This document shows, in pieces, positions 1 to 64,000 of a stretch of DNA of 64,000 nucleotides (position 1 is the first letter of the stretch; each line of letters opens with the position of its first letter). Below the pieces are notes generated by a model. It worked only from the letters and a program-made list of their open reading frames with translations, was not told the DNA's origin and ran no database searches. The translations under genes and the position numbers were made by a program. Source of the stretch: Planctomycetia bacterium (GTDB taxonomy: Bacteria > Planctomycetota > Planctomycetia > Pirellulales > Thermoguttaceae); contig JAUNBK010000011.1 of NCBI GenBank assembly GCA_030527105.1, positions 1 through 64,000 on the forward strand. The letters run 5' to 3'.

Positions 1-1
1 A

Positions 2-616
2 ATGATCATTCCCATCCACCACTCGCTCATGGGAAAATGCACTCGCTCGGAAATTAAAGAAATCCATAGCAAACCGCAGGCGCTGTCGCAATGCCGACAT
101 TGGTTGTCGAAGCATGTCCCTGGCGTCCGATTGGTGGAGGCGACGAGTACTGCCGCAGCGGCGCAAATCGCGAAAACGCAGCCTGGTGCCGCCGCTATTG
201 CGAGTCGTTTGGCTGCCGAGGCGTACGACTTGGAGATTCTCGCGCAGCGGCTGGAGGATCGCCCAAACAACACAACTCGATTCGCGATTTTGGGGAAGGA
301 GGACGCGCCTCGAAGTCGGAAGGCGAAAACGACCCTCATGTTTGAGCTTCCCCACGAGCCGGGCAGTTTGGCGGACGCTATGGCAATCTTCAAACGCGGA
401 AAAATCAATCTGACGTGGATCGAGTCGCTCCCAAATCCCGAAACGCCCGGAACTTACGTCTTTTTTGCGGACTTGGCGGGACATCGGGCAGAGATGAAAG
501 TCCGGCGCGCGCTGAGTGCGTTGGAGAAGCGCGCAAGCCGACTGATCGTCTTGGGGTCGTACCCCATTTGCGAGAGAAACGGGGAAAACGACGAGAAGTG
601 TTTTAAAGGAGGATGA
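2..616 (+). CDS. pheA: Prephenate dehydratase, C-terminal part (truncated by window edge)
   Basis: This converts prephenate to phenylpyruvate in phenylalanine biosynthesis. The visible part begins in the catalytic domain (PIHHSL, resembling the PIENS region of the family) and continues through the segment STAAAAQIA and the motif NNTTRF, which carries the Thr-Arg-Phe signature of prephenate dehydratases. An ACT domain follows from about residue 110, with HEPGSLADAM and the ESLPNPETPGTYVFFADL region that binds phenylalanine for feedback inhibition. The ATG at position 2 is almost certainly internal, because the family's N-terminal catalytic half is missing. A chorismate mutase fusion upstream cannot be excluded. 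The stop is followed at once by a reverse-strand terminator. Confidence 0.9.
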   Translation: MIIPIHHSLMGKCTRSEIKEIHSKPQALSQCRHWLSKHVPGVRLVEATSTAAAAQIAKTQPGAAAIASRLAAEAYDLEILAQRLEDRPNNTTRFAILGKEDAPRSRKAKTTLMFELPHEPGSLADAMAIFKRGKINLTWIESLPNPETPGTYVFFADLAGHRAEMKVRRALSALEKRASRLIVLGSYPICERNGENDEKCFKGG

Positions 617-618
617 GT

Positions 619-648
619 AAAAAAAGAGGCTCCGCTTTAGGGAGCCTC
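619..648 (-). terminator. Intrinsic terminator for the PEP-CTERM pseudogene
   Basis: On the minus strand GAGGCTCC (648-641) and GGAGCCTC (633-626) form a perfect 8-bp stem around a 7-nt loop, followed by seven T. It sits between the convergent end of pheA and the end of the PEP-CTERM pseudogene. It has no T-run on the plus strand. Confidence 0.85.
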
Positions 649-658
649 TCATCGTACA

Positions 659-1800
659 TCACGAAGCCGACCGGGTTCGCGTCGGCGTGGCGAAACGTCT
701 CCGCGCAAGCAAAATGCCGCATCCGCCCACAATGAGGAGAACCCACGTTGATGGCTCGGGAACGTGACTCCCATCCGTCGCCCACAATTAAAGGTCCGTG
801 TAGCCATTAGGAAGCGCTTGGGGACTCAACACCCAAACCGGGTCGTCCTGCGGCAACTCGGCGCTGGTATAATCGACTTGGAAATCATCAATGGACGGAA
901 GCATAGAGGTTTCGTCAAGCAGAATCAGGTCGAAAATATCGTTCAATCCCACAGCGGAACCATGCATGAGATTGATTTTCACGGTGCCGCCTTCGAAGAG
1001 GACGTCGCCACGATTCGTCGCAAGGATTTGGTCGTAGAGCGAGGTGTTCGTCAAATCGAACGTGAGCAGGCTACCTTCCTGCCGCCACAGTGTGCCGTCG
1101 GAAAAATCCATGGGTCCAATCACATCCGCGCTCTCTCCGAGGATGAGCGACGCCCCACTTGCAAAGGTCGTGTTGCCAACAATCGCGCCCTCGACGAAGA
1201 ATTGGGAGCCAGACACCTGAGCGCCCGACCCGGTCGTGGTCGTCAGCACGCCGCCAGACGCAATGGTATAAATCTGATTGTTCGGTATGGAATTTATAAT
1301 ACTTCGCGTTGAAATTTCCCGTTCCGTCCGCCGTTGGAGCTACGCACCACGGCTCGCAAGCGTCACGCAAAACGGGAATTTTAAACGACGATGAGTATAT
1401 ATGGAGCGAGGCACCACCAGCCACGCGGAAATCGCACGTGGCAAGCCCCGCAACGCCGACGATGAACTGTCCCGAATTAATCTGCGTGTAGCCCGCATAA
1501 GTGTGAGCCGCGCCGCGTCCGAAACCAAAGTAGCTCGCGTTGCTGCTTGGACCATCCTTGGTGAGATTGAGCTTTTGGTCTCCATTGTCCTTAATGACAA
1601 CGCCGTTGCTCACTTCAACCTCCCCCCGCACGTCCATCCATCGGTATAGACGTAAAGGTCGATCGTCTCGCCCCCATTCGAGGAGTAGGACGAGGTGATG
1701 TAGCCTGTCCCCGAAGAGCTTTGAATCCAATGGTTCGCTCTTTGAAGCATCAAGTTCCCCGAGTAAAGCGTAACGGTCGCGCCGTATTCCCCTCTTTTAG
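659..1800 (-). pseudogene. Degraded PEP-CTERM surface protein gene
   Basis: Read on the minus strand this is the remains of a beta-rich, low-complexity surface protein ending in a PEP-CTERM sorting tail (VPEPSTWVLLIVGGCGILLA followed by RRR, stop at 661-659). Three lesions separate the pieces. The frame shifts at a run of six C at 1622-1627, where one frame ends in DGWTCGG and another resumes EVEVSNG. A 106-bp dispersed repeat is inserted at 1295-1400. An in-frame TAA at 788-790 stands 14 codons before the PEP-CTERM motif, so NGYTDL-stop-LWATDG is one continuous frame. The 5' end is not defined; an in-frame stop lies just upstream of about 1800. It was probably once a substrate of the exosortase encoded at 53.5 kb. 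Confidence 0.8.
1295..1400 (+). repeat. Dispersed ~107-bp repeat, full copy (orientation A)
   Basis: Full copy of the window's main repeat family. It starts TATAATACTTCGCG and ends near GATGAGTATAT, with imperfect inverted ends (TATAATACTTCGCGTTGAAA against TATACTCGTTCTCCTTTAAA when reversed) and a conserved core containing CGTTGGAGCTACGC. It interrupts the PEP-CTERM pseudogene, whose protein frame (VAGGAS... / ...NNQIYTIASGG) is recognisable on both sides, so this copy was clearly inserted. T/A-rich TATA occurs at both junctions. Confidence 0.85.
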
Positions 1801-1845
1801 AGCAGGGCTAGCGCATGAACAAATAGGCACAACACAAACCAAAAT

Positions 1846-1925
1846 CCCTCGGCGCTTCATCTGGAACTACGCTTCGCTCCGTTCTCGGCTCAGATGGGTC
1901 AACCACCAAAATTTGAACCACGCGC
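1846..1925 (-). repeat. Second dispersed repeat family, copy 1
   Basis: Shares with 19378-19424, 30758-30815 and 62934-63000 the string AGCCGAGAACG near an AAAATTTG/CAAATTTT block and a TAGTTCCAGA block. The function is unknown and there is no coding potential of its own. The surrounding 1801-2444 otherwise holds only the promoter at 2149 and no gene I can support. Confidence 0.55.
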
Positions 1926-2148
1926 CAGCTTTTCCCGCAAGCCCACCTCTACCAATGAAAAAACTGGCGGAATTTTACCAACGCCACGCATTTTTCCCAA
2001 ATACGCAACAGGAATTTGAAGGCAGCCTGAGTGGGGATTTTGGGGAAGAACGAGCGACCACTTTGTGGGAATACGCCTTCCGAGCAAGTTTTTTCTCATT
2101 TTGCAAAGTATCTTGGGAGAAATTTTGCAAAAATAAAAACGCCCCCCA

Positions 2149-2176
2149 TTGTCGAAAAAGTTTTTTGTGATAGAAT
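2149..2176 (+). promoter_or_regulatory. Sigma-70-type promoter
   Basis: TTGTCG, 16-bp spacer, TAGAAT. It would transcribe the zinc-ribbon gene at 2445 with a leader of roughly 260 nt in which I see no convincing ORF. Confidence 0.55.
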
Positions 2177-2444
2177 ACAATGAGGTGTGAGGTTTGCCCA
2201 CGTATTCATGGTGGGACTCTACACTATGGACAAAACGTACCCGCTCAAAAGCAAGCGAGCAGCCTAAAACGGACGAGTTGTTTTTCCCTGTTGCGCTATA
2301 ATAAAGATGTCCTCTGTATGTCTTTATTGTGTTTGCTATCACTTTTCACCATTACGCACAGATGGGCGGAGGGTTTTGCCATGATTTGTTTTTTGTCCGG
2401 AACAAGATTAAATTGTTTCCTCACATAAAGAAGGAGCTTTTATT

Positions 2445-2678
2445 ATGACTTCTCAAACTACTTTTGCACAGAAGTGCCCCACTTGCGGGCGCCGGATCCG
2501 TGTCCCTGTTTATTATATGGGCATGACGCTTACGTGTCAGCATTGCAGCGCGGAATTCGAAGTGCGGGATGAATCGTCCATCTTTAATGATCCTATTGAA
2601 GATAAATCCGTTGCTGATGTTTTTCAGACGATGGAGGACAATTTGCAGAAGTCCGGTATTTTGTGCAAAAATATTTGA
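2445..2678 (+). CDS. Small zinc-ribbon protein of unknown function
   Basis: A 77-residue protein with an N-terminal zinc ribbon: CPTCGRRIRVP and, about 20 residues on, TCQHCSAEFEV give four cysteines in two CxxC knuckles. The rest is a short acidic helix-like tail (SVADVFQTMEDNL). It is preceded by a good Shine-Dalgarno sequence (AAGGAGC, 9 nt before ATG) and a promoter at 2149. Short CxxC proteins with a GMTLTC-type second knuckle are frequent in planctomycetes, but no reaction can be assigned. It stands alone, with no operon partner. Confidence 0.75.
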   Translation: MTSQTTFAQKCPTCGRRIRVPVYYMGMTLTCQHCSAEFEVRDESSIFNDPIEDKSVADVFQTMEDNLQKSGILCKNI

Positions 2679-2758
2679 GTACGCTTCATAAGCTACACGT
2701 TGCTTTTATATAGACAGAGGATATTGCCAAACGGGGGGCTTATCCTCTTTGATCTTTG

Positions 2759-2793
2759 AAAAAATCGGGCAGCTCTCGGGCTGCCTCCGATTT
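2759..2793 (-). terminator. Intrinsic terminator of the glycosyltransferase operon
   Basis: Minus strand: AAATCGG/CCGATTT plus GCAGC/GCTGC arms with a small bulge, followed by a run of T (the plus strand shows A at 2759-2764). It lies about 60 bp after the glycosyltransferase stop. Confidence 0.7.
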
Positions 2794-2852
2794 GGTGTCT
2801 TTCTATACTTGCGTGACTATCTCGCTCGTCATTCCTCTAAACCTGAACGCCC

Positions 2853-3989
2853 TCAAGAAAACCGATCGATATAGGACTCCAGCTGCCGTGTGTTTTGCTC
2901 TGGATTATAAAGCTCCAAGACTCGTCGTTGGTTGGCGGCTCCCATCGCGCTGCGCAATTCGTCGTTCGTGACGAGCGCTTCAAGCGACTCCGCAAGTGCC
3001 GGCACGTCGCCGGGGGGAACGAGAAAACCCGTCTCGCCGGAGAGGACGATTTCGGCTGGACCTTGAGAGCGCACGGCAACGACTGGCGCGCCGAACATCC
3101 CTGCCTCAACGAGAACGAGACCAAAGGACTCCTCGTGCGACGTGAGAACCAAGATGTCGCACGACGCCAAAAGAGGGCGGACGTCTTCTTGAAACGGAAC
3201 GATTTCGCACGTCTCCTCAAGCTGCGCGTTTTGAATCGCCTCACGAAGATCGGCTTCGAGAGGTCCCTCCCCAACGAAACGCACATGAAGACGCTCTCGC
3301 GTTTCTGCCGACAATTGCGCCGTTGCTCGAACGAGAAGCTCAGGATTTTTGCGCGCGGAGAATCGTCCGACCCAAAGCACCTCGACTTTTGACGACGTGC
3401 GCGGCGCTCGAAAAACATCCTGCAAAGAAAACCGAGACGAATTTGAAACAACAGCGGACTTCGCGCAAAGTGGCGACTCTGGCGGAAGATACGCTTTCGC
3501 ACACTCCAACGAAGGCTGGGACTCGAAAATGACCAAATCGCTATTTTTATAGAAAAAACGGATGGAAAAATCGAGCGAAAACCACCGAGGTCTCATGAAA
3601 GGATCTGTAGCGACCTCATGAATATGGGTAATATGGGGAGTTTTCGTCCAACGCGCCGCGAGTGCGCCCTCGAACAGCGTGAGTGTATTGGTATAAACCA
3701 GGTCGATTTTTCGAGACCGAATAATCTGCATCAAGCGCCAGATAGCATACGGAATTCGTGCGCGATTCTTCCACTCCCACCAACTTGGTTCGTACAACAT
3801 CCACCACGGGAGCGGCAGAATGACGACTTCCGCGCCAGATTTTCGTGCCGAGTCCGCCATGGGTCCCTCGTCGGAAAAACAGACGACAGGCTCGAACTTG
3901 TTTTTATCCAAAAAACGTAGTGTTGTGTCCAAACAATACTCCGCCCCGCCGCGCAAGGGGCTGTGGGCCAGGAAGAGAATGCGCTTCAT
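2853..3989 (-). CDS. GT4-family glycosyltransferase
   Basis: A 378-residue GT-B glycosyltransferase of the Glycos_transf_1 (GT4) type. The N-terminal Rossmann half opens with LFLAHSPLRGGAEYCL, a typical glycine-rich acceptor-side loop. The C-terminal half carries VLWVGRFSARKNPELLV, FVGEGPLEADL, ILVLTSHEESFGLVLVEAG (the E-x7-E nucleotide-sugar motif) and PAEIV. It presumably transfers a hexose to a cell-envelope glycan; donor and acceptor cannot be read from the sequence. Its ATG overlaps the stop of the upstream GAF/phosphatase gene by four bases (ATGA), so the two are translationally coupled. Confidence 0.9.
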   Translation of the reverse strand: MKRILFLAHSPLRGGAEYCLDTTLRFLDKNKFEPVVCFSDEGPMADSARKSGAEVVILPLPWWMLYEPSWWEWKNRARIPYAIWRLMQIIRSRKIDLVYTNTLTLFEGALAARWTKTPHITHIHEVATDPFMRPRWFSLDFSIRFFYKNSDLVIFESQPSLECAKAYLPPESPLCAKSAVVSNSSRFSLQDVFRAPRTSSKVEVLWVGRFSARKNPELLVRATAQLSAETRERLHVRFVGEGPLEADLREAIQNAQLEETCEIVPFQEDVRPLLASCDILVLTSHEESFGLVLVEAGMFGAPVVAVRSQGPAEIVLSGETGFLVPPGDVPALAESLEALVTNDELRSAMGAANQRRVLELYNPEQNTRQLESYIDRFS

Positions 3990-5833
3990 GAGGCGGCTAT
4001 CTCCGTTTCCCGAACGAGAAGGAACGAAGCGTCGCGCCCTTCCTCTGGAGTGGCATGGCTCTCAAGAATTTTTTGGATATCTTTCATGGAACACTTATCG
4101 AGGAGCGCCGTCGTGATACTCGAACACAAATATTTCCTTTGGATCGGCGAAAATAGCTCTCCCTGTCCATCATTCAGGACAAAGAAACTCTCGCCTCGCG
4201 TCAAATAAACCACATCCTCAAAACAATGGAATTCCTGCTGATTGCCCAAGCAACGCTGCGCGGCAAGGGAGCCTTCCGGGACAACTCGCCGATACGTGGC
4301 GGAGTTCGCCAGAGTGCGACACGGGCAAAAATTCCCCATTTGGGCAAATTGTACCGATGTGAAAGAGTTTTCGTGTGAGACTCGACAACAAAGCAGAGAA
4401 ATCTGCGCGTCTTGCTTGAATTGATCGCAAATCGCGTCGTGAACTTTCTCCAAAACGTTCGACGCACTCCAGCCCGACCGAGATTGGCACCGCAAAACGG
4501 CGCGGACCGCAGCAGAAAGTACCGCTCCAGGAAGACCAGGGACACCAACGTCGCATAGAACCGCCCCCATGCTATTTGGCGAGAGAGGGAACCATTCATA
4601 AAAGCCGCCCTGAAGTGCCGCGTCGTCTTCCGTTGCGTCCGGACCATCCTCGTTTTGACGGAAGGGATTTATCACTCTGCGTTCCGACGTGCTCCAACCA
4701 CAAAATTCGGTGCGATTTTTCCACACAAAAGGAGGTTGAGCTTGCAATCCTTGAATTTCTGCCGCGCGGCGCAAGTCGGCATGGTACTCCATTGCACGAC
4801 CATAGCGACGGAAAAACGATTCTCGCTCAATGTCCAACGCGAAATGATCCGCAAGAAGCTGCGTCTGCTTGATCATTGCCTCGGGAAGATATCGAAGTCG
4901 ATTCGAAAAAAACCACACCGTTCCTAATTGGGAGCGATCCGTGACAAGCGGCAAGCAAATTGCGGTACGAAAGTTCTCTGGAGGTTGAGGTCTTGGAGGC
5001 GGAGCACTCTCATCAAGGACAAAAATCACGCCACGATGCAACGCTTCCATATCGGTCTGCGCCTCCCCCAGACTGCGAGATTTGCTCATGGCAGACTGAA
5101 GAGGAAGCCCCGCCGAGGCACGCATCTTCAGGCGCCTTCCAGAATTGTCGAAAAGATAAATAGCAACCGCTTCCAAATCCAAGAGACCGAGCGCAAAATC
5201 GAGAAGAGTGCGAAACCTTCGGGCAAAAGTCGCACGCTCGGGTTTGAATCGTCGGTTGAAGATGGAGGTATTCCCCATTTCTTGGATTTCGACAAGCCAA
5301 ATGTACGCGCGCACGGTCTGCATTTCGGCAATGAAATCCGCAATGGCGGAGGCAAAACGATGCGCCTCTTCGAATTTCGCTCGGCTTTTGGGGTCATTCG
5401 TGCCGTCGTCAGAATGCAGGTGCAAGAAACCGATCGGATGCGTCATGAAGCTAAAAGGGCTATCCTCTAAATCCTTCCACATCTCGGGGAAAATCGGCGA
5501 GTGAATCTCGATAGGCAGCCACTCTTTCTCCGTTTCGAAAATCTCGCGAACGTTGTCGGGAGTCAATGGATTCGGAAGCTGCTCCTCCTCCGGGACGGGG
5601 CCCACGCAGATTTGCCCAGAAGGATCAATGTTGTCTCCAAAAGAAAATTCCCCAGATGGGTCATTCGCCCAAGGACACGAATCTGCATAATGATATGTGA
5701 GAGTCCAGCCCGTCAGCCTCGTAAAATGACGAAGGACGGAAGGGACACTACCAATGCAAAACAATTCTCTCCATGCGTTTCGGCGGCTTGCGTCCGGTTG
5801 TTCCATTTGCGTCTGCGTGTATTCAAGCTCCAT
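3986..5833 (-). CDS. GAF domain plus degenerate SpoIIE/PP2C-type phosphatase
   Basis: A 615-residue cytoplasmic protein with no membrane segment. A GAF-like domain spans roughly residues 200-350 (LLDFALGLLDLEAVAIYLFD through FALDIERESF). The C-terminal part (about 385-600) resembles a SpoIIE/RsbU PP2C phosphatase: ALQGGFYEWFPL, AVLCDVGVPGLPGAVLSAAV and FFVLNDGQGE match the GGDFYD, GDVSGKGLPAA and TDG motifs. The first metal-binding aspartate of GGDFYD is not present (GG-FYE), so activity is doubtful, while the later aspartates remain. It is the first gene of a two-gene unit with the glycosyltransferase, suggesting regulation of envelope glycan synthesis; that is inference. Confidence 0.8.
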   Translation of the reverse strand: MELEYTQTQMEQPDASRRNAWRELFCIGSVPSVLRHFTRLTGWTLTYHYADSCPWANDPSGEFSFGDNIDPSGQICVGPVPEEEQLPNPLTPDNVREIFETEKEWLPIEIHSPIFPEMWKDLEDSPFSFMTHPIGFLHLHSDDGTNDPKSRAKFEEAHRFASAIADFIAEMQTVRAYIWLVEIQEMGNTSIFNRRFKPERATFARRFRTLLDFALGLLDLEAVAIYLFDNSGRRLKMRASAGLPLQSAMSKSRSLGEAQTDMEALHRGVIFVLDESAPPPRPQPPENFRTAICLPLVTDRSQLGTVWFFSNRLRYLPEAMIKQTQLLADHFALDIERESFFRRYGRAMEYHADLRRAAEIQGLQAQPPFVWKNRTEFCGWSTSERRVINPFRQNEDGPDATEDDAALQGGFYEWFPLSPNSMGAVLCDVGVPGLPGAVLSAAVRAVLRCQSRSGWSASNVLEKVHDAICDQFKQDAQISLLCCRVSHENSFTSVQFAQMGNFCPCRTLANSATYRRVVPEGSLAAQRCLGNQQEFHCFEDVVYLTRGESFFVLNDGQGELFSPIQRKYLCSSITTALLDKCSMKDIQKILESHATPEEGRDASFLLVRETEIAAS

Positions 5834-6092
5834 ATCGGCCTTCTGTTCAATGGCAAAAACAATCTATAAATCGCTTGGCAGCCCGACTCCGTAGTCTCTC
5901 AACCTGCCCACGAAAACCGGGCTATCTCCTTTTTCGACATTATCCTTGGAAGAATTCTATAAAAATATTTTGCAACAGAATACGCAGAATATTTGCGTTC
6001 GTTTGTTTGTGTGGGTTGTGCCCAATTTGAAAGATGAACGGAGAAACGCCCCCTCTCACGACTCGCAAAAGGGAGAGTCGCGCACAAGCAAA

Positions 6093-6974
6093 TTAGTCCT
6101 CAAGACATTGCCGAACAAACTCCGCTTCAGGCTCGAGACCATGTTTCTCATAGAATTCCAACAACTTCTTCCACCGATTCATAAAATGGATTTTTGTGGC
6201 GACTCTCAACTTCGCGAGACATTGAGGACAAAATTCTAACGGAATGCCATCCGCCTCTTCGAGGGAGTTGGAGCCGTTCATGCCGCATCGATATTCAATG
6301 CAGTGGTAGATCGAGAACATGTGTCCCGTTTCGTGTGCCGCGATGCGGAGTGTGCGTCGAAGGTATTGCGTCCGCTCGTCGGGATCGGAGGCGTCTCCGT
6401 GGCGCGCGAGCGACCAAACCCCGGAACGCGCTTGATACGAGGCGAGTCCAAAGCAGAAATTCCAATCGTCGCCTGGCCAGAGATCCGTCGTCGTGAACAT
6501 CAAATACGCCGCCGCATCTTCTGGGAGGCGCGGAATCATGATCGACTGAATGATATACGTCGCGTTTAATTGGTGCTCTCCCGTCTCGGGGTGGCGCCGC
6601 TGTGCGCGAGATGGGACGGTCTCGAGCGGGAGCGACGGCAGTTCCTTGACGCGAAGGTTGTAGAAAATGCGCAAGTAGTCGCACGAGATTTCGATCATCT
6701 CCCGCTCTGCGTCCGTGGTCTCTCCCAGCGTTTGGACGTAGAGAATAGAGCGTTTTTTCGTTGCGACCACCGGCTTCGCTCTCACGTATTGCGCGAAAGT
6801 TTGTCCCGGCTCGCGATTCACGTACTGCCAATCTCCCGGCTGCGGCGTCGGAAACGGGGAATACAACGGCTCGATTTTTTGACAAATGGGAGGAATTCGA
6901 GTACTTTGCGCATCCGCGTGGGAAAAAAGCGTTCCCGAGCAGAGAAAAACGGCGACAAAAATAAGTTGCCTCAT
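6093..6974 (-). CDS. Exported archaemetzincin-like zinc protease
   Basis: The protein is 293 residues long with an N-terminal signal peptide (MRQLIFVAVFLCSGTLFSHA). The extended metzincin signature HETGHMFSIYHC occupies about residues 214-225, with H214, E215 and H218 plus the third ligand H224. It is followed by a CxM turn (RCGM) and a CPQC knuckle, the diagnostic cysteines of archaemetzincins (AMZ, M54). It should be a zinc aminopeptidase/endopeptidase. The signal peptide is unusual, since most described AMZ proteins are cytoplasmic. The reading frame is open further upstream to 7184, but that stretch is not conserved-looking and 6974 follows a GGGGTG-type ribosome site and a promoter at 7097-7124. 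Confidence 0.85.
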   Translation of the reverse strand: MRQLIFVAVFLCSGTLFSHADAQSTRIPPICQKIEPLYSPFPTPQPGDWQYVNREPGQTFAQYVRAKPVVATKKRSILYVQTLGETTDAEREMIEISCDYLRIFYNLRVKELPSLPLETVPSRAQRRHPETGEHQLNATYIIQSIMIPRLPEDAAAYLMFTTTDLWPGDDWNFCFGLASYQARSGVWSLARHGDASDPDERTQYLRRTLRIAAHETGHMFSIYHCIEYRCGMNGSNSLEEADGIPLEFCPQCLAKLRVATKIHFMNRWKKLLEFYEKHGLEPEAEFVRQCLED

Positions 6975-7096
6975 CGCACACCCCTTGAGTGATCCTTGAG
7001 TTTTGTTGTACTTTGCATTATACTGGTTCCAAATGAATTCGAGCGTCCGTGTAGATTGTCGATTCTCATCCACCACCAGCACCAAACCGAACAAAC

Positions 7097-7124
7097 ATTT
7101 TACCCCAGCCGGTTCAAAAGTCAA
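7097..7124 (-). promoter_or_regulatory. Sigma-70-type promoter of the archaemetzincin gene
   Basis: Minus strand TTGACT, 16-bp spacer, TAAAAT, giving a 5' leader of about 115 nt before the start at 6974. It supports the shorter start. The 6975-7333 gap otherwise shows no gene. Confidence 0.65.
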
Positions 7125-7333
7125 GCAAAAAAGAGGGCTTGCAAGATGATTTTCGCGGAATTTACCCTTTTTTGTTTTTTTCACGAAATAAATGCCAATC
7201 CCACTGAATATAATTTCGTTCGTAGCGATCGGGAAGAGATATTCCGTTTACTCCTATTAGTCGCAAAATTGTCAATATGTGGGCGTCCAAAAAATTTTTC
7301 TTTTTTTATGTAGTAGTCGACCGATAACACAGG

Positions 7334-7549
7334 ATGGAAAAGTATCCGCAGGGGATTTTTGCGTATTTCGACTTGACGCGCCGTGAGAAAGTGCGTATGA
7401 AATACGGAACGGGAGGATGAATGGATTCCATTCTCGTCGTGCCGGGGAGCGAAAAGTCGCGATTTTTTGTGGAACTGATCCGCCAGGAGGAGTTGGCTGC
7501 GTGTCCCCGGATGTGCCGCCTAAACATTGTTGACTTTTTTTCACATTAG
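7334..7549 (+). pseudogene. Short unknown reading frame split by an in-frame TGA
   Basis: One frame reads 28 codons from ATG 7334 (begins MEKYPQGIFAYFDLTRREK), hits TGA at 7418-7420, and continues immediately with ATG at 7421 for 42 more codons (begins MDSILVVPGSEKSRFFVELI) to a TAG at 7547. The residue mix on both sides looks protein-like. It may be a decayed small gene, a TGA readthrough, or two coupled peptides; I cannot tell which. It stands just upstream of a third small gene at 7554. Confidence 0.35.
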
Positions 7550-7553
7550 CGCC

Positions 7554-7841
7554 ATGAAAAAAAACATTTATAGAGTGGTCACGCGCAAACCCGACGGACA
7601 ATTATTCACACAAGATTTCCCCGATTTGAGTGAGATCAAATCTAAATACAGGCAGATCGGTGTCGACAATTGTAGTATGGAGAATAGTTTGCGTGGTTTG
7701 CCAATGTTTCACGGATTGATCGGACCTCTAGGTGAGGGGGCAACCATTGTTCGGTACGAAACCCCCGAGGTGTTTGAGATACTCACTCAGGAGTGGTTTC
7801 AAGCGGAACCTATGCCACGATCGCGAAAGAAGGATATCTAA
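7554..7841 (+). CDS. Hypothetical small protein
   Basis: A 95-residue soluble protein starting MKKNIYRVVTRKPDGQ, with no signal peptide, membrane segment or motif that I recognise. It follows the split frame at 7334-7549 by only a few bases, so the two could be one transcriptional unit. There is no strong Shine-Dalgarno sequence before the ATG at 7554; the frame is also open a little upstream. I cannot assign a family. Confidence 0.45.
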   Translation: MKKNIYRVVTRKPDGQLFTQDFPDLSEIKSKYRQIGVDNCSMENSLRGLPMFHGLIGPLGEGATIVRYETPEVFEILTQEWFQAEPMPRSRKKDI

Positions 7842-7971
7842 AACCCCGTTGTCCTTTTTTGCGAGGGTTCATGATCCATCGCGTTGGAATTCCCCCCTTA
7901 AGCCCACCGTAGGAGCTATGCACTGCGGTCCGCCTTTTCTTATGAACGCGTGAATTCATTTAAACGCCTGC

Positions 7972-8011
7972 CCACCCCCGTTCGACCATTTCGATTGCCG
8001 AACGGGGGTGG
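7972..8011 (+). other. Strong perfect hairpin without T-run
   Basis: A perfect 13-bp inverted repeat (arms CCACCCCCGTTCG and CGAACGGGGGTGG, 14-nt loop) stands between the small gene at 7554 and the RiPP leader. No T-run follows on either strand. It could stop transcription poorly, protect a 3' end, or bind a protein. Just upstream, 7896-7945 looks like a badly degenerated piece of the main dispersed repeat. Confidence 0.5.
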
Positions 8012-8153
8012 TGTGCGTAAAGAAGGGTTGTTTGCGAGGGTTTTAGGCTCGTTTGTTCGATCGACTCTCTCTTCTGGTCGCCTGGCTGGTTCTATTTTTG
8101 CTTTTTCATTTGTGAAAAATCTTTAAAATTTTTTAAAATGGGGAGAAAACCAC

Positions 8154-8182
8154 TTAACAAGCAGGAACTGGTGGGATATAAT
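8154..8182 (+). promoter_or_regulatory. Promoter of the RiPP operon
   Basis: TTAACA, 17-bp spacer, TATAAT, placing the start near 8189 and leaving a leader of about 450 nt before the precursor gene. A second TATAAT at 8352-8357 has no good -35 box. Confidence 0.6.
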
Positions 8183-8229
8183 AGAGGTAGAATGGGTTGG
8201 GGTGTGAATTCCGTCCTGTCAGCTTGTAC

Positions 8230-8468
8230 CACACGAAAACTTCAGCAATTTTCGGCGCAAGCGCCAAAGGAGCGTTTTCCATGTGAGACGCCTCTTTTTC
8301 ACGTGCGTAGTAATACGTGCAGACAACAACGTACCTAGTAGAAGCGCTCCCTATAATATTGGGGGTACGCTCGTGTCTGGGTATGTGGGTAGCTGAAGAC
8401 CTTCGTGTGGGATGCGTATGCGTATCCCTTTTTTTATGCCCAGACACACGAAAACTTCAGCAATTTTC
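8230..8468 (+). repeat. 24-bp exact direct repeat bracketing the leader hairpins
   Basis: Identical 24-mers occur at 8230-8253 and 8445-8468 (both begin CACACGAAAACTTCAGC), 215 bp apart. The right copy overlaps the 3' arm of the outer hairpin at 8439-8447. They could be binding sites or alternate RNA pairing partners in the leader. Confidence 0.7.
8373..8447 (+). terminator. Nested leader hairpins with intrinsic terminator (attenuator candidate)
   Basis: The inner hairpin 8409-8428 (GGGATGCG, TATG loop, CGTATCCC with one G-U pair) is followed by seven T, a textbook intrinsic terminator. It is enclosed by a 9-bp helix, GTGTCTGGG (8373-8381) with CCCAGACAC (8439-8447). It lies inside the leader, about 200 nt before the precursor start, so it could control readthrough into the RiPP operon. 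Confidence 0.6.
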
Positions 8469-8640
8469 TGTGCTCATTCTGAAGAGGGGGACGCAAACGC
8501 ATCTTTTCGCGAGTATTCTGCTGATCGTGGGACTGGAAGGATTCCTCTTTCGCCCCATTTTACGTGAACAAAAACCAGAACCACATAAGGAAGAGGTTTT
8601 TGAAATGATCTGTTACATCTACGATTTTAAGGAGTTTTTT

Positions 8641-8829
8641 ATGGAAAGCCCTATGTTTTTGACTGGAGCGACAATGGGAGCTTCGTGTAGCAGTTGCAAT
8701 GGTTGCGCTGGTTGTTCAGCCTGTCCGTTGTGCGCGATATGTGGTCCATCGGCAGCAACTCTTGTTGCTACAAGCGCGTCGTATGCGGTCGGCGCTTTTC
8801 TTGTTAATACAGTCGAGTTTGGAGAGTAA
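8641..8829 (+). CDS. Cys-rich RiPP precursor peptide, (CX2)7 array
   Basis: A 62-residue peptide whose centre has seven cysteines at exactly three-residue spacing (C16, C19, C22, C25, C28, C31, C34). Intervening residues are small (SS, NG, AG, SA, PL, AI). A short N-terminal segment (MESPMFLTGATMGAS) precedes and a hydrophobic tail rich in Ala, Val and Thr follows, ending NTVEFGE. The ATG has a strong ribosome site (TAAGGAG, 6 nt upstream). An upstream in-frame ATG at 8605 also has AGGAAGAGG before it, so a 74-residue form is possible. The gene sits 30 bp before a PqqD-like/radical SAM/SPASM gene and an ABC exporter, the standard arrangement for a ribosomally made, radical-SAM-modified peptide. 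Thioether crosslinking at the cysteines is inference. Confidence 0.8.
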   Translation: MESPMFLTGATMGASCSSCNGCAGCSACPLCAICGPSAATLVATSASYAVGAFLVNTVEFGE

Positions 8830-8859
8830 TCCCCCCCCTCATTCAAAGGAGACCAACCA

Positions 8860-10386
8860 TTGTCGTCAGAACGCAACTTGCGAATAGAGGAAAAACGTGT
8901 CTCGAGTTTGAGTGTTTCGCCGACACTGCCGATTGATGAGGCGGCGTTTGAAACACACTATCTCGTTCCTGAGTTTCATATTCATTTTATGCCAGATCAG
9001 GCGGTTGTTTCGCCTCCCGGAAACAAATTGTTTTGGGACACTCCGGGGACTGCGGAGTACTACGCGAGACAAATCTGTCACGGCAGCCGAGCGAATCCAT
9101 TCGCAAAGTTTCCGGTTAAAATCGCGAGTCGCCAAATGTAGTTCGTCAATAAAACCGGGCGGGATATCTACTCGTTTATCGACGGCACGCGAACAACCGA
9201 AGAGGTTTATAGGGCTGTTCTGGACAAGAATAATGAGCAATACGGTGCGAAGCGAGAGGATGTTTTCAACTTTCTCAAAAACGTCGTCCGATACCGACAC
9301 GCAACGTTGTCCGCGACGCCGCTGCAGAAGCCCTACACGCTCAGCGGCTCCGAAGAGTATGCCGTTCCGGTCCATGCGTCTCTGGAAGTGACGGCGAATT
9401 GCAACGCTCGCTGCAAGCATTGCTACGGTTCGTTTGAAGGGGCAAGAGCCGGAATGCTAGACTTGCAAACAGTGCTCGACCTGCTCGCTCGATTGCGACA
9501 GCAAGGTGTTCGAACGTTGGAACTCACTGGCGGCGAGTGTTCCACGCACCCGGATTTTCCGACAATTCTCGAAGAGTCGGCAAAAATGTTCGATCTGGTC
9601 GCGATATTGACGAACGGCATCGCCATGCCCGAAAGGGTATTTGAGATTGCCACGCGCTACGCGCACAAGCTGATGGTGCAGATTTGCATCAACGGTCGGA
9701 AGGAATTTCATGACGATTTTGTCGGCGTCCCGGGTTCGTTTGAACGATCGAGTCGGAATATAACGCGGTTTGCGCAAGTCGGCGTTTTCTCTCGTGTTTC
9801 GATGAACCTGACGTTTGAGAATTCAGACGATATTGAATACGTTCTTGATCATGCCCAGGAATGCGGGGCGACGACCTTTGCTGCCTCTATGGTCGTCATG
9901 TCGCAGGGGCGGGCGGCCACCCTGCCGATGGTCACTAACGGTACTCCGTGTAAATTCCTCAAGAGACAGAACGATCTTTTGGTGGAGTTGGAAAAGCGGT
10001 ATCCGGGTTTTGTGATCTGCCATTTGTCGGAGAACGCTACCGCGATGATCGACTACAATCATTCTTGCGGTGTCGGTCGGCGAACGATTTATATCACTTC
10101 GGACGGCTTATTTCATCTCTGCCCCATGTCGATCGGCTCTGGCGTGCCCGGCTACTCGACCGTCGAAACGTTCATGAACGCGCAGACGCCATGGGACACG
10201 CCGTTCATTCGCGGAATTTATAAACTCAAAGCGCCGGATGCCGACATTTGTCGAGAATGCCGGCACGTTTTGGAGTGCCTCGGCTGCATTACTCGAGGAA
10301 TTCAAAATTACCTCAAAGCGCCCGAGAATTGCCCTTGGGGAGAGGCAAATCGTCTGTCCCATCTTCTCACGGCTGCCGTTGATTGA
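8860..10386 (+). pseudogene. PqqD-like/radical SAM/SPASM peptide maturase with in-frame TAG
   Basis: One frame runs from TTG 8860 (ribosome site AAAGGAG 9 nt upstream) to 10386, broken only by TAG at 9139-9141. The first 93 codons and the next ~60 together make an N-terminal region with a PqqD-like fold: FVNKTGRDIYSFIDGTRTTE immediately after the TAG is the typical core. The radical SAM domain follows, with C181xxxC185xxC188 (CNARCKHCY), LTGGECSTHPDF and a C-terminal SPASM cluster (CGVG, LCPM, CRECRHVLECLGC, NCPW). There is no decent start with a ribosome site after the TAG (only TTG 9307), so the gene is either recoded, freshly broken or carries a sequencing error. It should bind the precursor's N-terminus and install carbon-sulfur or carbon-carbon links on the Cys array. 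Confidence 0.85.
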
Positions 10387-10420
10387 TGTACAAACTTAAT
10401 ATAGAAGGAACCATTTCACA

Positions 10421-11296
10421 ATGATAGAATTGGAACAAGTGACGAAAGTTTACGACAATGGAACGAAAGCGTTGGATTGCTGTTCGTTCTCGATCGGAGA
10501 TAACGAGTGCCTCGCGATACTGGGGCACAACGGCTCCGGCAAAACGACGCTTCTTCGGCTGATGCTTGGTTTGCTCGACCCGACATCTGGACGAATCGTT
10601 CGATCTGGCGGCGTAATGCGGAGCGAAACCGCCGCCGTCATGGACGGGGACGGTTGTTTCGGCGAAATGACGGTTCGAGACAACATGAAATTTTTCGCTT
10701 CCTTGTACGGGTACTCCTACTCCAAGGTAAAGAACGTTTTTTTGCAGACGCTCGAGTTTTTCAATCTTACAGATAAAATCAACACTCGTTTTCATGCGCT
10801 CTCGACGGGTCAGAAACGAATCATTTCTCTCTCGCGAGCGGTACTCACAGAGCCGAAGTTCCTGATCATCGACGAGCTTATCACGGGCCTGGATCCGGAA
10901 AATCAATACAAGCTCATCGATTTCCTGCGCGACTATCAGCGGAGGAAACAGTGTACGGTCCTCTTTAGCAGCCATGATCTTCTCAAGGTACAGAAGTTGG
11001 TAGATCGAGCGGTTTTTCTCTCGGCAGGAAAAGTGATTACAAGCATGAACATGGCGGAGATGGGAAGCTACCGAAAAATCACTCTGAGCGGCAGCGAGAG
11101 CGATTTGGATCAGTTCGCCTCGTCGCAACTGACGGGGCAGCACTTTTTCAAGTCGGCAAAGAATCAACTGTCCGTTCTCGTGAATCAGGACAAAGCCTCG
11201 CACCTTGGCGCGGTCGTTTCCGCATATCCTGTAGTCTTTTCCACGTTCGAAGACCCCGCGACGCTGGAAGATTTTTTCCTCGCGTATACTCGTTGA
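10421..11296 (+). CDS. ABC transporter ATP-binding protein (RiPP exporter)
   Basis: A 291-residue ATPase of the ABC-2/CcmA type. The Walker A GHNGSGKT is at residues 35-42. The signature LSTGQ is a slight variant of LSGGQ. Walker B is FLIIDEL, followed by the D-loop GLDP and the switch His in SSHD. The last 80 residues are a variable C-terminal extension usual in drug and peptide exporters. The start ATG 10421 is 35 bp after the radical SAM stop, with GAAGGAACC upstream, so the genes are co-transcribed. Together with the permease at 11463 it should energise export of, or immunity to, the modified peptide. Confidence 0.9.
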   Translation: MIELEQVTKVYDNGTKALDCCSFSIGDNECLAILGHNGSGKTTLLRLMLGLLDPTSGRIVRSGGVMRSETAAVMDGDGCFGEMTVRDNMKFFASLYGYSYSKVKNVFLQTLEFFNLTDKINTRFHALSTGQKRIISLSRAVLTEPKFLIIDELITGLDPENQYKLIDFLRDYQRRKQCTVLFSSHDLLKVQKLVDRAVFLSAGKVITSMNMAEMGSYRKITLSGSESDLDQFASSQLTGQHFFKSAKNQLSVLVNQDKASHLGAVVSAYPVVFSTFEDPATLEDFFLAYTR

Positions 11297-11344
11297 TGGC
11301 AGAGATGGTCGTTCCACGGATTCAACCGATGATACGCTTCACAC

Positions 11345-11444
11345 TTTAACTCATCGTGCTTTGAAATTCCCGTTTGCGCAACGCTCGGCGAGCGCTAGCC
11401 CAAGTGGCGGGCGGAACCGGAAATTTCAGCGCGATGTATTATAA
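11345..11444 (+). repeat. Dispersed repeat, diverged copy inside the RiPP operon (orientation B)
   Basis: Matches the main family in TTTGAAATTCCCGTTT at its left and GGAACCGGAAATTTCA plus GTATTATAA at its right, with a changed centre. It separates the ATPase and permease genes of one transporter by 166 bp. Confidence 0.7.
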
Positions 11445-11462
11445 AACACAAGGAACAATAAT

Positions 11463-12185
11463 ATGAGTAACTTTTTACGATGGCTGACGATTTTCAGAAA
11501 GGAATGCAAAAGCCTTTTCACATCGCCAACGCATTTTTTATCGATTCTCCTCCCGCTCCTCCTGGCGGGCGGGGCGATGGTGTTCATGATGTATAAGGTT
11601 TCGCCGATTTTTAAGGTGCAACCCGATTTTTTTCAACTGTTCCTAGAGAAACAGATTTCCATCATGTTTCTTTGTATCGCGTTCTGCTGCATCCTCCCGA
11701 TCGAGCAGGTGAACGTAGTTCGAGAAAGAACCAGCGGGCTTTTCGCAACCCTAATGACCACGCCGCTCACGTTTAAGCAGTACATCATGGGCAAATCGGT
11801 GTTCTATTTCCTTGTCGGCTACACAGCAGGGTTGGCGATTACGGCGTCGTGCCTCGGCATGATGGTGTACACCACAGGTTTGGACGCATTGTGGAACGTA
11901 CTGACGATGAAACACTATCTCGCGCTCTTTGTTTTGATCCCGATCGCGCTTTTTGAGGGCATCTACTTTTCCGTCTTCGCGCTGTACTATTTCAAAAACC
12001 CAGCGCTTGTGTTTCAGTCGCTCTTCTTTTCGGTTTTCATTCTGATGTTTTTGTCCAGTTCCATCACGTCTGCCGCCTTTTTTGACATATGCTTGAAGGT
12101 GCTCGCCGGGGTGATTGTCGCCTCGCTACCCGTTTATTGGTGGGTGCAAAGTAGGATTCGTTTGGACAGGATTTTTTCGCGATGA
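11463..12185 (+). CDS. ABC-2 type transporter permease
   Basis: A 240-residue integral membrane protein with about six hydrophobic segments: FLSILLPLLLAGGAMVFMMY, the MFLCIAFCCILP region, the VFYFLVGYTAG region, a segment near LALFVLIPIALFEGIYF, VFQSLFFSVFILMFL and a C-terminal VLAGVIVASLPVYWW. The VRERTSGLFATLMTTPLTF stretch between the second and third segments is typical of ABC-2 permeases, where a short cytoplasmic helix follows an ERE/RERT motif. It pairs with the ATPase at 10421 and ends the RiPP operon, whose last gene faces the ExbD genes coming from the right. Confidence 0.88.
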   Translation: MSNFLRWLTIFRKECKSLFTSPTHFLSILLPLLLAGGAMVFMMYKVSPIFKVQPDFFQLFLEKQISIMFLCIAFCCILPIEQVNVVRERTSGLFATLMTTPLTFKQYIMGKSVFYFLVGYTAGLAITASCLGMMVYTTGLDALWNVLTMKHYLALFVLIPIALFEGIYFSVFALYYFKNPALVFQSLFFSVFILMFLSSSITSAAFFDICLKVLAGVIVASLPVYWWVQSRIRLDRIFSR

Positions 12186-12247
12186 GACCATTCGCGTCTC
12201 AGTTGTCGAGCGGGGGGAGGCGGCGCGCGTGCAAAACGCTTCGATTC

Positions 12248-12715
12248 TCACCCGCCGTTCGCGCTGCTTTCGTCTTCTGCGGCAAATTGTATCTTGCGAA
12301 AACCCGCAAGGCGCGCGTAGTCATAGGTCGATATGACGTGCTCCATCGGCACGTTCGCGTCAATGTCCAAAATGACAGGCGTCTCGACGTCGATCTGCGC
12401 AAGAGAACGGAATAATTCCGCAAGTTCCTGACCCGTCGCACACGTGCGCCCACCGACACTCCAATAGGGGAGGGTCTCGTAGCGAACCAAAACGACGATT
12501 TCCTCCAAATCTTGAAGCTCGGGCGGCAACTCACTCTCTGCTGGCTCCGCGCCTAAAAACGATTGAAATGCCGTGGGCAAAAGCTGTATCGGCAACTCAA
12601 AAGTCGACGTGCAGATGAAAAAGATAAGGAGTTGAAAAATGACGTCAATCATCGGCGTCATTTGAAGCTCCATAGCGTCGCCGCCGCCAGCAATATAAGG
12701 CGATTTTCGCTTCAT
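12248..12715 (-). CDS. ExbD/TolR-family protein, second copy
   Basis: A 155-residue biopolymer transport protein. An N-terminal cytoplasmic stub (MKRKSPYIAGGGDAMELQMT) leads into PMIDVIFQLLIFFICTSTFE, the single transmembrane helix carrying the essential aspartate of the ExbD/TolR proton channel. The remainder is a periplasmic domain (VILDIDANVPMEHVISTYDY resembles the TolR C-terminal fold). It is the last gene of the ExbB-ExbD-ExbD unit and starts 15 bp after its paralogue. It is not especially similar to it outside the membrane helix. Confidence 0.9.
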   Translation of the reverse strand: MKRKSPYIAGGGDAMELQMTPMIDVIFQLLIFFICTSTFELPIQLLPTAFQSFLGAEPAESELPPELQDLEEIVVLVRYETLPYWSVGGRTCATGQELAELFRSLAQIDVETPVILDIDANVPMEHVISTYDYARLAGFRKIQFAAEDESSANGG

Positions 12716-12730
12716 TCGTCTTCTCTCCTT

Positions 12731-13144
12731 CTATTGAACGACGGCAAATTGAATATCTCCAATGCCCAAGCGCGCCGCCAAAATCAAAATAGGCTCCATC
12801 TCTCCGTAGGGAATGGACTTGGCGCAACGAATCCGAAGTTGATACGCGCCCTGACGCCGCGCTTTCTCCATCTGCAAAATCTCTTCGATGTTTTCCTCCT
12901 GAATTTCGTTCTGCCCAATATACCACGCTCCCGGTTGGGGAATCGAGAGCGTAAGTCGCGCGATTTCGTCGTCTTTCACATCGTCCCCACTCTGGGCATG
13001 GGGGAGATCGACTTCGACCGCCACCTCCTGCCGCGAAAAATGACTCGCGACGAGGAAAAATATGATGAGAAGGAACACCACATCAATCATTGGCGTCATG
13101 CTAAATCCCAACGCTCCCGACCTCGGTGCCGCCGGTGTTTTCAT
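12731..13144 (-). CDS. ExbD/TolR-family protein, first copy
   Basis: A 137-residue protein with the motif LGFSMTPMIDVVFLLIIFFL, again the lone membrane helix with the conserved Asp, then a periplasmic domain (YQLRIRCAKSIPYGEMEPIL). Two different ExbD proteins behind one ExbB is a common planctomycete arrangement and may give a mixed ExbD pair per ExbB pentamer. It lies 35 bp downstream of the ExbB gene. Confidence 0.9.
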   Translation of the reverse strand: MKTPAAPRSGALGFSMTPMIDVVFLLIIFFLVASHFSRQEVAVEVDLPHAQSGDDVKDDEIARLTLSIPQPGAWYIGQNEIQEENIEEILQMEKARRQGAYQLRIRCAKSIPYGEMEPILILAARLGIGDIQFAVVQ

Positions 13145-13179
13145 CGCTCACCTCTCGTTTTTATGATTTCACACACTAT

Positions 13180-13872
13180 TTATCGTCCGTTTTCGCCCAG
13201 AGAAGAGACTGGCGGAGGGGTTCGAACGCCCGTTTCGCGCATCTTCGCCTGGAGCGCCATGCGGCGGCGGTGGCGTTTGAGCGGGAGAAATATCTGAAGT
13301 GTGGTGTAGCTCAACTCCATCATGAGCTGGTCGACGCGACTTCGGAAAAACGCGAATGCCGCAATCGAAGGAATCGCAACGACCAAACCCTCCACGGTCG
13401 TGACAAGCGCCTGATAAATACCGCGCGCAAGCTCCGGTCCCTGCGCTCCACCTTGCGAAATGGCAATCTGTTGAAACGCCGTGATCATTCCCAAAACCGT
13501 CCCCAACAAACCGAGCATCGGCGCAATATTTCCGATCACGGCGAGGTATTCGACCTTTCGGAAAAGTTTGGACGACTGCTCCCCCACCGCATCCTCGAGC
13601 GTTTTTTCGATTTCCGACCAGTCTCCGTCGTTGTCTTGCAATCCTAACGCCGTCACGAACGACAACGGACACGGGTTTTCGCGGCACAAATCCTCCGCAG
13701 CGGAGATTTTCCCCTCCGAAAGAAGGGTTCCGAGCTGCATCGCCAAGTCCGAGGGCGCAATCTTTTCACGTCGAAGATCAAGACAATATTTCACCACAAG
13801 GGCGACTGCCGAGAGCGACAGGAAAAAAATCACCAATCCCACTAAACCGCCAGAGGCGATAATCTCATACAT
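13180..13872 (-). CDS. MotA/TolQ/ExbB-family proton channel protein
   Basis: A 230-residue protein with three membrane segments: GGLVGLVIFFLSLSAVALVV near the N-terminus, LAVIGNIAPMLGLLGTVLGM around residue 125, and GLVVAIPSIAAFAFF near 180. The GLLGTV and VATVEGLVVAIPS type sequences are the family signature. With the two ExbD proteins it should form a proton-driven motor across the inner membrane. No TonB-like partner is clear; the VWA protein upstream has a single N-terminal helix and may be the periplasmic effector. Confidence 0.92.
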   Translation of the reverse strand: MYEIIASGGLVGLVIFFLSLSAVALVVKYCLDLRREKIAPSDLAMQLGTLLSEGKISAAEDLCRENPCPLSFVTALGLQDNDGDWSEIEKTLEDAVGEQSSKLFRKVEYLAVIGNIAPMLGLLGTVLGMITAFQQIAISQGGAQGPELARGIYQALVTTVEGLVVAIPSIAAFAFFRSRVDQLMMELSYTTLQIFLPLKRHRRRMALQAKMRETGVRTPPPVSSLGENGR

Positions 13873-13974
13873 GTTTCTACTCTACTCTTCCAAAAATTCT
13901 TTCATCATACCGTTTTTATGCATCGCACCTCGGCGTGTCGCAAAAATTGTGCGCGATTTACATTGTGCGCGAAA

Positions 13975-14928
13975 TTATAACGAACAGCGCCGACTCTCAT
14001 CCTCGTGCCCTGCCGCTTTGAGCGCTTGCGCCGCGCGTTTGAGCGCCTCTTCCTTCAACTTTTCGCTCACAGGATGGACTTCTGCCGCCTTGAGGAATTC
14101 GAGCGCGGCAGCGTCCCACTCTCCCAAATGCGCGAAAATCTGCCCGAGGACGAAACACGGTCCGCTGCGCAATTCCGGCGGGAGGGCGTTGATCGTTTCT
14201 CTTCGGCTTTGCGCAACCTCGAGCGACACGGTCGTAATCTCCGTGCGCCACAGCTGCGCCTGCGCAAGAAGGGTGAGTCGATCGTCTTTGCGATCAAGGA
14301 GCGACTTCAAACGAGCGACCGCCTCATTTCTTTGCGCTCCGCTCAATAAATGACTGGCGTACACAAGACTTGCCCAAGGATTGGACGTGTTTCGGAAGCC
14401 CCGCTGTACAACGTTGTAGGTCGATAAATTCCCCGGCTGGGCGAACCACGCAAGCGGAATGGGCGCGAGCGCCTCGTCCGTGAGATTCGGCTCAATTCTC
14501 GTTAGCGTCGAAAAAGCGCCAATCGCGCGCACCTCATTCCCCTGCGCCACGAAACACTGCATGATTCGTGTGCCCAAAAAAGTTTTCTGCCACTTCTCGC
14601 TTGCGTGCGCGAATTCCTCCTCATACGCGCGCGCCGCCTCGTCGTAATTCCCCATCGCGAAGCATTGATCCGCATATTGCCACCGCGTTGATTTGGGAAA
14701 CTGAATCTCCAAAACGGCGTTCGCTTCCACGTGAATCGTCTCGTCTCCCTGCCGCAAATACAGCCCGTTGCGGTTGAACATGGTGATTCTCCCCTCAAGC
14801 GTGGCGTGACTCCCACGAAGCGTGACGACCACATCGTCGAAACTTTGGGCGCACGCGCGCGATCCAAAGAAGCTGAGGAGACAAAAAACAAGGCATGTAT
14901 AATCAAAAAGCCACCGAAATTTCATCAA
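13975..14928 (-). CDS. Exported TPR-repeat protein
   Basis: A 317-residue protein with an N-terminal signal/anchor segment (FDYTCLVFCLLSFFGSRACA). An SH3/Sm-like beta region follows (RGSHATLEGRITMFNRNGLY), then helical repeats of TPR type (CFAMGNYDEAARAYEEEFAH, FAHLGEWDAAALEFLKAAEV). It should be a periplasmic scaffold. Its start overlaps the VWA gene's stop by four bases (ATGA), so the two are coupled, and it is followed by ExbB and two ExbD genes. Confidence 0.75.
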   Translation of the reverse strand: MMKFRWLFDYTCLVFCLLSFFGSRACAQSFDDVVVTLRGSHATLEGRITMFNRNGLYLRQGDETIHVEANAVLEIQFPKSTRWQYADQCFAMGNYDEAARAYEEEFAHASEKWQKTFLGTRIMQCFVAQGNEVRAIGAFSTLTRIEPNLTDEALAPIPLAWFAQPGNLSTYNVVQRGFRNTSNPWASLVYASHLLSGAQRNEAVARLKSLLDRKDDRLTLLAQAQLWRTEITTVSLEVAQSRRETINALPPELRSGPCFVLGQIFAHLGEWDAAALEFLKAAEVHPVSEKLKEEALKRAAQALKAAGHEDESRRCSL

Positions 14929-15953
14929 CGCCCTCGCCCCCTCTTCATTTGAGTGACGTCCACATAGATATACTGTCCCTCATTTTCGCGCGCAAGTCGA
15001 GTGAGGAAATTTTCACGCGTCGGCTGAGGTCCCATCCCGAATTGGATGGTGTTGATTTGCGTTCCCGCTGCGGCTTTTCGAATCGCCTGCAATTCCGCAG
15101 CCGAGAAGGAAACGTCCTCTGCATCCGTGAGGAAAAAAATGACGTCTGGATGAAGCGAAACCGCTAGCGTGAGAGGCTCAAACGACTCGGTTCCTCCGTC
15201 TGCCGTCACGGAAGAGAGGAATCGAAACGCCTCTTGGCGATTTCTCTCCGTGGCGAGGATTAATTTTGCAGGGGGAAACGCGACGTATTCGTGATTGTAG
15301 AAAATGATCAAAAACTGCTGATTCGATTGGAGAGAATTGAGGCACTTTACCAGCTCCGTTTTCGCGGCAAGAATGGGAGCGCCACCCATGCTGCCTGAGC
15401 GGTCGAAGACGAAAGCAAAGCGATTTCCCTCGCCAGTGGTGTTGAAGCACGTGACTTTTCCCTTGCCAAACCCATCGAACATTCCGCCGGGAGTGCCAAT
15501 CGCGACTCCCTCGACGTCCGCCGCAGAGCCGATTCCTCCTCCGCCAGACCCCTCGACGGGCATCATCCCCGCGCGATCCAGAATCGCTTCCGGCACGTCC
15601 GGCGCCTGCGCTTCGCTCATCAAACCCGCAAGGGCACCCATCGCGTCGGCACTTTCTACAGGGGCGGCAGGATTTGTATCGTTCGACTCTCCCGTCGTCT
15701 CGTCCTCTTGCGAGAACGTCTCATAAACGACTTTCTCCCCCTCACGCTTCTTAAAAGCGACCTGAACGTCCGCCGTTTTTTCGCTTTCGGCTCCGCCTGA
15801 ATTCGTGACCTGAGACGAGAGCGACAGCGCAAGCGCGCTAAAAAGAAGGACGTGGAACAGAAACGAAATTCCCCATGTGGAGAGCCACTCCCTCCAATCC
15901 CGCGCGGAGTCGGTCTCAAACGAATGAACGTGAGTGATGGGCGTTCTTCTCAT
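14925..15953 (-). CDS. Membrane-anchored von Willebrand factor A protein
   Basis: The protein is 342 residues long. A cytoplasmic start is followed by one membrane helix (about residues 27-47, ISFLFHVLLFSALALSL). A Gly/Ala/Pro-rich periplasmic linker leads to a VWA domain from about 175 with the MIDAS motif D184RSGS. TESFEPLTLA provides the threonine of the second MIDAS loop. The N-terminal plan, one helix plus flexible linker, resembles TonB/TolA energy transducers, so it may deliver ExbB/ExbD energy to an envelope target; that is inference. It is first in a five-gene operon. Confidence 0.85.
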   Translation of the reverse strand: MRRTPITHVHSFETDSARDWREWLSTWGISFLFHVLLFSALALSLSSQVTNSGGAESEKTADVQVAFKKREGEKVVYETFSQEDETTGESNDTNPAAPVESADAMGALAGLMSEAQAPDVPEAILDRAGMMPVEGSGGGGIGSAADVEGVAIGTPGGMFDGFGKGKVTCFNTTGEGNRFAFVFDRSGSMGGAPILAAKTELVKCLNSLQSNQQFLIIFYNHEYVAFPPAKLILATERNRQEAFRFLSSVTADGGTESFEPLTLAVSLHPDVIFFLTDAEDVSFSAAELQAIRKAAAGTQINTIQFGMGPQPTRENFLTRLARENEGQYIYVDVTQMKRGRGR

Positions 15954-15997
15954 ACTTGTTTCTTGTGCGCCACTTTGTGTGAATGGTGAAAAAGGGG

Positions 15998-16045
15998 AAA
16001 AAAGAGCGCGCCGACCGGTCTCGAAAGGTCGCTCGGCTCGCTCTT
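15998..16045 (-). terminator. Intrinsic terminator after the DUF1080 gene
   Basis: Minus strand: a long imperfect stem with GACC/GGTC at the loop and AGAGCG/CGCTCT at the base, followed by TTTTTT (plus strand A at 15998-16003). It separates the DUF1080 gene from the VWA operon. Confidence 0.75.
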
Positions 16046-16052
16046 GGCGGTT

Positions 16053-17135
16053 TTATTGCATCTCGGGATCGTACTTAACCCAGATGTTGCGATATTGCAC
16101 ATTATTTCCATGTCCTTGGAAATAAATCCCGCGCGGCTCGGGAGACTCACCTTTTCGTCCGGGAGTGTGCCCCTTAAGCTCCAAATTATCGTGAATCAAA
16201 ACACCGTTGAGCGCCACATGAACGCGCGCATTTTCGACTTTCTTGCCACTCTCGTCGAATTTGGGAGGAAATACGATAAAATCATACGTTTGCCATTTGA
16301 GTGGCGAGATGCACGTATTGACGAACGGACGCTGCTGCTGATAGAAGCCGCCGCACTCGTTGTTTTCGCCATGAAGTCCGAAAGAATCAAGGACTTGGCA
16401 CTCATAGCACTCGTTGAGATAAACACCACTGTTGGAGCGCCCTTGCCCCTTTGCGTTCGGCATGAAGGAAAGCATAAACTCGACGTGGAGATAATAGGGC
16501 TTCCCTGCTTCCAAATTCTTGGTGCAGAATTCCGAGAACATCGCGCCCGTTTCTTCATTAATCTTTCGGAAGTTGGCGATCAAGTCCGTGTTTGTCGCGT
16601 CTTTGCTCGTACCATCATAAAAGAGCGTCGCGCCCTCGGGAGCCTTCATTCCAAGCGTGGGACTCGTAATTTCGACCGCATTTGCGACTCGGGCAGGGAC
16701 TCCAGGATTGTAGAACGTGACGGTTTTTTGAGCAATGTCGAGTTCCGCCGTCGCGGTGGCTTGCGCCTCGGGAATCGGCAGTTGTTTGCGATAATCCTCG
16801 CCATTCTCCATGTAGGCGACCTTAAAGAGCACCTTGTCGCCAGTTTCGTTCACTTCGCCCTTGTAGATGATTCGGACGCGCTTCTCCAAGAGCCAACCGA
16901 GACCGGGGAAGCCGCCGGGATAGCCCACGAGGGTGAATTTTCCCTTGCCGTCCGCAATCACTTGAACGGCAAATTGTTTCGCTCCCGCAACGAACAAATA
17001 CTCTCCCTGCGCTTGGAAGTCTCGATAGTCGACTTCGTTTTTCTTCAGATCCTCAACGGAGGTGTATTCCTGCGCGGAAACAATACTGGCGAGCGCAAAG
17101 AGCGCGCAAGCCGAAAGGATGGATAAATGTTTCAT
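16053..17135 (-). CDS. Secreted DUF1080 (3-keto-disaccharide hydrolase-like) protein
   Basis: A 360-residue protein with a clear signal peptide (MKHLSILSACALFALASIVS, cleavage after SAQ). The C-terminal half (about 185-355) is a concanavalin-type beta sandwich of the DUF1080 family: RSNSGVYLNECYECQVLDSF, NNECGGFYQQQ, LKWQTYDFIVFPPKF and the ending RGIYFQGHGNNVQYRNIWVK are hallmark strings. The N-terminal half is a separate beta domain seen in planctomycete family members. It probably acts outside the cytoplasm on oxidised disaccharides or other glycans. It is monocistronic with its own terminator. Confidence 0.92.
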   Translation of the reverse strand: MKHLSILSACALFALASIVSAQEYTSVEDLKKNEVDYRDFQAQGEYLFVAGAKQFAVQVIADGKGKFTLVGYPGGFPGLGWLLEKRVRIIYKGEVNETGDKVLFKVAYMENGEDYRKQLPIPEAQATATAELDIAQKTVTFYNPGVPARVANAVEITSPTLGMKAPEGATLFYDGTSKDATNTDLIANFRKINEETGAMFSEFCTKNLEAGKPYYLHVEFMLSFMPNAKGQGRSNSGVYLNECYECQVLDSFGLHGENNECGGFYQQQRPFVNTCISPLKWQTYDFIVFPPKFDESGKKVENARVHVALNGVLIHDNLELKGHTPGRKGESPEPRGIYFQGHGNNVQYRNIWVKYDPEMQ

Positions 17136-17262
17136 TTAAAAACTCCAATAAAAAATCGAACTCTCCTCCCCTTTTTTGGGGACATCCTCTAGGGTACCAA
17201 AAATTCCTCGTTTTGGCAAGCGCAGGGGCTGCGTTTTTCGCAAAATATTTCGGTTTTTTGCG

Positions 17263-19236
17263 CTATTTTTTCGAGGCACTTCTTTTCGCTCCTTTTGAGC
17301 CTTTAGTCCCCGCAGCACTTTTGACTCCCGCCGCGCCCTTCATCCCCAACACACCCTTGGGTGGGACTTTGGAAAACTCGAGATTCAGCCAAATTTGCTG
17401 GTTCAGTTTCTCAAGTTTTTGGATTTCGAGCCGAGTTTCCACTTCGATCGGCAGACCCCACGCCTCGAAAAAAGGGGACAAATCCCAACCCGAGACCTGA
17501 GAGGCAACGCGAATAAACGCCTGGACTTTCGCGTCGTCGTCTGGCAAATCCAATTCGTGCTCGCGATAATATTGATGAAGCTGCGGATAAAAATCGTCGC
17601 CAAACGCCAGACGAAGCTGCCAGAACATCGCGAGCTTCATGAAAACATCGCCCTCCTCGTGATAATTCCGGTTGGGATTTTGAAAATACGCCATAATCTT
17701 CCGATGCATTCCGGCTTCATCAATGCGCGCCTTCTGCCCCAGCGCCGTTTGCATCTCGAGCGAAAAAATATTCACCGTGACTTCCACCAACCCTTGGAAT
17801 TTGTACTGCTGCACTTGGTGCATATGCCCAATTTCGTGCCACGGTCCCCAGCCGTCGTTTCGAAGCTCAGACGCGTTGAGCGCTGGTCTGGTCGCGTCGA
17901 AATGGTACGCCGTTCGATAGGCGGTTGCGTACATGTATCCATGGTCGACTTCGATGAGGTGCATCACGCATTTTGGGCGGCGGTGGGGCGGCTCCGTCGC
18001 ATCTTCCGAGAAACCAAGCAGACGCGCGTATCGATCCATCAGGAATTCAAACGTCGTTAAGAGTTCCTCTGGATTGTCCAAATGCTTGGCGACGTTCTTT
18101 TGCGAAAAAGTGAGCAAGACGTGGGGACTTGAAAGCTCGACCATCCCATAAGGATTCGGTTCGCTCAACATTTTTTCCCACTCCTTCGGGGTCGTTTTTC
18201 CCAGTTGATACAATGGAATCGAGAGCGTTTTCTCGAAGTGCAAAATGGGCGCTTTCGCTTGCTGGTGAGGTTCGTAAGGATTTTCGATATACAAAATTCC
18301 GTCTGCCGGGGCTTGGATATAATTTCTCCCCAACACCAGAGGGATTCGACAGATGTTTCCCCATTCGTACGTGCGGAGATCGTGAATCGTAAGTTGCGGG
18401 AGCGGATCGCCCGGGTTTGCTTCGACATAAACGGCAAAATCCTGTCCCTGCTCCACCGCAAAACCCGTCGGTTGGTACCGCGACCATGGGAATCCACCTT
18501 TGCGCCAGCCACACTCCGTCTCTGGGGATGGCTTCTGGAGCGCTTCAATAACCTTGCTCTCCATTGCTTTCGGGTCACGCAGCAAGGCTTCCGCCAGAGC
18601 AATCTCCTGCAAAATTTCGGGGCGCGACGCGGAATCTTTCATCTTCGCCAATTGCGCACGCAGTTTGGTGGGAATTTTCCCCTTCTTGTCTCTTTTGAGA
18701 GCCGAGAAGGATCGGTCGGCAAAAAGCTCATCGATGTTTTGCAATTCTTTGTCTCGACGATAAAAAACCAACTCCGCCGCACTCCCGAATCCGCCCACAC
18801 CCTTGAGCACGTCCAACCGCAGCGCGCTGCATGGTTCGGAATCCATAGAGATAAATTTCGGATCTCTTGAATGCGCGAGAACTCCATGCTGCGCCAGCTT
18901 CCACTTGCTTTTGGGTTCCTTTTTCACCCACAGTTTGTACTCGAGAATCGTCCCATTGTGTCCATCTGGACGCGGCAAATAAAGGATTTTGTCGAGCGTC
19001 TCTTTTTGTCGAAACGTGACAACAACCTGGTACGGGTATTGCTCTGCGGCGCCCCAACGCGAGTGCCAATGCGTCTCGGGGTTGTTGTCGAACGCCTTTT
19101 GAATCTCTCCGCCAGGTTGAAAACTACTACACACGGCAGAGAATTCCGAAGTTGGGACTCGAAGATCCTCCTGTCCGACACACGACATCGCAAACAACGC
19201 GACAAACGAAAACAAAAACGCCGGGAAAGCACGCAT
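17263..19236 (-). CDS. Secreted M60-family zinc protease with F5/8-type carbohydrate-binding domain
   Basis: A 657-residue exported protein. The signal segment MRAFPAFLFSFVALFAMSC may be a lipoprotein signal (Cys at 19, imperfect lipobox). Residues about 30-160 look like a discoidin/F5-8 type C domain (NPETHWHSRW, YPYQVVVTF). The catalytic M60 domain (enhancin/mucinase type) holds H467EIGH471MHQ with the downstream glutamate in LVEVTVNIF. Such enzymes cleave mucin-like glycoproteins, which would suit a gut or sediment organism meeting glycosylated host or matrix proteins. The C-terminus is low-complexity, Ala/Gly/Lys-rich. It has its own promoter at 19341-19369. Confidence 0.88.
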   Translation of the reverse strand: MRAFPAFLFSFVALFAMSCVGQEDLRVPTSEFSAVCSSFQPGGEIQKAFDNNPETHWHSRWGAAEQYPYQVVVTFRQKETLDKILYLPRPDGHNGTILEYKLWVKKEPKSKWKLAQHGVLAHSRDPKFISMDSEPCSALRLDVLKGVGGFGSAAELVFYRRDKELQNIDELFADRSFSALKRDKKGKIPTKLRAQLAKMKDSASRPEILQEIALAEALLRDPKAMESKVIEALQKPSPETECGWRKGGFPWSRYQPTGFAVEQGQDFAVYVEANPGDPLPQLTIHDLRTYEWGNICRIPLVLGRNYIQAPADGILYIENPYEPHQQAKAPILHFEKTLSIPLYQLGKTTPKEWEKMLSEPNPYGMVELSSPHVLLTFSQKNVAKHLDNPEELLTTFEFLMDRYARLLGFSEDATEPPHRRPKCVMHLIEVDHGYMYATAYRTAYHFDATRPALNASELRNDGWGPWHEIGHMHQVQQYKFQGLVEVTVNIFSLEMQTALGQKARIDEAGMHRKIMAYFQNPNRNYHEEGDVFMKLAMFWQLRLAFGDDFYPQLHQYYREHELDLPDDDAKVQAFIRVASQVSGWDLSPFFEAWGLPIEVETRLEIQKLEKLNQQIWLNLEFSKVPPKGVLGMKGAAGVKSAAGTKGSKGAKRSASKK

Positions 19237-19340
19237 TATAAAACCTCTTGATTTCCAAAAAACGGAGGATACCTATATTGTGGACGCAAAACCACACTCC
19301 CCACCCAAAAGCTCGAGAGGGGGACTCCACTCGTCCGTTC

Positions 19341-19369
19341 ATTATACGAGATTGCGTGATTCTTGTCAA
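19341..19369 (-). promoter_or_regulatory. Promoter of the M60 protease gene
   Basis: Minus strand TTGACA, 17-bp spacer, TATAAT, a near-consensus sigma-70 promoter about 100 bp before the start. Confidence 0.8.
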
Positions 19370-19377
19370 GCATATCT

Positions 19378-19424
19378 GCACTTCGTTCTCGGCTCGAACA
19401 AGTTAGCTACCAAAATTTGATGGC
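19378..19424 (-). repeat. Second dispersed repeat family, copy 2 (partial)
   Basis: Contains the reverse of AGCCGAGAACGAAG and the CCAAAATTTGATGG block shared with 1846-1925 and 62934-63000. Confidence 0.5.
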
Positions 19425-19475
19425 ACTTCTTAAGATTTAAGACACGATGACCAACTTGCAAAAAAGTGAGTATCC

Positions 19476-19520
19476 ACGGCGCGTCAGCTCCGTCGGCGGA
19501 CGAAACCGAAAATTTCAACC
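19476..19520 (+). repeat. Dispersed repeat, partial copy (right half, orientation B)
   Basis: Keeps the core and right arm only (CTCCGTCGGCGGACG, ACCGAAAATTTCAAC), with a single ATG-distal base pattern like the full copies. It lies 30 bp upstream of the next promoter. Confidence 0.6.
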
Positions 19521-19547
19521 AAAATTCTCTTTTTTGGGAAATTTTCC

Positions 19548-19575
19548 TTGACTCCGCAAACAATTCGTGTACAAT
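19548..19575 (+). promoter_or_regulatory. Promoter of the 1050-residue PEP-CTERM gene
   Basis: TTGACT, 16-bp spacer, TACAAT; predicted leader about 55 nt to the ATG at 19638. Confidence 0.75.
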
Positions 19576-19637
19576 GTTGGGATGTTGGGGTTTTGTGTTG
19601 CGTCCCAATTTGGTGAAAAATAATCAGGAGCATTCTC

Positions 19638-22600
19638 ATGGAAATTTACCCTGCAAGCACTCATTTCTGGAAGTCGGCGCGAAATTGTTGGCTTTTCGCG
19701 TGCGTTTTGTTTTGCGTCGGGCTGCCGTCCCTTTGGGCAAATCCCGTCTCACTCCCCTATAGCACGGACTTCTCTTCCTCGGACTCCAATTGGACTTACA
19801 CAAACTTGGAGGTCTCTAACGGCGTCCTCAAACGAACGACCACAAACACCGCCGCGACCGCGCTCGCGAGCGTCGACACGGGCGTTTCATCCATGACGAC
19901 CACGGTCAAAATTGATCTTAATAACGATGTGAGCATAAATCCCTCAGTGCTTTCCTGTTTTACGGACAGCTCGACTTTCTACATGTACCGAGTTTCTGAC
20001 TATCAGATTCCAGACGGGACACAGATGTACGTATTCCACGGAAGCGGTAACAGTCTGCTCATTAGTCACCCTGATCTCAACTTCACCCACTCCGACACCG
20101 TGTACCTTCGTCTCTCTAACGCCCAAGTCGGGGATCAGATGTATCTCATCGGCGAGGCGTCCAAAACGGCAGACTTCAGCACGATTTTCGATCGAACCAA
20201 GGTCGCCACAACCCATCTTCTCACGGGGACGAGCGCGGGGGTGAGAACCCAAGTCCCGAATTCGACCTGCACGTTTGACGACTTCAGCGCGACGAAATCT
20301 TACATTTGGACCAACGCATCTGGGGGCGACTGGGGAAAAACCACCAACTGGAGTGCAGGAGAGGCGCCCAACGCGGCGGGAGCCGTGGTAGATTTTAGTG
20401 CCGTCTCGCCAAGCGATCCCCCCACCGTCTCACTCTCTGGGACGCAAACCGTCGGGAGAATCATCTTCGGTGCGTGGACAGGCTCTGCGGATTGGACGCT
20501 TTCGGGCGGAACGTTGAATCTCCAAACCGACATTGAAGGCGGGAGCGCGTCGATCTATGTTGAGTCCGGCTCGTCGGTCACTTTTGGCTCCGCCCTCTCC
20601 ACCACGAACGGCAACAACGTCGTCATTTCGGGCGGGGGAAGTGTCTCTATTGCCGATGCGTCGGGACTCTCGGGCGACTTGTACGTCAATGATTCCACCT
20701 TGAAAATCACTGCTTCAAACGCAATTGGTTCTTCCGACGACCGCGGCACGATTTATCTCGAAGACAGCGCGATTCGATCTGAGGGCAGCACTCAGCGAGA
20801 AGTCTCCAACGCCGTCGTCGTCTCAGGAGACTGCACCTTTCACTCCCAAGGACTCACCTTCAGCGGCGCAATCTCGGGCGATGCAGACAGCATCATCAGG
20901 AGCACTGGCGGGTGGCAAATGCAGCTTCGCGGCGACAATTCCGCCTACCACGGGGATTGGGATATTCAAGCGGATTATCTCGGCATCTTCTCCGCCAACT
21001 CCCTCGGCTCCGGCACAATTCACTACAACGGCGGAGGAATCATTCAAAATTACGCCAACGCCTCGATCGACAACAATATCGTCCTCGAAAAAGATATCCT
21101 CTATTTTACGGGCGGTGGGAGTGAAGTCACGCTCAACGGCACGCTCTCAGGCACTGCCAACGTGAATTTGCGCTCGAATCAATACAGAGCGACGACCACG
21201 ACCAATTTGCGTGGCGACGCGAAGGGATTCTCCGGCAACTGGACGATCAATAATGCAGTATCCAAAGGTGACCAAGCAGGGTCCGCGCTTATCGTATCGA
21301 CGGACAACGCGTCGAACGTCAAAGTGGATGGCGCAGACTCGCGCTTCGGGTCGGGAACCATCTCACTCGGCAACGGAGTATTGCAGGCAAGCGCGGCGAG
21401 CACCTATATCCACAGTAATATCAACTTCCTCAGTTCGTCAGGAACCAACGCACTCTCGTTCGATGGCAAGGTTCTCACACTCACGGGGAATTTGACGGGG
21501 TCGGTGGACATTGTTATCGAGAACACGACGGCACCCAGCGCAACCTCCAGCAGACTCAGGGTGTTGGACGGCGACAATTCCAAATTCAGCGGAGATTGGC
21601 GCCTCACGAACACATTCCTTGTCACGAACGCCGGAACCAAAGACAAAGCGTTTGGCACGGGCGACATTTATCTCAACGGTGGCTCGGGACTCGTCGCCTG
21701 GGCGTCAAACTCCACTGCCTCCACTCGTGTTTTTTCTGGCGATGCGGTCGTTTATAACAATATCATTGTCTCAGGAACCAACTACTTCACGAGCGATGGA
21801 GATACGCTCGACTCCCAGAACGTGAATCGGCAGATGCTCCTCTACGGCAACATTTCTGGTGACGAGAACGCGCTTATTATTCGCACCGGGGGTGGGTACA
21901 AATGGAGAATTTATGGAAATAATTCTCAATATCAAGGCGATTGGTACATCCAAAGCGATTATCTCGAAACGAACAACACCGCATCAACGACAGAGAACGA
22001 CGCAGCCAACCATGTCGACGCACGTTTCGGCTCCGGCACAATCTATTTCGCCACCAACTGCGGTATCCAAGGCAACAACGGTTCTGTCGTCAACAACGAT
22101 TTGGTCATCAATTCCGGTGTAATCGGCTGCGTTCGAAATGGCTCCTTCACCTTCAACGGAGACGTGACGGTGGATGGAACTTTCCGAAACAGCCATACCA
22201 CTAATTTCACGCACTCTTTCGGCGGGACGTTAGAAGGAACCGGGACGCTGGAGCTCACTGCCAAAATGCTCGCAGGTTCCCACCTTGCCCCTGGCTCCGT
22301 CGGAACAACGAACTATTTGGGCGAGGGTGCGACGGACTCGCCCGTCGCAACTCTCACGTTTTCGCGCGGCTTGGAGTTCGAGCCTGGCGCAATGATCGAC
22401 CTCGATTTCGCGTCGCTCGCAGATTACGATAGCGTTGTGGTTTCGGCATCAGCATACTCCAACGAGGTTGATTTCTCGGGCGTCACGGTCTGGCTCAATT
22501 TCCTCGACTCGTTCGACGCGACAGGTTTGGTGCAAGGCGACACGTTCGACCTCGTGAGTGGCATTGATATGAAGGACGGCGTTTTGCCCACGCTTTCATA

Positions 22601-22790
22601 CGATTTCGCGGCATTGGTCGACGCTTACAAAGGCGCCCAATTCTCACTCATCTCCGACGGAGACGCGCTCCAACTTCTGGCAACCGTCGATCCTGCCGCA
22701 GTGCCCGAACCCGCAACGTGGGTACTTTTGCTCGTTGGAGCCTGTTGCTTCTGGTGGAAGGCACGACGCTTTTCTCCTGCCCGAGGTTGA
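19638..22790 (+). CDS. Large autotransporter-like PEP-CTERM surface protein
   Basis: A 1050-residue exported protein. The N-terminus has a signal segment (CWLFACVLFCVGLPSLWA). The body is Ser/Thr/Gly/Asn-rich with repeated beta-helix-like units: GDYLGIFSANSLGSGTI-type and RFGSGTI strings recur, as do passenger-like repeats such as FSGDWRLTN and FSGNWTIN. The C-terminal tail VPEPATWVLLLVGACCFWW followed by KARR is a canonical PEP-CTERM signal: motif, hydrophobic helix, basic end. The exosortase at 53473 is the likely processing enzyme. The DNA is monocistronic with its own promoter and a hairpin just past the stop. Its composition and tail match the pseudogene at 659-1800. Confidence 0.9.
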   Translation: MEIYPASTHFWKSARNCWLFACVLFCVGLPSLWANPVSLPYSTDFSSSDSNWTYTNLEVSNGVLKRTTTNTAATALASVDTGVSSMTTTVKIDLNNDVSINPSVLSCFTDSSTFYMYRVSDYQIPDGTQMYVFHGSGNSLLISHPDLNFTHSDTVYLRLSNAQVGDQMYLIGEASKTADFSTIFDRTKVATTHLLTGTSAGVRTQVPNSTCTFDDFSATKSYIWTNASGGDWGKTTNWSAGEAPNAAGAVVDFSAVSPSDPPTVSLSGTQTVGRIIFGAWTGSADWTLSGGTLNLQTDIEGGSASIYVESGSSVTFGSALSTTNGNNVVISGGGSVSIADASGLSGDLYVNDSTLKITASNAIGSSDDRGTIYLEDSAIRSEGSTQREVSNAVVVSGDCTFHSQGLTFSGAISGDADSIIRSTGGWQMQLRGDNSAYHGDWDIQADYLGIFSANSLGSGTIHYNGGGIIQNYANASIDNNIVLEKDILYFTGGGSEVTLNGTLSGTANVNLRSNQYRATTTTNLRGDAKGFSGNWTINNAVSKGDQAGSALIVSTDNASNVKVDGADSRFGSGTISLGNGVLQASAASTYIHSNINFLSSSGTNALSFDGKVLTLTGNLTGSVDIVIENTTAPSATSSRLRVLDGDNSKFSGDWRLTNTFLVTNAGTKDKAFGTGDIYLNGGSGLVAWASNSTASTRVFSGDAVVYNNIIVSGTNYFTSDGDTLDSQNVNRQMLLYGNISGDENALIIRTGGGYKWRIYGNNSQYQGDWYIQSDYLETNNTASTTENDAANHVDARFGSGTIYFATNCGIQGNNGSVVNNDLVINSGVIGCVRNGSFTFNGDVTVDGTFRNSHTTNFTHSFGGTLEGTGTLELTAKMLAGSHLAPGSVGTTNYLGEGATDSPVATLTFSRGLEFEPGAMIDLDFASLADYDSVVVSASAYSNEVDFSGVTVWLNFLDSFDATGLVQGDTFDLVSGIDMKDGVLPTLSYDFAALVDAYKGAQFSLISDGDALQLLATVDPAAVPEPATWVLLLVGACCFWWKARRFSPARG

Positions 22791-22815
22791 TTTTGTTCCA
22801 TGTTGATGTTTTTTC

Positions 22816-22849
22816 TCCTCTCCTCCGCTTCAAAATACGAAGGAGAGGA
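22816..22849 (+). other. Hairpin after the PEP-CTERM gene
   Basis: Arms TCCTCTCCTCCG and CGAAGGAGAGGA pair with one mismatch around a 10-nt loop, 25 bp after the stop. The following bases are A/T mixed rather than a T-run, so termination strength is uncertain. Confidence 0.5.
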
Positions 22850-22890
22850 AAATTTCATCCAGAATCGTGGCTCAAAATGGATTATTCGTC

Positions 22891-22918
22891 TTGACAAAAA
22901 AAATAGAATTGTTACAAT
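22891..22918 (+). promoter_or_regulatory. Promoter of the dksA-like gene
   Basis: TTGACA, 16-bp spacer, TACAAT. The leader to the ATG at 23159 would be about 235 nt and includes a complete dispersed repeat. Confidence 0.8.
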
Positions 22919-23031
22919 AGGCTAACGATTTTGCTCTGCTCCGTAGGTGGGCGGGACGCAGTCGTTTTTCGGACTGTCCGTGGCGTTATGTGTGGCGTTA
23001 TGTAGGTCGTTTTTTTAAGTGCCAAGGCTAT

Positions 23032-23137
23032 TATAATACTTCGCGTTGAAATTTCCGGTTCCGTCCGCCGTTGGAGCTACGCACCTCGGCTCGCAAAACG
23101 TCGCGAAAAACGGAATTTTAAAGGAGAACGAGTATAT
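23032..23137 (+). repeat. Dispersed repeat, full copy in the dksA-like leader (orientation A)
   Basis: Full 106-bp copy, TATAATACTTCGCG to GAACGAGTATAT. It ends 22 bp before the dksA-like start codon and would be transcribed as part of its 5' leader, where the inverted arms can fold. Confidence 0.9.
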
Positions 23138-23158
23138 CAAATTTGACAGGATGGAATA

Positions 23159-23527
23159 ATGAGTAGTAACGATTTTCAAATTTACAAAGAACGACTCTTG
23201 ATCATGCGGGCGCGCTTGCGAGGCGACGTGACGCAAATGGCGGATACCGCATTGAGGCAAAATCGCAACGAGTCGGAGCTTTCCTCCATGCCAATCCATA
23301 TGGCAGACGTCGGATCCGACAATTTCGAACGCGAATTCACGCTCCAGCTTATGCAGTCGGGACACGCGACGCTTCAGCAGATCAACAACGCCCTGCGGCG
23401 TATTGAAGACGGAACGTACGACGTTTGCGAGGTCTGCGGTGCGAAAATCCCCAAAAAAAGACTCCAAGCTGTGCCGTATACGTCGATGTGCGTCAAGTGC
23501 GCGGAGAAAGAAGAAGACGTTTTCTAA
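23159..23527 (+). CDS. DksA/TraR-family zinc-finger regulator
   Basis: A 122-residue protein with an N-terminal coiled-coil hairpin (roughly residues 1-80, DFQIYKERLLIMRARLRGDV) and a C4 zinc finger CEVCGAKIPKKRL...MCVKC. IEDGTYDVCEVCG is the standard DksA/TraR family entry into the finger. Family members enter the RNA polymerase secondary channel and modulate promoters, often with ppGpp. The acidic coiled-coil tip typical of DksA cannot be judged by eye. Ribosome site AGGATGGAATA. It is probably co-transcribed with lspA 140 bp downstream, an arrangement seen in other planctomycetes. Confidence 0.9.
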   Translation: MSSNDFQIYKERLLIMRARLRGDVTQMADTALRQNRNESELSSMPIHMADVGSDNFEREFTLQLMQSGHATLQQINNALRRIEDGTYDVCEVCGAKIPKKRLQAVPYTSMCVKCAEKEEDVF

Positions 23528-23668
23528 CCCCGTTCGATTTTCTCGTTTTTGCCAACCTGCGCTCGTCGAGAGTCCCCCCTCTCCTGGCGTGGGTGTGGCG
23601 GAGCGTCCGTTTGCGTCGCGAGAACATCATTGAAATAGCCCGTTGAGATAGAGTTGAGATAGCCAAAA

Positions 23669-24214
23669 ATGCCAACAAAAGAGAGACCCCGCGCGTGGGC
23701 AATGCTTGCGCTTTTTGTCGTCGTTGCCGCAGTCGGAACGTGGGCAGACTTACTCACGAAAAAGTATGCGTTTGACACCGTCGGTCTGCCCGGAGAACGG
23801 ATTCCGCTCTGGGTGATCGACGGCGTTTTCGGCGTCCAAACGAGCCTAAACGAGGGCGCTCTCTTCGGAATGGGGCAAGGTTGGACGTTTCTTTTCGCCG
23901 CGTTCTCCATTCTGGCGCTCCTCTTTATCTTCTTCTGCCTACTCTGTGGAAGACATTGGAGAACCAGCTTCTGGAGCTTTGTTTTGGGGCTTATCTCAGC
24001 AGGAATTCTCGGGAATCTTTACGACCGCCTCGGGCTGCACGGAATCCTCTGCGGGAGCGAACCCGTTTATGCCGTGCGCGATTGGATTCTCGTCATGATT
24101 GGTGATTATCATTGGCCGAATTTCAATCTCGCCGACGCTTTTATCGTCACGGGAACAATTCTTATCATGATTGCGGTTCTTTTTCAAAAGGGAGACGCGG
24201 GACAAACACACTGA
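23669..24214 (+). CDS. lspA: Lipoprotein signal peptidase (signal peptidase II)
   Basis: A 181-residue integral membrane aspartyl protease that cleaves prolipoproteins after lipidation. Family motifs are in order: TWADLLTKKY in the first helix region, SLNEGALFGMGQG, GILGNLYDRL with the first catalytic Asp, and VRDWI followed by WPNFNLADAFI with the second catalytic Asp. Four membrane segments are visible. Its 3' end overlaps by 50 bp with the convergent nucleoside phosphorylase gene. Confidence 0.95.
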   Translation: MPTKERPRAWAMLALFVVVAAVGTWADLLTKKYAFDTVGLPGERIPLWVIDGVFGVQTSLNEGALFGMGQGWTFLFAAFSILALLFIFFCLLCGRHWRTSFWSFVLGLISAGILGNLYDRLGLHGILCGSEPVYAVRDWILVMIGDYHWPNFNLADAFIVTGTILIMIAVLFQKGDAGQTH

Positions 24215-24992
24215 GTGGGAAATTCAAAACAAACTCGATCGTGTCCGCCAAAGCAACCGCGCACTCGATCGCGTTTTGGCGCAGTTGGAATAGTTCCTTC
24301 ACGCTCCCCGGTCGGCGCCAGATGAGGGACATTGTCGCGCCCAGCTGCGCGGATTTCGTTTTTTGTGCCAGAAGCGTTTTAATGTCGTTCGGAATCCGAT
24401 CCTCCGCCGTGTCGCTTATCGCACGGAGTGAGAGGAAAGGGAGATTGAGTTCTTTGCACACCTCCGCCGTCGCGAAAGTCTCCATGTCCACGCCCCTCGC
24501 TCCCGTCTGCGCGTATAAATCCGCCTTCTCGCGCGGAGTGCAAACCAAATTGGACGACGTGAGAAGCGCTCCCTCCAATTGCGCGCGGGCACGAAACTCC
24601 TGCGGCAAAAGATCTTTCGTTACGCGCCACGAAATAGGGATTCTTCTTTCGCCAGAGAGAACCTCCGCAGGACAAAATATGTCTCCAATCCTCCACCCAG
24701 GCGCAAGCGCTCCCGCGAGACCTGCCGAGATGACGCAACGTGGACGATGCGCGCGACACGCACCAAACGCAGCGCGCGCCGCGTTCTCGTATCCGGTCCC
24801 GCTTCGGACGACAATCACGGGGACGTGGTTCAGCTCCCCGTGCAACAGTTGGAATCCATTGGCAAGGACGCGAGATGTGTTGCGCAAACGATCTTCGAGG
24901 TAGCCCGACTCGATCTCAAGGGCGTAAAAAATCAGCACGGGGGCTTCGGACGACTCGGGTGCGCCCGCAGGTTTTTCGGCAGCATGATTCAT
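24165..24992 (-). CDS. Nucleoside phosphorylase/MTA-SAH nucleosidase-like protein
   Basis: A 275-residue PNP_UDP_1 superfamily enzyme. VLIFYALEIES, IVVRSGTGYENAARA (phosphate/ribose loop), CVISAGLAGALAPGWRIGD and ARGVDMETFATAEVC (ribose-binding Met-Glu) are recognisable, plus SDTAED with the catalytic Asp. Located behind mtnA it probably removes adenine from methylthioadenosine or a related nucleoside, by phosphorolysis or hydrolysis. The ATG 24992 is one base after the epimerase TAG, which supports it over the open frame to 25016. The 3' end overlaps lspA head-on. Confidence 0.85.
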   Translation of the reverse strand: MNHAAEKPAGAPESSEAPVLIFYALEIESGYLEDRLRNTSRVLANGFQLLHGELNHVPVIVVRSGTGYENAARAAFGACRAHRPRCVISAGLAGALAPGWRIGDIFCPAEVLSGERRIPISWRVTKDLLPQEFRARAQLEGALLTSSNLVCTPREKADLYAQTGARGVDMETFATAEVCKELNLPFLSLRAISDTAEDRIPNDIKTLLAQKTKSAQLGATMSLIWRRPGSVKELFQLRQNAIECAVALADTIEFVLNFPLSVFVPRLPFEKEPQS

Positions 24993-24993
24993 T

Positions 24994-26028
24994 CTACTCT
25001 CCCGAAAGCGTCGCAAGCGAGCGAACCCACGAACGATTTTCGAGATACCAAGCGATAGTTCGCTTCAAGCCCTCCTCGAACGCGACGTTCGGCACCCAGC
25101 CCAATACGGAGCGCGCACGCGAAATGTCCGCCTGAGTGCTCTCCATGTCGGCAGGATGGCTCGGGTGGTACTCTACTTGAGGCGCTTTCCCCAAATGGTC
25201 GGCGATAATACGTATCATATCCCGAACGGAACTGGGCGCGCCGCCCCCGAGATTGAACGTGCCCAATCCGACTTTCTTCAACGAGCAAAAGACGCCGCGC
25301 GCAATGTCGTCAATATACGTGAAATCTCGCACTTGGCGCCCGTCGCCATACAAACGGAGAGGCTTCTCCTCCGCAATAGCGTGAACGAATCGCAAGACGC
25401 TCATGTCTGGTCGCCCCGCAGGACCATACACCGTGAAAAACCGGAGGATCGACACGTCCAAGCCATGCAGATGATGATAGGCGTACGCCAATCCTTCTCC
25501 CGCGATTTTGCTTGCCGCATAGGGGGAGCACGGCGTTTGTGTGGGCAAATCCTCGCTCAAAATCGGCACGGAAGTCTCGCCATAAACGCTGGAGGAAGAC
25601 GCCAACACGCATTTGGGGATACTGCGGACGCGACACAATTCGAGGAGATTGAGCGTGCCGATGCAATTGGTCTCGATATACGTCCAAGGATTTTCGACGG
25701 AATACCTCACTCCCGCGCGTGCCGCGAGATGAATGATTGCCTCAAAACGAGGAGACGAAAGCGCGTTCCATGCCGCGAGAATCTCTTCGCGTCGTGAAAT
25801 GTCCACCTTCATAAATCGAAAATTGGGGAACTCTTGCAGACGCTCGAGCCGCCATTGCTTGAGCGCGGCGGCGTATGCGTCGTTGAGATTGTCCCACCCA
25901 ACGACTTGGGCGCCACTTTCGAGCAACATGCGCGTCGTGTTGGCACCAATAAAACCAGCGCAGCCCGTCAGAAGAAACGCGCGCGGCGCTGGTGTCAGGT
26001 CGTTCATTGCGTTTTCGCGGGGAATCAT
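24994..26028 (-). CDS. NAD-dependent nucleotide-sugar epimerase (UDP-glucuronate 4-epimerase-like)
   Basis: A 344-residue extended SDR. The NAD-binding GCAGFIG (TGxxGxxG form) is near residue 22. The catalytic Y-x3-K is YAASK in CSPYAASKIAGEGLAY with the Ser in SSSSVYGE. RFFTVYGPAGRPDM and RDFTYIDDIARGV are typical of UDP-glucuronate/UDP-galacturonate epimerases. It should convert UDP-sugars used in the envelope glycans. It is set in an operon with mtnA upstream (TAG, one base, ATG) and the phosphorylase downstream (same spacing), so all three are coupled although their pathways differ. Confidence 0.9.
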   Translation of the reverse strand: MIPRENAMNDLTPAPRAFLLTGCAGFIGANTTRMLLESGAQVVGWDNLNDAYAAALKQWRLERLQEFPNFRFMKVDISRREEILAAWNALSSPRFEAIIHLAARAGVRYSVENPWTYIETNCIGTLNLLELCRVRSIPKCVLASSSSVYGETSVPILSEDLPTQTPCSPYAASKIAGEGLAYAYHHLHGLDVSILRFFTVYGPAGRPDMSVLRFVHAIAEEKPLRLYGDGRQVRDFTYIDDIARGVFCSLKKVGLGTFNLGGGAPSSVRDMIRIIADHLGKAPQVEYHPSHPADMESTQADISRARSVLGWVPNVAFEEGLKRTIAWYLENRSWVRSLATLSGE

Positions 26029-26029
26029 T

Positions 26030-27109
26030 CTATTTCTCCAAAATCTGCCGGATGTTCTCTTTCGTCACGGGCGAAATAATCCCCTTCTCCGTGATAATTG
26101 CACTCACGAACTTCGCGGGCGTCACGTCAAACGCAGGATTATATACCCGCACGCCGGTGGGCGCGGTCTGTTTTCCAAACCCGCAAATAATCTCTTCCGC
26201 CCCGCGCTCCTCAATGGGGATCGAGTCCCCCGACTCAAGCGACAAGTCGAACGTACTCTCGGGCGCGGCAACATAAAACGGGATACCGTGCAAATGGGCG
26301 AGCGCAGCCACCATGTAGGTTCCGATTTTGTTTGCCACGTCGCCATTAGAGGCAATCCTGTCCGCGCCCACGACACACGCTTGAACCTTTCCCTCTCTCA
26401 TGACGAGCGCCGCCATCGAGTCGCAAATGAGCGTCACGGGGATTTCGCGCTGCATAAGCTCCCACGACGTTAGACGCGCACCCTGGAGAAGCGGTCTCGT
26501 TTCGTCCGCATAAACGTGAATCTTTTTCCCCTCGGCAACGGCGGAGAAAATAACTCCCAATGCCGTCCCATAATCGGCAGTGGCGAGTCCGCCCGCATTG
26601 CAATGGGTGAGAACTCCGGCACCATCGGGGATTAATTCCGCGCCGAAATCGCCGATCGCTCGACAAATGGCACGATCCTCGTCGTGAATTCTCTGCGCCT
26701 CCATGAGAAGACGATTTGCTGCCTCGCGCGGATGAAACGAATGGGTGAGTTTCATCACCAAACGAAAATCCTCCGCCGTCTTTTTCATGCGGTCGAGCGC
26801 CCAAAAAAGATTGACGGCAGTCGGACGACTCGACGCCAAATACTCCGCCACTTCGTAAAATTTGGCGAAAAAAGTCTCCTCATCTGCCTCGAGAACATTT
26901 TGCACACCGAGGCAAACGCCGTACGCCGCCGCAATTCCGATCGCGGGCGCACCACGAACGCGCAAAGAGCGTATGGCTTCCCATACCTTTTCCACATCCC
27001 CGTTGGCACACTCCACCTCGCGAAACTCGAGCGGGAGCAACGTTTGATCAATCAAAATGAGCGACCCTGTCGCATCTCCACACCAACGGATAGTTTTGAG
27101 ATTCAACAT
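26030..27109 (-). CDS. mtnA: S-methyl-5-thioribose-1-phosphate isomerase
   Basis: A 359-residue enzyme of methionine salvage (MTR-1-P to methylthioribulose-1-P). LIDQTLLPLEF, SLRVRGAPAIGIAAAYG (RGAPAIG signature), LTHCNAGGLATADYGTALGV (catalytic Cys), VYADETRPLLQGARLTSWEL, VVGADRIASNGDVANKIGTY (catalytic Asp) and FYVAAPESTFD are all present in order. ATG 27109 begins MLNLKTIRW, the usual family start; a TTG at 27127 is in frame but less likely. The eIF2B-like relatives lack the RGAPAIG motif, which argues for true MtnA. Confidence 0.95.
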   Translation of the reverse strand: MLNLKTIRWCGDATGSLILIDQTLLPLEFREVECANGDVEKVWEAIRSLRVRGAPAIGIAAAYGVCLGVQNVLEADEETFFAKFYEVAEYLASSRPTAVNLFWALDRMKKTAEDFRLVMKLTHSFHPREAANRLLMEAQRIHDEDRAICRAIGDFGAELIPDGAGVLTHCNAGGLATADYGTALGVIFSAVAEGKKIHVYADETRPLLQGARLTSWELMQREIPVTLICDSMAALVMREGKVQACVVGADRIASNGDVANKIGTYMVAALAHLHGIPFYVAAPESTFDLSLESGDSIPIEERGAEEIICGFGKQTAPTGVRVYNPAFDVTPAKFVSAIITEKGIISPVTKENIRQILEK

Positions 27110-27123
27110 ATTCTGCCCAATCT

Positions 27124-28002
27124 TCAATTATAAAGGGGAAAAACATACGTGCGATAGTTCCACGACGAGAGTTTGTCGCACGTAGGAATAAGCATACAAA
27201 AAGCGGACGGTCCGCAACAATCAATCACAACCTGACGAGAATTGGGGAATTTGAATCCGTCGGGACAAGGATCGTGTCCGCAGACGAGTATATCGGCATT
27301 GACCATGTCGGCAAAAATGTCGGCGTTTTTTTGACGATAATCTCTCCCCCACACGAGACGATAAACGGAACCATCGCGCAAAAAGTCGGAACCCGGATCG
27401 AGAGCACGATAAAAAATGGTCTCGTCGAAAACCCGATCCTCGACGTCTAAAGCGTCCGGAATGCTGTGCGAAAAGAAGATGTGGTCCGCAATTTTCACCG
27501 CAAGAGGACAACTTTCGAGGTACCCCAACATGGCGAGGCGCACTTCCTCCGCCTTGTGCCCGTAGCAATACCTCAAGCCACAAGCGAAGGAAAAATTCAG
27601 CAGTTGGCGACTTTTTTGGATTGGATAGTCCGTGAGTTCCGCCAACTCGTGATTGCTCATGATATGGTGGACTCTCTGAGGGTAGCGCACCTTCATTTCC
27701 GCGACGCTTTCGAGCACGGAGTGGGATCGGTCCCCTCCTCCGTTTGGGTAGGAAGGACCGCCGTGGCAAATTTCTTGAAAGACCAAATGCCGCCGAGGGT
27801 GGTTCTCCAAATCCGCTCTCGCGACGATTTCGGCAAAATTGTCGACATTGCCGTGCAAATCACCCGTAAGAAAAACGTCCTGCGCGTTCTCGAGATTCAG
27901 AAAGACGATATTTCCTTCGCGCGCCACCGTTTGGTTATTCATTTCGGTAGCTTTGAGGAAAATGGCAATTGCCTCTTCGACCGTGCGGGAAGTCCAATTC
28001 AT
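27124..28002 (-). CDS. Calcineurin-like metallophosphoesterase
   Basis: A 292-residue cytoplasmic protein. FLTGDLHGNVDNF supplies the D-x-H and dinuclear metal signature, SNHELAEL the GNHE-type box, HIFFSHSIPD and VCGHDPCPD the later histidines. The usual GDxVDRG motif is replaced by a CHGGPSYPNGGGDR region, so the metal site is atypical. It is the first gene of the mtnA operon, though no link to methionine salvage is known to me. The substrate is unknown. Confidence 0.85.
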   Translation of the reverse strand: MNWTSRTVEEAIAIFLKATEMNNQTVAREGNIVFLNLENAQDVFLTGDLHGNVDNFAEIVARADLENHPRRHLVFQEICHGGPSYPNGGGDRSHSVLESVAEMKVRYPQRVHHIMSNHELAELTDYPIQKSRQLLNFSFACGLRYCYGHKAEEVRLAMLGYLESCPLAVKIADHIFFSHSIPDALDVEDRVFDETIFYRALDPGSDFLRDGSVYRLVWGRDYRQKNADIFADMVNADILVCGHDPCPDGFKFPNSRQVVIDCCGPSAFCMLIPTCDKLSSWNYRTYVFPLYN

Positions 28003-28125
28003 ATCGATGACGCACCTAAAAGAGAATTTTTTGTCCCGAACCTACGCAACAAAACCCCCATTTTGTTGGAAACTCGGCTAAAAAAACTCTCGAACGAACT
28101 TTACTACTCAAAAAAACCGCAAAAC

Positions 28126-28153
28126 TTTATAAAAAAACCAAAAAAACCGCCAA
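28126..28153 (-). promoter_or_regulatory. Promoter of the phosphoesterase-mtnA operon
   Basis: Minus strand TTGGCG, 16-bp spacer, TATAAA in an A/T-rich setting, about 120 bp before the start at 28002. Confidence 0.5.
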
Positions 28154-28180
28154 ATAAGTGAAAAAATGCCGACACTCCTC

Positions 28181-28208
28181 TTGCTTTTTCGGAAACACCT
28201 GCTAAAAT
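28181..28208 (+). promoter_or_regulatory. Promoter of a candidate noncoding RNA
   Basis: TTGCTT, 16-bp spacer, TAAAAT on the plus strand; it points into a gene-free interval that ends in a plus-strand terminator. Confidence 0.5.
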
Positions 28209-28214
28209 GATACT

Positions 28215-28429
28215 ATCCTTAATGGATGACTTTTCACCCTTACTTTTCCTTATGTCTACTCAGGATTGTTTCGTGTGTCGACGGAATGGTATAGGCTGGA
28301 CAAGCGTTTTCACTTTTTTGGGGTCGTAATCGTCGAGCCTATTCGGCGTTATGATAAAGTACGCTTTCTCTCCAATTGATACCATAGGGCGTTCTGAGGT
28401 GGCTTTCGTTTTTGGAAGCCGCTTTTTTT
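28215..28429 (+). ncRNA. Candidate structured small RNA (~215 nt)
   Basis: The interval lies between a plus-strand promoter (28181-28208) and a plus-strand intrinsic terminator (GTGGCTT...AAGCCGC, 28399-28422, then seven T), with no credible ORF. A helix of 11-nt arms joins ATAGGCTGGAC (28291-28301) to GTCGAGCCTAT (28332-28342) with one G-G mismatch. It does not look like tmRNA, RNase P RNA or SRP RNA to me; a 6S-like RNA or a new family is possible. Confidence 0.5.
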
Positions 28430-28442
28430 ATGCACCAATCTT

Positions 28443-29189
28443 CTAGGCTTCCTTCGCCTCGAACTCGCCCTCGCCAAGCATCTCGCGTCGATCCAAAAGG
28501 TCGCCACTTTTGGTGTCCATTCCTTTCGTGATTTTCGATGTAAAATCCAATTTATGCACTGGCTGAACCACACTCGAGCAAATATTCTTGAGGTGCGACG
28601 TCATACGTTTCATAAATCGGAACATGAGGACGTCCGCAGCCGTGTGGCAGTCGGGTGTATCCAAACGAAGCAGGCGCTCCGTATTGCGGTCGCATTGTTT
28701 TGCGAGCCAAACGCACTCGCTGATGATCTGCCGCGCAAAATCCTCATCTTGCCTGTCACACGCACTAATCGCGTCGACAAAAACCTTGTCGATCGACGCC
28801 CGAAGCACGAGCAATCGAACACGATCGTCCCCCTCGGGCAAAAAGGGACAAATCGTCCCCATGTCGAAAATGTTTTTCGAATAATCCCCAAGCCGCTCCG
28901 CATCTTTCGCAATGCTCATCATCACGAGCGACTCCGGGTCCACCGTCCCTTGAACGGAACAATGCACCACCAGTTCCTTTCGAATCTGGCGCTCCGACTT
29001 ATTGACGGTTTTGTCCAACGCCAATAAATTTTCCCTCAACGACTCCGCCTCTTCCCCATCAAGGGCAACCAGACAGGCAGTGGCAAATTCCTGACGCGCC
29101 GTCTCCAGCATCGCGAGGAAGTCGTTTCTGATTTTCTTAAGCCCCGGCGAGGGAACGCTGTGAAACAAAGTTCGAAACCAACCCAACAT
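28443..29189 (-). CDS. PhoU-domain protein
   Basis: A 248-residue helical protein with a PhoU-like fold. NFLAMLETARQEF-type helices and DAERLGDYSKNIFDMG (family motif with acidic Fe/phosphate-binding residues) are in the first half. RNTERLLRLDTPDCHTAADV and MKRMTSHLKNICSSVV form the second half. It starts 22 bp after the Na/Pi cotransporter and so is a soluble regulatory partner of it, like fused NptA-PhoU proteins in other bacteria. ATG 29189 is favoured because AGAAGG lies 9 nt upstream; ATG 29198 directly abuts it. Confidence 0.88.
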   Translation of the reverse strand: MLGWFRTLFHSVPSPGLKKIRNDFLAMLETARQEFATACLVALDGEEAESLRENLLALDKTVNKSERQIRKELVVHCSVQGTVDPESLVMMSIAKDAERLGDYSKNIFDMGTICPFLPEGDDRVRLLVLRASIDKVFVDAISACDRQDEDFARQIISECVWLAKQCDRNTERLLRLDTPDCHTAADVLMFRFMKRMTSHLKNICSSVVQPVHKLDFTSKITKGMDTKSGDLLDRREMLGEGEFEAKEA

Positions 29190-29211
29190 AATCGACATCC
29201 TTCTTCTTCAC

Positions 29212-30603
29212 TTAGTGTGTCACTTGACTTTTATCGGACGGAGAGGAGTGCTCTCGTTGACGCTCCTGCTCCGACTCGGCACAATCGTTTGATTCCACAG
29301 AATCCACACCCTGACCAGCGCTTTGCCCGCCGCTTTGATCAACTTTCTGGTCTATCATTTTAGGGTTTATAATCCCGCTGTCCTCAGTTTTTTCGGCACC
29401 CTCAGCCTTCTCGATACCCTGCCCCTCGGCGGGTGCGTCGCGCCAGATCAAAATCCCACTGCCGGGAATGATGAAAAACATCATGGCGACAAAGACGAAC
29501 GCCCAAATCCGATTTCGCTCGATAAGTGTCGCAAGCAAATGGGACAAGTAAATTGGTATCTTGCGCATGAACGGGAGCGGATAGAATATCAGCACACCGC
29601 ACACATTGAAGAGCGTATGCACCAACGCTACCGTGACGCCCGCCGACGAATTGCAAACCGTCGAGGCGAGCAGCCCCGTGATCGTTGTACCAATATTCGC
29701 ACCCAAAAGGAGCGGAAACGCAGCGTAGGCGTTGAGCACCCCTGCCGCATACATCGGCACCAAAAGCGACGTCGTGATCGACGAGGACTGAACTATCATT
29801 GTAATAAGCGCCCCGATCGCGATTCCAACGTAGCCATGCTGCTTAAGGACTTTGTTGAGCCAAACCTCCATTTTCCCCGCCATGAGAACACGCATGTTGG
29901 TCGTGATATAAACCAACGAAACGAGAATCAAAGCGAGCGAGAAAACGAGAGCGGGCAGCGACTTCCACCCTCCGACGAAGAGCGGGAGCCACTTAAAAAA
30001 TTCCATGAAAAACTCGTACGTCGGATCGACCGCAAGAGCAATCGGATTCATAAACGACACTCCCTCAGCAGACGCGCCAGAGGATACGAACTGCGTGAGA
30101 TACGTTGCCGTGTACTCGAGAAAACCAACGCCAAAATACTGCCTCGAAAGAACTTCGGTCGGGAAGAGAATCGCAACAACGAGCATATTGAAAATATCGT
30201 GCACGTTCGAACAAGCGAGCACCCGGCTAAACACCTTTCGGTCGCCCACGTGCGCCATCGCGACCATGGTGCACGTTATCGTGGAACCAACGTTCGCCCC
30301 CATCACGATAGGAATCCCGCAGGCGAGCGACATTTGCCCTGCTCCAACCATCGTGACGACCAAACTCGTCGTTGCGGAAGAGCTTTGCATGATCGCGGTG
30401 GCAAAAATCCCAATCGCCAAACCCGCAAAAGGATTGCTGAAGCCGGATTGAAGGGACTCCATGACCCCTCCGCCAGCAAGCCCCATCGCCCCTCCGAAAA
30501 GTTTTACGCCAACAAGAAACCAATAGACCAAAAAAACAAATAGTCCCAGACGACCAAGGATCGTCCAGCCTGTTAGTTCAGAGGATTGCGCTGATTTGGG
30601 CAT
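29212..30603 (-). CDS. Na+/phosphate cotransporter (NptA/PhoU-associated, PNaS family)
   Basis: A 463-residue membrane protein with two inverted Na_Pi_cotrans repeats. Each contains a QSSS motif (MQSSSATTSLVV, VQSSSITTSLLV) and a GAN-x-G-T/S-TIT motif (GANVGSTITC, GANIGTTITG). About nine hydrophobic segments precede a charged C-terminal tail (residues about 400-463). It imports inorganic phosphate with sodium. The promoter at 30665-30693 drives it together with the PhoU-like gene behind it. Confidence 0.95.
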   Translation of the reverse strand: MPKSAQSSELTGWTILGRLGLFVFLVYWFLVGVKLFGGAMGLAGGGVMESLQSGFSNPFAGLAIGIFATAIMQSSSATTSLVVTMVGAGQMSLACGIPIVMGANVGSTITCTMVAMAHVGDRKVFSRVLACSNVHDIFNMLVVAILFPTEVLSRQYFGVGFLEYTATYLTQFVSSGASAEGVSFMNPIALAVDPTYEFFMEFFKWLPLFVGGWKSLPALVFSLALILVSLVYITTNMRVLMAGKMEVWLNKVLKQHGYVGIAIGALITMIVQSSSITTSLLVPMYAAGVLNAYAAFPLLLGANIGTTITGLLASTVCNSSAGVTVALVHTLFNVCGVLIFYPLPFMRKIPIYLSHLLATLIERNRIWAFVFVAMMFFIIPGSGILIWRDAPAEGQGIEKAEGAEKTEDSGIINPKMIDQKVDQSGGQSAGQGVDSVESNDCAESEQERQREHSSPSDKSQVTH

Positions 30604-30664
30604 AATTTTTTCTCATATGTATCTACAACACGAGTTGTGAAAGTGGAAAAACCCACCGGTGCGC

Positions 30665-30693
30665 GCATTATACACAAAAGATGCCCGTGCGTC
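30665..30693 (-). promoter_or_regulatory. Promoter of the Na/Pi-PhoU unit
   Basis: Minus strand TTGACG, 17-bp spacer, TATAAT, about 60 bp before the start codon. I see no clear Pho box. Confidence 0.75.
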
Positions 30694-30757
30694 AAGGGGT
30701 ACTCAAAATTGTCCAGCATCCTTGGGTGCGATCAAAAAAAGTTTGCATTCGAGATTC

Positions 30758-30895
30758 TACAGAGCCGAGAACGAAGAGCGCAGCCCGTAGTTCCAGACAA
30801 AAGGGAGAATTTCTTAGCGCTTGAGTGGGAGGTCTCTCCCCCTCAATTCCCCCGTTTTTGAAGGGGTACGCCCGCAGGGCGGGGGTAGTTCAGAA
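30758..30895 (+). repeat. Second dispersed repeat family, copy 3, plus a GC-rich inverted block
   Basis: AGCCGAGAACGAAG and TAGTTCCAGAC match copy 1. Downstream, GTACGCCCGCAGGGCG with GGGGTAG is the reverse of a block at 63069-63100, so the two loci share more than one segment. There are no ORFs. Between the two promoters this 30604-31149 gap holds no gene. Confidence 0.5.
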
Positions 30896-31010
30896 GTGGA
30901 AAATTCTCCGGCGCCCTACTTTTTCCGCGCCTTTATGTTCGCCTTTTTGTTCGCGTAACGCAATTTATTCAGATTTTTTCTGATAATCGATATTTTTCCA
31001 TCTTCCACCC

Positions 31011-31039
31011 TTGACTCCCTCAACAAAGAGTGCTATACT
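31011..31039 (+). promoter_or_regulatory. Promoter of the Sel1 protein gene
   Basis: TTGACT, 17-bp spacer, TATACT, about 115 bp before the start. Confidence 0.7.
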
Positions 31040-31098
31040 GGCATTATTGTCAAAGAGCCAGTGAGACTTTTGCGGGAATTTTATTGGAGAAATTTTTA

Positions 31099-31142
31099 TA
31101 TAATACTTCTCGTTGAAATTGCCAGGGAAAAACGGAGAACGA
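31099..31142 (+). repeat. Dispersed repeat, internally deleted copy (orientation A)
   Basis: Begins TATAATACTTCTCGTTGAAA like full copies, then jumps to AAAAACGGAGAACGA from the other end, so the core is missing. It lies in the leader of the Sel1 gene. Confidence 0.6.
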
Positions 31143-31155
31143 AAGGTGCGTGAAG

Positions 31156-31965
31156 ATGAGGTATTGTCGATTTTGGATTTCTTGTTTAGGACTTTCCGTC
31201 GTTTTCTCATTACAGACTTTTTGCTTGGCGGAAAAGACGACGAGCGAAGGGGAATTCGAGGAGGAGTGCGCGCTCTTCCTTGAGGCGATGAATTTCTACC
31301 ATGGGAACGGCGTGGAGCGCAATATCCCCAAGGCAGTGGAGCTTTTCGAGCAGGCGGCGCTGGAGGAACACCATGTCAATTCCATGAAAATGCTCGTCCG
31401 AATCTATAGCCTCGGCGAGGGGGTGGAGGTCGACGAGGAGAAGATTCTGAAATTCCTCCAAATGGCGGCGGGAGCGGGGGATGCCGACAGCCAGTTCACG
31501 ATGGGGATGGTACTCATTGCAAGCAAAAATCCCGAACAAAAGAAGGATTCTGTCGTGTGGTTTGAGCGCGCGGCAGAACAAAATCACCCAGAGGCGCAGA
31601 GAACGTTAGGAATCTTCTGCTCCACGGGAAAGTATCTGCCCAAAAACGACGAAAAAGCTGTTTTTTGGTTCCAAAAAGCGGCGGACTTGAACGACGCGAT
31701 GGCGCAGCTCGCGCTCGGCATGGCGTTGCGCGACGGCGTCGGCACTCCGAAAAACGAAAAATTGGCGTTTTCGTACCTGTTGAAATCCGCAAAGCGTGGT
31801 TTGGCGGAGGCGCAATACAACGTGGCGGTATGCTACATCAACGGCACGGGCGTCAAGCGCGACACGCGGAAAGCCGTGCCTTGGCTCAGAAAGTCTGCGG
31901 ATCAGGGGTTTGCTCAGGCGATCCAACTCTTGGAGAAAGTGGGAATTCCCCACTCCTCGTTGTGA
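31156..31965 (+). CDS. Exported Sel1-repeat protein
   Basis: A 269-residue protein with a signal peptide (FWISCLGLSVVFSLQTFCLA) followed by about six Sel1-like repeats: AMNFYHGNGVERNIPKAVEL, MLVRIYSLGEGVEVDEEKIL, TLGIFCSTGKYLPKNDEKAV, ALGMALRDGVGTPKNEKLAF and NVAVCYINGTGVKRDTRKAV. The alternating A-x-x-x-L-G and G-V-x-x-D-x-x-K-A pattern is diagnostic. Sel1 proteins are adaptors in protein assemblies; the partner is unknown here. The frame is also open from GTG 31150, but AAGG spacing favours ATG 31156. Confidence 0.88.
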   Translation: MRYCRFWISCLGLSVVFSLQTFCLAEKTTSEGEFEEECALFLEAMNFYHGNGVERNIPKAVELFEQAALEEHHVNSMKMLVRIYSLGEGVEVDEEKILKFLQMAAGAGDADSQFTMGMVLIASKNPEQKKDSVVWFERAAEQNHPEAQRTLGIFCSTGKYLPKNDEKAVFWFQKAADLNDAMAQLALGMALRDGVGTPKNEKLAFSYLLKSAKRGLAEAQYNVAVCYINGTGVKRDTRKAVPWLRKSADQGFAQAIQLLEKVGIPHSSL

Positions 31966-31986
31966 TTTTGGGCTGAAATGTGCGGG

Positions 31987-32093
31987 TGTATGCTCATCCT
32001 CCCCTAAAATTTGTGCCTTCGCAAAGTTTCGGGAGCCGTGGCGCGTAGCTCCAACGGCGGACGGCACCGGAAATTTCAACGAGAAGTATTATG
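31987..32093 (+). repeat. Dispersed repeat, full copy (orientation B)
   Basis: From GTATGCTCATCC to GAAGTATTATGAA, with the core CCAACGGCGGACGGCACC. It lies between the Sel1 and nucleotidyltransferase genes. Confidence 0.8.
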
Positions 32094-32113
32094 AATATTA
32101 GGAGCATGAAAAG

Positions 32114-32809
32114 GTGATTTTTTTTCAACAGCAGGAGTGGAACGATTCGCTCCAGGAGCTTCAGGCGATCTTCGGATCGCGGCTCGTTTGCCTCGGACTG
32201 CAGGGGAGTTATCGACGTGGAGAGGCGACTCCAACGAGCGATTTGGACCTGGTTTTGATTTTGGACGTTTTCTCCTCGGAAGATTTGCGGGCGTATCGAG
32301 ATTGGGTGCGGCGCTCGCCAATGGCGGACAAGTTGTGTGGTTTCGTGTCGGGGAAAGCAGAACTGTTGGCGTGGCCGAAGGCGGACTTGTTCCAATTTTA
32401 TCACGACACGCAGCCTCTGGCAGGGACGTTGGACTGGCTCCAGCTGCGGATTCAGCCTGCGGACGCTTGGGAAGCGGTTCGAGTCGGGGCGGCGAATTTG
32501 TACCACGCGGTCTGCCACAGCTATCTTTTTGAGGATCGCGCGTCAAACCTCCGGGAGCTTTATAAAAGCCCGTTTTTCATCTTGCAGGCAAAAGTCTATT
32601 GTGAGACGGGGGAGTATTTTTCTTCCCAAGAGGCTCTTTTGCCGCGCGTTTCTCCAGTGGATCGAAAAATTTTGGATATCTGCGTGGGGCGGAAAGTGAT
32701 TTTTTCTGGCAGTCTTTCGGATCAAGCGATTGCGGATTTTTACGATCTGCTTCTGACTTGGTGCGGAGGGCTTCTCCGCTGGTGCCAGCAGGAAAAAACA
32801 AATACGTGA
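32114..32809 (+). CDS. Nucleotidyltransferase-domain protein
   Basis: A 231-residue soluble protein. The motif GSYRRGEATPTSDLDLVLIL contains the G-S-x-A/R-R-G...S-D-x-D-L pattern of Pol-beta-type nucleotidyltransferases (two metal-binding Asp). The C-terminal half, helix-rich with many Leu and Trp, is unrelated to known antitoxin partners that I can name. Such domains occur in kanamycin-type transferases and in MNT/HEPN toxin-antitoxin pairs; no HEPN gene is adjacent, so a toxin role is not supported. The start is GTG 32114. The gene is flanked by dispersed repeats on both sides. Confidence 0.75.
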   Translation: MIFFQQQEWNDSLQELQAIFGSRLVCLGLQGSYRRGEATPTSDLDLVLILDVFSSEDLRAYRDWVRRSPMADKLCGFVSGKAELLAWPKADLFQFYHDTQPLAGTLDWLQLRIQPADAWEAVRVGAANLYHAVCHSYLFEDRASNLRELYKSPFFILQAKVYCETGEYFSSQEALLPRVSPVDRKILDICVGRKVIFSGSLSDQAIADFYDLLLTWCGGLLRWCQQEKTNT

Positions 32810-32839
32810 AACGGCATGATCGCGATAATGCAGTAGTGC

Positions 32840-32925
32840 ATTTTGGTTTTCACGAGGTCTCGGGAGCCGTGGTGTGTAGATCCAGCGGCGGACGGAACCA
32901 AAAATTCGAACGAGAAGCATTATAA
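32840..32925 (+). repeat. Dispersed repeat, partial diverged copy (orientation B)
   Basis: Retains GGGAGCCGTGGTGTGTAGAT, the GGCGGACGG core and the GAGAAGCATTATAA right end; the left arm is mostly lost. Confidence 0.65.
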
Positions 32926-33002
32926 GGCGCGATGAGTAAAAAATTCATGCGGCTGCCTCTAAATTTGACGGCACCAGCCCTGCGAAAAGTTTTCTTGCCC
33001 CC

Positions 33003-33030
33003 TTGTTTTTTCTTGGAAAAATGGTACAAT
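33003..33030 (+). promoter_or_regulatory. Promoter of gyrA
   Basis: TTGTTT, 16-bp spacer, TACAAT, about 50 bp before the GTG start at 33083. Confidence 0.7.
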
Positions 33031-33082
33031 AGATGGGATATTAGGGTGTGTTTGATAGAGGCTTAATAGCGAAGGAAAAACC

Positions 33083-35914
33083 GTGGCAGACACGAATGAT
33101 CTCCCCCCCGCAGATGAAACGCAAGGCGCTCCCATCCCTCCAGATGGCGGTCGGCTGCTCGAATTGACGGTTGAAGACGAAATGAAAAACAGCTACCTCA
33201 CGTACGCAATGAGCGTTATCGTGAGTCGAGCGCTTCCCAATGTGCATGATGGTCTTAAACCGTCGCAACGGCGTATTCTCGTCGCGATGAACGATCTGAA
33301 TCTCGGCCCAACGGCGGCACGCGTCAAAAGTGCTAAAATCTCGGGCGACACGAGTGGAAACTACCACCCGCACGGCGAAAGTATCGTCTATCCTACGATG
33401 GTGCGTTTGGCGCAAGAGTGGAATATGCGTTACGTGTTGGTGGACAAGCAGGGCAATTTCGGCTCCATCGCGGGTCTCCCTCCGGCGGCAATGCGATATA
33501 CCGAGGCGCGCATGTCGCGTTTTGCCGCGATGATGCTCGAAGATTTGAAGCTGGACACGGTCGATTTCACGCCCACGTACGACGGCAAGAATATGGAGCC
33601 GATCGTTTTGCCGTCGAAATTCCCCAACCTCCTCGTGAATGGGGCGAATGGTATCGCCGTCGGCATGGCAACCTCCATTCCGCCGCACAATCTCACAGAG
33701 ATTTGCGACGCTTTGGTCGCGATTATCGACACCCCAACGATCTCCATTCAGGAGCTTATGCAAATCGTACAGGGGCCGGACTTCCCAACGGGGGGCATTA
33801 TTTGCGGCAAAAACGGCATCTATCGCGGATACATGACGGGGCGAAGCACCATCGTCGTGCGCGCAAGGGCGAGTATTGAGGAGGCGACCAAAGGAAATCG
33901 TTGCCGAATCATCGTTTCCGAAATTCCTTACCAACAGGCGCGAGACCGGGTCGAGGAACGGATTGCCGAGCTTGTCACGTCTGGGAGAATCGAGGGAATC
34001 TCCGCGATTCGAAACGAGAGCGACCTCAAGGAGCCAGTGCGTCTTATTCTCGAATTGAAGCGCGACGCGGACCCCAATGTGGTATTGAACCAGCTTTATC
34101 AATTCTCGCCGCTACAGGATAGCTATTCGATCATTCTGCTTGCGCTGGTCGATGGCAAGCCGAGAATTCTTACGCTCAAGGAGATGTTGGAGGAGTTCCT
34201 TCGCCACCGAATGACCGTGATTCGTCGCCGAACGCTCTTCCTCCTCAACAAGGCGCGCCAGCGCAAACATACGGTAGAGGGGCTTCTGCTCGCGCACGCG
34301 AATATCGATCAGGTGATTCGAACCATTCGCACTTCCAAGACGCAGGCGGAGGCGAAACAGCGTTTGCTTGTCGAAATACAGTGCCCGTCGGCGCTCATTC
34401 AGCGTGCGTTGGGGGACGATGGGTTCGAGGAGTTTGCGAACGAGTATGGTCACAAAGAAGAGTACTCCCTCACGCCCGTTCAGGTGGACGCGATTTTGCG
34501 CATGACGCTCGGGCAGCTCGTTAATCTCGAGCAAGAAAAATTGGCGGGCGAGTTCCACACCCTCTTGGCGGACATCAAGGAGTACAATCGAATTCTCTCC
34601 TCCGACAAGAACATCCTCGCTATCATTCGTGACGATCTTACGGAGATGCGCGACAAGTATGGCGACGCACGCCGCACGGCAATCGAGGCGATTGATCTCG
34701 AAACAACGCTCGAGTCGCTCATCATGGAAGAGAACATGGTCGTTTCGATCACGGCGGGTGGGTACATCAAACGGACGCCGACCGCTCTCTATCGCGCGCA
34801 GCGTCGTGGTGGCAAGGGGCTTAAAGGTGCCAAAACGAAGGAGTCCGACCCGATCGAGCATTTGATCGTTGGTTCCACCCACGATTTTCTCATGTTCTTC
34901 ACGAACAAAGGGAAGGTGTATTGGCTCAAAATTTACGACTTGCCCGAGGCGGCGCGAGACGCAATGGGGCGTGCGATCATCAATTTCATCCCGCTCGACA
35001 AGGACGAGAAGATTGCCGAGTGCCGACCTGTGCACGATTTTGACGGCGAGGATCGGTATCTCGTCATGGCAACGCGCGAGGGAGTCATTAAGAAGACCGA
35101 GTTGGCGGATTATCGTCGCCCGAGGAAAACCGGCTTGATCGCTCTCAATCTCCGCGAGGGGGATGAGTTGATTGGCGTCGATATCGTTGGACCTGGTGAG
35201 GATATCGTTCTTTCCACGAAAAAAGGACGCGCGATTCGTTTCGACCACACGGACGTCCGACCTATGGGGCGCACCGCGACGGGTGTGCGTGGCATAAAAC
35301 TCCGCAACGGAGACCGAGTTGTGGGCATGGCAATCGCGCGACCGGATGCGAATTTGCTCACGGTGTGCGAGAATGGATACGCCAAGCAGACGCCCTTCGG
35401 GTCGGGGATTTCTCCCAAAAACCTCATTTCCGACGAGACGCCGACGGAGGAATCGTTAGAAGACGATACCGTTTCGGCGGAGAATGGCGACGTGCCCGAG
35501 GCTCCAGAAGCGCCCGACGCACCGGAGGCGGGACAGCGTTCCTACCGACGCACCGCCCGGGGTGGATTGGGAATTTTGGACATTCGCACCAGCGCGCGCA
35601 ATGGCGACGTGATCGGTTGCGCAACGGTTTATCCTGGCGACGAGGTCTTGATGATGACGGCGCGCGGGAAAATTCAAAGAATCGACGTGAGCGAAATACG
35701 CGTCACGGGGCGCAACACCCAGGGCGTGCGTGTCATGAGTTTGGATTCGGACGACGTTCTCGTGGCGTTCCGTGCCATGCCGCCGGAAGACGATGAGCCT
35801 TCTGCTGAAGGTGGCGAGAATGGCGAAGAGACAGCGCCCGAGGTTTCAACGGAGACTTCGACCGAGGCTTCGACTAACGTTTCGGCAGACGATTCGTCGG
35901 AATCTTTGGAGTAA
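33083..35914 (+). CDS. gyrA: DNA gyrase subunit A
   Basis: A 943-residue type IIA topoisomerase breakage-reunion subunit. The catalytic tyrosine is Y139 in [10 protein letters not shown]. The quinolone region reads [20 protein letters not shown]. The six-bladed C-terminal DNA-wrapping domain starts near residue 540 and carries the GyrA box QRRGGKG at 573-579, which separates it from ParC. An acidic, low-complexity insert sits between the last blades (about residues 780-818, rich in Glu and Pro: [13 protein letters not shown]), and the C-terminus ends in a Ser/Glu-rich tail. Compared with E. coli, S83 is kept (S100) but D87 is proline (P104). No gyrB is in the window. An intrinsic terminator follows at 35925. 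Confidence 0.97.
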
Positions 35915-35924
35915 AATCTTATTT

Positions 35925-35960
35925 CCCCTCCCTGGAACCAACGCTGGGGAGGGGTTTTTT
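35925..35960 (+). terminator. Intrinsic terminator of gyrA
   Basis: CCCCTCCC (35925-35932) pairs with GGGAGGGG (35947-35954), then six T. Confidence 0.9.
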
Positions 35961-36021
35961 GCACTGTGTCGTGAACGTCGGGAAAATCTTACCTTTTTTC
36001 TAAAATTTCTCTCTGTAGGTA

Positions 36022-36049
36022 TTTACGTATCGCTCCCGTGTGGTATAAT
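36022..36049 (+). promoter_or_regulatory. Promoter of the exonuclease gene
   Basis: TTTACG, 16-bp spacer, TATAAT, about 60 bp before the start at 36118. Confidence 0.65.
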
Positions 36050-36117
36050 ATTGGTGTGTTCTGCGTGACGTGCGCAATCCCATTTTACGCCAAAGATACG
36101 ATTGAGTGAGAGAGACC

Positions 36118-36975
36118 ATGAGTGCAAAAATCCGCTATTTGATATTTGACGTTGAGTCCGTGACGGATGGTGCCTTGGCGGCGCATCTTCAGTATCCGCA
36201 CGAAGAAATCTCCCCGCACGATGCCATTGCGCGCTGGAGAAAAACGCTCATGGACGAGACGGGGAAAGATTTTATCCCGTACACGTTCCAAATTCCAACC
36301 GCCGTTGTCCTCGCGAAGGTGTCCGAGAAGTACGAGCTTCTGGATCTGGTTGGGCTGAGTGAAACGCAATTCACGCCGGCGGAGATTGTCGAGCGCTTTT
36401 GGCGAGGGTGGGAGAAATACGCGCGTCCCGCTTTCGTGACATTCAACGGGCGCAATTTCGACATCCCGCTCATGGAGCTTTCCGCTTTTCGGTATGGGGT
36501 TTCGATTCCCGGTTGGTTTTCGCCCTTTGCGAAGTCGTTCGAGCAGCCGAGAAATCGATTCAACCAGAACGCGCACATCGATTTATGCGACATTCTGACG
36601 AATTTCGGGACAACCCGCTTCAACGGCGGGCTGAGTCTGGCGGCAAATTTGATTGGGAAGCCCGGAAAAATGGACGTCCAAGGCTGCATGGTGCAGGACA
36701 TGCACAACGAGGGAAAATTCCAAGAGATTGAGGACTATTGCCGATGCGACGTTTTGGACACGTATTTCGTCTTCCTTCGCACGCGCGTTTTGATGGGCTA
36801 TTTGTCCTTGCTCGAGGAGCAAAAACTCGTCGAGAACACGAAAAAATGGTTGGAAGTCCGTGCTGGCAATTCCCTTGCCTATCAGATGTACCTTGAAAAT
36901 TGGGGCGATTGGCAAAATCCGTGGGGGCGTTCAGAAGACAATCCCGCTTCGTCTCCGAGTGCGGCGGAAGGCTGA
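36118..36975 (+). CDS. Predicted 3'-5' exonuclease, PolB-like (DnaQ fold)
   Basis: A 285-residue member of the predicted PolB-like exonuclease family. Exo I is LIFDVESVTDG, with D and E. Exo II is FVTFNGRNFDIPLMELSA, with N-x-x-x-F-D. Exo III is IEDYCRCDVLDTYFVFLR, a Y-x3-D form. All three carboxylate motifs are intact, so it should be active in DNA or RNA end processing. ATG 36118 begins MSAKIRYLIFD; an upstream GTG at 36106 is in frame but less likely. The following gene begins 190 bp downstream, so they may share a transcript. Confidence 0.85.
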   Translation: MSAKIRYLIFDVESVTDGALAAHLQYPHEEISPHDAIARWRKTLMDETGKDFIPYTFQIPTAVVLAKVSEKYELLDLVGLSETQFTPAEIVERFWRGWEKYARPAFVTFNGRNFDIPLMELSAFRYGVSIPGWFSPFAKSFEQPRNRFNQNAHIDLCDILTNFGTTRFNGGLSLAANLIGKPGKMDVQGCMVQDMHNEGKFQEIEDYCRCDVLDTYFVFLRTRVLMGYLSLLEEQKLVENTKKWLEVRAGNSLAYQMYLENWGDWQNPWGRSEDNPASSPSAAEG

Positions 36976-37163
36976 TGTCTCGAACCGCGCGAGTCGTCCA
37001 GATCAATAAGCGAAAACGGGAACGTTGTCGACGTCCAATCGGCACGATCGGTACAACCGTTTTTTTGAAGAACCCCACAAGCGGGGACAAAAACCAGCCG
37101 ATAAGTGTGGAAGCGTGTTGTTATGTTTTGAGAGAAAATTTTTTGAGTCCATTGAGGTCTTGT

Positions 37164-38798
37164 ATGAATAAAGCGTTGCGAATTGGTGGGCGGCGTTTGG
37201 CGCTCCTGGTTCTCGGTCTGCTCCTGACTCTTTGCTTGAGCACGAATGTTCTCAGGGCGCAGGGTATCTGGAGAGGGAATATCATCCCGCAGGAAATCGC
37301 GAACAGTCGCGGACTTGTGCGTCAGTGGACGAATCAAATCCAAATCGACTCTGGAAAAGATCGACTTTCCTCCATCATTATTGATCGTGGCGTCATTTTC
37401 ACGGTGACGCAAAATGGTGCGGTCCAAGCAACCAACGCCGAGACGGGGGTCACTTTGTGGACTTCTACCATTCACGCCAAAGGAAAATATGTTCAAGGTT
37501 TAGCCGCCAGCAGGTATTATGTCGGTTTTACGTGCGGCTCTGTGTTGTACATCATGAATCGTGCGAATGGGCGAGTGCTTTTGGATCAAGAGATGCCCTC
37601 GATCGCCGCCAATTCCCTTGTGTTGGGGGAAGAGAGAGCCTACGTCCCTGCCATTAATGGTGTGGTGTACATTTTCGATTTGCAGCCCATGGAGGATCCG
37701 TTCAAAGAGTTCGGCATTTCGGAGTCGATCCTTTCGAGTCAGGATCGTCGTGATCGCAAAGAGGAGTTCATCCAATCTCTGCGCCTGATGAAAAAGTATC
37801 AGGAGCCGCTTTCGATTCGCTCTATTGGCGACTTAAAGGTTGCGCCCATCGTGACTCGTTGCGGACCTCGTCGCGAGTTTGTCGCGTGGCCGACCGCGAG
37901 CAGTCTCGTGACCCTCTGCCAAGTGAATATCTCGGGCGACTCCTTGGTGGACGAGAAATACAACGTCCCCATTTTGGGCGAGTGCAAGGGTGCTCTCGGG
38001 TATTTGCCACCCGCGCCTGCGCAGGGAAAGAATCCTTTCAAGCCGGGCGTGCTCTTCGCGCAGAGTACCGAGGGGTTCGTCTACGCTGTCGAGGAGACTA
38101 CTGGCAAAATCTTGTGGAGATTCCTTGCTGGCGAGGATGTGTGGGACACCCCAGTTTGTGTCGAGGAGGATTTGTTCGTCGCAACAGTCGTTTCTGGAAT
38201 GTTCTGTGTCGACGCAAGAACCGGTGGCGATGGGAATTCCACCGAGGCAAAATGGTGGTCCCCAGGCATTCGAAAATTCATCTCCGCAAGCAAAAATCGA
38301 GTCTATGCCCTCGACAAAAAAGGCGACTTGGTGGTTTTGGATCGCGTCTCGGGGCAGAGAATTACCTCCTTGCCGGTCAATGATTTTGCGTTCAAAATGA
38401 CAAACCAGCAGACAGATCGCATTTATCTCGCAACGGAAACGGGCTTGCTCCAGTGCCTGAGAGAAATTGCTGTGGAGGACCCGGTGGATTATACCGCCAA
38501 TTGGATTGCCGCGCGTGACGAGATCGACGACGAGGAACAGTTCGGGACTATCGCGAAGGATGAGGACGAGAAATCTGAAGACGATGAATCCGAAGATGAT
38601 ACGCTCGACGGCGATGATTCCGACGACGAATTTGCCGAGGAGGATGAATTTGCCGAGGAAGACGAGGAAGGACTCAGTGAGGAGGATGATTTCGGCGAGG
38701 ACGATGGAGAAGGCGTGTTCGAAGAATTCGGCTCTGACGAGGAGGAAGAGGCGGACGACGAAAACGCGGACGCTGAAGACGAAGATTTCGATTTCTAG
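37164..38798 (+). CDS. Exported PQQ-type beta-propeller protein with acidic tail
   Basis: A 544-residue protein. The start ATG 37164 (GAGG 9 nt before) gives a signal segment (RLALLVLGLLLTLCLSTNVL). The body is a PQQ-like beta-propeller: NAETGVTLWTS, NRANGRVLLD, EETTGKILWRF and the VYALDKKGDLVVLDRVSGQR type repeats. Such proteins act as BamB-like scaffolds or as enzymes binding a quinone cofactor; no cofactor residues can be confirmed here. The last ~90 residues are almost pure Asp/Glu, a tail seen in planctomycete homologues and perhaps calcium-binding. The open frame upstream to 36900 overlaps the exonuclease gene and was not used. Confidence 0.85.
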   Translation: MNKALRIGGRRLALLVLGLLLTLCLSTNVLRAQGIWRGNIIPQEIANSRGLVRQWTNQIQIDSGKDRLSSIIIDRGVIFTVTQNGAVQATNAETGVTLWTSTIHAKGKYVQGLAASRYYVGFTCGSVLYIMNRANGRVLLDQEMPSIAANSLVLGEERAYVPAINGVVYIFDLQPMEDPFKEFGISESILSSQDRRDRKEEFIQSLRLMKKYQEPLSIRSIGDLKVAPIVTRCGPRREFVAWPTASSLVTLCQVNISGDSLVDEKYNVPILGECKGALGYLPPAPAQGKNPFKPGVLFAQSTEGFVYAVEETTGKILWRFLAGEDVWDTPVCVEEDLFVATVVSGMFCVDARTGGDGNSTEAKWWSPGIRKFISASKNRVYALDKKGDLVVLDRVSGQRITSLPVNDFAFKMTNQQTDRIYLATETGLLQCLREIAVEDPVDYTANWIAARDEIDDEEQFGTIAKDEDEKSEDDESEDDTLDGDDSDDEFAEEDEFAEEDEEGLSEEDDFGEDDGEGVFEEFGSDEEEEADDENADAEDEDFDF

Positions 38799-38838
38799 CA
38801 CCGAGCGCTCTCGGATTAAGCGCTTTCAATTTTTTGAT

Positions 38839-38872
38839 GAACGACGCGAATGGCTCTCATTCCGCGTCGTTC
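38839..38872. terminator. Bidirectional hairpin between converging genes
   Basis: GAACGACGCG (38839-38848) pairs with CGCGTCGTTC (38863-38872), extended by AATG/CATT. It stands in the gap between the PQQ gene and trmB, with short T-runs on either side. Confidence 0.65.
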
Positions 38873-38895
38873 GTCGTTTCTTGATGTATCGTGAA

Positions 38896-39528
38896 TTACT
38901 CTTTCACGAAATAAGAGCGAAAAACGGGTCTTCCCTCTTGGATCGTGCGTTTTTCAAAGTGCGTCCGCCAAGCGTTTTCATCGACTTCCGGCACAAACGG
39001 TCCCTTCAAAATCGACTCTGCGCTCATCATCTCCAGCGCAGTTTGGAAATATTCCTCCACATCCGTCCAGAAGTGGAGCTTCCCACCGCAGCACAGGAGC
39101 GACTCCACGCAGCGCACAAGCTCCATCTGCATGACACGGCGCTTACGGTGCTTTTTCTTCCACCATGGGTCGGGAAAATAGACGTGAACCGCATATAGCG
39201 ACTCTGGCGAGAAACCTTGGTGAAAAACGGGAAGTGCATCTCCAGAGAAGACGCACGCATTGCGAATATTATCCCCAATCAGCCGTGCGGCACAAAAGGC
39301 AGCGTAGTTGTGCGCCACCTCAATACCAATGAAATTGTGTTCTGGGTTGGCGGCAGAGGCGTCGTGGAGAAAATGCCCCTTCCCACTTCCTATTTCCACC
39401 TCCAAAGGTGCCTGAGGATTCTCAAAATAGAGCGCGAGGTCACACGGAAACTCCATTTCCTTCACCAAATAGAGGTGTTTGGAATAATCCAACGACTGAT
39501 TGATTCTTCTTAACGAGCGTCGTGGCAT
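38896..39528 (-). CDS. trmB: tRNA (guanine-N7-)-methyltransferase
   Basis: A 210-residue SAM-dependent enzyme that makes m7G46 in tRNAs. The SAM-binding site is VEIGSGKGHFL; NFIGIEVAHNYAAF, VHVYFPDPWWKKKHRKRRVM and LHFWTDVEEYFQ are family-specific. The PDPWWKKKH box gives high certainty. It lies 11 bp before the fabZ-like gene's stop, hence is co-transcribed behind it. Confidence 0.96.
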   Translation of the reverse strand: MPRRSLRRINQSLDYSKHLYLVKEMEFPCDLALYFENPQAPLEVEIGSGKGHFLHDASAANPEHNFIGIEVAHNYAAFCAARLIGDNIRNACVFSGDALPVFHQGFSPESLYAVHVYFPDPWWKKKHRKRRVMQMELVRCVESLLCCGGKLHFWTDVEEYFQTALEMMSAESILKGPFVPEVDENAWRTHFEKRTIQEGRPVFRSYFVKE

Positions 39529-39539
39529 CCGTTGAACCT

Positions 39540-40043
39540 CTACTTTTTCTCAGGAGTCTCTGTTGGAATCGCAACGCCTTTGATTTCACCTTCCGCGATG
39601 ACGTCCCCATTGACGACTGCCTCAAAGACGATCTGCATCATCTTGTGGCGAACTTTGCAAATCTTGACGATCACGACCAAGCGATCCCCAGGGCGGACGA
39701 TTCCTCGAAATTTGACGTTGTCCAACCCTCCCAATCCCACGACTCCGCTTGTGAGATAGTTGTCTTTCGTCGCGTAGCAACTCGCAACCTGCGCGGCAGT
39801 TTCGCAAATCAACACCCCCGGCATGAGAGGGAACCCCGGCATATGTCCTCGATACCAAAATGCCTGATCCGTGACATCTTGGTACGCGACGTAGAGTGAA
39901 TTCTCGTTATCTTCATAGACGATGCCTGTGAGCAATTCCATTTCGTAACGATGGGGATTATATTTTCGAATGTCTTCCTGCGTCAGTAGAACATTGTCGA
40001 AATCAACGTTAGACAGATCAAGAAGGGAAGGTTTTTTAGCCAC
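39540..40043 (-). CDS. FabZ-like 3-hydroxyacyl-ACP dehydratase (hotdog fold)
   Basis: A 167-residue hotdog-fold protein. FWYRGHMPGFPLMPGVLICE contains the catalytic His (H of RGH) and the P-G-F-P-x-M-P-G-V-L-x-x-E block with the catalytic Glu. NPHRYEMELLTGIVYE matches the NRYPFLLVDRV entrance of FabZ. It should dehydrate hydroxyacyl-ACP in fatty-acid synthesis, though a specialised role cannot be excluded because the primary FabZ often sits with lpxC or lpxD. GTG start with CGGAGGA 9 nt upstream. Confidence 0.85.
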   Translation of the reverse strand: MAKKPSLLDLSNVDFDNVLLTQEDIRKYNPHRYEMELLTGIVYEDNENSLYVAYQDVTDQAFWYRGHMPGFPLMPGVLICETAAQVASCYATKDNYLTSGVVGLGGLDNVKFRGIVRPGDRLVVIVKICKVRHKMMQIVFEAVVNGDVIAEGEIKGVAIPTETPEKK

Positions 40044-40057
40044 AACGTCCTCCGTTT

Positions 40058-40094
40058 AAAACAAAACAACACGCCACGCTAAAAAACGTGGCGT
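40058..40094 (-). terminator. Intrinsic terminator of the small basic protein gene
   Basis: Minus strand: ACGCCACG with CGTGGCGT forms an 8-bp stem followed by a T-rich stretch. It separates the small gene from fabZ. Confidence 0.75.
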
Positions 40095-40126
40095 AGTGAA
40101 CATGAGCAATGATAAAAGCACTAATT

Positions 40127-40225
40127 TCAGGTTTTCACCTGGTGACGCTTTGCCTTCCGTGCCTGCGAAGAGGCAGGACGCTTGCCATGATTGGCTTTCT
40201 TGACGATATGCTGAGGTTTGGACAT
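40127..40225 (-). CDS. Very small basic protein (32 residues)
   Basis: A 32-residue protein, too short for most gene callers: MSKPQHIVKKANHGKRPASS, then QARKAKRHQVKT. It has an excellent ribosome site (TAAGGAG, 9 nt), a promoter (TTGTCA, 16 bp, TAGAAT at 40267-40294) and its own terminator at 40058-40094, so expression is well supported. The composition (about one third Lys/Arg/His, a KKANHGKRP stretch) resembles small ribosomal proteins of the Thx/S22 kind, but I cannot confirm that. Confidence 0.75.
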   Translation of the reverse strand: MSKPQHIVKKANHGKRPASSQARKAKRHQVKT

Positions 40226-40266
40226 CTCATTTTCTCCTTAAAATACGAAGCAAAAAAGTTACTTGT

Positions 40267-40294
40267 ATTCTAGCATATTTTTCTAATTTGACAA
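40267..40294 (-). promoter_or_regulatory. Promoter of the small basic protein gene
   Basis: Minus strand TTGTCA, 16-bp spacer, TAGAAT, 42 bp before the start codon. Confidence 0.75.
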
Positions 40295-40335
40295 GGGGGG
40301 GCGAAAATCTCCCGCCCTCCGTTTCCGCAAACCAT

Positions 40336-40861
40336 TTATTTCGTGGAAACCGAATTTCCAACCTTCTTCCGCGCAAAGCACAACCCAAACGCGCCCAAAA
40401 CGAGAAGCGTCCACGTCGCGCAGGCTCGACAACAACGCGGTAGTTCCAATTGTAATCGGTCTCCTCAGTCACCAACTTTCCCCAATCGACCGTTGGCAAT
40501 GCCTCCGTCGTTTGTAAAAATGCGAACGCGTATTGGGTTTTAGCGTGTAACCGTTGATTGTCTCGATCGACAAAACAGAAGCGCCCGTGAAGGAAATCGA
40601 ATCAACGGAAAGAATATCCATCCCGCTTGCGTCGACTTCAATTTTCAAAATCGCATCCGCGAAGGTTGCCGTCCCGCCGAGGGTGGTCGAACCAACCGCA
40701 TTGTGCGGACCGAGCGTATCAACCGTGAGGTTGCTGCCCGTGGTGTCGACGCTTTCTGTGATATTTTGGTTGGAGTACGTCACGTCTGCGAAAAGTGGCG
40801 ACACGACAAAAATCAACACGCTAATCCCGCACACGACCCGAACAAATATATTTGTACGCAT
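40336..40861 (-). pseudogene. Frameshifted small PEP-CTERM protein gene
   Basis: From ATG 40861 a signal segment (VRVVCGISVLIFVVSPLFA) leads into a beta-rich region (TVDTLGPHNAVGSTTLGG). That frame is lost around 40535; a second frame carries ALPTVDWGKLVTEETDYNW to VVVEPA. Two extra bases (CG) near 40420 then put the tail TWTLLVLGAFGLCFARKK into a third frame, ending TAA at 40338. Read together the tail is VEPA-TWTLLVLGAFGLCFA, plainly PEP-CTERM. It is the second broken exosortase substrate in the window. Confidence 0.75.
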
Positions 40862-41146
40862 AGTAAAATTCCATAAGTATTGAATCCTGAACCACCCCAG
40901 CGCAGACCACCGACTGTCGCTCAACCTCTGCCTTGGAGTCAAACCTCCATAACGGCACCTGTTATAGCAATACGTAGTGTACGCCATCAACCCGTATTGT
41001 CAAGCATAAAGTGGGGGGAAAAGCAAAAAAATAAAAAAACTGCCGAGGAAGGAACTTTCGAGCGCCAGCGCAGTCGTGAGTCTCCAACATCCACGACATT
41101 CGAGGACTTCCCCGACTTCCCCAAATGTCACACCTCTTGCCCCCTC

Positions 41147-41175
41147 TTGACAAAAGGGGGGGCAAGTGGTATACT
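41147..41175 (+). promoter_or_regulatory. Promoter of the TMEM43-family gene
   Basis: TTGACA, 17-bp spacer, TATACT, about 105 bp before ATG 41286. Confidence 0.8.
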
Positions 41176-41285
41176 GGTCCTGTGTCGGTCTCTGATCTGG
41201 ATTTCTGGGAATACTGAAATTCGTATGGAGATTTAGGAGACAGACATAGAAAAGTTGAGTCTATTTTGAAGAAAGGCTGCTGACA

Positions 41286-42599
41286 ATGGCATACACAGAA
41301 ACGACGGCGACTTCCTGGTTTAGTCGGCTGGGGAATGCGTTTAAGGGAATCCTGATCGGGATTGTTTTGGTGATCATCGCCACTGCTCTCCTCTTTTGGA
41401 ACGAAGGGCGCCTGATCAAACGCTACCGCGCGCTTGATCAGGCGGAGGGGGAGTGCATTGAGGTGAGTGCCAATGTCGTCAACAAGGTGAACGAAGGAGC
41501 GCTCGTCTATCTGACGGGCAGCGCAAAGACGGACGACGTCTTGAGCGACCCGATTTTCGGCGTCTCCACGCCTGCGATTCATCTTGTGCGCCGTGTCGAA
41601 ATGTACCAGTGGGAGGAAACTTCCTCGACCTCCACAACGACACAAGTCGGGGGAGGCGAAAAATCGGAGACCACCTACTCCTATTCGAAGGTGTGGAGCG
41701 CCTCGCACATCGACTCCTCCGCGTTCAAGCAAAGCGGGCACGACAACCCCGCAACCTTCCCATATGAGGGGCAGTCCTTCGTGGCGAAAAACGTCCGACT
41801 GGGGGCGTTCTCGCTTTCGCCCTCGTTGGTGGGGATGATCGGACCGTTGGAGCCGTATTCCGTGCCCGAGCCGAGCAAGGTTGAGCCGCAAAACACAGAC
41901 GTGATTCCGGTGGAACCTCTCCCCACGCAGACCACGCCAGCAGATGCGGAATCCACTGAGTCGGAATCCACGTCGGATGTCGCATCGGAAGAGACGGCTC
42001 CAGTAGAAACGCCCGCACCTGAAGTACCCGCGCCAGAAGCGCCCGTGTCTGAAGAGTCTGCTTCTGAGGAACCTGCGTTTCGGTGGGAGAATGGAGGGTT
42101 TTATCATGGGGAGAACTCGGCGGCTCCGCAGATTGGCGACGTGCGAGTTCGGTTTGAGTACGTCCCTCAAACGAAAGAAGTGAGCGTTGTGTCCGAGCAG
42201 CATGGAGAGACGTTCGTGCCGCACCAGACGCCGAATGGTACCGTGGAGCTTTTGGAGAACGGCTTGGTGAGTAAGGAGATGATGTTCGCGAACGCTCGCT
42301 CCTCCAACGCGATTTTGGGTTGGCTCCTGCGCGCGGTGGGATTCGTCATGATGTGGATCGGGTTTTCCATGATCTTCAACCCGTTTAAGGTGTTGGCGGA
42401 CGTGATTCCTCTCTTGGGGAACATCGTCGGCTTCGGCGTGGGAATGTTCTCTTTCCTCCTCGCGGCAATCGTGTCGCTCGTGACGATCGCTATCGGGTGG
42501 CTCTATTTTCGACCAATCATCGCCATTCCGCTCCTTGTCCTGGCGGGCGTCCTCCTTTTGTATACGCTCCTCGGCGGAAGAGCGAAGAGGAAAGTGTAG
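41286..42599 (+). CDS. TMEM43-family membrane protein
   Basis: A 437-residue protein with one N-terminal helix (GILIGIVLVIIATALLFWNE, residues about 21-41) and three or four C-terminal helices (LLRAVGFVMMWIGFSMIF, GFGVGMFSFLLAAIVSLVTI, IAIPLLVLAGVLLLYTLLG). A large external region lies between, in which the bacterial members' NEGRLIKRYRALDQAEG opening is diagnostic. An insert of about 70 residues rich in Pro/Glu/Ser/Thr (approx. 200-270) makes it longer than usual. The family is found on bacterial and eukaryotic nuclear membranes; its role in bacteria is not known to me. The next gene follows after 40 bp. Confidence 0.85.
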   Translation: MAYTETTATSWFSRLGNAFKGILIGIVLVIIATALLFWNEGRLIKRYRALDQAEGECIEVSANVVNKVNEGALVYLTGSAKTDDVLSDPIFGVSTPAIHLVRRVEMYQWEETSSTSTTTQVGGGEKSETTYSYSKVWSASHIDSSAFKQSGHDNPATFPYEGQSFVAKNVRLGAFSLSPSLVGMIGPLEPYSVPEPSKVEPQNTDVIPVEPLPTQTTPADAESTESESTSDVASEETAPVETPAPEVPAPEAPVSEESASEEPAFRWENGGFYHGENSAAPQIGDVRVRFEYVPQTKEVSVVSEQHGETFVPHQTPNGTVELLENGLVSKEMMFANARSSNAILGWLLRAVGFVMMWIGFSMIFNPFKVLADVIPLLGNIVGFGVGMFSFLLAAIVSLVTIAIGWLYFRPIIAIPLLVLAGVLLLYTLLGGRAKRKV

Positions 42600-42639
42600 A
42601 AACTCAACCACATATACATAGATATTAAGGAGAAGAATC

Positions 42640-43017
42640 ATGAAGCACAATCTCATTTTGGTCTCGTCCGTTCTGCTCTTCGCGCTTTGTGCGGGAGTTG
42701 CAGACGCCCACGAACCGTGTCGCTGCGAGTCGGGAGACCACACAACGTTCTTTTCCGCGAGGGCGATGCTCTGTAGCTCTTGTGGATTTGGGAGCAAAAA
42801 GGACAATTGCGTCTTGTGTGGAAAGTGGGTCGCAAACAACGGCGTTCGCGCTTCGCTTTGTGGCTCGTGCGCATTTGGGAGCAAGAAAGACGACTGCATC
42901 CGCTGCGGAAAGTGGATCGGCTCAGGCGGCATCCCCGCGTCGATCTGTAGCTCGTGTGGATTTGGGAGCAAGAAAGACAATTGCGTTCGCTGCGGAAAGT
43001 GGATCGGCTCCCCCTGA
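42640..43017 (+). CDS. Secreted Cys-repeat (zinc-ribbon-like) protein
   Basis: A 125-residue protein with a signal peptide (ILVSSVLLFALCAGVADA) and three near-identical repeats, each CSSCGFGSKKDNCVRCGKW with a Val/Ala- or Gly-rich linker. Each has four cysteines as two C-x2-C pairs separated by eight residues, beginning near residues 45, 74 and 103. An extra CRCESG motif lies just after the signal peptide. The conservation inside the protein, down to the DNA level, suggests recent tandem duplication. It could bind zinc or act as a redox or disulfide scaffold outside the cell; no described family was recognised. It lies between the TMEM43 and response regulator genes. Confidence 0.7.
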   Translation: MKHNLILVSSVLLFALCAGVADAHEPCRCESGDHTTFFSARAMLCSSCGFGSKKDNCVLCGKWVANNGVRASLCGSCAFGSKKDDCIRCGKWIGSGGIPASICSSCGFGSKKDNCVRCGKWIGSP

Positions 43018-43067
43018 CGCCGCCGCACGATCGGTTCGTTCAACCTCACACGAAACCAGGGGGCAAT

Positions 43068-43754
43068 ATGCCGAAGGATAGAATCCTCATCATCGAGGAC
43101 GAGCGGGAGATTCAGCAGCTCCTCCAGATGAATTTGACGCTGAATGGCTTTCACGATGTTCTCATCGCGTCCGACGGAGAGAGTGGTCTGGCGGAGGCGA
43201 GGAGGCACTTGCCGAATTTGATTTTGCTCGACCTGATGCTCCCCGGGATGGATGGTTTGTCGGTCTGCCGACTCCTCAAGACCAACCCCGCGACGTCCGG
43301 GATTCCCATTATCATGCTCACGGCGAAAAGCGAGGAGTCCGATATCGTCCTTGGTTTGGAGATGGGCGCGAACGATTACGTGACGAAACCATTCAGCAAC
43401 AAGGTTCTCATTTCGAGGATTCGAGTCCAACTGCGCCGCGACGAGACGACGATGAAATCGATCATCCGCTGCGGAGACCTCGTTATGAACGACGAAAACC
43501 GATCTGTCGTGCTCAAAGGGGAACGAATCGAGCTGACGTACAGCGAGTTTGAAATTTTGTGGCTCCTTGCGTACAAGCGTGGGCGGGTTTATACGAGGAA
43601 CCAAATCATTTCTGAAGTGAAAGGGAACGACTACCCCGTGACGGAGCGCGCGATTGACGTACAGATCGTCAACATCCGTCGCAAACTTGGCGATTGGGGC
43701 GAAAACCTCGAGACCGTCCGCGGGGTGGGGTATCGGATGCGCGAGTGCGAATGA
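43068..43754 (+). CDS. OmpR/PhoB-family response regulator (no adjacent kinase)
   Basis: A 228-residue regulator. The receiver domain holds the DE pair (IIEDERE), the phosphoacceptor D55 in LILLDLMLPG, the Thr in MLTAKSE and the Lys in VTKPFSN. The winged-helix effector domain follows from about residue 130, with LTYSEFEILWLLAYKRGRVY, RAIDVQIVNIRRKLG and TVRGVGYRM. It closely resembles PhoB, but a PhoR-like kinase is absent: the next 1.4 kb holds two dispersed repeats, a transposase relic and DUF368. The start is ATG 43068, which fits the receiver domain; the open frame upstream to 42954 overlaps the Cys-repeat gene. Confidence 0.95.
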   Translation: MPKDRILIIEDEREIQQLLQMNLTLNGFHDVLIASDGESGLAEARRHLPNLILLDLMLPGMDGLSVCRLLKTNPATSGIPIIMLTAKSEESDIVLGLEMGANDYVTKPFSNKVLISRIRVQLRRDETTMKSIIRCGDLVMNDENRSVVLKGERIELTYSEFEILWLLAYKRGRVYTRNQIISEVKGNDYPVTERAIDVQIVNIRRKLGDWGENLETVRGVGYRMRECE

Positions 43755-43864
43755 TATATACTCGTTCTCCTTTAAAATTCCCGTTTTATGCGACGCATTG
43801 CGAGCCGTGGTGCGTAGCTCCAACGGCGGACGGTACCGGAAATTTCAACGAGAAGTATTATAAT
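43755..43864 (+). repeat. Dispersed repeat, full copy (orientation B), head-to-head partner
   Basis: Starts directly after the response regulator stop (ATATACTCGTTCTCC) and ends AAGTATTATAAT. It shares that end with the next copy, which runs the other way. Confidence 0.85.
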
Positions 43865-43965
43865 GCTTCGCGCTAAAAATTTCGGTTTTGCTCGCCGTTG
43901 GAGCGCACGCCACGGGTCGCAAAACGTCACGAAAACCACAATTTTAATGTGCGATGAGTATAAAG
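43859..43965 (+). repeat. Dispersed repeat, full diverged copy (orientation A)
   Basis: From TATAATGCTTCGCG to GATGAGTATAAAG, with the core GCCGTTGGAGCGCACGCC. It forms an inverted pair with the copy at 43755 and borders the IS5 relic. Confidence 0.8.
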
Positions 43966-44051
43966 CACGTCGAGTATAAAGTCGAGGGAGCGTTTCGAAC
44001 GATTAAAGTTGCCCCTCGGTTGTCGAAAACGTAGCGAGAGGAGTTCAAAAA

Positions 44052-44483
44052 ATGGCGCGAAAAGAACCATGGGAAATTTCGGACGAATTTTGGGCGAAGA
44101 TTGAGCCGTTGATTCCGTCGAAAGAGGAGTGTCGCGACCCAAACGGGACGTACATGCGAAAATCCGGAGGCGGGCGCAAGCGAAAATATGACGACAGAAC
44201 GTACTTTTCCGCAATGGTGTACGTGCTGCGGACGAGGATTATATGGAACGCACTACCGCGCGAAAAATTCGGCGGTTTAGGCTCCGCCGCGCTGCATCGC
44301 AGGTTCGTTCTGTGGGAACGGCGCGGGCTTTTTGTCCGCATCTGGGAAGCTGGACTGAACAAATGCGATGAGTTGGCGGGAATCACGTGGAATCCGCTCA
44401 AGAGGGGAAAACCGTGGGTGAGAATCCCCCCTCGTTGCGTGCGGGGCGCGGAGTCTCGCGCTCACTCGTCGTTTGGAAAGTGA
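44052..44483 (+). pseudogene. IS5-family transposase relic
   Basis: An N-terminal fragment of an IS5-type (DUF4096/IS1031-like) transposase: WEISDEFWAKIEPLIPSKEE, GGGRKRKYDDRTYFSAMVYV, RTRIIWNALPREKFG, GSAALHRRFVLWERRGLFVRI, GLNKCDELAGITW. After AGITW the frame becomes unrelated. The neighbouring frame resumes GKTVGENPPSLRAGRGVSRS, which looks like the GGEKTGKNPTDRGK... stretch of such transposases, so it is internally deleted and frameshifted; the catalytic DDE part is gone. Both sides abut ends of the dispersed repeat, whose GAGTATA termini may be remnants of this element's inverted repeats. Confidence 0.75.
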
Positions 44484-44580
44484 GTATATACTCGTCCTCC
44501 CTAAATTTCGGTTTCACGAGGTTGCGAGAACCGCTTGGCGCTCCGACCGCGCCGTGTTTTCTCGCGACCCACAAAAACCT
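44482..44580 (+). repeat. Dispersed repeat, degenerate copy (orientation B)
   Basis: Begins GAGTATATACTCGTCC, like the B-end of full copies, then TAAATTTCGGTTTCACGAGG, and quickly loses similarity. The IS relic is therefore framed by repeat ends. Confidence 0.5.
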
Positions 44581-44662
44581 CACGAACGAGAAAATCGTGG
44601 CAAATGTTGCCGATTTTGCGCTTCTGTCCCAATGCGCAACGGAAGTTTAAGGCGGACCTGCG

Positions 44663-45562
44663 CTATGAAGGTTTTCTCGCCACGCGCTCGAGGAGCAAAA
44701 TGAAAAGAAGACTCAAGACGAACGAAATTCCCACATTCGCGAATTGCGAAACCGGAACCGTCGAAATGTCGAGCGTCTCGAAATGTGATTCCCCCACCAT
44801 ACGTTGGAAGGGATAAAGGCACCGGAGCGACCCGAGCATGAAACCCGTCAAAAGCGCGAGAACTGCCGTGTGGTAGTGTTTCAAAAGCCATTTCAAAAGT
44901 TTGGAAAACGAGAGCAGCCCCACCAAGCACCCTGCGGCAAAAATCGAGAGCGTAAGCAGGTCGGAGACCGTGGCGTCCAAATGCGACACACGCTTCACCT
45001 TGTCGATGATGAACGCATACTTTCCGAGGATGAGGAGGATGTACGAGCCGCTGATCCCCGGCAGAATCATGGCGCAAATCGCAATCATTCCGCAAATAAA
45101 GATGTAGAGCGCAGAGTCCGCGCCCTGCGTGGGCTTCAACCCAACGATCCACCATGCGCAAACCGCACCAAGGAGGATCATCAAAAAGGTACCGACGGAG
45201 TAGGATCGCAACTTTCGGAACAATATCCACACCGAGCCGAGAATGAGACCTGTAAATGCCGCGAACGTCACGGGGAGATGATTTTCGAGCAAATAAAGAA
45301 CGAGCGAGGAAAACGCGAGGATTCCCGTGACGATGCCCGCCAGAAGCGTAATGACGAAGCCAAAATCGACGTGAGCAAGTGCCTTCCGCCAGCGCAAATG
45401 GAGGATGTGGGAGACGAACGTCGCGTCGCATCGGCTGATTGCCGTGACGAGACGCTCATAAATGCCGACGATCATGGCGATTGTTCCGCCAGAGACGCCA
45501 GGGATTGCGTCCGCAACGCCCATACACACGCCGCGGAGAAAAATGAGGATTCGATCAATCAT
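44663..45562 (-). CDS. DUF368 (PopT-type) polyprenyl-phosphate transporter
   Basis: A 299-residue membrane protein with about eight helices. The signatures are GVADAIPGVSGGTIAMIVGIY in the first half and AICAMILPGISGSYILLILG in the second, an inverted-repeat pair of PG-x-S-G motifs characteristic of DUF368. Members of this family (PopT) were shown to recycle undecaprenyl phosphate across the membrane. The gene is 36 bp past the secA stop on the same strand, so it may share secA's transcript. Confidence 0.9.
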   Translation of the reverse strand: MIDRILIFLRGVCMGVADAIPGVSGGTIAMIVGIYERLVTAISRCDATFVSHILHLRWRKALAHVDFGFVITLLAGIVTGILAFSSLVLYLLENHLPVTFAAFTGLILGSVWILFRKLRSYSVGTFLMILLGAVCAWWIVGLKPTQGADSALYIFICGMIAICAMILPGISGSYILLILGKYAFIIDKVKRVSHLDATVSDLLTLSIFAAGCLVGLLSFSKLLKWLLKHYHTAVLALLTGFMLGSLRCLYPFQRMVGESHFETLDISTVPVSQFANVGISFVLSLLFILLLERVARKPS

Positions 45563-45598
45563 TAGTTCGTGGGGGAGTTTTGGCTCCCCCGTTGAGGT

Positions 45599-48500
45599 TT
45601 AGGAATTTTTGCCGCAGCACTTTTTAAATTTCTTTCCGCTGCCACAAGGGCATGGATCATTACGCCCGACTTTGGGACCGACATTTTTAATCGGCACGCG
45701 TTTTTTATCCTGCGACCCTTCAATGGCGGCTTGCTGCTCCTCCTGAATACTGCCCTGCCCCGTGCTCTGGACGGCAGACCCAGCCTCCTCGTGTGTCGCG
45801 GTCTGCTGAGACCAAGTGGAGCCGACAAAACGCTCGTCGAGCTGCTCCATGCGGAAAACAAGATCCGTGACGCGTTCGCCAATCGACTTCCACATGTTGT
45901 CGAAGGTCTTCATACCTTCACGCTTATACTCGATTTTGGGATCGACTTGAGCGTATCCACGAAGCCCAACGCTGCTTTTGAGGTGGTCCATTGCGAGCAA
46001 ATGCTCTTTCCATGCGGCATCCAAAATCGACAAAACGAGCGCACGCTCCATTTTGCGCATTTCGGGACGGAAACGATCGTCGATTGCCTCCAGCATTTTT
46101 CTCTCGAAGCGCTCTTCCGACATTCCTCTCAACTCTTCGATTCGTACGAGAATATTCCATCGATCCTCCATCTCGGCAATGAATTGCGCCAATTCCTCAT
46201 CGGAGGGACGGAAATCATTGTTGGATTGGTGCTGACTGATGAATTCGTTGATTCTCGATTTTGCCTCCTCGACGAGGATTTTCTCTCGCTGGGCACACTC
46301 CTCGCTACACTCGATGAGTTTTTGATGAAATTGGTCTCTCGTCGTACTTTTAAGGATCGTGTCCGATATACCCACGCCGAAACGCCCCGCCGACCATTGG
46401 CTGAGCGCCTCGCGATCGTAGATGCGATTCCCTTGCGCGTCGCGTCGCGAGAAGTGGTACTCGCCCGCCAAAACGGGGAACTCTATCTCTTTCTTGCAAT
46501 ACGCCTCTTGCACAAGGTCGAAAAGTTTCGCACTAATCTCCGCCTTGGACTGATTTTTCATCTCTTCTGGCGAGAAATCAATACCGAATTTGCTGCGGAT
46601 CCAACCGCTGGCGGCTTTCAAACCGAACCCTTGCTCAAGCAGGAACGCGCCTTCGGCAAGATCGAACTTCTCAATGAACGCCCGAACTTTCTCGACAAGG
46701 AACGTGTCCAACTCGTCGCGCCCGACTTTTCGAAGGTCGCGCTCACGAATACCGATGTTCCACCGCGTGTTGATTCCCTTTGCAAGCGCGTCCCAGTTCC
46801 AATCCTCTTCATCCACGTCGGTCGAAACGTTCTCGTCGAGGATGTCCATAATCGTGGACTCCGCCATCCAAAGTGCCTCATCAATCGCCTGCTTCGACGC
46901 CTCCTCGTAATTCATATTTTTGAAGTGTCGGACGTTAAGCTCTGTTGCCAAACGCTCTCCCGCCCACGCGCAGAAGGTTTCGATGCCGTAGTTTGGATCC
47001 AAATAGCGCTCCAAGAACAACGAAATTTGCGTCTCGACCATGTTGAAGATGAGGTCGCGGCAACTCACCCCTTCGAGGATATCCTGACGATATCGATAGG
47101 TTCTTTTTCGCTGCTCGTCCATCACTTCGTCGTACTCGAGGAGATTTTTTCGAATATCGAAGTTTCTCTCCTCGACTTTTTTCTGGGCACCCTCGACACG
47201 CCGCGTGACCATGGCGCTTTCGATCGCCTGTCCGTCCTGCATTCCGAGATACGTGAGGGCACTTTTGACCCAGTCACCCGCGAAAATGCGCATCAAATCA
47301 TCTTCGAGCGAGAGGAAAAATCGGCTCTGTCCCGGATCCCCCTGACGCCCGCAGCGCCCACGCAGCTGGAGGTCGATACGTCGCGCCTCGTGGCGTTCTG
47401 TACCGATCACGTAGAGTCCGCCGAGTTTGCGAACTTCCTCGCCCTCCGCCTTCATGTCTTCTTTCACTTCAATGTCGTGCATGAGAGCGTCCCACTCCTC
47501 GCGCGGGACGTCGAGACGCGTAGGATATTTCTCCTGGAGGACACTCCACGCCATTGCGTCAGCATTTCCCCCGAGGATAATGTCCGTTCCACGCCCCGCC
47601 ATGTTGGTTGCAATCGTCACCATTCCCTTGCGCCCCGCCTGAGCAATCACTTCCGCTTCCTTCTGGTGATTTTTGGCGTTGAGAACGTTGTGTTTCACGC
47701 CCATTCGGTCGAGCATTCCAGAGATAAGCTCACTCTTCTCGATCGACGTGGTACCAACGAGAATCGGCTGCCCGCCGCGACGGAGGCTATAAATTCGTTT
47801 GCGCGGGACTTTCTCGGACGTTTTGTCTCCCTTAAACACGAATTCGACGTAATCGTCCGTCTCCGAAACGACTCGCCCCAACCACTCTTTGTCGTCCTTG
47901 TCCGTGAGTTCGAGCGAATCCCAACGATGCACGCGCTCAATCTCTTCCGCGACGGCACGATATTTCTCTTCCTCCGTGCGATAAATCAAGTCGGGATGAT
48001 TCACTCTCTGAAGTTGTTTGTTGGACGGAATCGCAATCACGTCCAGCTTGTATATTTTCCAAAACTCGTTCGCCTCCGTCATTGCGGTACCGGTCATTCC
48101 GCAGATTTTGGGATAGAGTTTGAAAAAATTCTGAAGCGTCACGGTGGCGAGCGTCTGATTCTCTTGCTTAATTTGCACGCCTTCCTTCGCTTCAACCGCT
48201 TGGTGCAGCCCATCAGACCAATTTCTCCCGGGCATGAGTCGCCCCGTGAATTCGTCCACAATGACGATCTCCCCGTCTTTGATGACGTAGTTCACGTCCA
48301 ACTTATACAAATGATGCGCCTTGAGAGCGTTGTCGATCAGGTGCGGCCACTCCATGTTGCCTGCCGTGTAGAAGCACTCAACCCCCGCGAGACGCTCTGC
48401 CGTGCGAATACCTTCGTCGGTGAGATTCGTCGTGTGGTCTTTTTCGTTGACTTCAAAATCAACCCCTTTTTTGAGTTGGCGCGCGATTTTGTCCGCCTCG

Positions 48501-49297
48501 CGATACTTCGAAATGTCTCCATGCGCAGGACCCGAAATGATAAGCGGTGTTCGCGCCTCGTCGATCAGGATGTTGTCCACTTCGTCGATAATCGCATAAT
48601 TAAGCGCCCCTTGCGACTGCTGAAGGTCGGTAGGATACCGCCAGTCGTTTTTCGCGGCAGGACGCATATTGTCACGAAGATAATCGAACCCCAACTCGTT
48701 GTTCGTCGCGTACGTGATGTCGCAGCGATACGCTTTCTGGCGCTCCGCTGTGGAGATATTCGACTGGATGGAACCGACCGTGAGACCGAGCGACATGTAG
48801 AGAGGTCCCATCCACTCCATATCGCGCCGCGCGAGATAATCATTCACAGTGACGACGTGCACGCCTTTTCCCGACAGGGCGTTGAGATACGCAGGGAGGG
48901 TGGCAACGAGCGTTTTTCCTTCGCCCGTGATCATCTCGGCAATCGACCCGCTGTGAAGCACCGCGCCGCCGATGAGCTGAACGTCGTAATGGCGCATTCC
49001 CAAAACGCGCTTGCCCGCCTCGCGACAGACCGCAAACGCTTCCGGAAGCAGGTCGTCCAGGGTCTCACCCGCCTCGAGACGTCGGCGAAATTTCTGCGTC
49101 TGCTCGCGAAGTTCCTCGTTAGACATTGCCTCGAAACGAGATTCAAGCGCGTTTATCGCCTGAATTTTCGGCTGTAGTTTTTTTAGATAACGAGCGTTCG
49201 ACGAACCAAAAAGCGAGGTGATGCTTCGTTCCAACGATTGCGCAATGCCCGAGAAAAAGTCGCCCGTTACTTCTAAAACACGTTCGAATTTATCCAT
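45599..49297 (-). CDS. secA: Preprotein translocase ATPase SecA
   Basis: A 1232-residue motor of the Sec pathway, about 330 residues longer than E. coli SecA. NBD1 has Walker A (TGEGKTLVATLPAYL), the DEVDNILIDEARTPLIISGP DEAD-type box, and PTDL in the pre-protein clamp. NBD2 has TNMAGRGTDIILGG. The C-terminal SEC-C zinc site is NDPCPCGSGKKFKKCCG. Extra length is spread over the helical scaffold (between about residues 780 and 1000). ATG 49297 is favoured over 49306, since AAGG lies nine bases upstream of it. It is preceded by a promoter at 49508-49535. Confidence 0.97.
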   Translation of the reverse strand: MDKFERVLEVTGDFFSGIAQSLERSITSLFGSSNARYLKKLQPKIQAINALESRFEAMSNEELREQTQKFRRRLEAGETLDDLLPEAFAVCREAGKRVLGMRHYDVQLIGGAVLHSGSIAEMITGEGKTLVATLPAYLNALSGKGVHVVTVNDYLARRDMEWMGPLYMSLGLTVGSIQSNISTAERQKAYRCDITYATNNELGFDYLRDNMRPAAKNDWRYPTDLQQSQGALNYAIIDEVDNILIDEARTPLIISGPAHGDISKYREADKIARQLKKGVDFEVNEKDHTTNLTDEGIRTAERLAGVECFYTAGNMEWPHLIDNALKAHHLYKLDVNYVIKDGEIVIVDEFTGRLMPGRNWSDGLHQAVEAKEGVQIKQENQTLATVTLQNFFKLYPKICGMTGTAMTEANEFWKIYKLDVIAIPSNKQLQRVNHPDLIYRTEEEKYRAVAEEIERVHRWDSLELTDKDDKEWLGRVVSETDDYVEFVFKGDKTSEKVPRKRIYSLRRGGQPILVGTTSIEKSELISGMLDRMGVKHNVLNAKNHQKEAEVIAQAGRKGMVTIATNMAGRGTDIILGGNADAMAWSVLQEKYPTRLDVPREEWDALMHDIEVKEDMKAEGEEVRKLGGLYVIGTERHEARRIDLQLRGRCGRQGDPGQSRFFLSLEDDLMRIFAGDWVKSALTYLGMQDGQAIESAMVTRRVEGAQKKVEERNFDIRKNLLEYDEVMDEQRKRTYRYRQDILEGVSCRDLIFNMVETQISLFLERYLDPNYGIETFCAWAGERLATELNVRHFKNMNYEEASKQAIDEALWMAESTIMDILDENVSTDVDEEDWNWDALAKGINTRWNIGIRERDLRKVGRDELDTFLVEKVRAFIEKFDLAEGAFLLEQGFGLKAASGWIRSKFGIDFSPEEMKNQSKAEISAKLFDLVQEAYCKKEIEFPVLAGEYHFSRRDAQGNRIYDREALSQWSAGRFGVGISDTILKSTTRDQFHQKLIECSEECAQREKILVEEAKSRINEFISQHQSNNDFRPSDEELAQFIAEMEDRWNILVRIEELRGMSEERFERKMLEAIDDRFRPEMRKMERALVLSILDAAWKEHLLAMDHLKSSVGLRGYAQVDPKIEYKREGMKTFDNMWKSIGERVTDLVFRMEQLDERFVGSTWSQQTATHEEAGSAVQSTGQGSIQEEQQAAIEGSQDKKRVPIKNVGPKVGRNDPCPCGSGKKFKKCCGKNS

Positions 49298-49329
49298 TCG
49301 TTCCATCCTTGTGATTTGTTATGACTTCG

Positions 49330-49430
49330 TGCGAAAATTCGGCAGTCGTCCGCCGTTGGGGCGAGTCGTTCTCAACCCACTGCGCCACAGCTCGCTGCGA
49401 AAAACCGACGTTAAAGTTCCATGAGTGTAT
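49330..49430 (+). repeat. Dispersed repeat, degenerate copy in the secA leader (orientation A)
   Basis: Matches by CGTCCGCCGTTGG, GCGAAAAACCGACGTTAAAG and CATGAGTG in family order but with many changes. It sits between the secA promoter and start. Confidence 0.5.
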
Positions 49431-49507
49431 GCAAAACGCGCCACAAACCGGAGAGGACTCCCTAGGCGCAAGCCTGACTTGCCAGGCAATATTACTACAT
49501 TATAGTT

Positions 49508-49535
49508 ACTATATCCAACTTTGGAATTTGGTCAA
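49508..49535 (-). promoter_or_regulatory. Promoter of secA
   Basis: Minus strand TTGACC, 16-bp spacer, TATAGT; leader about 200 nt. Confidence 0.6.
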
Positions 49536-49576
49536 GTGGGATATCGCGAAAAAAGGGGATTTTCTTGAAAAAAACA

Positions 49577-49615
49577 GAAAAAAAGCCGAAAAACGCGCGT
49601 GGCGAATTCCGGCTT
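49577..49615 (-). terminator. Intrinsic terminator of the ribosomal operon
   Basis: Minus strand AAGCCG/CGGCTT with GAA/TTT extension, followed by a long T-rich run. It lies about 25 bp after rplI. Confidence 0.75.
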
Positions 49616-49638
49616 CTCGCTTGTTTAGTAGTAGAAAC

Positions 49639-50175
49639 TTATTGAGCCACAACCGTTGGGACAACCCAAACATGAACCTCGGACTCGATCTCCGCACTCA
49701 AGTGGACGCGAACGGTGTAAAGACCCAACTCGCGCAGCGGACCCACCAGACGAATCTGGTCTTCCGTGAGGAGAAGATTGATCTCTTTAAGCGCAGCCAC
49801 AATCTCCGGCGCGCCAATGGATCCATACAGATGTCCCGAATCGTTGGCATTCGCCTGAATCGACACGCTTGCCTTTCTCAATTCTTCGGCCAACTTCTCC
49901 ATCTCGGCATGCTTCGCCTTGTAAATTTCAGCCAAACGCGCCTTGTGCTTCTCGACCATACGCTTGTGGTGGTCGGTCGCAATGGTCGCCAACCCCTGCG
50001 GAATGAGGTAGTTGTGCGCGTAGCCCGGTCGGACTTCCACAACGTCACCCTGCTTGCCGAGGGAATCAACCGACTGGATCAAAAGCAACTCGACGCCGCC
50101 ATTGGGACCTTTGGGAAGGCGCTTCATTTTGAATGAATTGCGCTTAATTTTCTTCTGTTTTCTTGTGTTAGGCAT
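49639..50175 (-). CDS. rplI: 50S ribosomal protein bL9
   Basis: A 178-residue protein of the large subunit. The core starts around residue 29 (VELLLIQSVDSLGKQGDVVE, RPGYAHNYLIPQGLA) with the long connecting helix (KAKHAEMEKLAEELRK) and C-terminal domain (GHLYGSIGAPEIVAALKE). About 28 extra N-terminal residues, very basic (MPNTRKQKKIKRNSFKMKR), precede the usual start; the ATG 50175 has AAAGGA before it. It is the last gene of the L25-Pth-S6-SSB-L9 operon. Confidence 0.97.
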   Translation of the reverse strand: MPNTRKQKKIKRNSFKMKRLPKGPNGGVELLLIQSVDSLGKQGDVVEVRPGYAHNYLIPQGLATIATDHHKRMVEKHKARLAEIYKAKHAEMEKLAEELRKASVSIQANANDSGHLYGSIGAPEIVAALKEINLLLTEDQIRLVGPLRELGLYTVRVHLSAEIESEVHVWVVPTVVAQ

Positions 50176-50449
50176 TTTATATCCTTTCCAATTATGTGGA
50201 ATTGAAATTCGTCTTCGAAACGATGAACGCTGCTAATGGAACGACAGACGCACTCTGCCTTCAAACTTAACAACGAGGTGTCCTTGTTTCTTTTAAAACA
50301 AGTTAGATAAAAAGAACCATTCATTCTTTCTACCAGCTTTGCCAACGCCTCCAGAGGTCCAAGGAAAGGACATATCTCCAGCGCTGAAAGCAAAAAAACG
50401 CGATGAATCGGATGGTTGCAAGTATCCAATCAAATCGCAAAAGACGCCC

Positions 50450-50929
50450 TTAAAAAGGGATATCGTCTGGAGGATTCTGCGCCCCACCACGGGGCTGCTG
50501 CGCGGAGGAAGGCGGATACTCTTCGTATCCTCCGCCATAGGCTTCCGTCTCATTCCGACGCGAATAGTTTCCGCCCGAGCCACCCGAGCCACCAGAAGCA
50601 CCTCGCGACCCCAGCATCTGCATTTTTTCGCAGACGACCCGGAGTTTGGATCGCTTCTGCCCCTCCTGCTCCCACTGATCGAGCTTCAAACGCCCCTCAA
50701 TGAGAATAGGTGAGCCTTTCGTCAAATACTGACTGCACGTTTCCGCATTTTTCGCCCAAAGAGTGACATCAATGAAAGTCGTCTCCTCGACCCATTCGCC
50801 CTCTGGAGTCCTACGACGATCATTGACCGCCAAACCAATTTCGCATACCGCCATACCACCGGGCGTATAGCGCAAATCCGGGTCGCGAGTCATATTGCCC
50901 ACGAGAATCACGCGATTGTAGCTTGCCAT
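50450..50929 (-). CDS. ssb: Single-stranded DNA-binding protein
   Basis: A 159-residue OB-fold protein. MASYNRVILVGNMTRDPDLR, FIDVTLWAKNAETCSQYLTK and ILIEGRLKLDQWEQEGQKRS form the core; a Gly/Ser/Pro-rich linker leads to the acidic tip PPDDIPF at the C-terminus that recruits partner proteins. It lies between rpsF and rplI; the usual rpsR is not in the 274-bp gap that follows. Confidence 0.97.
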   Translation of the reverse strand: MASYNRVILVGNMTRDPDLRYTPGGMAVCEIGLAVNDRRRTPEGEWVEETTFIDVTLWAKNAETCSQYLTKGSPILIEGRLKLDQWEQEGQKRSKLRVVCEKMQMLGSRGASGGSGGSGGNYSRRNETEAYGGGYEEYPPSSAQQPRGGAQNPPDDIPF

Positions 50930-50983
50930 TGTGTATTCCTCCCTGCAAAAAGGGTGAAGGATTGAGTGATGATCGAAAAAATA

Positions 50984-51385
50984 CTATTCTTCGTCGTCCG
51001 CTTCGGCATACTCAACACCCACTTCGGGGAGCTGACGATCCTGCAACGCAGCGGGACCAGCCAAAGCGTGCTCGACCAATGCGTCGACCATGCGCGGGTC
51101 AATCTTGATAAAGAGATTTCGAATATTCGAATCCCACAGACCACACTGACGATTCAACTCGGCAAGCGCAAGACTGTCGAGTCGAAAATACGTGAGCCAA
51201 TAGACACCCTTTCGATGTCCTTTGATCGGATACGCCAAGCGTCGCTCTTCCCACAGCCGGCTGACCAAAATCTCGCCGCCCGCATCTTGAATGAGCTTCG
51301 TTACCTGAGCGGAAACAGCTTCCTGATCACGAGCGAAACGCGCGGAATCAAGGATAAACATTCCTTCGTAAACGTTAAGAGCCAA
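50984..51385 (-). CDS. rpsF: 30S ribosomal protein bS6
   Basis: A 133-residue protein. NVYEGMFILDSARFARDQEA, GGEILVSRLWEERRLAYPI and KGVYWLTYFRLDS are the typical beta-alpha-beta-beta-alpha-beta units. The acidic C-terminus (EYAEADDEE) resembles that of other S6 proteins. It belongs to the rplY-pth-rpsF-ssb-rplI operon. Confidence 0.96.
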   Translation of the reverse strand: MALNVYEGMFILDSARFARDQEAVSAQVTKLIQDAGGEILVSRLWEERRLAYPIKGHRKGVYWLTYFRLDSLALAELNRQCGLWDSNIRNLFIKIDPRMVDALVEHALAGPAALQDRQLPEVGVEYAEADDEE

Positions 51386-51449
51386 GGTTATACTCCTGAA
51401 TACAAGTTTCTGATACTACTAAAGTCACTACTAAAACAATACGTTAAGG

Positions 51450-52286
51450 TCAAGCATTGAATCTCGTCATCGCAAGATCAATGCCATTTTTGACCCAATA
51501 TTCGACAGCGTCTGCCGCGCACTGAATCGCGACACTCATCGCTTCCTTTTCGTCCTTTTCAAACTTGGAGAGAACATAGTCCGCCAAGTCCCACCCTGGG
51601 GGCTTCTCGCCGATCCCGACTCTCAAACGCGCGACGCGCTCGGTGCCCAAGACGCGAATCACATCTTTCAAGCCCTTCTGCCCACCGCTGCTCCCTTGCG
51701 CACGAATGCGAATTTTCCCCGGAGGCAAACTCACATCATCGCAAATAATAAGGACATTTTTCACCTCAATTTTATAAAAATCAAGGCAGGGGCGGACGCT
51801 TTGCCCACTTAAATTCATGTACGTGACGGGACTTAAAAGGATGACCCTCTCACCCGCGATGGATGCCTCCAAAATCTCACCCTGAAACTTGGATTTGGGT
51901 CTTCCCGAGCCGAAACGCCTGCCCAACTCCGCAAGGACATCGTACCCCACGTTGTGGCGCGTGCCAGCGTACTTCGAACCCGGATTTCCCAAACCAACAA
52001 TCAGCTTCATGGTCGTCGCTCCCGTCGCACCAGTTGCCCCCGTCGTGACGTCCGCAACAAAACGCTTCGCCTTCTTCGAGGAAGAGAGGAGCGCGTCCAA
52101 CTGCTTCGCGTCCGGCTGCCGGGCAGCATACTCCTCCGCAATACACGCATCTGCGGGATGCTGCGAGACTTGCGATTGTGCAAAAATCTCATCCACCACG
52201 GCGGCGTGCGTACGCTCCGAAGAACGTCGAGACGCGAAGAGCGCCGAAGCGCAACGTTTCAAAAGGGAAACTAAACCACGGAACAT
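51450..52286 (-). CDS. pth: Peptidyl-tRNA hydrolase with long N-terminal extension
   Basis: The enzyme core begins MKLIVGLGNPGSKYAGTRHN at 52010 and contains the catalytic region (TRHNVGYDVL with His, LSPVTYMNLSGQSV, CDDVSLPPGKIRIRAQGSSG with Asp), followed by YVLSKFEKDE; it is 186 residues, the usual length. The frame, however, stays open upstream to ATG 52286, which has a GAGG ribosome site 9 nt upstream and lies only 35 bp after rplY. That gives an extra ~92 residues ending in a low-complexity GATGATGAT stretch. I list the longer form; 52010 remains possible. Confidence 0.9.
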   Translation of the reverse strand: MFRGLVSLLKRCASALFASRRSSERTHAAVVDEIFAQSQVSQHPADACIAEEYAARQPDAKQLDALLSSSKKAKRFVADVTTGATGATGATTMKLIVGLGNPGSKYAGTRHNVGYDVLAELGRRFGSGRPKSKFQGEILEASIAGERVILLSPVTYMNLSGQSVRPCLDFYKIEVKNVLIICDDVSLPPGKIRIRAQGSSGGQKGLKDVIRVLGTERVARLRVGIGEKPPGWDLADYVLSKFEKDEKEAMSVAIQCAADAVEYWVKNGIDLAMTRFNA

Positions 52287-52321
52287 GCGCACCCTCGCAA
52301 CGCCACGAACTTTGAGGAAAA

Positions 52322-52948
52322 TTACTCTTCCGCGCCCTCTTCCTTCTTGCGCGCGATAACTTCCGGCTCGGCTCCCGTAATCTCAGAGCTTTCGAGCACT
52401 TCCTCTTTCTTCTCCACACAATGCACAAAAACACTGTCGGCAGGAAGATCCAACTCAACACCCTCGGGAAGCGTGATATCCTCAAGCGAAATCGACTGTC
52501 CCAAACCAAGATCACCAACGCGAATGACGAGTTCATCAGGAACGTTCGAAGCGGAGCAAGAAACCCGCACTTCGTGAATGAGAAGCTCAACAACACCACC
52601 CTCGCGCAGACCAACGGCATCCCCCTTGAGAACGACGGGGATAACGACTTCGATTTTCTCGTTCGCGTCAATTCGCGTGAAATCGACATGGAGAATCTCA
52701 TTCCCCCACACGTTCCACTGCACTTCTTTCACGAGGGCCTCGCAATTCGCAACACCCTGAAGATTGACGATCTGATGACCACGACGAAGGAGCATCATCA
52801 TGGCGTTCGCCTCAACACAAAGGGGAAGTGCTTCCTGCTGATGACCATAAAGGACGGCAGGAACCAACCCGCCCGCGCGCATACGACGAATTCGTCGTTT
52901 TCCAAAAACATCGCGACTTTTGACTTCCAAAACTTCCAACTGGGACAT
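52322..52948 (-). CDS. rplY: 50S ribosomal protein bL25 (CTC/TL5 form)
   Basis: A 208-residue protein with the 5S-rRNA-binding L25 domain (VKSRDVFGKRRIRRMRAGGL, PAVLYGHQQEALPL) and a C-terminal CTC beta-domain (VIPVVLKGDAVGLREGGVVE, LPADSVFVHC). An acidic tail (RKKEEGAEE) ends it. It is first in the operon with pth, rpsF, ssb and rplI, an order common across bacteria. Confidence 0.96.
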   Translation of the reverse strand: MSQLEVLEVKSRDVFGKRRIRRMRAGGLVPAVLYGHQQEALPLCVEANAMMMLLRRGHQIVNLQGVANCEALVKEVQWNVWGNEILHVDFTRIDANEKIEVVIPVVLKGDAVGLREGGVVELLIHEVRVSCSASNVPDELVIRVGDLGLGQSISLEDITLPEGVELDLPADSVFVHCVEKKEEVLESSEITGAEPEVIARKKEEGAEE

Positions 52949-53078
52949 GAAACGACCTCACATATATCTAACGTTGATAAATCACACCGAAGCGGTTCAC
53001 CACAGGCTACGCTACGCTTCTACGTCTTACTATTTCAAACATAATCTCCGCGAAGAAGTACACCCCACGGAAACAACC

Positions 53079-53106
53079 ATTATTGCAGAAAATTGCAAAA
53101 AATCAA
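53079..53106 (-). promoter_or_regulatory. Promoter of the rplY operon
   Basis: Minus strand TTGATT, 16-bp spacer, AATAAT; leader about 130 nt. Confidence 0.5.
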
Positions 53107-53266
53107 GCCCCCCCACCAAGAAAATGAACCAATTTCCACAAAGCATAAAATTAGAGAAAATGGGTCATATGGACGTTCGAGAGAAAATAAACGGGACGTT
53201 CCGAAAGAACGCAAGAAACCGGAAAAATATTTCGATGAATATTGGGGAATTTTGCCGCCCTGCCGC

Positions 53267-53295
53267 TTGCAAATTACTTCGGCGTGCTATACAAT
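53267..53295 (+). promoter_or_regulatory. Promoter of the exosortase gene
   Basis: TTGCAA, 17-bp spacer, TACAAT; predicted leader about 170 nt to the start at 53473. Confidence 0.65.
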
Positions 53296-53472
53296 GTATG
53301 GTCAGGAAAATTTTGTCGCCTTCGATTTCGCCGAGGAAATTTGAATTGCTTTCCGCAAAGATTCGGGGAAGGGTGTTTCTGAAACGAAACGCCGTTGCGA
53401 GAAAATGCGGAAAAACAGGTGGTGTCGATAGGAGCAGTGCGAATAGGAAAATTCAGAAATACGCAGGGAGTC

Positions 53473-54444
53473 ATGTCAAATTCAACGAATAACGAAAGCG
53501 TGTCTCATCCAGACGCCAACACTATGGACAGCGACCTGCTCTCTCGTCAAGAGAGCTTGGCAGCGTGGGGACTTTTTGGGGCGTTCATGGCACTCCTCAT
53601 TTGGTGCTATTGGAACATGTTAGCCGTGGCGGCAGAGTTATGGGAAAATGATCTCTACTCGCACGGATATTTGATCCCCATTCTTTCCATCATTCTTCTC
53701 GCCATGAGATACCAGCCTTTGCGCCAGACGAGTTGGAATGTGCGAACGATTGGTGCCGGGGTGGTACTTCTGGCGACGCTAATACGTGTGCTTTTCTCCT
53801 CGATTGAGACATTGGACCAGTGGACGTTCGTCATTTCGTTTGTTGGTGCTATTATCATGACGGGGGGCTGGTCGATGCTCCGTTGGGCGGGTCCGGTCGC
53901 GTTTTTGATCATTTTCATGTTCCCGCCGGATGCCGTAACGCCGCTCATCATGGACCCAATGCAGTATTTCGCTACATCCGTGAGCGCTGTTTTCCTAAAC
54001 GTTTTTGGATTCCCTGCCATTCAGCACGGAAACACGATTGATTTGAACGTCACGCAAATCGGCGTCGTCGATCAATGCAGCGGCTTGCGAATGACAACCA
54101 TTTTCCTCGCCCTTTCTATTGCGCTCGTCCTTATCAACGACAGAAAGTGGTGGGAGAATATCATAATCCTCCTCATGGCTATCCCGATTGCGCTCGTGAC
54201 CAACATCACGCGTATTGTCGTGACGGGAATGGTGCTCGCTTGGTTCCCCGAGAGCGAAACTATTTCCAAATTCATTCACGATGCGGCAGGAATTTGTATG
54301 GTTCCCTTGGCAATTGCGCTCCTCATGGGCTTGCAATGGGTTTTGTCCAACATCTTCATCGAGGTCGATGAACACGAGGCAAGCGGGCTGGCGGATCGTC
54401 CTGAGGACGTTTTTTGGAAGGATCGTCGTATCATTGAGGATTAG
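53473..54444 (+). CDS. Exosortase (PEP-CTERM protein-sorting transpeptidase)
   Basis: A 323-residue integral membrane cysteine protease with about eight helices. The catalytic triad is present: C202 in VVDQCSGLRM, R247 in NITRIVVTG and H269 in KFIHDAAG. LYSHGYLIPI is the conserved N-terminal loop. It recognises PEP-CTERM tails, cleaves and probably transfers the protein to a surface anchor. There is no EpsI-type C-terminal domain. The nearest gene is the Wzc-like polymerisation regulator, matching the usual link to exopolysaccharide synthesis. Intact substrates in the window are at 19638 and 58235. The frame is open upstream to 53395 but 53473 gives the normal length. Confidence 0.92.
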   Translation: MSNSTNNESVSHPDANTMDSDLLSRQESLAAWGLFGAFMALLIWCYWNMLAVAAELWENDLYSHGYLIPILSIILLAMRYQPLRQTSWNVRTIGAGVVLLATLIRVLFSSIETLDQWTFVISFVGAIIMTGGWSMLRWAGPVAFLIIFMFPPDAVTPLIMDPMQYFATSVSAVFLNVFGFPAIQHGNTIDLNVTQIGVVDQCSGLRMTTIFLALSIALVLINDRKWWENIIILLMAIPIALVTNITRIVVTGMVLAWFPESETISKFIHDAAGICMVPLAIALLMGLQWVLSNIFIEVDEHEASGLADRPEDVFWKDRRIIED

Positions 54445-54693
54445 TGAATTTGCAGATTCGAGAATTCAGCGTTGGCGCCTCTTGCGATATATCGCGATGT
54501 GTCACGAGGTATTGTGAGGTATAGCGGGACGTAGCGAGGGTGTGCGATCGTACGGCAAGGTTTTGCCCGAAATTTTTCGAGAATCGAACCGATACCCACG
54601 TAAGAAACGTATTATACTCGTTCGACCTTCAAACCGGTTTTTCTCGAAGCGTCGCGCAGCGCAGAGTTGGTGTGCGGCGAGTTGAGTGAAAAC

Positions 54694-55091
54694 GATTTGA
54701 GTTTTCACAAAGAGGTGAGAAGTCGTGGTGCGCAAGCTCCAGCGGCGGACAGAATCGAGAATTCAAACGCGAAGTTTTATATACTAGCGCTTCGATGGAT
54801 TTGAGTTTTCACAAAGAGGTGAGGAGTCGTGGTGCGCAAGCTCCAGCGGCGGACAGAATCGAGAATTCAAACGCGAAGTTTTATATACTAGCGCTTCGAT
54901 GGATTTGAGTTTTCACAAAGAGGTGAGGAGTCGTGGTGCGCAAGCTCCAGCGGCGGACAGAATCGAGAATTCAAACGCGAAGTTTTATATACTAGCGCTT
55001 CGATGGATTTGAGTTTTCACAAAGAGGTGAGGAGTCGTGGTGCGCAAGCTCCAGCGGCGGACAGAATCGAGAATTCAAACGCGAAGTTTTA
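54694..55091 (+). repeat. Tandem array, 104-bp unit x3.8
   Basis: Four consecutive units start at 54694, 54798, 54902 and 55006, the last cut off at about 55091. Successive units are almost identical (the first differs by a base or so). Each unit contains the right half of the dispersed repeat (GTCGTGGTGCGCAAGCTCCA, CGGCGGACAG, AAACGCGAAGTTTTATA) followed by CTAGCGCTTCGATG, which is unique to the array. A left-end-like piece, TATTATACTCGTTC, occurs at 54610. The array fills the gap between the exosortase and the Wzc-like start codon. Confidence 0.9.
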
Positions 55092-55119
55092 AAAATAACC
55101 CCTAAAAAAAGGTGGAATT

Positions 55120-57432
55120 GTGGCACAAAATCAGGAACAACTTCCCGTTGAGATCGGGATACCAGCAGGAAGCGGTCAGTTGACCCCTCGTCGCGCCTCC
55201 GCGCCGCGTCGAGATTTGAATATTGTCAAGAAGCAGCCGGATATCATCTCGCGTTCGATTCGACCAACGGATCTTTTGTATGCGTTGCGTCGTCGTTGGG
55301 CCGTGAGTTTGGGACTCGGTTTGTTTGTGACTATTGTCACGCTCTTCGTTTCATGGATGCTCATTCCAGTGGAATATAGCGCGAAGGTGTGGCTTCGTTT
55401 CGCGAAAAATAAGCAATCCATCATTTTTAACGTGCGTGAAGAGGAGAGCTATTTGAACGACCGCAACGCGCAGGCGGCTTTGATTCGAAGTAGTTTCGTG
55501 TTAAATGCGGCTCTCGACCAGTCCGGCATTTCGTCTTTGCCATGTCTTAAGAATGAGAAAGACCCCACCAACTGGCTTGCCAAAAAGCTCAGCGTTGGCT
55601 ACCTGAACGGGTCGGAAATTTTGCAAATCTCCATCTCGGGCGAGAACCCCCAGGAGTTGGAGAGCATACTTACCGCCGTGCGTGATGCGTACATGCAGGA
55701 AGTTGTGCAGGTCGACCGCGACGCAGAAGTTCAGCGCAGAAATACGCTGAATCGTGCATACAAAAACCTCAAACAACTGATTGACAAAAAAGAAATCCAA
55801 TATCGCAACAGAGCGGAACAACTCGGTGCAGCAGACTCCAAAACAGCTTCCTACGCCAGTATTTATGCACTGGAGTCTGTCTCCACTCTGCGTAACGAGC
55901 TGAATCGCTTGCACACTGTGATTTCTGGAATGGATCAGCGGATTGCGCTTCTCACCGCACGCCTCCAGCTTTATCCGGAAGACTCGATCGAGATGAATCC
56001 AGAGGAGAAGAAGAAGGAATTGCGTCAGCGAATGACTTTGAGCGCTTTGGCTCAAGATGCGGAAATCATGCGGATGAGGAACGAATTGATCAATGCGCAA
56101 GCTCTTCTCAAACAGCAGATCGCAGTCGCCAAAAATCCGCAGAATCCGAGTATTATGCGTCTTGAGGCTCATGTCGAGACACTCAAACAGCAGATCGAAG
56201 CACGCGCAAAAGAGCTTGAGCCCCTCATTGTCCAGCAGGTCAACTTGCACTTGGCGGGAGCCACTTCTTCCATGCCAATGTCGCCGGCGGACAAATTGCG
56301 CGCCGAGATTGAAGTCCTTAAGATCGACCGCGAAGTCTTCCAAAAGGAGTTGGACAGCAACCTCAAGTTGTTCCAAAAAGAGGTCGCGAGTGCTGAAAAA
56401 CTCAGCTCCGGCTCCAGTGAGCTTGAGAGCATGCGTAACGAGTTGGATCGTATGAAGCGCATGTACAACCAGATGGGTACCCAATTAGATGAGTGGAGTG
56501 TTGAGCAGCAAGCGGGCGCAAGAGTCTCAACGATCAATAACCCCGAAGCGGACAAGGTGAGCAACATTGCGCGCAAGGGGCGTATGGTGGGATTTTTAGG
56601 AGTGCTCAGCTTCTTCGGAACCGTTATTGCTGTGAGTGGCTTCGACTTCTTGGGCAGACGCGTCAATTCCGCCGACGAACTCAGTTTCGGACTCGGACTT
56701 CACGTCATGGGCGACCTGCCGCTCATTTCGAGAGGTTTCCATCGCCATCGCATGAATCAGAGCGTGCAAGGTTTGTTGATGGAATCGATCGACAACATTC
56801 GTACGGCACTTTTGCATCGTGCGGAGAGCGAAAATATGAAAGCCGTTTTGATCACCAGCTCGCTTGAGAAGGAAGGAAAAACGACCGTGTCGAGCCAACT
56901 CTCCGCCAGTTTGGCGCGTACAGGGAAGCGCGTCGTCTTGGTCGATGCCGACTTGAGGCGTCCATCCTCCCACCGTATGTTCGATCGACCGCTCAATCCT
57001 GGGCTTGCTGAGTATTTGCGCAAAAAGGTCTCTTTGGACGAAGTGATTACGACGACCCGTGTCGAAAATTTGTGGATCATTCCTGCCGGAACTCCTCATC
57101 CCGAGGCGATCATCTCTTTGGCTCAGGGGGGAATGGAGGAGCCGATGAGACTTTTGAGGGAGCAATTCGACTTCATTGTTGTCGACTCAGGACCGGTTTT
57201 GACGGATGCCGACGTGTTGGTCGTTGGGCGCTTGTGCGACGGCGTTATCGTCTCCGTCCTGCGCGACGTTTCGCGTCTCCCGTGGGTGTATGAGGCGTGC
57301 GAGAGAATTCGAATGGTCGAGATTCCTTTGATTGGAACCGTTTTGAACGGCGTCAGCTTCGGAAAATACCGACCCTACTACTCTTCGTACACGATCGAGG
57401 TTTCTTCGAGACCACGTCTCAAGCGAAATTAG
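55120..57432 (+). CDS. Wzc-like chain-length regulator fused to a BY-kinase
   Basis: A 770-residue polysaccharide co-polymerase. The N-terminus has a Wzz domain around the first membrane helix (WAVSLGLGLFVTIVTLFVSW); long coiled coils span about 170-480; the second helix is MVGFLGVLSFFGTVIAVSGF near 490. The C-terminal BY-kinase has Walker A (LEKEGKTTVSSQL), Walker A' (VVLVDADLRRPS) and Walker B (FIVVDSGPVLTDADV). The Tyr-rich tail is short (YRPYYSSY). It controls exopolysaccharide chain length and export. GTG start with AAAGGTGG upstream. The gene is a natural partner for the exosortase. Confidence 0.92.
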   Translation: MAQNQEQLPVEIGIPAGSGQLTPRRASAPRRDLNIVKKQPDIISRSIRPTDLLYALRRRWAVSLGLGLFVTIVTLFVSWMLIPVEYSAKVWLRFAKNKQSIIFNVREEESYLNDRNAQAALIRSSFVLNAALDQSGISSLPCLKNEKDPTNWLAKKLSVGYLNGSEILQISISGENPQELESILTAVRDAYMQEVVQVDRDAEVQRRNTLNRAYKNLKQLIDKKEIQYRNRAEQLGAADSKTASYASIYALESVSTLRNELNRLHTVISGMDQRIALLTARLQLYPEDSIEMNPEEKKKELRQRMTLSALAQDAEIMRMRNELINAQALLKQQIAVAKNPQNPSIMRLEAHVETLKQQIEARAKELEPLIVQQVNLHLAGATSSMPMSPADKLRAEIEVLKIDREVFQKELDSNLKLFQKEVASAEKLSSGSSELESMRNELDRMKRMYNQMGTQLDEWSVEQQAGARVSTINNPEADKVSNIARKGRMVGFLGVLSFFGTVIAVSGFDFLGRRVNSADELSFGLGLHVMGDLPLISRGFHRHRMNQSVQGLLMESIDNIRTALLHRAESENMKAVLITSSLEKEGKTTVSSQLSASLARTGKRVVLVDADLRRPSSHRMFDRPLNPGLAEYLRKKVSLDEVITTTRVENLWIIPAGTPHPEAIISLAQGGMEEPMRLLREQFDFIVVDSGPVLTDADVLVVGRLCDGVIVSVLRDVSRLPWVYEACERIRMVEIPLIGTVLNGVSFGKYRPYYSSYTIEVSSRPRLKRN

Positions 57433-57466
57433 AAGTTCGATTTTCGTTCCTAGGAAAACTGCGATT

Positions 57467-57499
57467 GAGGGAATGCTCAGACCGGGTGTTCCCTCTTTT
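57467..57499 (+). terminator. Weak intrinsic terminator of the Wzc-like gene
   Basis: GAGGGAA (57467-57473) pairs with TTCCCTC (57489-57495), then four T. Confidence 0.55.
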
Positions 57500-57548
57500 C
57501 GTAATTCGGCACCTGTTCGGCACCCGGCTTGGAAATCTTCTCGGCAGG

Positions 57549-58076
57549 TTATGATTCCCAAAAGATCGAAAGCTGCGGTGCGATATCCTCGGCGGGATAG
57601 CTTCGACGGGTGGGAATCCTCACGAGAGGAATTTTCGCTCGACTCATGATGATGTTTTTCTCCTCATCGCGTTTTTGTGCGTTCTTCCTCAGGTGTGACT
57701 TATCGTCCAACTCAATCGCCCCGACAACGGCAAGGTCGCTCTCCCGCACGACGACGAAATCCAAATGCTTCTGCGCGATTTTCGGCCAGCCTTCAGGCTC
57801 CAAATTCTTCACGACCGCCCACAATCCCAGCTTCGCCCAGACTTGGTATCCATGCGGAATGAGTGGGAGGAGCGCACGATAAAATTTCATCTCCGCATTG
57901 GTGAGCAGAGGTCTTTTGTCGTACGTATACGGAAACGCATTCTTTTTGCCCCGCAGACAGACCTGCACGACGATCCAGAGAACCGCGAGAAAAAGGAACA
58001 AAAAAACCAGAAGTGTCCACGGAGAACGTTCATTACTTACGGTTCCCAAGAGGAAAAAGGTCGAATTCAACGGCAT
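57549..58076 (-). CDS. Membrane-anchored DUF2726 protein
   Basis: A 175-residue protein with an N-terminal membrane helix (TLLVFLFLFLAVLWIVVQVC). The DUF2726 domain follows: LLTNAEMKFYRALLPLIPHG, KIAQKHLDFVVVRESDLAVV, GAIELDDKSHLRKNAQKRDE and IPLVRIPT. The D-F-V and E-L-D-D-x-S-H residues resemble a restriction-endonuclease-like (PD-(D/E)xK) core, so a nuclease function is possible. ATG 58076 has CGAGGA upstream; the longer open frame runs into a dispersed repeat. Confidence 0.85.
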   Translation of the reverse strand: MPLNSTFFLLGTVSNERSPWTLLVFLFLFLAVLWIVVQVCLRGKKNAFPYTYDKRPLLTNAEMKFYRALLPLIPHGYQVWAKLGLWAVVKNLEPEGWPKIAQKHLDFVVVRESDLAVVGAIELDDKSHLRKNAQKRDEEKNIIMSRAKIPLVRIPTRRSYPAEDIAPQLSIFWES

Positions 58077-58097
58077 AGAAATCCTCGTAAAATGAAA

Positions 58098-58167
58098 GCC
58101 GGCTGTGTGCAAGCCGTAGTGCGCAAGCTCCAACGGCGGGCGAAACCGGAAATTTCAACGTGAATTA
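58098..58167 (+). repeat. Dispersed repeat, partial copy (right half, orientation B)
   Basis: Retains CAAGCCGTAGTGCG, CTCCAACGGCGGGCG and CCGGAAATTTCAACGTG. It lies directly upstream of the DUF2726 gene. Confidence 0.65.
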
Positions 58168-58234
58168 CCCTAAAAGGGGGAAAGTTTGCGCCTCCCCCTG
58201 ATGAAAAATAAAACGTTAAACCAACACCAAGCGT

Positions 58235-60475
58235 TTAAGCGGCGCGTCGTTTTCTACGCCAGAAACAAATCCCCGCGAATCCCACCAGCAGCAGGACGAA
58301 CGTCCCCGGTTCTGGAATGGGATTTGCCGTTGCGACGAGCACGCCGTCGGCGTAGAGGAAGTGGTACTTGTTCTGGTCGAGCGTCAAATCGTCGAGCAGG
58401 TAGGGGTTCGAGATGTCGTCAAAAGCGACCCAGCCCCAACCTCCCTCGGTCGCGTCGATCAGGTCGAGTGTATACCAAGCGTCTGGATCCGCAGTGTAGA
58501 GGTCAAGGAGGTCCTCAGCAGAGAACGAACCTGCCTCCCACGAAGTGGTGCTGTTGCTCGTACGACGGGCAGACAACACGTACTCGTCGGACTCCACGAT
58601 TCTCAACGCAACTCCATTGAAGCCGCCAGAAGCGACCCCGCTTGCGATCAACTCCTCCGAAGTAAGCCCCACAATGCTCTCGACTCCGCCCGTTCCTCCG
58701 AGAAGGTGGAATCCAATTGCGCCGCCGTTGTCGCTCAGTTGAAATTCAACGCTGCGAACGATTCCGACTCCCGTTTGTCCCGTGTCGGCAGACGTTCCGC
58801 CCGGGGAGAGAAGATAGGCACCCGTGCGAGGCGTAGAATCGGCGCTGAAAGCGGAATTTCGAATGACACTATCTCCCGCTCGCCCCTCGTTCACGACGCT
58901 CCAAGGGCTGAATTCAAGGGCACCGCTCTCAAACGAAAGGTCGTGATTGAATCGGTTGATGACCTCCGTACTCGAAGCGGACCCGAGCATTCCGTTGTCG
59001 CCCGTGACAAAGACGGCATCGGAACCATCCGCTTTCGTGCCAGCGTACAATTTCCATCCAGCATTTGCGGGAGCCACCCCCTCAGTTCCTGCCGAGACCG
59101 TATTAATGACGGTACCCTCGGCATTTTGACGATAAGCTGTCGCCGCCAAGCCGTTTCCCGTCCATTGCAAGGAGCCGGTCTCAGAAAAATCCGACGTCGC
59201 GTAGTAGATGTTCAAATTGTCTATGGTCGCGACGTATCCTGAGATTTCGCGATTATGAAGGGCGACAAACTGCCCGTCGGTCGCGTTGAGGCGATAATCC
59301 GAGGTCGTTGTGATTGTCGCGCGATTGCTTGGGTTCGATTTTTGATAGATGTCGAAAGTGAGTTCCGAACCGTTGTCCGTGATCGTGATGGCATACGCTC
59401 CCGTTCTTTTGGTAAGCGAATTTTCCGAGGAAACGAGAACCGTTGCGTTCCCATCCGATCGGGTTTGAATGTGTACTCCTCCCTCACTGTCCAAGTAGAA
59501 TTCGATACCAGTATTCGTTTCCCCGTAGCTTCCTGCAACGGTCGCATCGGAACGCGTGAGGATCTGGATGAAGTCACCAACGTCGTTCATGCTCCAATCG
59601 CACGTAATCGTGAGCGGAGCACTCTCCCCTTCCGCCGCTGGGTTGAAGTGTTGGAATGTGTTCAAATACGAGCGTTGCGTCAACTTTAGCGATCCATCCG
59701 AAACGGAGGCGGTGCCGTTTTTTGGCGTAAGCGTCGTCCATTGCGCGCGGTTGATTGAACTACCGTCAAAGTCGTCAGAAACGTAGTTTTTGGTCTCTAT
59801 GCGCACATTGTCCAAGTAAGCAACGCGCCCGCTGCCCTCCCGATTATGGAACGTAACGTAGTTCTCCTCTTTGTCCAACGCACCGGTGTAGTGGTATTGG
59901 TACTCCCAAGTTTGCGTGCCGTCGAGGCTGGACATGACGAAATAGACGTTTCCCGTGCTTCCTCCAGAGTCCACGAGCGAGAAATTGTAGTACTCGTTCA
60001 AGATTGGGGTTGTGGCATGAAGGCTTCTAAAATAATCTGTCCCCGTTGCGCCAGAGCTGCGTTGAGTGTAGCTGAGTGTGTTGTTGGGATAATTGTAGAT
60101 CATCTCCATGCCCGTTTGGGTCTCGCCATAAGAGCTAGAGGGAATTCCATCGCTACGGGTGAGCAACTGGAAAAAGTCGGTATTACTGGTAAACATCCAT
60201 TGCCCAGACACGATGATGCCGTGGCTCAAATCCGGGTCGGACGCCAAATTAAACTTCGCAGCAGTATTCAAATGTCCCCGTCCAGAAATTTTTGCTGCGC
60301 CGTTTTCGATCACGACAGTACCACCACTGTAGTCGACAACGGACCACTTGGTTGCGTCAATTGTATCGCCTGAGAAATCGTCCTCCAACAACACGCGCCC
60401 ATGGAGGGGAGCAATAAAAAGAACGAAGCCGACGATCATTGTCGCCAAGACCTTAACGCTTTTTTGAAAAATCAT
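58235..60475 (-). CDS. PEP-CTERM protein with repeated lectin/laminin-like domains
   Basis: A 746-residue exported protein with a signal segment (VLATMIVGFVLFIAPLHG). Two related beta domains are each introduced by a FSGDTIDATKW or FDGSSINRAQW motif and contain SYGETQTGMEMI or SYGETNTGIEFY; they resemble LamG/concanavalin sandwich folds. A third region (GYTD-free, residues about 430-700) is a different beta domain. The C-terminal tail IPEPGTFVLLLVGFAGICFW with RRKRR is a complete PEP-CTERM signal. It is probably a surface adhesin or glycan-binding protein anchored through the exosortase. It has its own promoter at 60685-60712. Confidence 0.92.
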   Translation of the reverse strand: MIFQKSVKVLATMIVGFVLFIAPLHGRVLLEDDFSGDTIDATKWSVVDYSGGTVVIENGAAKISGRGHLNTAAKFNLASDPDLSHGIIVSGQWMFTSNTDFFQLLTRSDGIPSSSYGETQTGMEMIYNYPNNTLSYTQRSSGATGTDYFRSLHATTPILNEYYNFSLVDSGGSTGNVYFVMSSLDGTQTWEYQYHYTGALDKEENYVTFHNREGSGRVAYLDNVRIETKNYVSDDFDGSSINRAQWTTLTPKNGTASVSDGSLKLTQRSYLNTFQHFNPAAEGESAPLTITCDWSMNDVGDFIQILTRSDATVAGSYGETNTGIEFYLDSEGGVHIQTRSDGNATVLVSSENSLTKRTGAYAITITDNGSELTFDIYQKSNPSNRATITTTSDYRLNATDGQFVALHNREISGYVATIDNLNIYYATSDFSETGSLQWTGNGLAATAYRQNAEGTVINTVSAGTEGVAPANAGWKLYAGTKADGSDAVFVTGDNGMLGSASSTEVINRFNHDLSFESGALEFSPWSVVNEGRAGDSVIRNSAFSADSTPRTGAYLLSPGGTSADTGQTGVGIVRSVEFQLSDNGGAIGFHLLGGTGGVESIVGLTSEELIASGVASGGFNGVALRIVESDEYVLSARRTSNSTTSWEAGSFSAEDLLDLYTADPDAWYTLDLIDATEGGWGWVAFDDISNPYLLDDLTLDQNKYHFLYADGVLVATANPIPEPGTFVLLLVGFAGICFWRRKRRAA

Positions 60476-60521
60476 AATAACCTCACATTCATTATAAACT
60501 TATCCCCGTTTCTATTTATTG

Positions 60522-60602
60522 TCACGAAGTTTTGTGCTTCCGTGGCACCAAGATGGCAAACTCCAACGGCGGACGGACGCCGAAATTTCTAACGAAAAGC
60601 AT
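60522..60602 (+). repeat. Dispersed repeat, degenerate copy (orientation B)
   Basis: Recognisable by CTCCAACGGCGGACGGACGC and GAAATTTCTAACGAAAAGC. It lies in the leader of the PEP-CTERM gene, in the 60476-60800 gap, which otherwise holds only the promoter. Confidence 0.55.
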
Positions 60603-60684
60603 CCCAAACGCCCCGCAGCCCCCCCGCAACATAAAAGCCCGCAGGGACGAATACCAAGACGCCAACCATACTCTCGACTGGTGT

Positions 60685-60712
60685 ATTATAATCCAGATTT
60701 TTCCAGTGTCAA
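60685..60712 (-). promoter_or_regulatory. Promoter of the 746-residue PEP-CTERM gene
   Basis: Minus strand TTGACA, 16-bp spacer, TATAAT; a near-consensus promoter with a leader of about 200 nt. Confidence 0.8.
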
Positions 60713-60800
60713 GAAAAAATAGTAAAATAGTGAGAAATACTTATAAAATTTTCGCGATACCGACACAATTCCGCCACAGAAGCAGCGTCCGCGAGGGGTT

Positions 60801-61259
60801 TTAGGCGGGCTCGCCCTCCTCGCCTTTGTCTTTTTGAGAATCCGCGTTGTCCTCCAAAAAACGCAGCGCTTCAACGTTGCTCTGGAGCGTCCCGGGGTGC
60901 TTTCTCAACTCCTCCGGCGTCATCCATCGCACATCTCGCACCTCGAGCGGCTCCGGCTTGAGGTTCTTCAATTCCTGAGCCTCAATGTCGACCGTCCACC
61001 AAGAAAGAGCCATTTTTCTGCGCGTCGTCGACTCATAAACCTTCTTGATCGGAACCACATGGAGATTCAATTCCTCCATCATCTCGCGCTGAAGAGCCTC
61101 TTCCTCCGTCTCGCCTCTCTCGACACCACCACCAGGGAGGCACCACTTGAGCGGCGCAGAAACGTACGCACTGCGCTGAATGACAAGAATTCGCCCGTTG
61201 TGAGAAATAACCCCAACAACGCCGCGACGTAGATATTTTTCCTTTGAATTGTTCGCCAT
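60801..61259 (-). CDS. Nudix hydrolase
   Basis: A 152-residue Nudix-fold pyrophosphohydrolase. The box is GGGVERGETEEEALQREMME followed by ELN, giving the G-x5-E-x7-REUxEExGU pattern with intact metal-binding Glu residues. LVIQRSAYVSAPLKWCLPGG precedes it. The substrate (nucleoside diphosphate linked to a moiety X) cannot be predicted. It is 122 bp downstream of the DUF1559 gene, same strand. Confidence 0.9.
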   Translation of the reverse strand: MANNSKEKYLRRGVVGVISHNGRILVIQRSAYVSAPLKWCLPGGGVERGETEEEALQREMMEELNLHVVPIKKVYESTTRRKMALSWWTVDIEAQELKNLKPEPLEVRDVRWMTPEELRKHPGTLQSNVEALRFLEDNADSQKDKGEEGEPA

Positions 61260-61381
61260 GATTCCATTGGACGCAAGCCCAATCTTGATTTCGACAGGGA
61301 TAAAAAGACTCCGTCCGGCATTTTTGCCGAACGAAGTCTTGAATGCAACGCTGGGGAGAGCAGAACCTCGCCAGCCAGCGA

Positions 61382-62440
61382 TTATTGCTTGAGGGACGGA
61401 GACGGATCGCCGCCCGCACGCGTGGTTCGGAAGAAGTAGATCGCCGGATCAATGTCTTCAGAAACGTTGTGCACCGTGCCATCAACCATACTATGCACGA
61501 CAGTGCCAGAGTGATTGGAACTTGGTCCCCAAGATTCCTCGCCAGTCTCTTTGGTTCCCCAGTTGCTCGTGTTGGTGTAGAGCGTACCATTCATACCATC
61601 TTCATCGCTCATGAAATCACGATTGAGGTTGGTGTAGGGGGTGTCGTACGAGGCTTCGTCATTATATTTGTTGGCAACATATCCCGGCGGAGCGTAGTAG
61701 CTGCTTGCACCAGTGCTGTCTGAATACTCCGTCGGAGTTCCCATGTGCTCGTTGTAGGTATAGATACCCGCTTCCAAGCCAACGACCCAGCGCGCTTGAT
61801 ACTGCTCGATCGTCTCGGTGAGATAGAATGTGTTGGAGGTTCCGTCTTTGATACCATCAATTTTCGTTCGGGAACCGATATAAGTCGCACCATCAGGCTG
61901 CTTGTCACTTCCGTACGTCGTTCCTGCAGAGCTGCTGAGGTTGCGGTTGAACATGCCGTTCGTGGTGGCCGAGACGACTTTGTAGTTCGTGATAGCGGCG
62001 GAGTTTGTGTCGCTCACATCCACGCGCGCTTCCGTCGGAGCACTCGGGCAAATGAACGCAGGCACCGACTCGGCACCCAGCGTGGTTAAGCCCGAAATCT
62101 CAGAGAGCTTCTTGTTTCGATCGCTTTTTTTGATCTGTTCCAACAAATCCTCGCGCTCCATGTGCGGAAGAATGCGCACGAGGAAGCTCAGTCCGTCGTA
62201 ATCCGAGGTGCTGCTTCCAGACGGACGCACACCAGCGGGAGGAAGGGCTTCATGGTTGCTCTCATAGACGAGTGCCGCCAGAGTGATTTGTTTCTGTTTG
62301 TTTGTGCACTGCATTCGGGCAGCGATACCTCTCGCCGCACCGATCGCGGGCAGGAGAAGCCCTACCAACAATCCGATGATGGCGATCACCACCAAGAGTT
62401 CGACGAGCGTAAAAGCCCGCCTGTTGACGATATTACTCAT
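61382..62440 (-). CDS. DUF1559-family type IV pseudopilin-like protein
   Basis: A 352-residue protein opening with a prepilin signal: RRAFTLVELLVVIAIIGLLV, with the Phe at +1 and Glu at +5, processed by a prepilin peptidase. The rest is the DUF1559 (SBP_bac_10) domain: QCTNKQKQITLAALVYESNH, FICPSAPTEA, DGTSNTFYLTETIE. Planctomycetes carry many paralogues of unknown function. ATG 62440 has AAGGAG 9 nt before. The upstream open frame is not used. Confidence 0.93.
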   Translation of the reverse strand: MSNIVNRRAFTLVELLVVIAIIGLLVGLLLPAIGAARGIAARMQCTNKQKQITLAALVYESNHEALPPAGVRPSGSSTSDYDGLSFLVRILPHMEREDLLEQIKKSDRNKKLSEISGLTTLGAESVPAFICPSAPTEARVDVSDTNSAAITNYKVVSATTNGMFNRNLSSSAGTTYGSDKQPDGATYIGSRTKIDGIKDGTSNTFYLTETIEQYQARWVVGLEAGIYTYNEHMGTPTEYSDSTGASSYYAPPGYVANKYNDEASYDTPYTNLNRDFMSDEDGMNGTLYTNTSNWGTKETGEESWGPSSNHSGTVVHSMVDGTVHNVSEDIDPAIYFFRTTRAGGDPSPSLKQ

Positions 62441-62655
62441 CGTACCATCTCCTTGTATGAAAAAAATGAAATTATGAAATGGCGGGTGCATACGACACCA
62501 CGTTAGTTGTACTACGCACAACCCCCCATGCGGGTTCTGACAAAATGCCGCCCACTTTATTGAAATTTCCGACTTTTGTACTCCAACATTGTCGTTTTTC
62601 CCCCACGTATTGCGGCAGGGCAAACGCAACCTCCAGAGACAAAACCTATCCCTTC

Positions 62656-62684
62656 ATTATACACCAAAATTCTATTTTTACCAC
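62656..62684 (-). promoter_or_regulatory. Possible promoter of the DUF1559 gene
   Basis: A clear TATAAT on the minus strand (62661-62656); the region 17 bp upstream (GTGGTA) is a poor -35 box. Leader about 210 nt. Confidence 0.35.
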
Positions 62685-62717
62685 CGGGGACACCTTCTTT
62701 TTTGAGATTTTTTCCGA

Positions 62718-62826
62718 AATATACTCGTTCTCCTTTAAAATTCCCTTTTTGCGTGATGCTTTGCAAGCTGTAGTGCGTAGCTCCAACGGCGGACGACGCC
62801 GGAAATTTCAACGCGAAGTATTATAA
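62718..62826 (+). repeat. Dispersed repeat, full copy (orientation B)
   Basis: From AATATACTCGTTCTCC to AAGTATTATAATACC with the core CCAACGGCGGACGACGCC; very similar to the copies at 1295, 23032 and 43755. Confidence 0.9.
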
Positions 62827-62933
62827 TACCCGGATCGGCACACATCGTAGCACAAACAGCCCTCGGAATGTCTCCTTACGTTTCACGCCTCGCACTTCCT
62901 CACGCTGGCAGAAGGCAGGAGCGGGCGCCCTCA

Positions 62934-63100
62934 AAATTTGGTGGTTAAAATAGGCAAAAAGGATGTCCGACCCATCCGAGCCGAGAACGACGCGTTGGAG
63001 AATTCCCCTCTTTCAGAGCCGATAGGCTGACGGGGTGTTCCGCCGGGAGGAAAGACTTTCCCACATCAACTACCCCCGCCCTTCGGGCGTACCCCTTCAA
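62934..63100 (+). repeat. Second dispersed repeat family, copy 4, with GC-rich hairpin
   Basis: CAAAATTTGGTGGTTA, GACCCATCCGAGCCGAGAACG and AATTCCCCTCTTT are shared with 1846-1925. At 63078-63090, CGCCCTTCGGGCG forms a tight hairpin matching the reverse of the block at 30860-30880. Beyond this, 63101-63519 shows no gene I can support. Confidence 0.5.
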
Positions 63101-63519
63101 GGAGTCCGTGTGGGAGAAGAGGAAAGTCAATTTTCCACGGAGTTGCTCGGACTTTTGAATTCATGCGGGGCGGGTTCGCTACATCTTGCTATTGCGGCTC
63201 TGCCACTGAAAGAATATCTTTCCACGCAACTAAATATAATGAAAACTCTTGCCGATTTTGGAAATACTTTGCGCGATAATCTTGAAATCGCGCGGTGGTG
63301 AGATCATGGCGAAAATGTGCCGGATGATTTGAATTGTTTGCCAGGTGATCAGTTTCGACCGTTTCGGGAATCTAAACAAATCGGGATGTTGGGATTTTTT
63401 AACCGAATGCCGAGGCGGAAGCGGACGATTTCACGATTGTCGGCAGGCAACGGGAACGCTGTCCCCCCCGCCACTAGCAGGGGGGGTGGTAAAACACGAG
63501 GAAGCGTGAGACGGCTACG

Positions 63520-63687
63520 ATGGCGGTTATGAGGTTGGCTGGGAGAGAACGTGGGACGAAAGGAGCCAGGTATAAATGGGTTATGGAATGTCACGGAGTG
63601 AAGATGTATTTGCATGGCAACGCTCAAGGGCACATTCCGCCGGTGAGGGTTCGGTTTGGGTTTGAGGCGTTTTGTAAGGTGAAATAG
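63520..63687 (+). CDS. Hypothetical 55-residue reading frame
   Basis: ATG 63520 to TAG 63685-63687, beginning MAVMRLAGRERGTKGARYKW and ending FGFEAFCKVK. The basic, Tyr/Trp-containing sequence looks like a fragment of a mobile-element protein, but I do not recognise it. There is no good ribosome site. It directly precedes the integrase remnant and may belong to the same decayed element. Confidence 0.3.
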   Translation: MAVMRLAGRERGTKGARYKWVMECHGVKMYLHGNAQGHIPPVRVRFGFEAFCKVK

Positions 63688-63829
63688 CTATTTTGCGTGG
63701 CAGGCATGGTTATACTCATGGATGGGACATTCTCCGGCAGTTAGTCTCAAGCATTACACGAAACGCCCGATGAAATATTTCTGGAGGAATTACCCTCAAC
63801 GGGGCGCAATGCGGGGCAAAATACGGTGA
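63683..63829 (+). pseudogene. Tyrosine recombinase (integrase) C-terminal remnant
   Basis: This frame reads AWLYSWMGHSPAVSLKHYTK (in part), then KRPMKYFWRNYPQRG and a stop at 63827-63829. WMGHSPAVSLKHYT is the box II end of phage-type integrases: the GH motif carries the conserved His and the final Tyr is the nucleophile. There is no N-terminal or box I part upstream (a stop lies at 63680), so it is a relic. 63830-64000 contains no gene that I can support. Confidence 0.6.
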
Positions 63830-64000
63830 CGCAGGAAAATTCAAACATGAGCAACAAGATTCTTTAAAACCGGAAAATATAGGTACTCCAGTTGCAATAA
63901 GTGGAAACAAAAAAAGGCGAAAGAATCAAATTCTACCGGCTCAATATTCCTTCAAAGAAGGGGGATTTGGTTTTCGTGCGGTACCTTGAGAAATCAAAAA

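Follow-up and report, generated by a model that had tools for sequence, protein, structure and literature searches.

A planctomycete (CX2)7 precursor gene next to an interrupted radical SAM maturase: a probable thurincin-H-like sactipeptide cluster

Introduction

In thurincin H, Cys4, Cys7, Cys10 and Cys13 are bonded to Ser28, Thr25, Thr22 and Asn19, respectively, in a nested hairpin, and no sactipeptide covered by the same review exceeds four thioethers (PMC8172795). Subtilosin A (SboA/AlbA) and SKF (SkfA/SkfB) provide the closest curated maturase families for the enzyme considered here, and SkfB the closest solved structure; they differ from the present system in the Cys pattern of the precursor, and its maturase scores far under their equivalog cut-offs. 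PapA/PapB ranthipeptides and CXXX-repeat RiPPs also combine regular Cys repeats with radical SAM (rSAM) maturases, but their enzyme families and Cys spacings are different. Finally, plasmid pAPRE01 of Anaerococcus prevotii carries a gene pair, WP_012797179/WP_012797180, whose products are annotated simply as a hypothetical protein and a radical SAM protein; PMC3132745 described the neighbouring Apre_1837/1838 cluster of this plasmid, not the pair itself.

Here we analyse a cluster from a 64,000-nucleotide stretch of planctomycete DNA (the window). Its genes are the following:

8641..8829, + strand: precursor peptide, 62 aa (possible alternative start at 8605)
8860..10386, + strand: AlbA/SkfB-type radical SAM maturase with an N-terminal RRE, interrupted
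9139..9141, + strand: in-frame TAG inside the RRE part of the maturase
10421..11296, + strand: ABC transporter ATPase, 291 aa (Pfam ABC_tran, E 1.6e-24)
11463..12185, + strand: ABC-2-type permease, 240 aa, predicted to act in export or immunity (ABC2_membrane_3, E 3.4e-4, under the curated cut-off)

The cluster resembles that of thurincin H (ThnA/ThnB) in several respects: a short leader is followed by Cys at every third position and then by a tail with many small and hydrophobic residues, the leader begins Met-Glu-Ser-Pro (Met-Glu-Thr-Pro in thurincin H), the maturase is an RRE-rSAM enzyme with a C-terminal auxiliary cluster, and ABC genes are present. By contrast, the window has seven Cys instead of four, a Gly-Pro-Ser turn, a single precursor copy and an interrupted maturase, and no protease gene was seen at its cluster. 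The pAPRE01 pair shares the (CX2)n-Gly-Pro-Ser layout, the rSAM gene and the ABC genes, but has five Cys and an intact maturase. We consider it rather probable that the locus is a thurincin-H-like sactipeptide cluster with up to seven nested rungs, probably inactivated recently or affected by a misread base.

Results and Discussion

The precursor peptide

The ORF at 8641-8829 encodes MESPMFLTGATMGASCSSCNGCAGCSACPLCAICGPSAATLVATSASYAVGAFLVNTVEFGE, a peptide of 62 residues with Cys at positions 16, 19, 22, 25, 28, 31 and 34, in full agreement with the preliminary description of this DNA; the layout is (CX2)7, then Gly-Pro-Ser, then a 28-residue tail. Base composition does not account for the array by chance, since (TGY N6)x7 appeared in none of 200 shuffles of the window. 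An alternative in-frame ATG at 8605, which also has a Shine-Dalgarno-like motif, AAGGAAGAGG, would lengthen the precursor by 12 residues; we favour the start at 8641 because the precursors of the relatives begin M-x-x-P. The next gene starts with TTG at 8860, leaving the 30 bp previously given for the interval, and has an AAAGGAG motif upstream. The two ABC transporter genes that had been placed after it are likewise there. A (TGY N6)x7 scan of genome contigs gave matches of which those listed were mostly simple repeats and antisense ORFs.

Recurrence of (CX2)n peptides beside related enzymes

The preliminary description had proposed searching for a (CX2)n peptide that recurs next to this type of enzyme. 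By tblastn and genome searches, which located related enzymes in Bacillota, we found three related rSAM genes that adjoin such peptides, with ABC genes alongside: on pAPRE01 ((CX2)5, MKPEIVAMGNGCKLCAGCTGCMFCGPSPAAGVGVAGFVGFF), in a Bacillota genome, G706 ((CX2)5, METPKMNAAPICVGCMACGECIICGPTPSGTECAAVAVGLSAFYN), and on the faecal contig MT836680, which is unannotated and carries mobilisation genes ((CX2)4, MTNPEMTTLDIGCWGCLGCASCGIGVSLLSALSGANVI). The order rSAM-ATPase-permease is also found in G706 and on a Paraclostridium plasmid, where no (CX2)n precursor was seen and where the maturase has a short C terminus. In G706 (locus L156, 1375-2745), the homologous maturase has an in-frame TAA inside the RRE, and the precursor is intact. 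With the maturases of these two loci damaged, the working state of the group rests on pAPRE01 and MT836680, in both of which the RRE is intact. In a tree, the window maturase falls with the (CX2)n-associated group (support 93/92), on a long branch, and its identity to these relatives is only 21-25%. Upstream in the nearest relatives outside these loci (L157 and L158) are small peptides containing CXXC, which by eye resemble subtilosin precursors.

A RiPP cluster in which Cys would serve as the thioether donor, as had been claimed, has good support, and (CX2)n peptides do recur by related enzymes. The many CXXC motifs could alternatively suit an unmodified, metallothionein-like metal-binding peptide. 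This we regard as very unlikely, given that such peptides repeatedly occur with an RRE-rSAM gene and ABC genes, that the tail is hydrophobic, and that no family match was obtained.

As for distribution, an orthologue search of the other 118 genomes of the same family gave no match at E 1e-17, and a search of 392 genomes of the phylum gave only core matches, which came from 6 of them and had about 26-36% identity. Within the genus, the flanking tolQ-exbD genes are conserved, and no downstream gene is shared. Horizontal transfer of the cluster from Bacillota can reasonably be inferred. A search for five CX2 cysteines followed by Gly-Pro, in 391 genomes from the class to which G706 belongs, turned up a peptide next to a member of this enzyme family in G706 only; the remaining matches were by eye Gly-Pro-type repeats, as were most of those from a similar scan of viral contigs.

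Note that MT836680 was deposited as an unverified phage. Its mobilisation genes, (CX2)4 precursor, intact rSAM gene and ABC transporter lie at 3276-8914 of the stretch analysed (L348), and it is probably a mobilisable element, not a phage.

The maturase family

The best NCBIfam match of the maturase is AlbA, the subtilosin enzyme (E 6.3e-40, residues 88-500 of 508), followed by SkfB (E 3.8e-27), and SkfB is also the best PDB match (6efn, E 6.6e-20). The maturase is not AlbA itself, because its score of 136.9 bits lies far under the equivalog cut-off of 850; the SkfB score is also well under the corresponding cut-off. As judged from the alignment, the rSAM motif CNARCKHC (CX3CX2C) and the C-terminal cysteines are kept, so the enzyme has the CX3CX2C and auxiliary-cluster cysteines of a sactisynthase-type rSAM protein, though under the equivalog cut-offs. 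The PapB model gives E 1.6e-10 and 40.7 bits for a cut-off of 340, which does not make it a PapB-type ranthipeptide enzyme, and the SCIFF maturase model TIGR03974 was not among the best 25 of 65 matches. Of the single PqqD-like/radical SAM/SPASM gene first described, the rSAM assignment stands; the PqqD match in Pfam is weak (E 0.18), no SPASM match was reported in Pfam, the expected cysteines being present in the alignment, and the frame is interrupted.

The stop codon in the RRE

The TAG at 9139-9141 lies in the RRE, just before an FVNKTG motif, in a frame that, apart from this codon, runs open to 10386. The first start that could be used after it in this frame, TTG 9307, is downstream of the whole RRE, and the full-length enzyme of 508 aa is obtained only by reading through the TAG (an AlphaFold model of this read-through product was useless, with a pLDDT of 33). 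A Tyr occupies the TAG column in all four of the closest enzymes from this tree group whose sequences cover the position, so that a change of one base, by mutation or by error, suffices as an explanation.

Could the TAG be read through, yielding full enzyme at a low level? In favour, the frame is open and conserved on both sides of it. However, of 35 long window ORFs, picked automatically and in some cases doubtful, 9 terminate with TAG, which is therefore a normal stop here, and the stop in G706 differs in type (TAA) and in RRE position, so that there is no conserved readthrough site. We give this alternative hardly any weight. ThnB lacking its RRE is reported still to cleave SAM but not to form the thioether (PMC8172795); an unsuppressed stop should therefore abolish maturation, which leaves a broken maturase or an erroneous base.

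A related alternative, to which we give even chances, is that the cluster is a decayed remnant that makes no product today. It is compatible with the thurincin-H-like reading, which concerns the original purpose of the cluster. The TAG in the RRE, the damaged maturases of two relatives and the lack of an orthologue in the 118 other genomes of the family all point this way. On the other hand, one wrong assembly base would also explain the stop, and the precursor, the ABC genes and the maturase outside the stop have open frames and keep their motifs, so that any loss of function should be recent. Because the RRE is interrupted, we file the locus as a thurincin-H-like cluster with an interrupted maturase, not as a working member of the group.

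Geometry of the putative crosslinks

The thurincin H linkages applied here are from PMC8172795. With that geometry, the shortest tail that allows seven nested rungs has 23 or 24 residues, for a loop of 4 or 5, respectively, and the tail in the window has 28. Across the group, tails of 16, 17, 21 and 28 residues accompany 4, 5, 5 and 7 Cys, and all reach the nested-rung minimum with a 4-residue loop: the pAPRE01 tail (17) allows five rungs only with a loop of at most 4, the G706 tail (21) fits a loop of 4 or 5, and the MT836680 tail (16 residues after the last of four Cys) was counted by hand. In the window precursor, a Cys-rich strand at the N terminus thus precedes a tail with room for nested acceptors; since the tails suffice across the group, a seven-rung thurincin-H-like sactipeptide is the best reading for the window.

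This reading departs from the preliminary description. Where crosslinks local to each three-residue step had been supposed, the thurincin H pattern suggests nested Cys-to-tail links instead; the tail, previously placed outside a central core, is consequently probably part of the core; and the Cys spacing is not foreign to sactipeptides, since the four Cys of thurincin H have the identical step.

The precursor would fold into a hairpin after the Gly-Pro-Ser turn, and the RRE would guide the AlbA/ThnB-type enzyme, which would join each of the seven Cys to the alpha carbon of a residue of the C-terminal tail. The outcome would be up to seven nested thioether rungs, of putative number and register; in the nested order, the innermost Cys would be linked to a residue about 5-6 positions away. 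The product, likely a bacteriocin, would be exported by the two ABC genes, or these would confer immunity; with the amber stop in the RRE, the cluster has probably been inactivated recently, unless the stop is a sequencing or assembly error. If this is true, the maximum for nested-hairpin sactipeptides would rise from four rungs to perhaps seven, and the number of rungs would be seen to vary together with the length of the tail within one family, offering a direct test of register setting by these enzymes.

Alternatively, the enzyme could make non-alpha thioethers, as in ranthipeptides, or short local links between neighbouring steps. Indeed, PapA also has regularly spaced Cys, PapB makes six S-C-beta bonds (PMC8172795), and a (CX2)n Tat-like peptide lies beside a PapB-like enzyme in Brocadiaceae. 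Yet AlbA and SkfB are far better matches than PapB, there is no CX3D pattern, and the tails suffice for nested rungs in all members, so we judge such links improbable. We treat the Brocadiaceae system (L109, reverse strand, 3338-5140 of the reverse complement), in which the (CX2)n tail of the peptide is long, as a different, PapB-like type.

A structured leader upstream of the cluster

Two further features precede the precursor gene:

8154..8182, + strand: sigma-70-like promoter, TTAACA-17-TATAAT (11 of 12 consensus bases)
8189..8505, + strand: structured 5' leader element of about 320 nt, with a putative function in control

The leader folds far better than shuffles (z-score -6.8) and contains two exact 23-nt repeats (8230-8252 and 8445-8467) and a terminator-like hairpin (8409-8435). 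Its only other copy in the genome is on contig C164 (L324, minus strand, about 54500-54950): the two share 80% identity across 404 nt, a stretch that takes in the promoter region, and TTGACA-17-TAGAAT stands at the same place. Downstream of the C164 copy lies a CXXX-repeat rSAM RiPP cluster: a secreted-protein ORF, a Cys-rich peptide weakly matching CXXX repeat families, and an rSAM maturase that passes the TIGR04115 cut-off (585 vs 350 bits). In a two-sequence consensus fold, both copies keep each of the 94 predicted pairs and show no two-sided change, so that covariation lends little support. An Rfam search with the leader found nothing, nor was the leader found near 20 rSAM regions sampled from relatives.

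We hypothesize that the leader is a shared attenuator or small RNA. The duplication suggests that one control element can serve two different Cys-rich RiPP systems; the full scenario, a seven-rung nested thioether ladder in a planctomycete that is co-controlled with a CXXX-repeat RiPP through a shared structured RNA leader, is tentative and, in our estimation, rather unlikely.

Lastly, the two ABC genes are separated by a REP- or MITE-like palindromic repeat, some 105 nt long, at 11341-11450. Further copies are present in the window at 1293-1396, 23031-23133, 43760-43965, 58079-58175 and 62723-62829, and others on contig C199.
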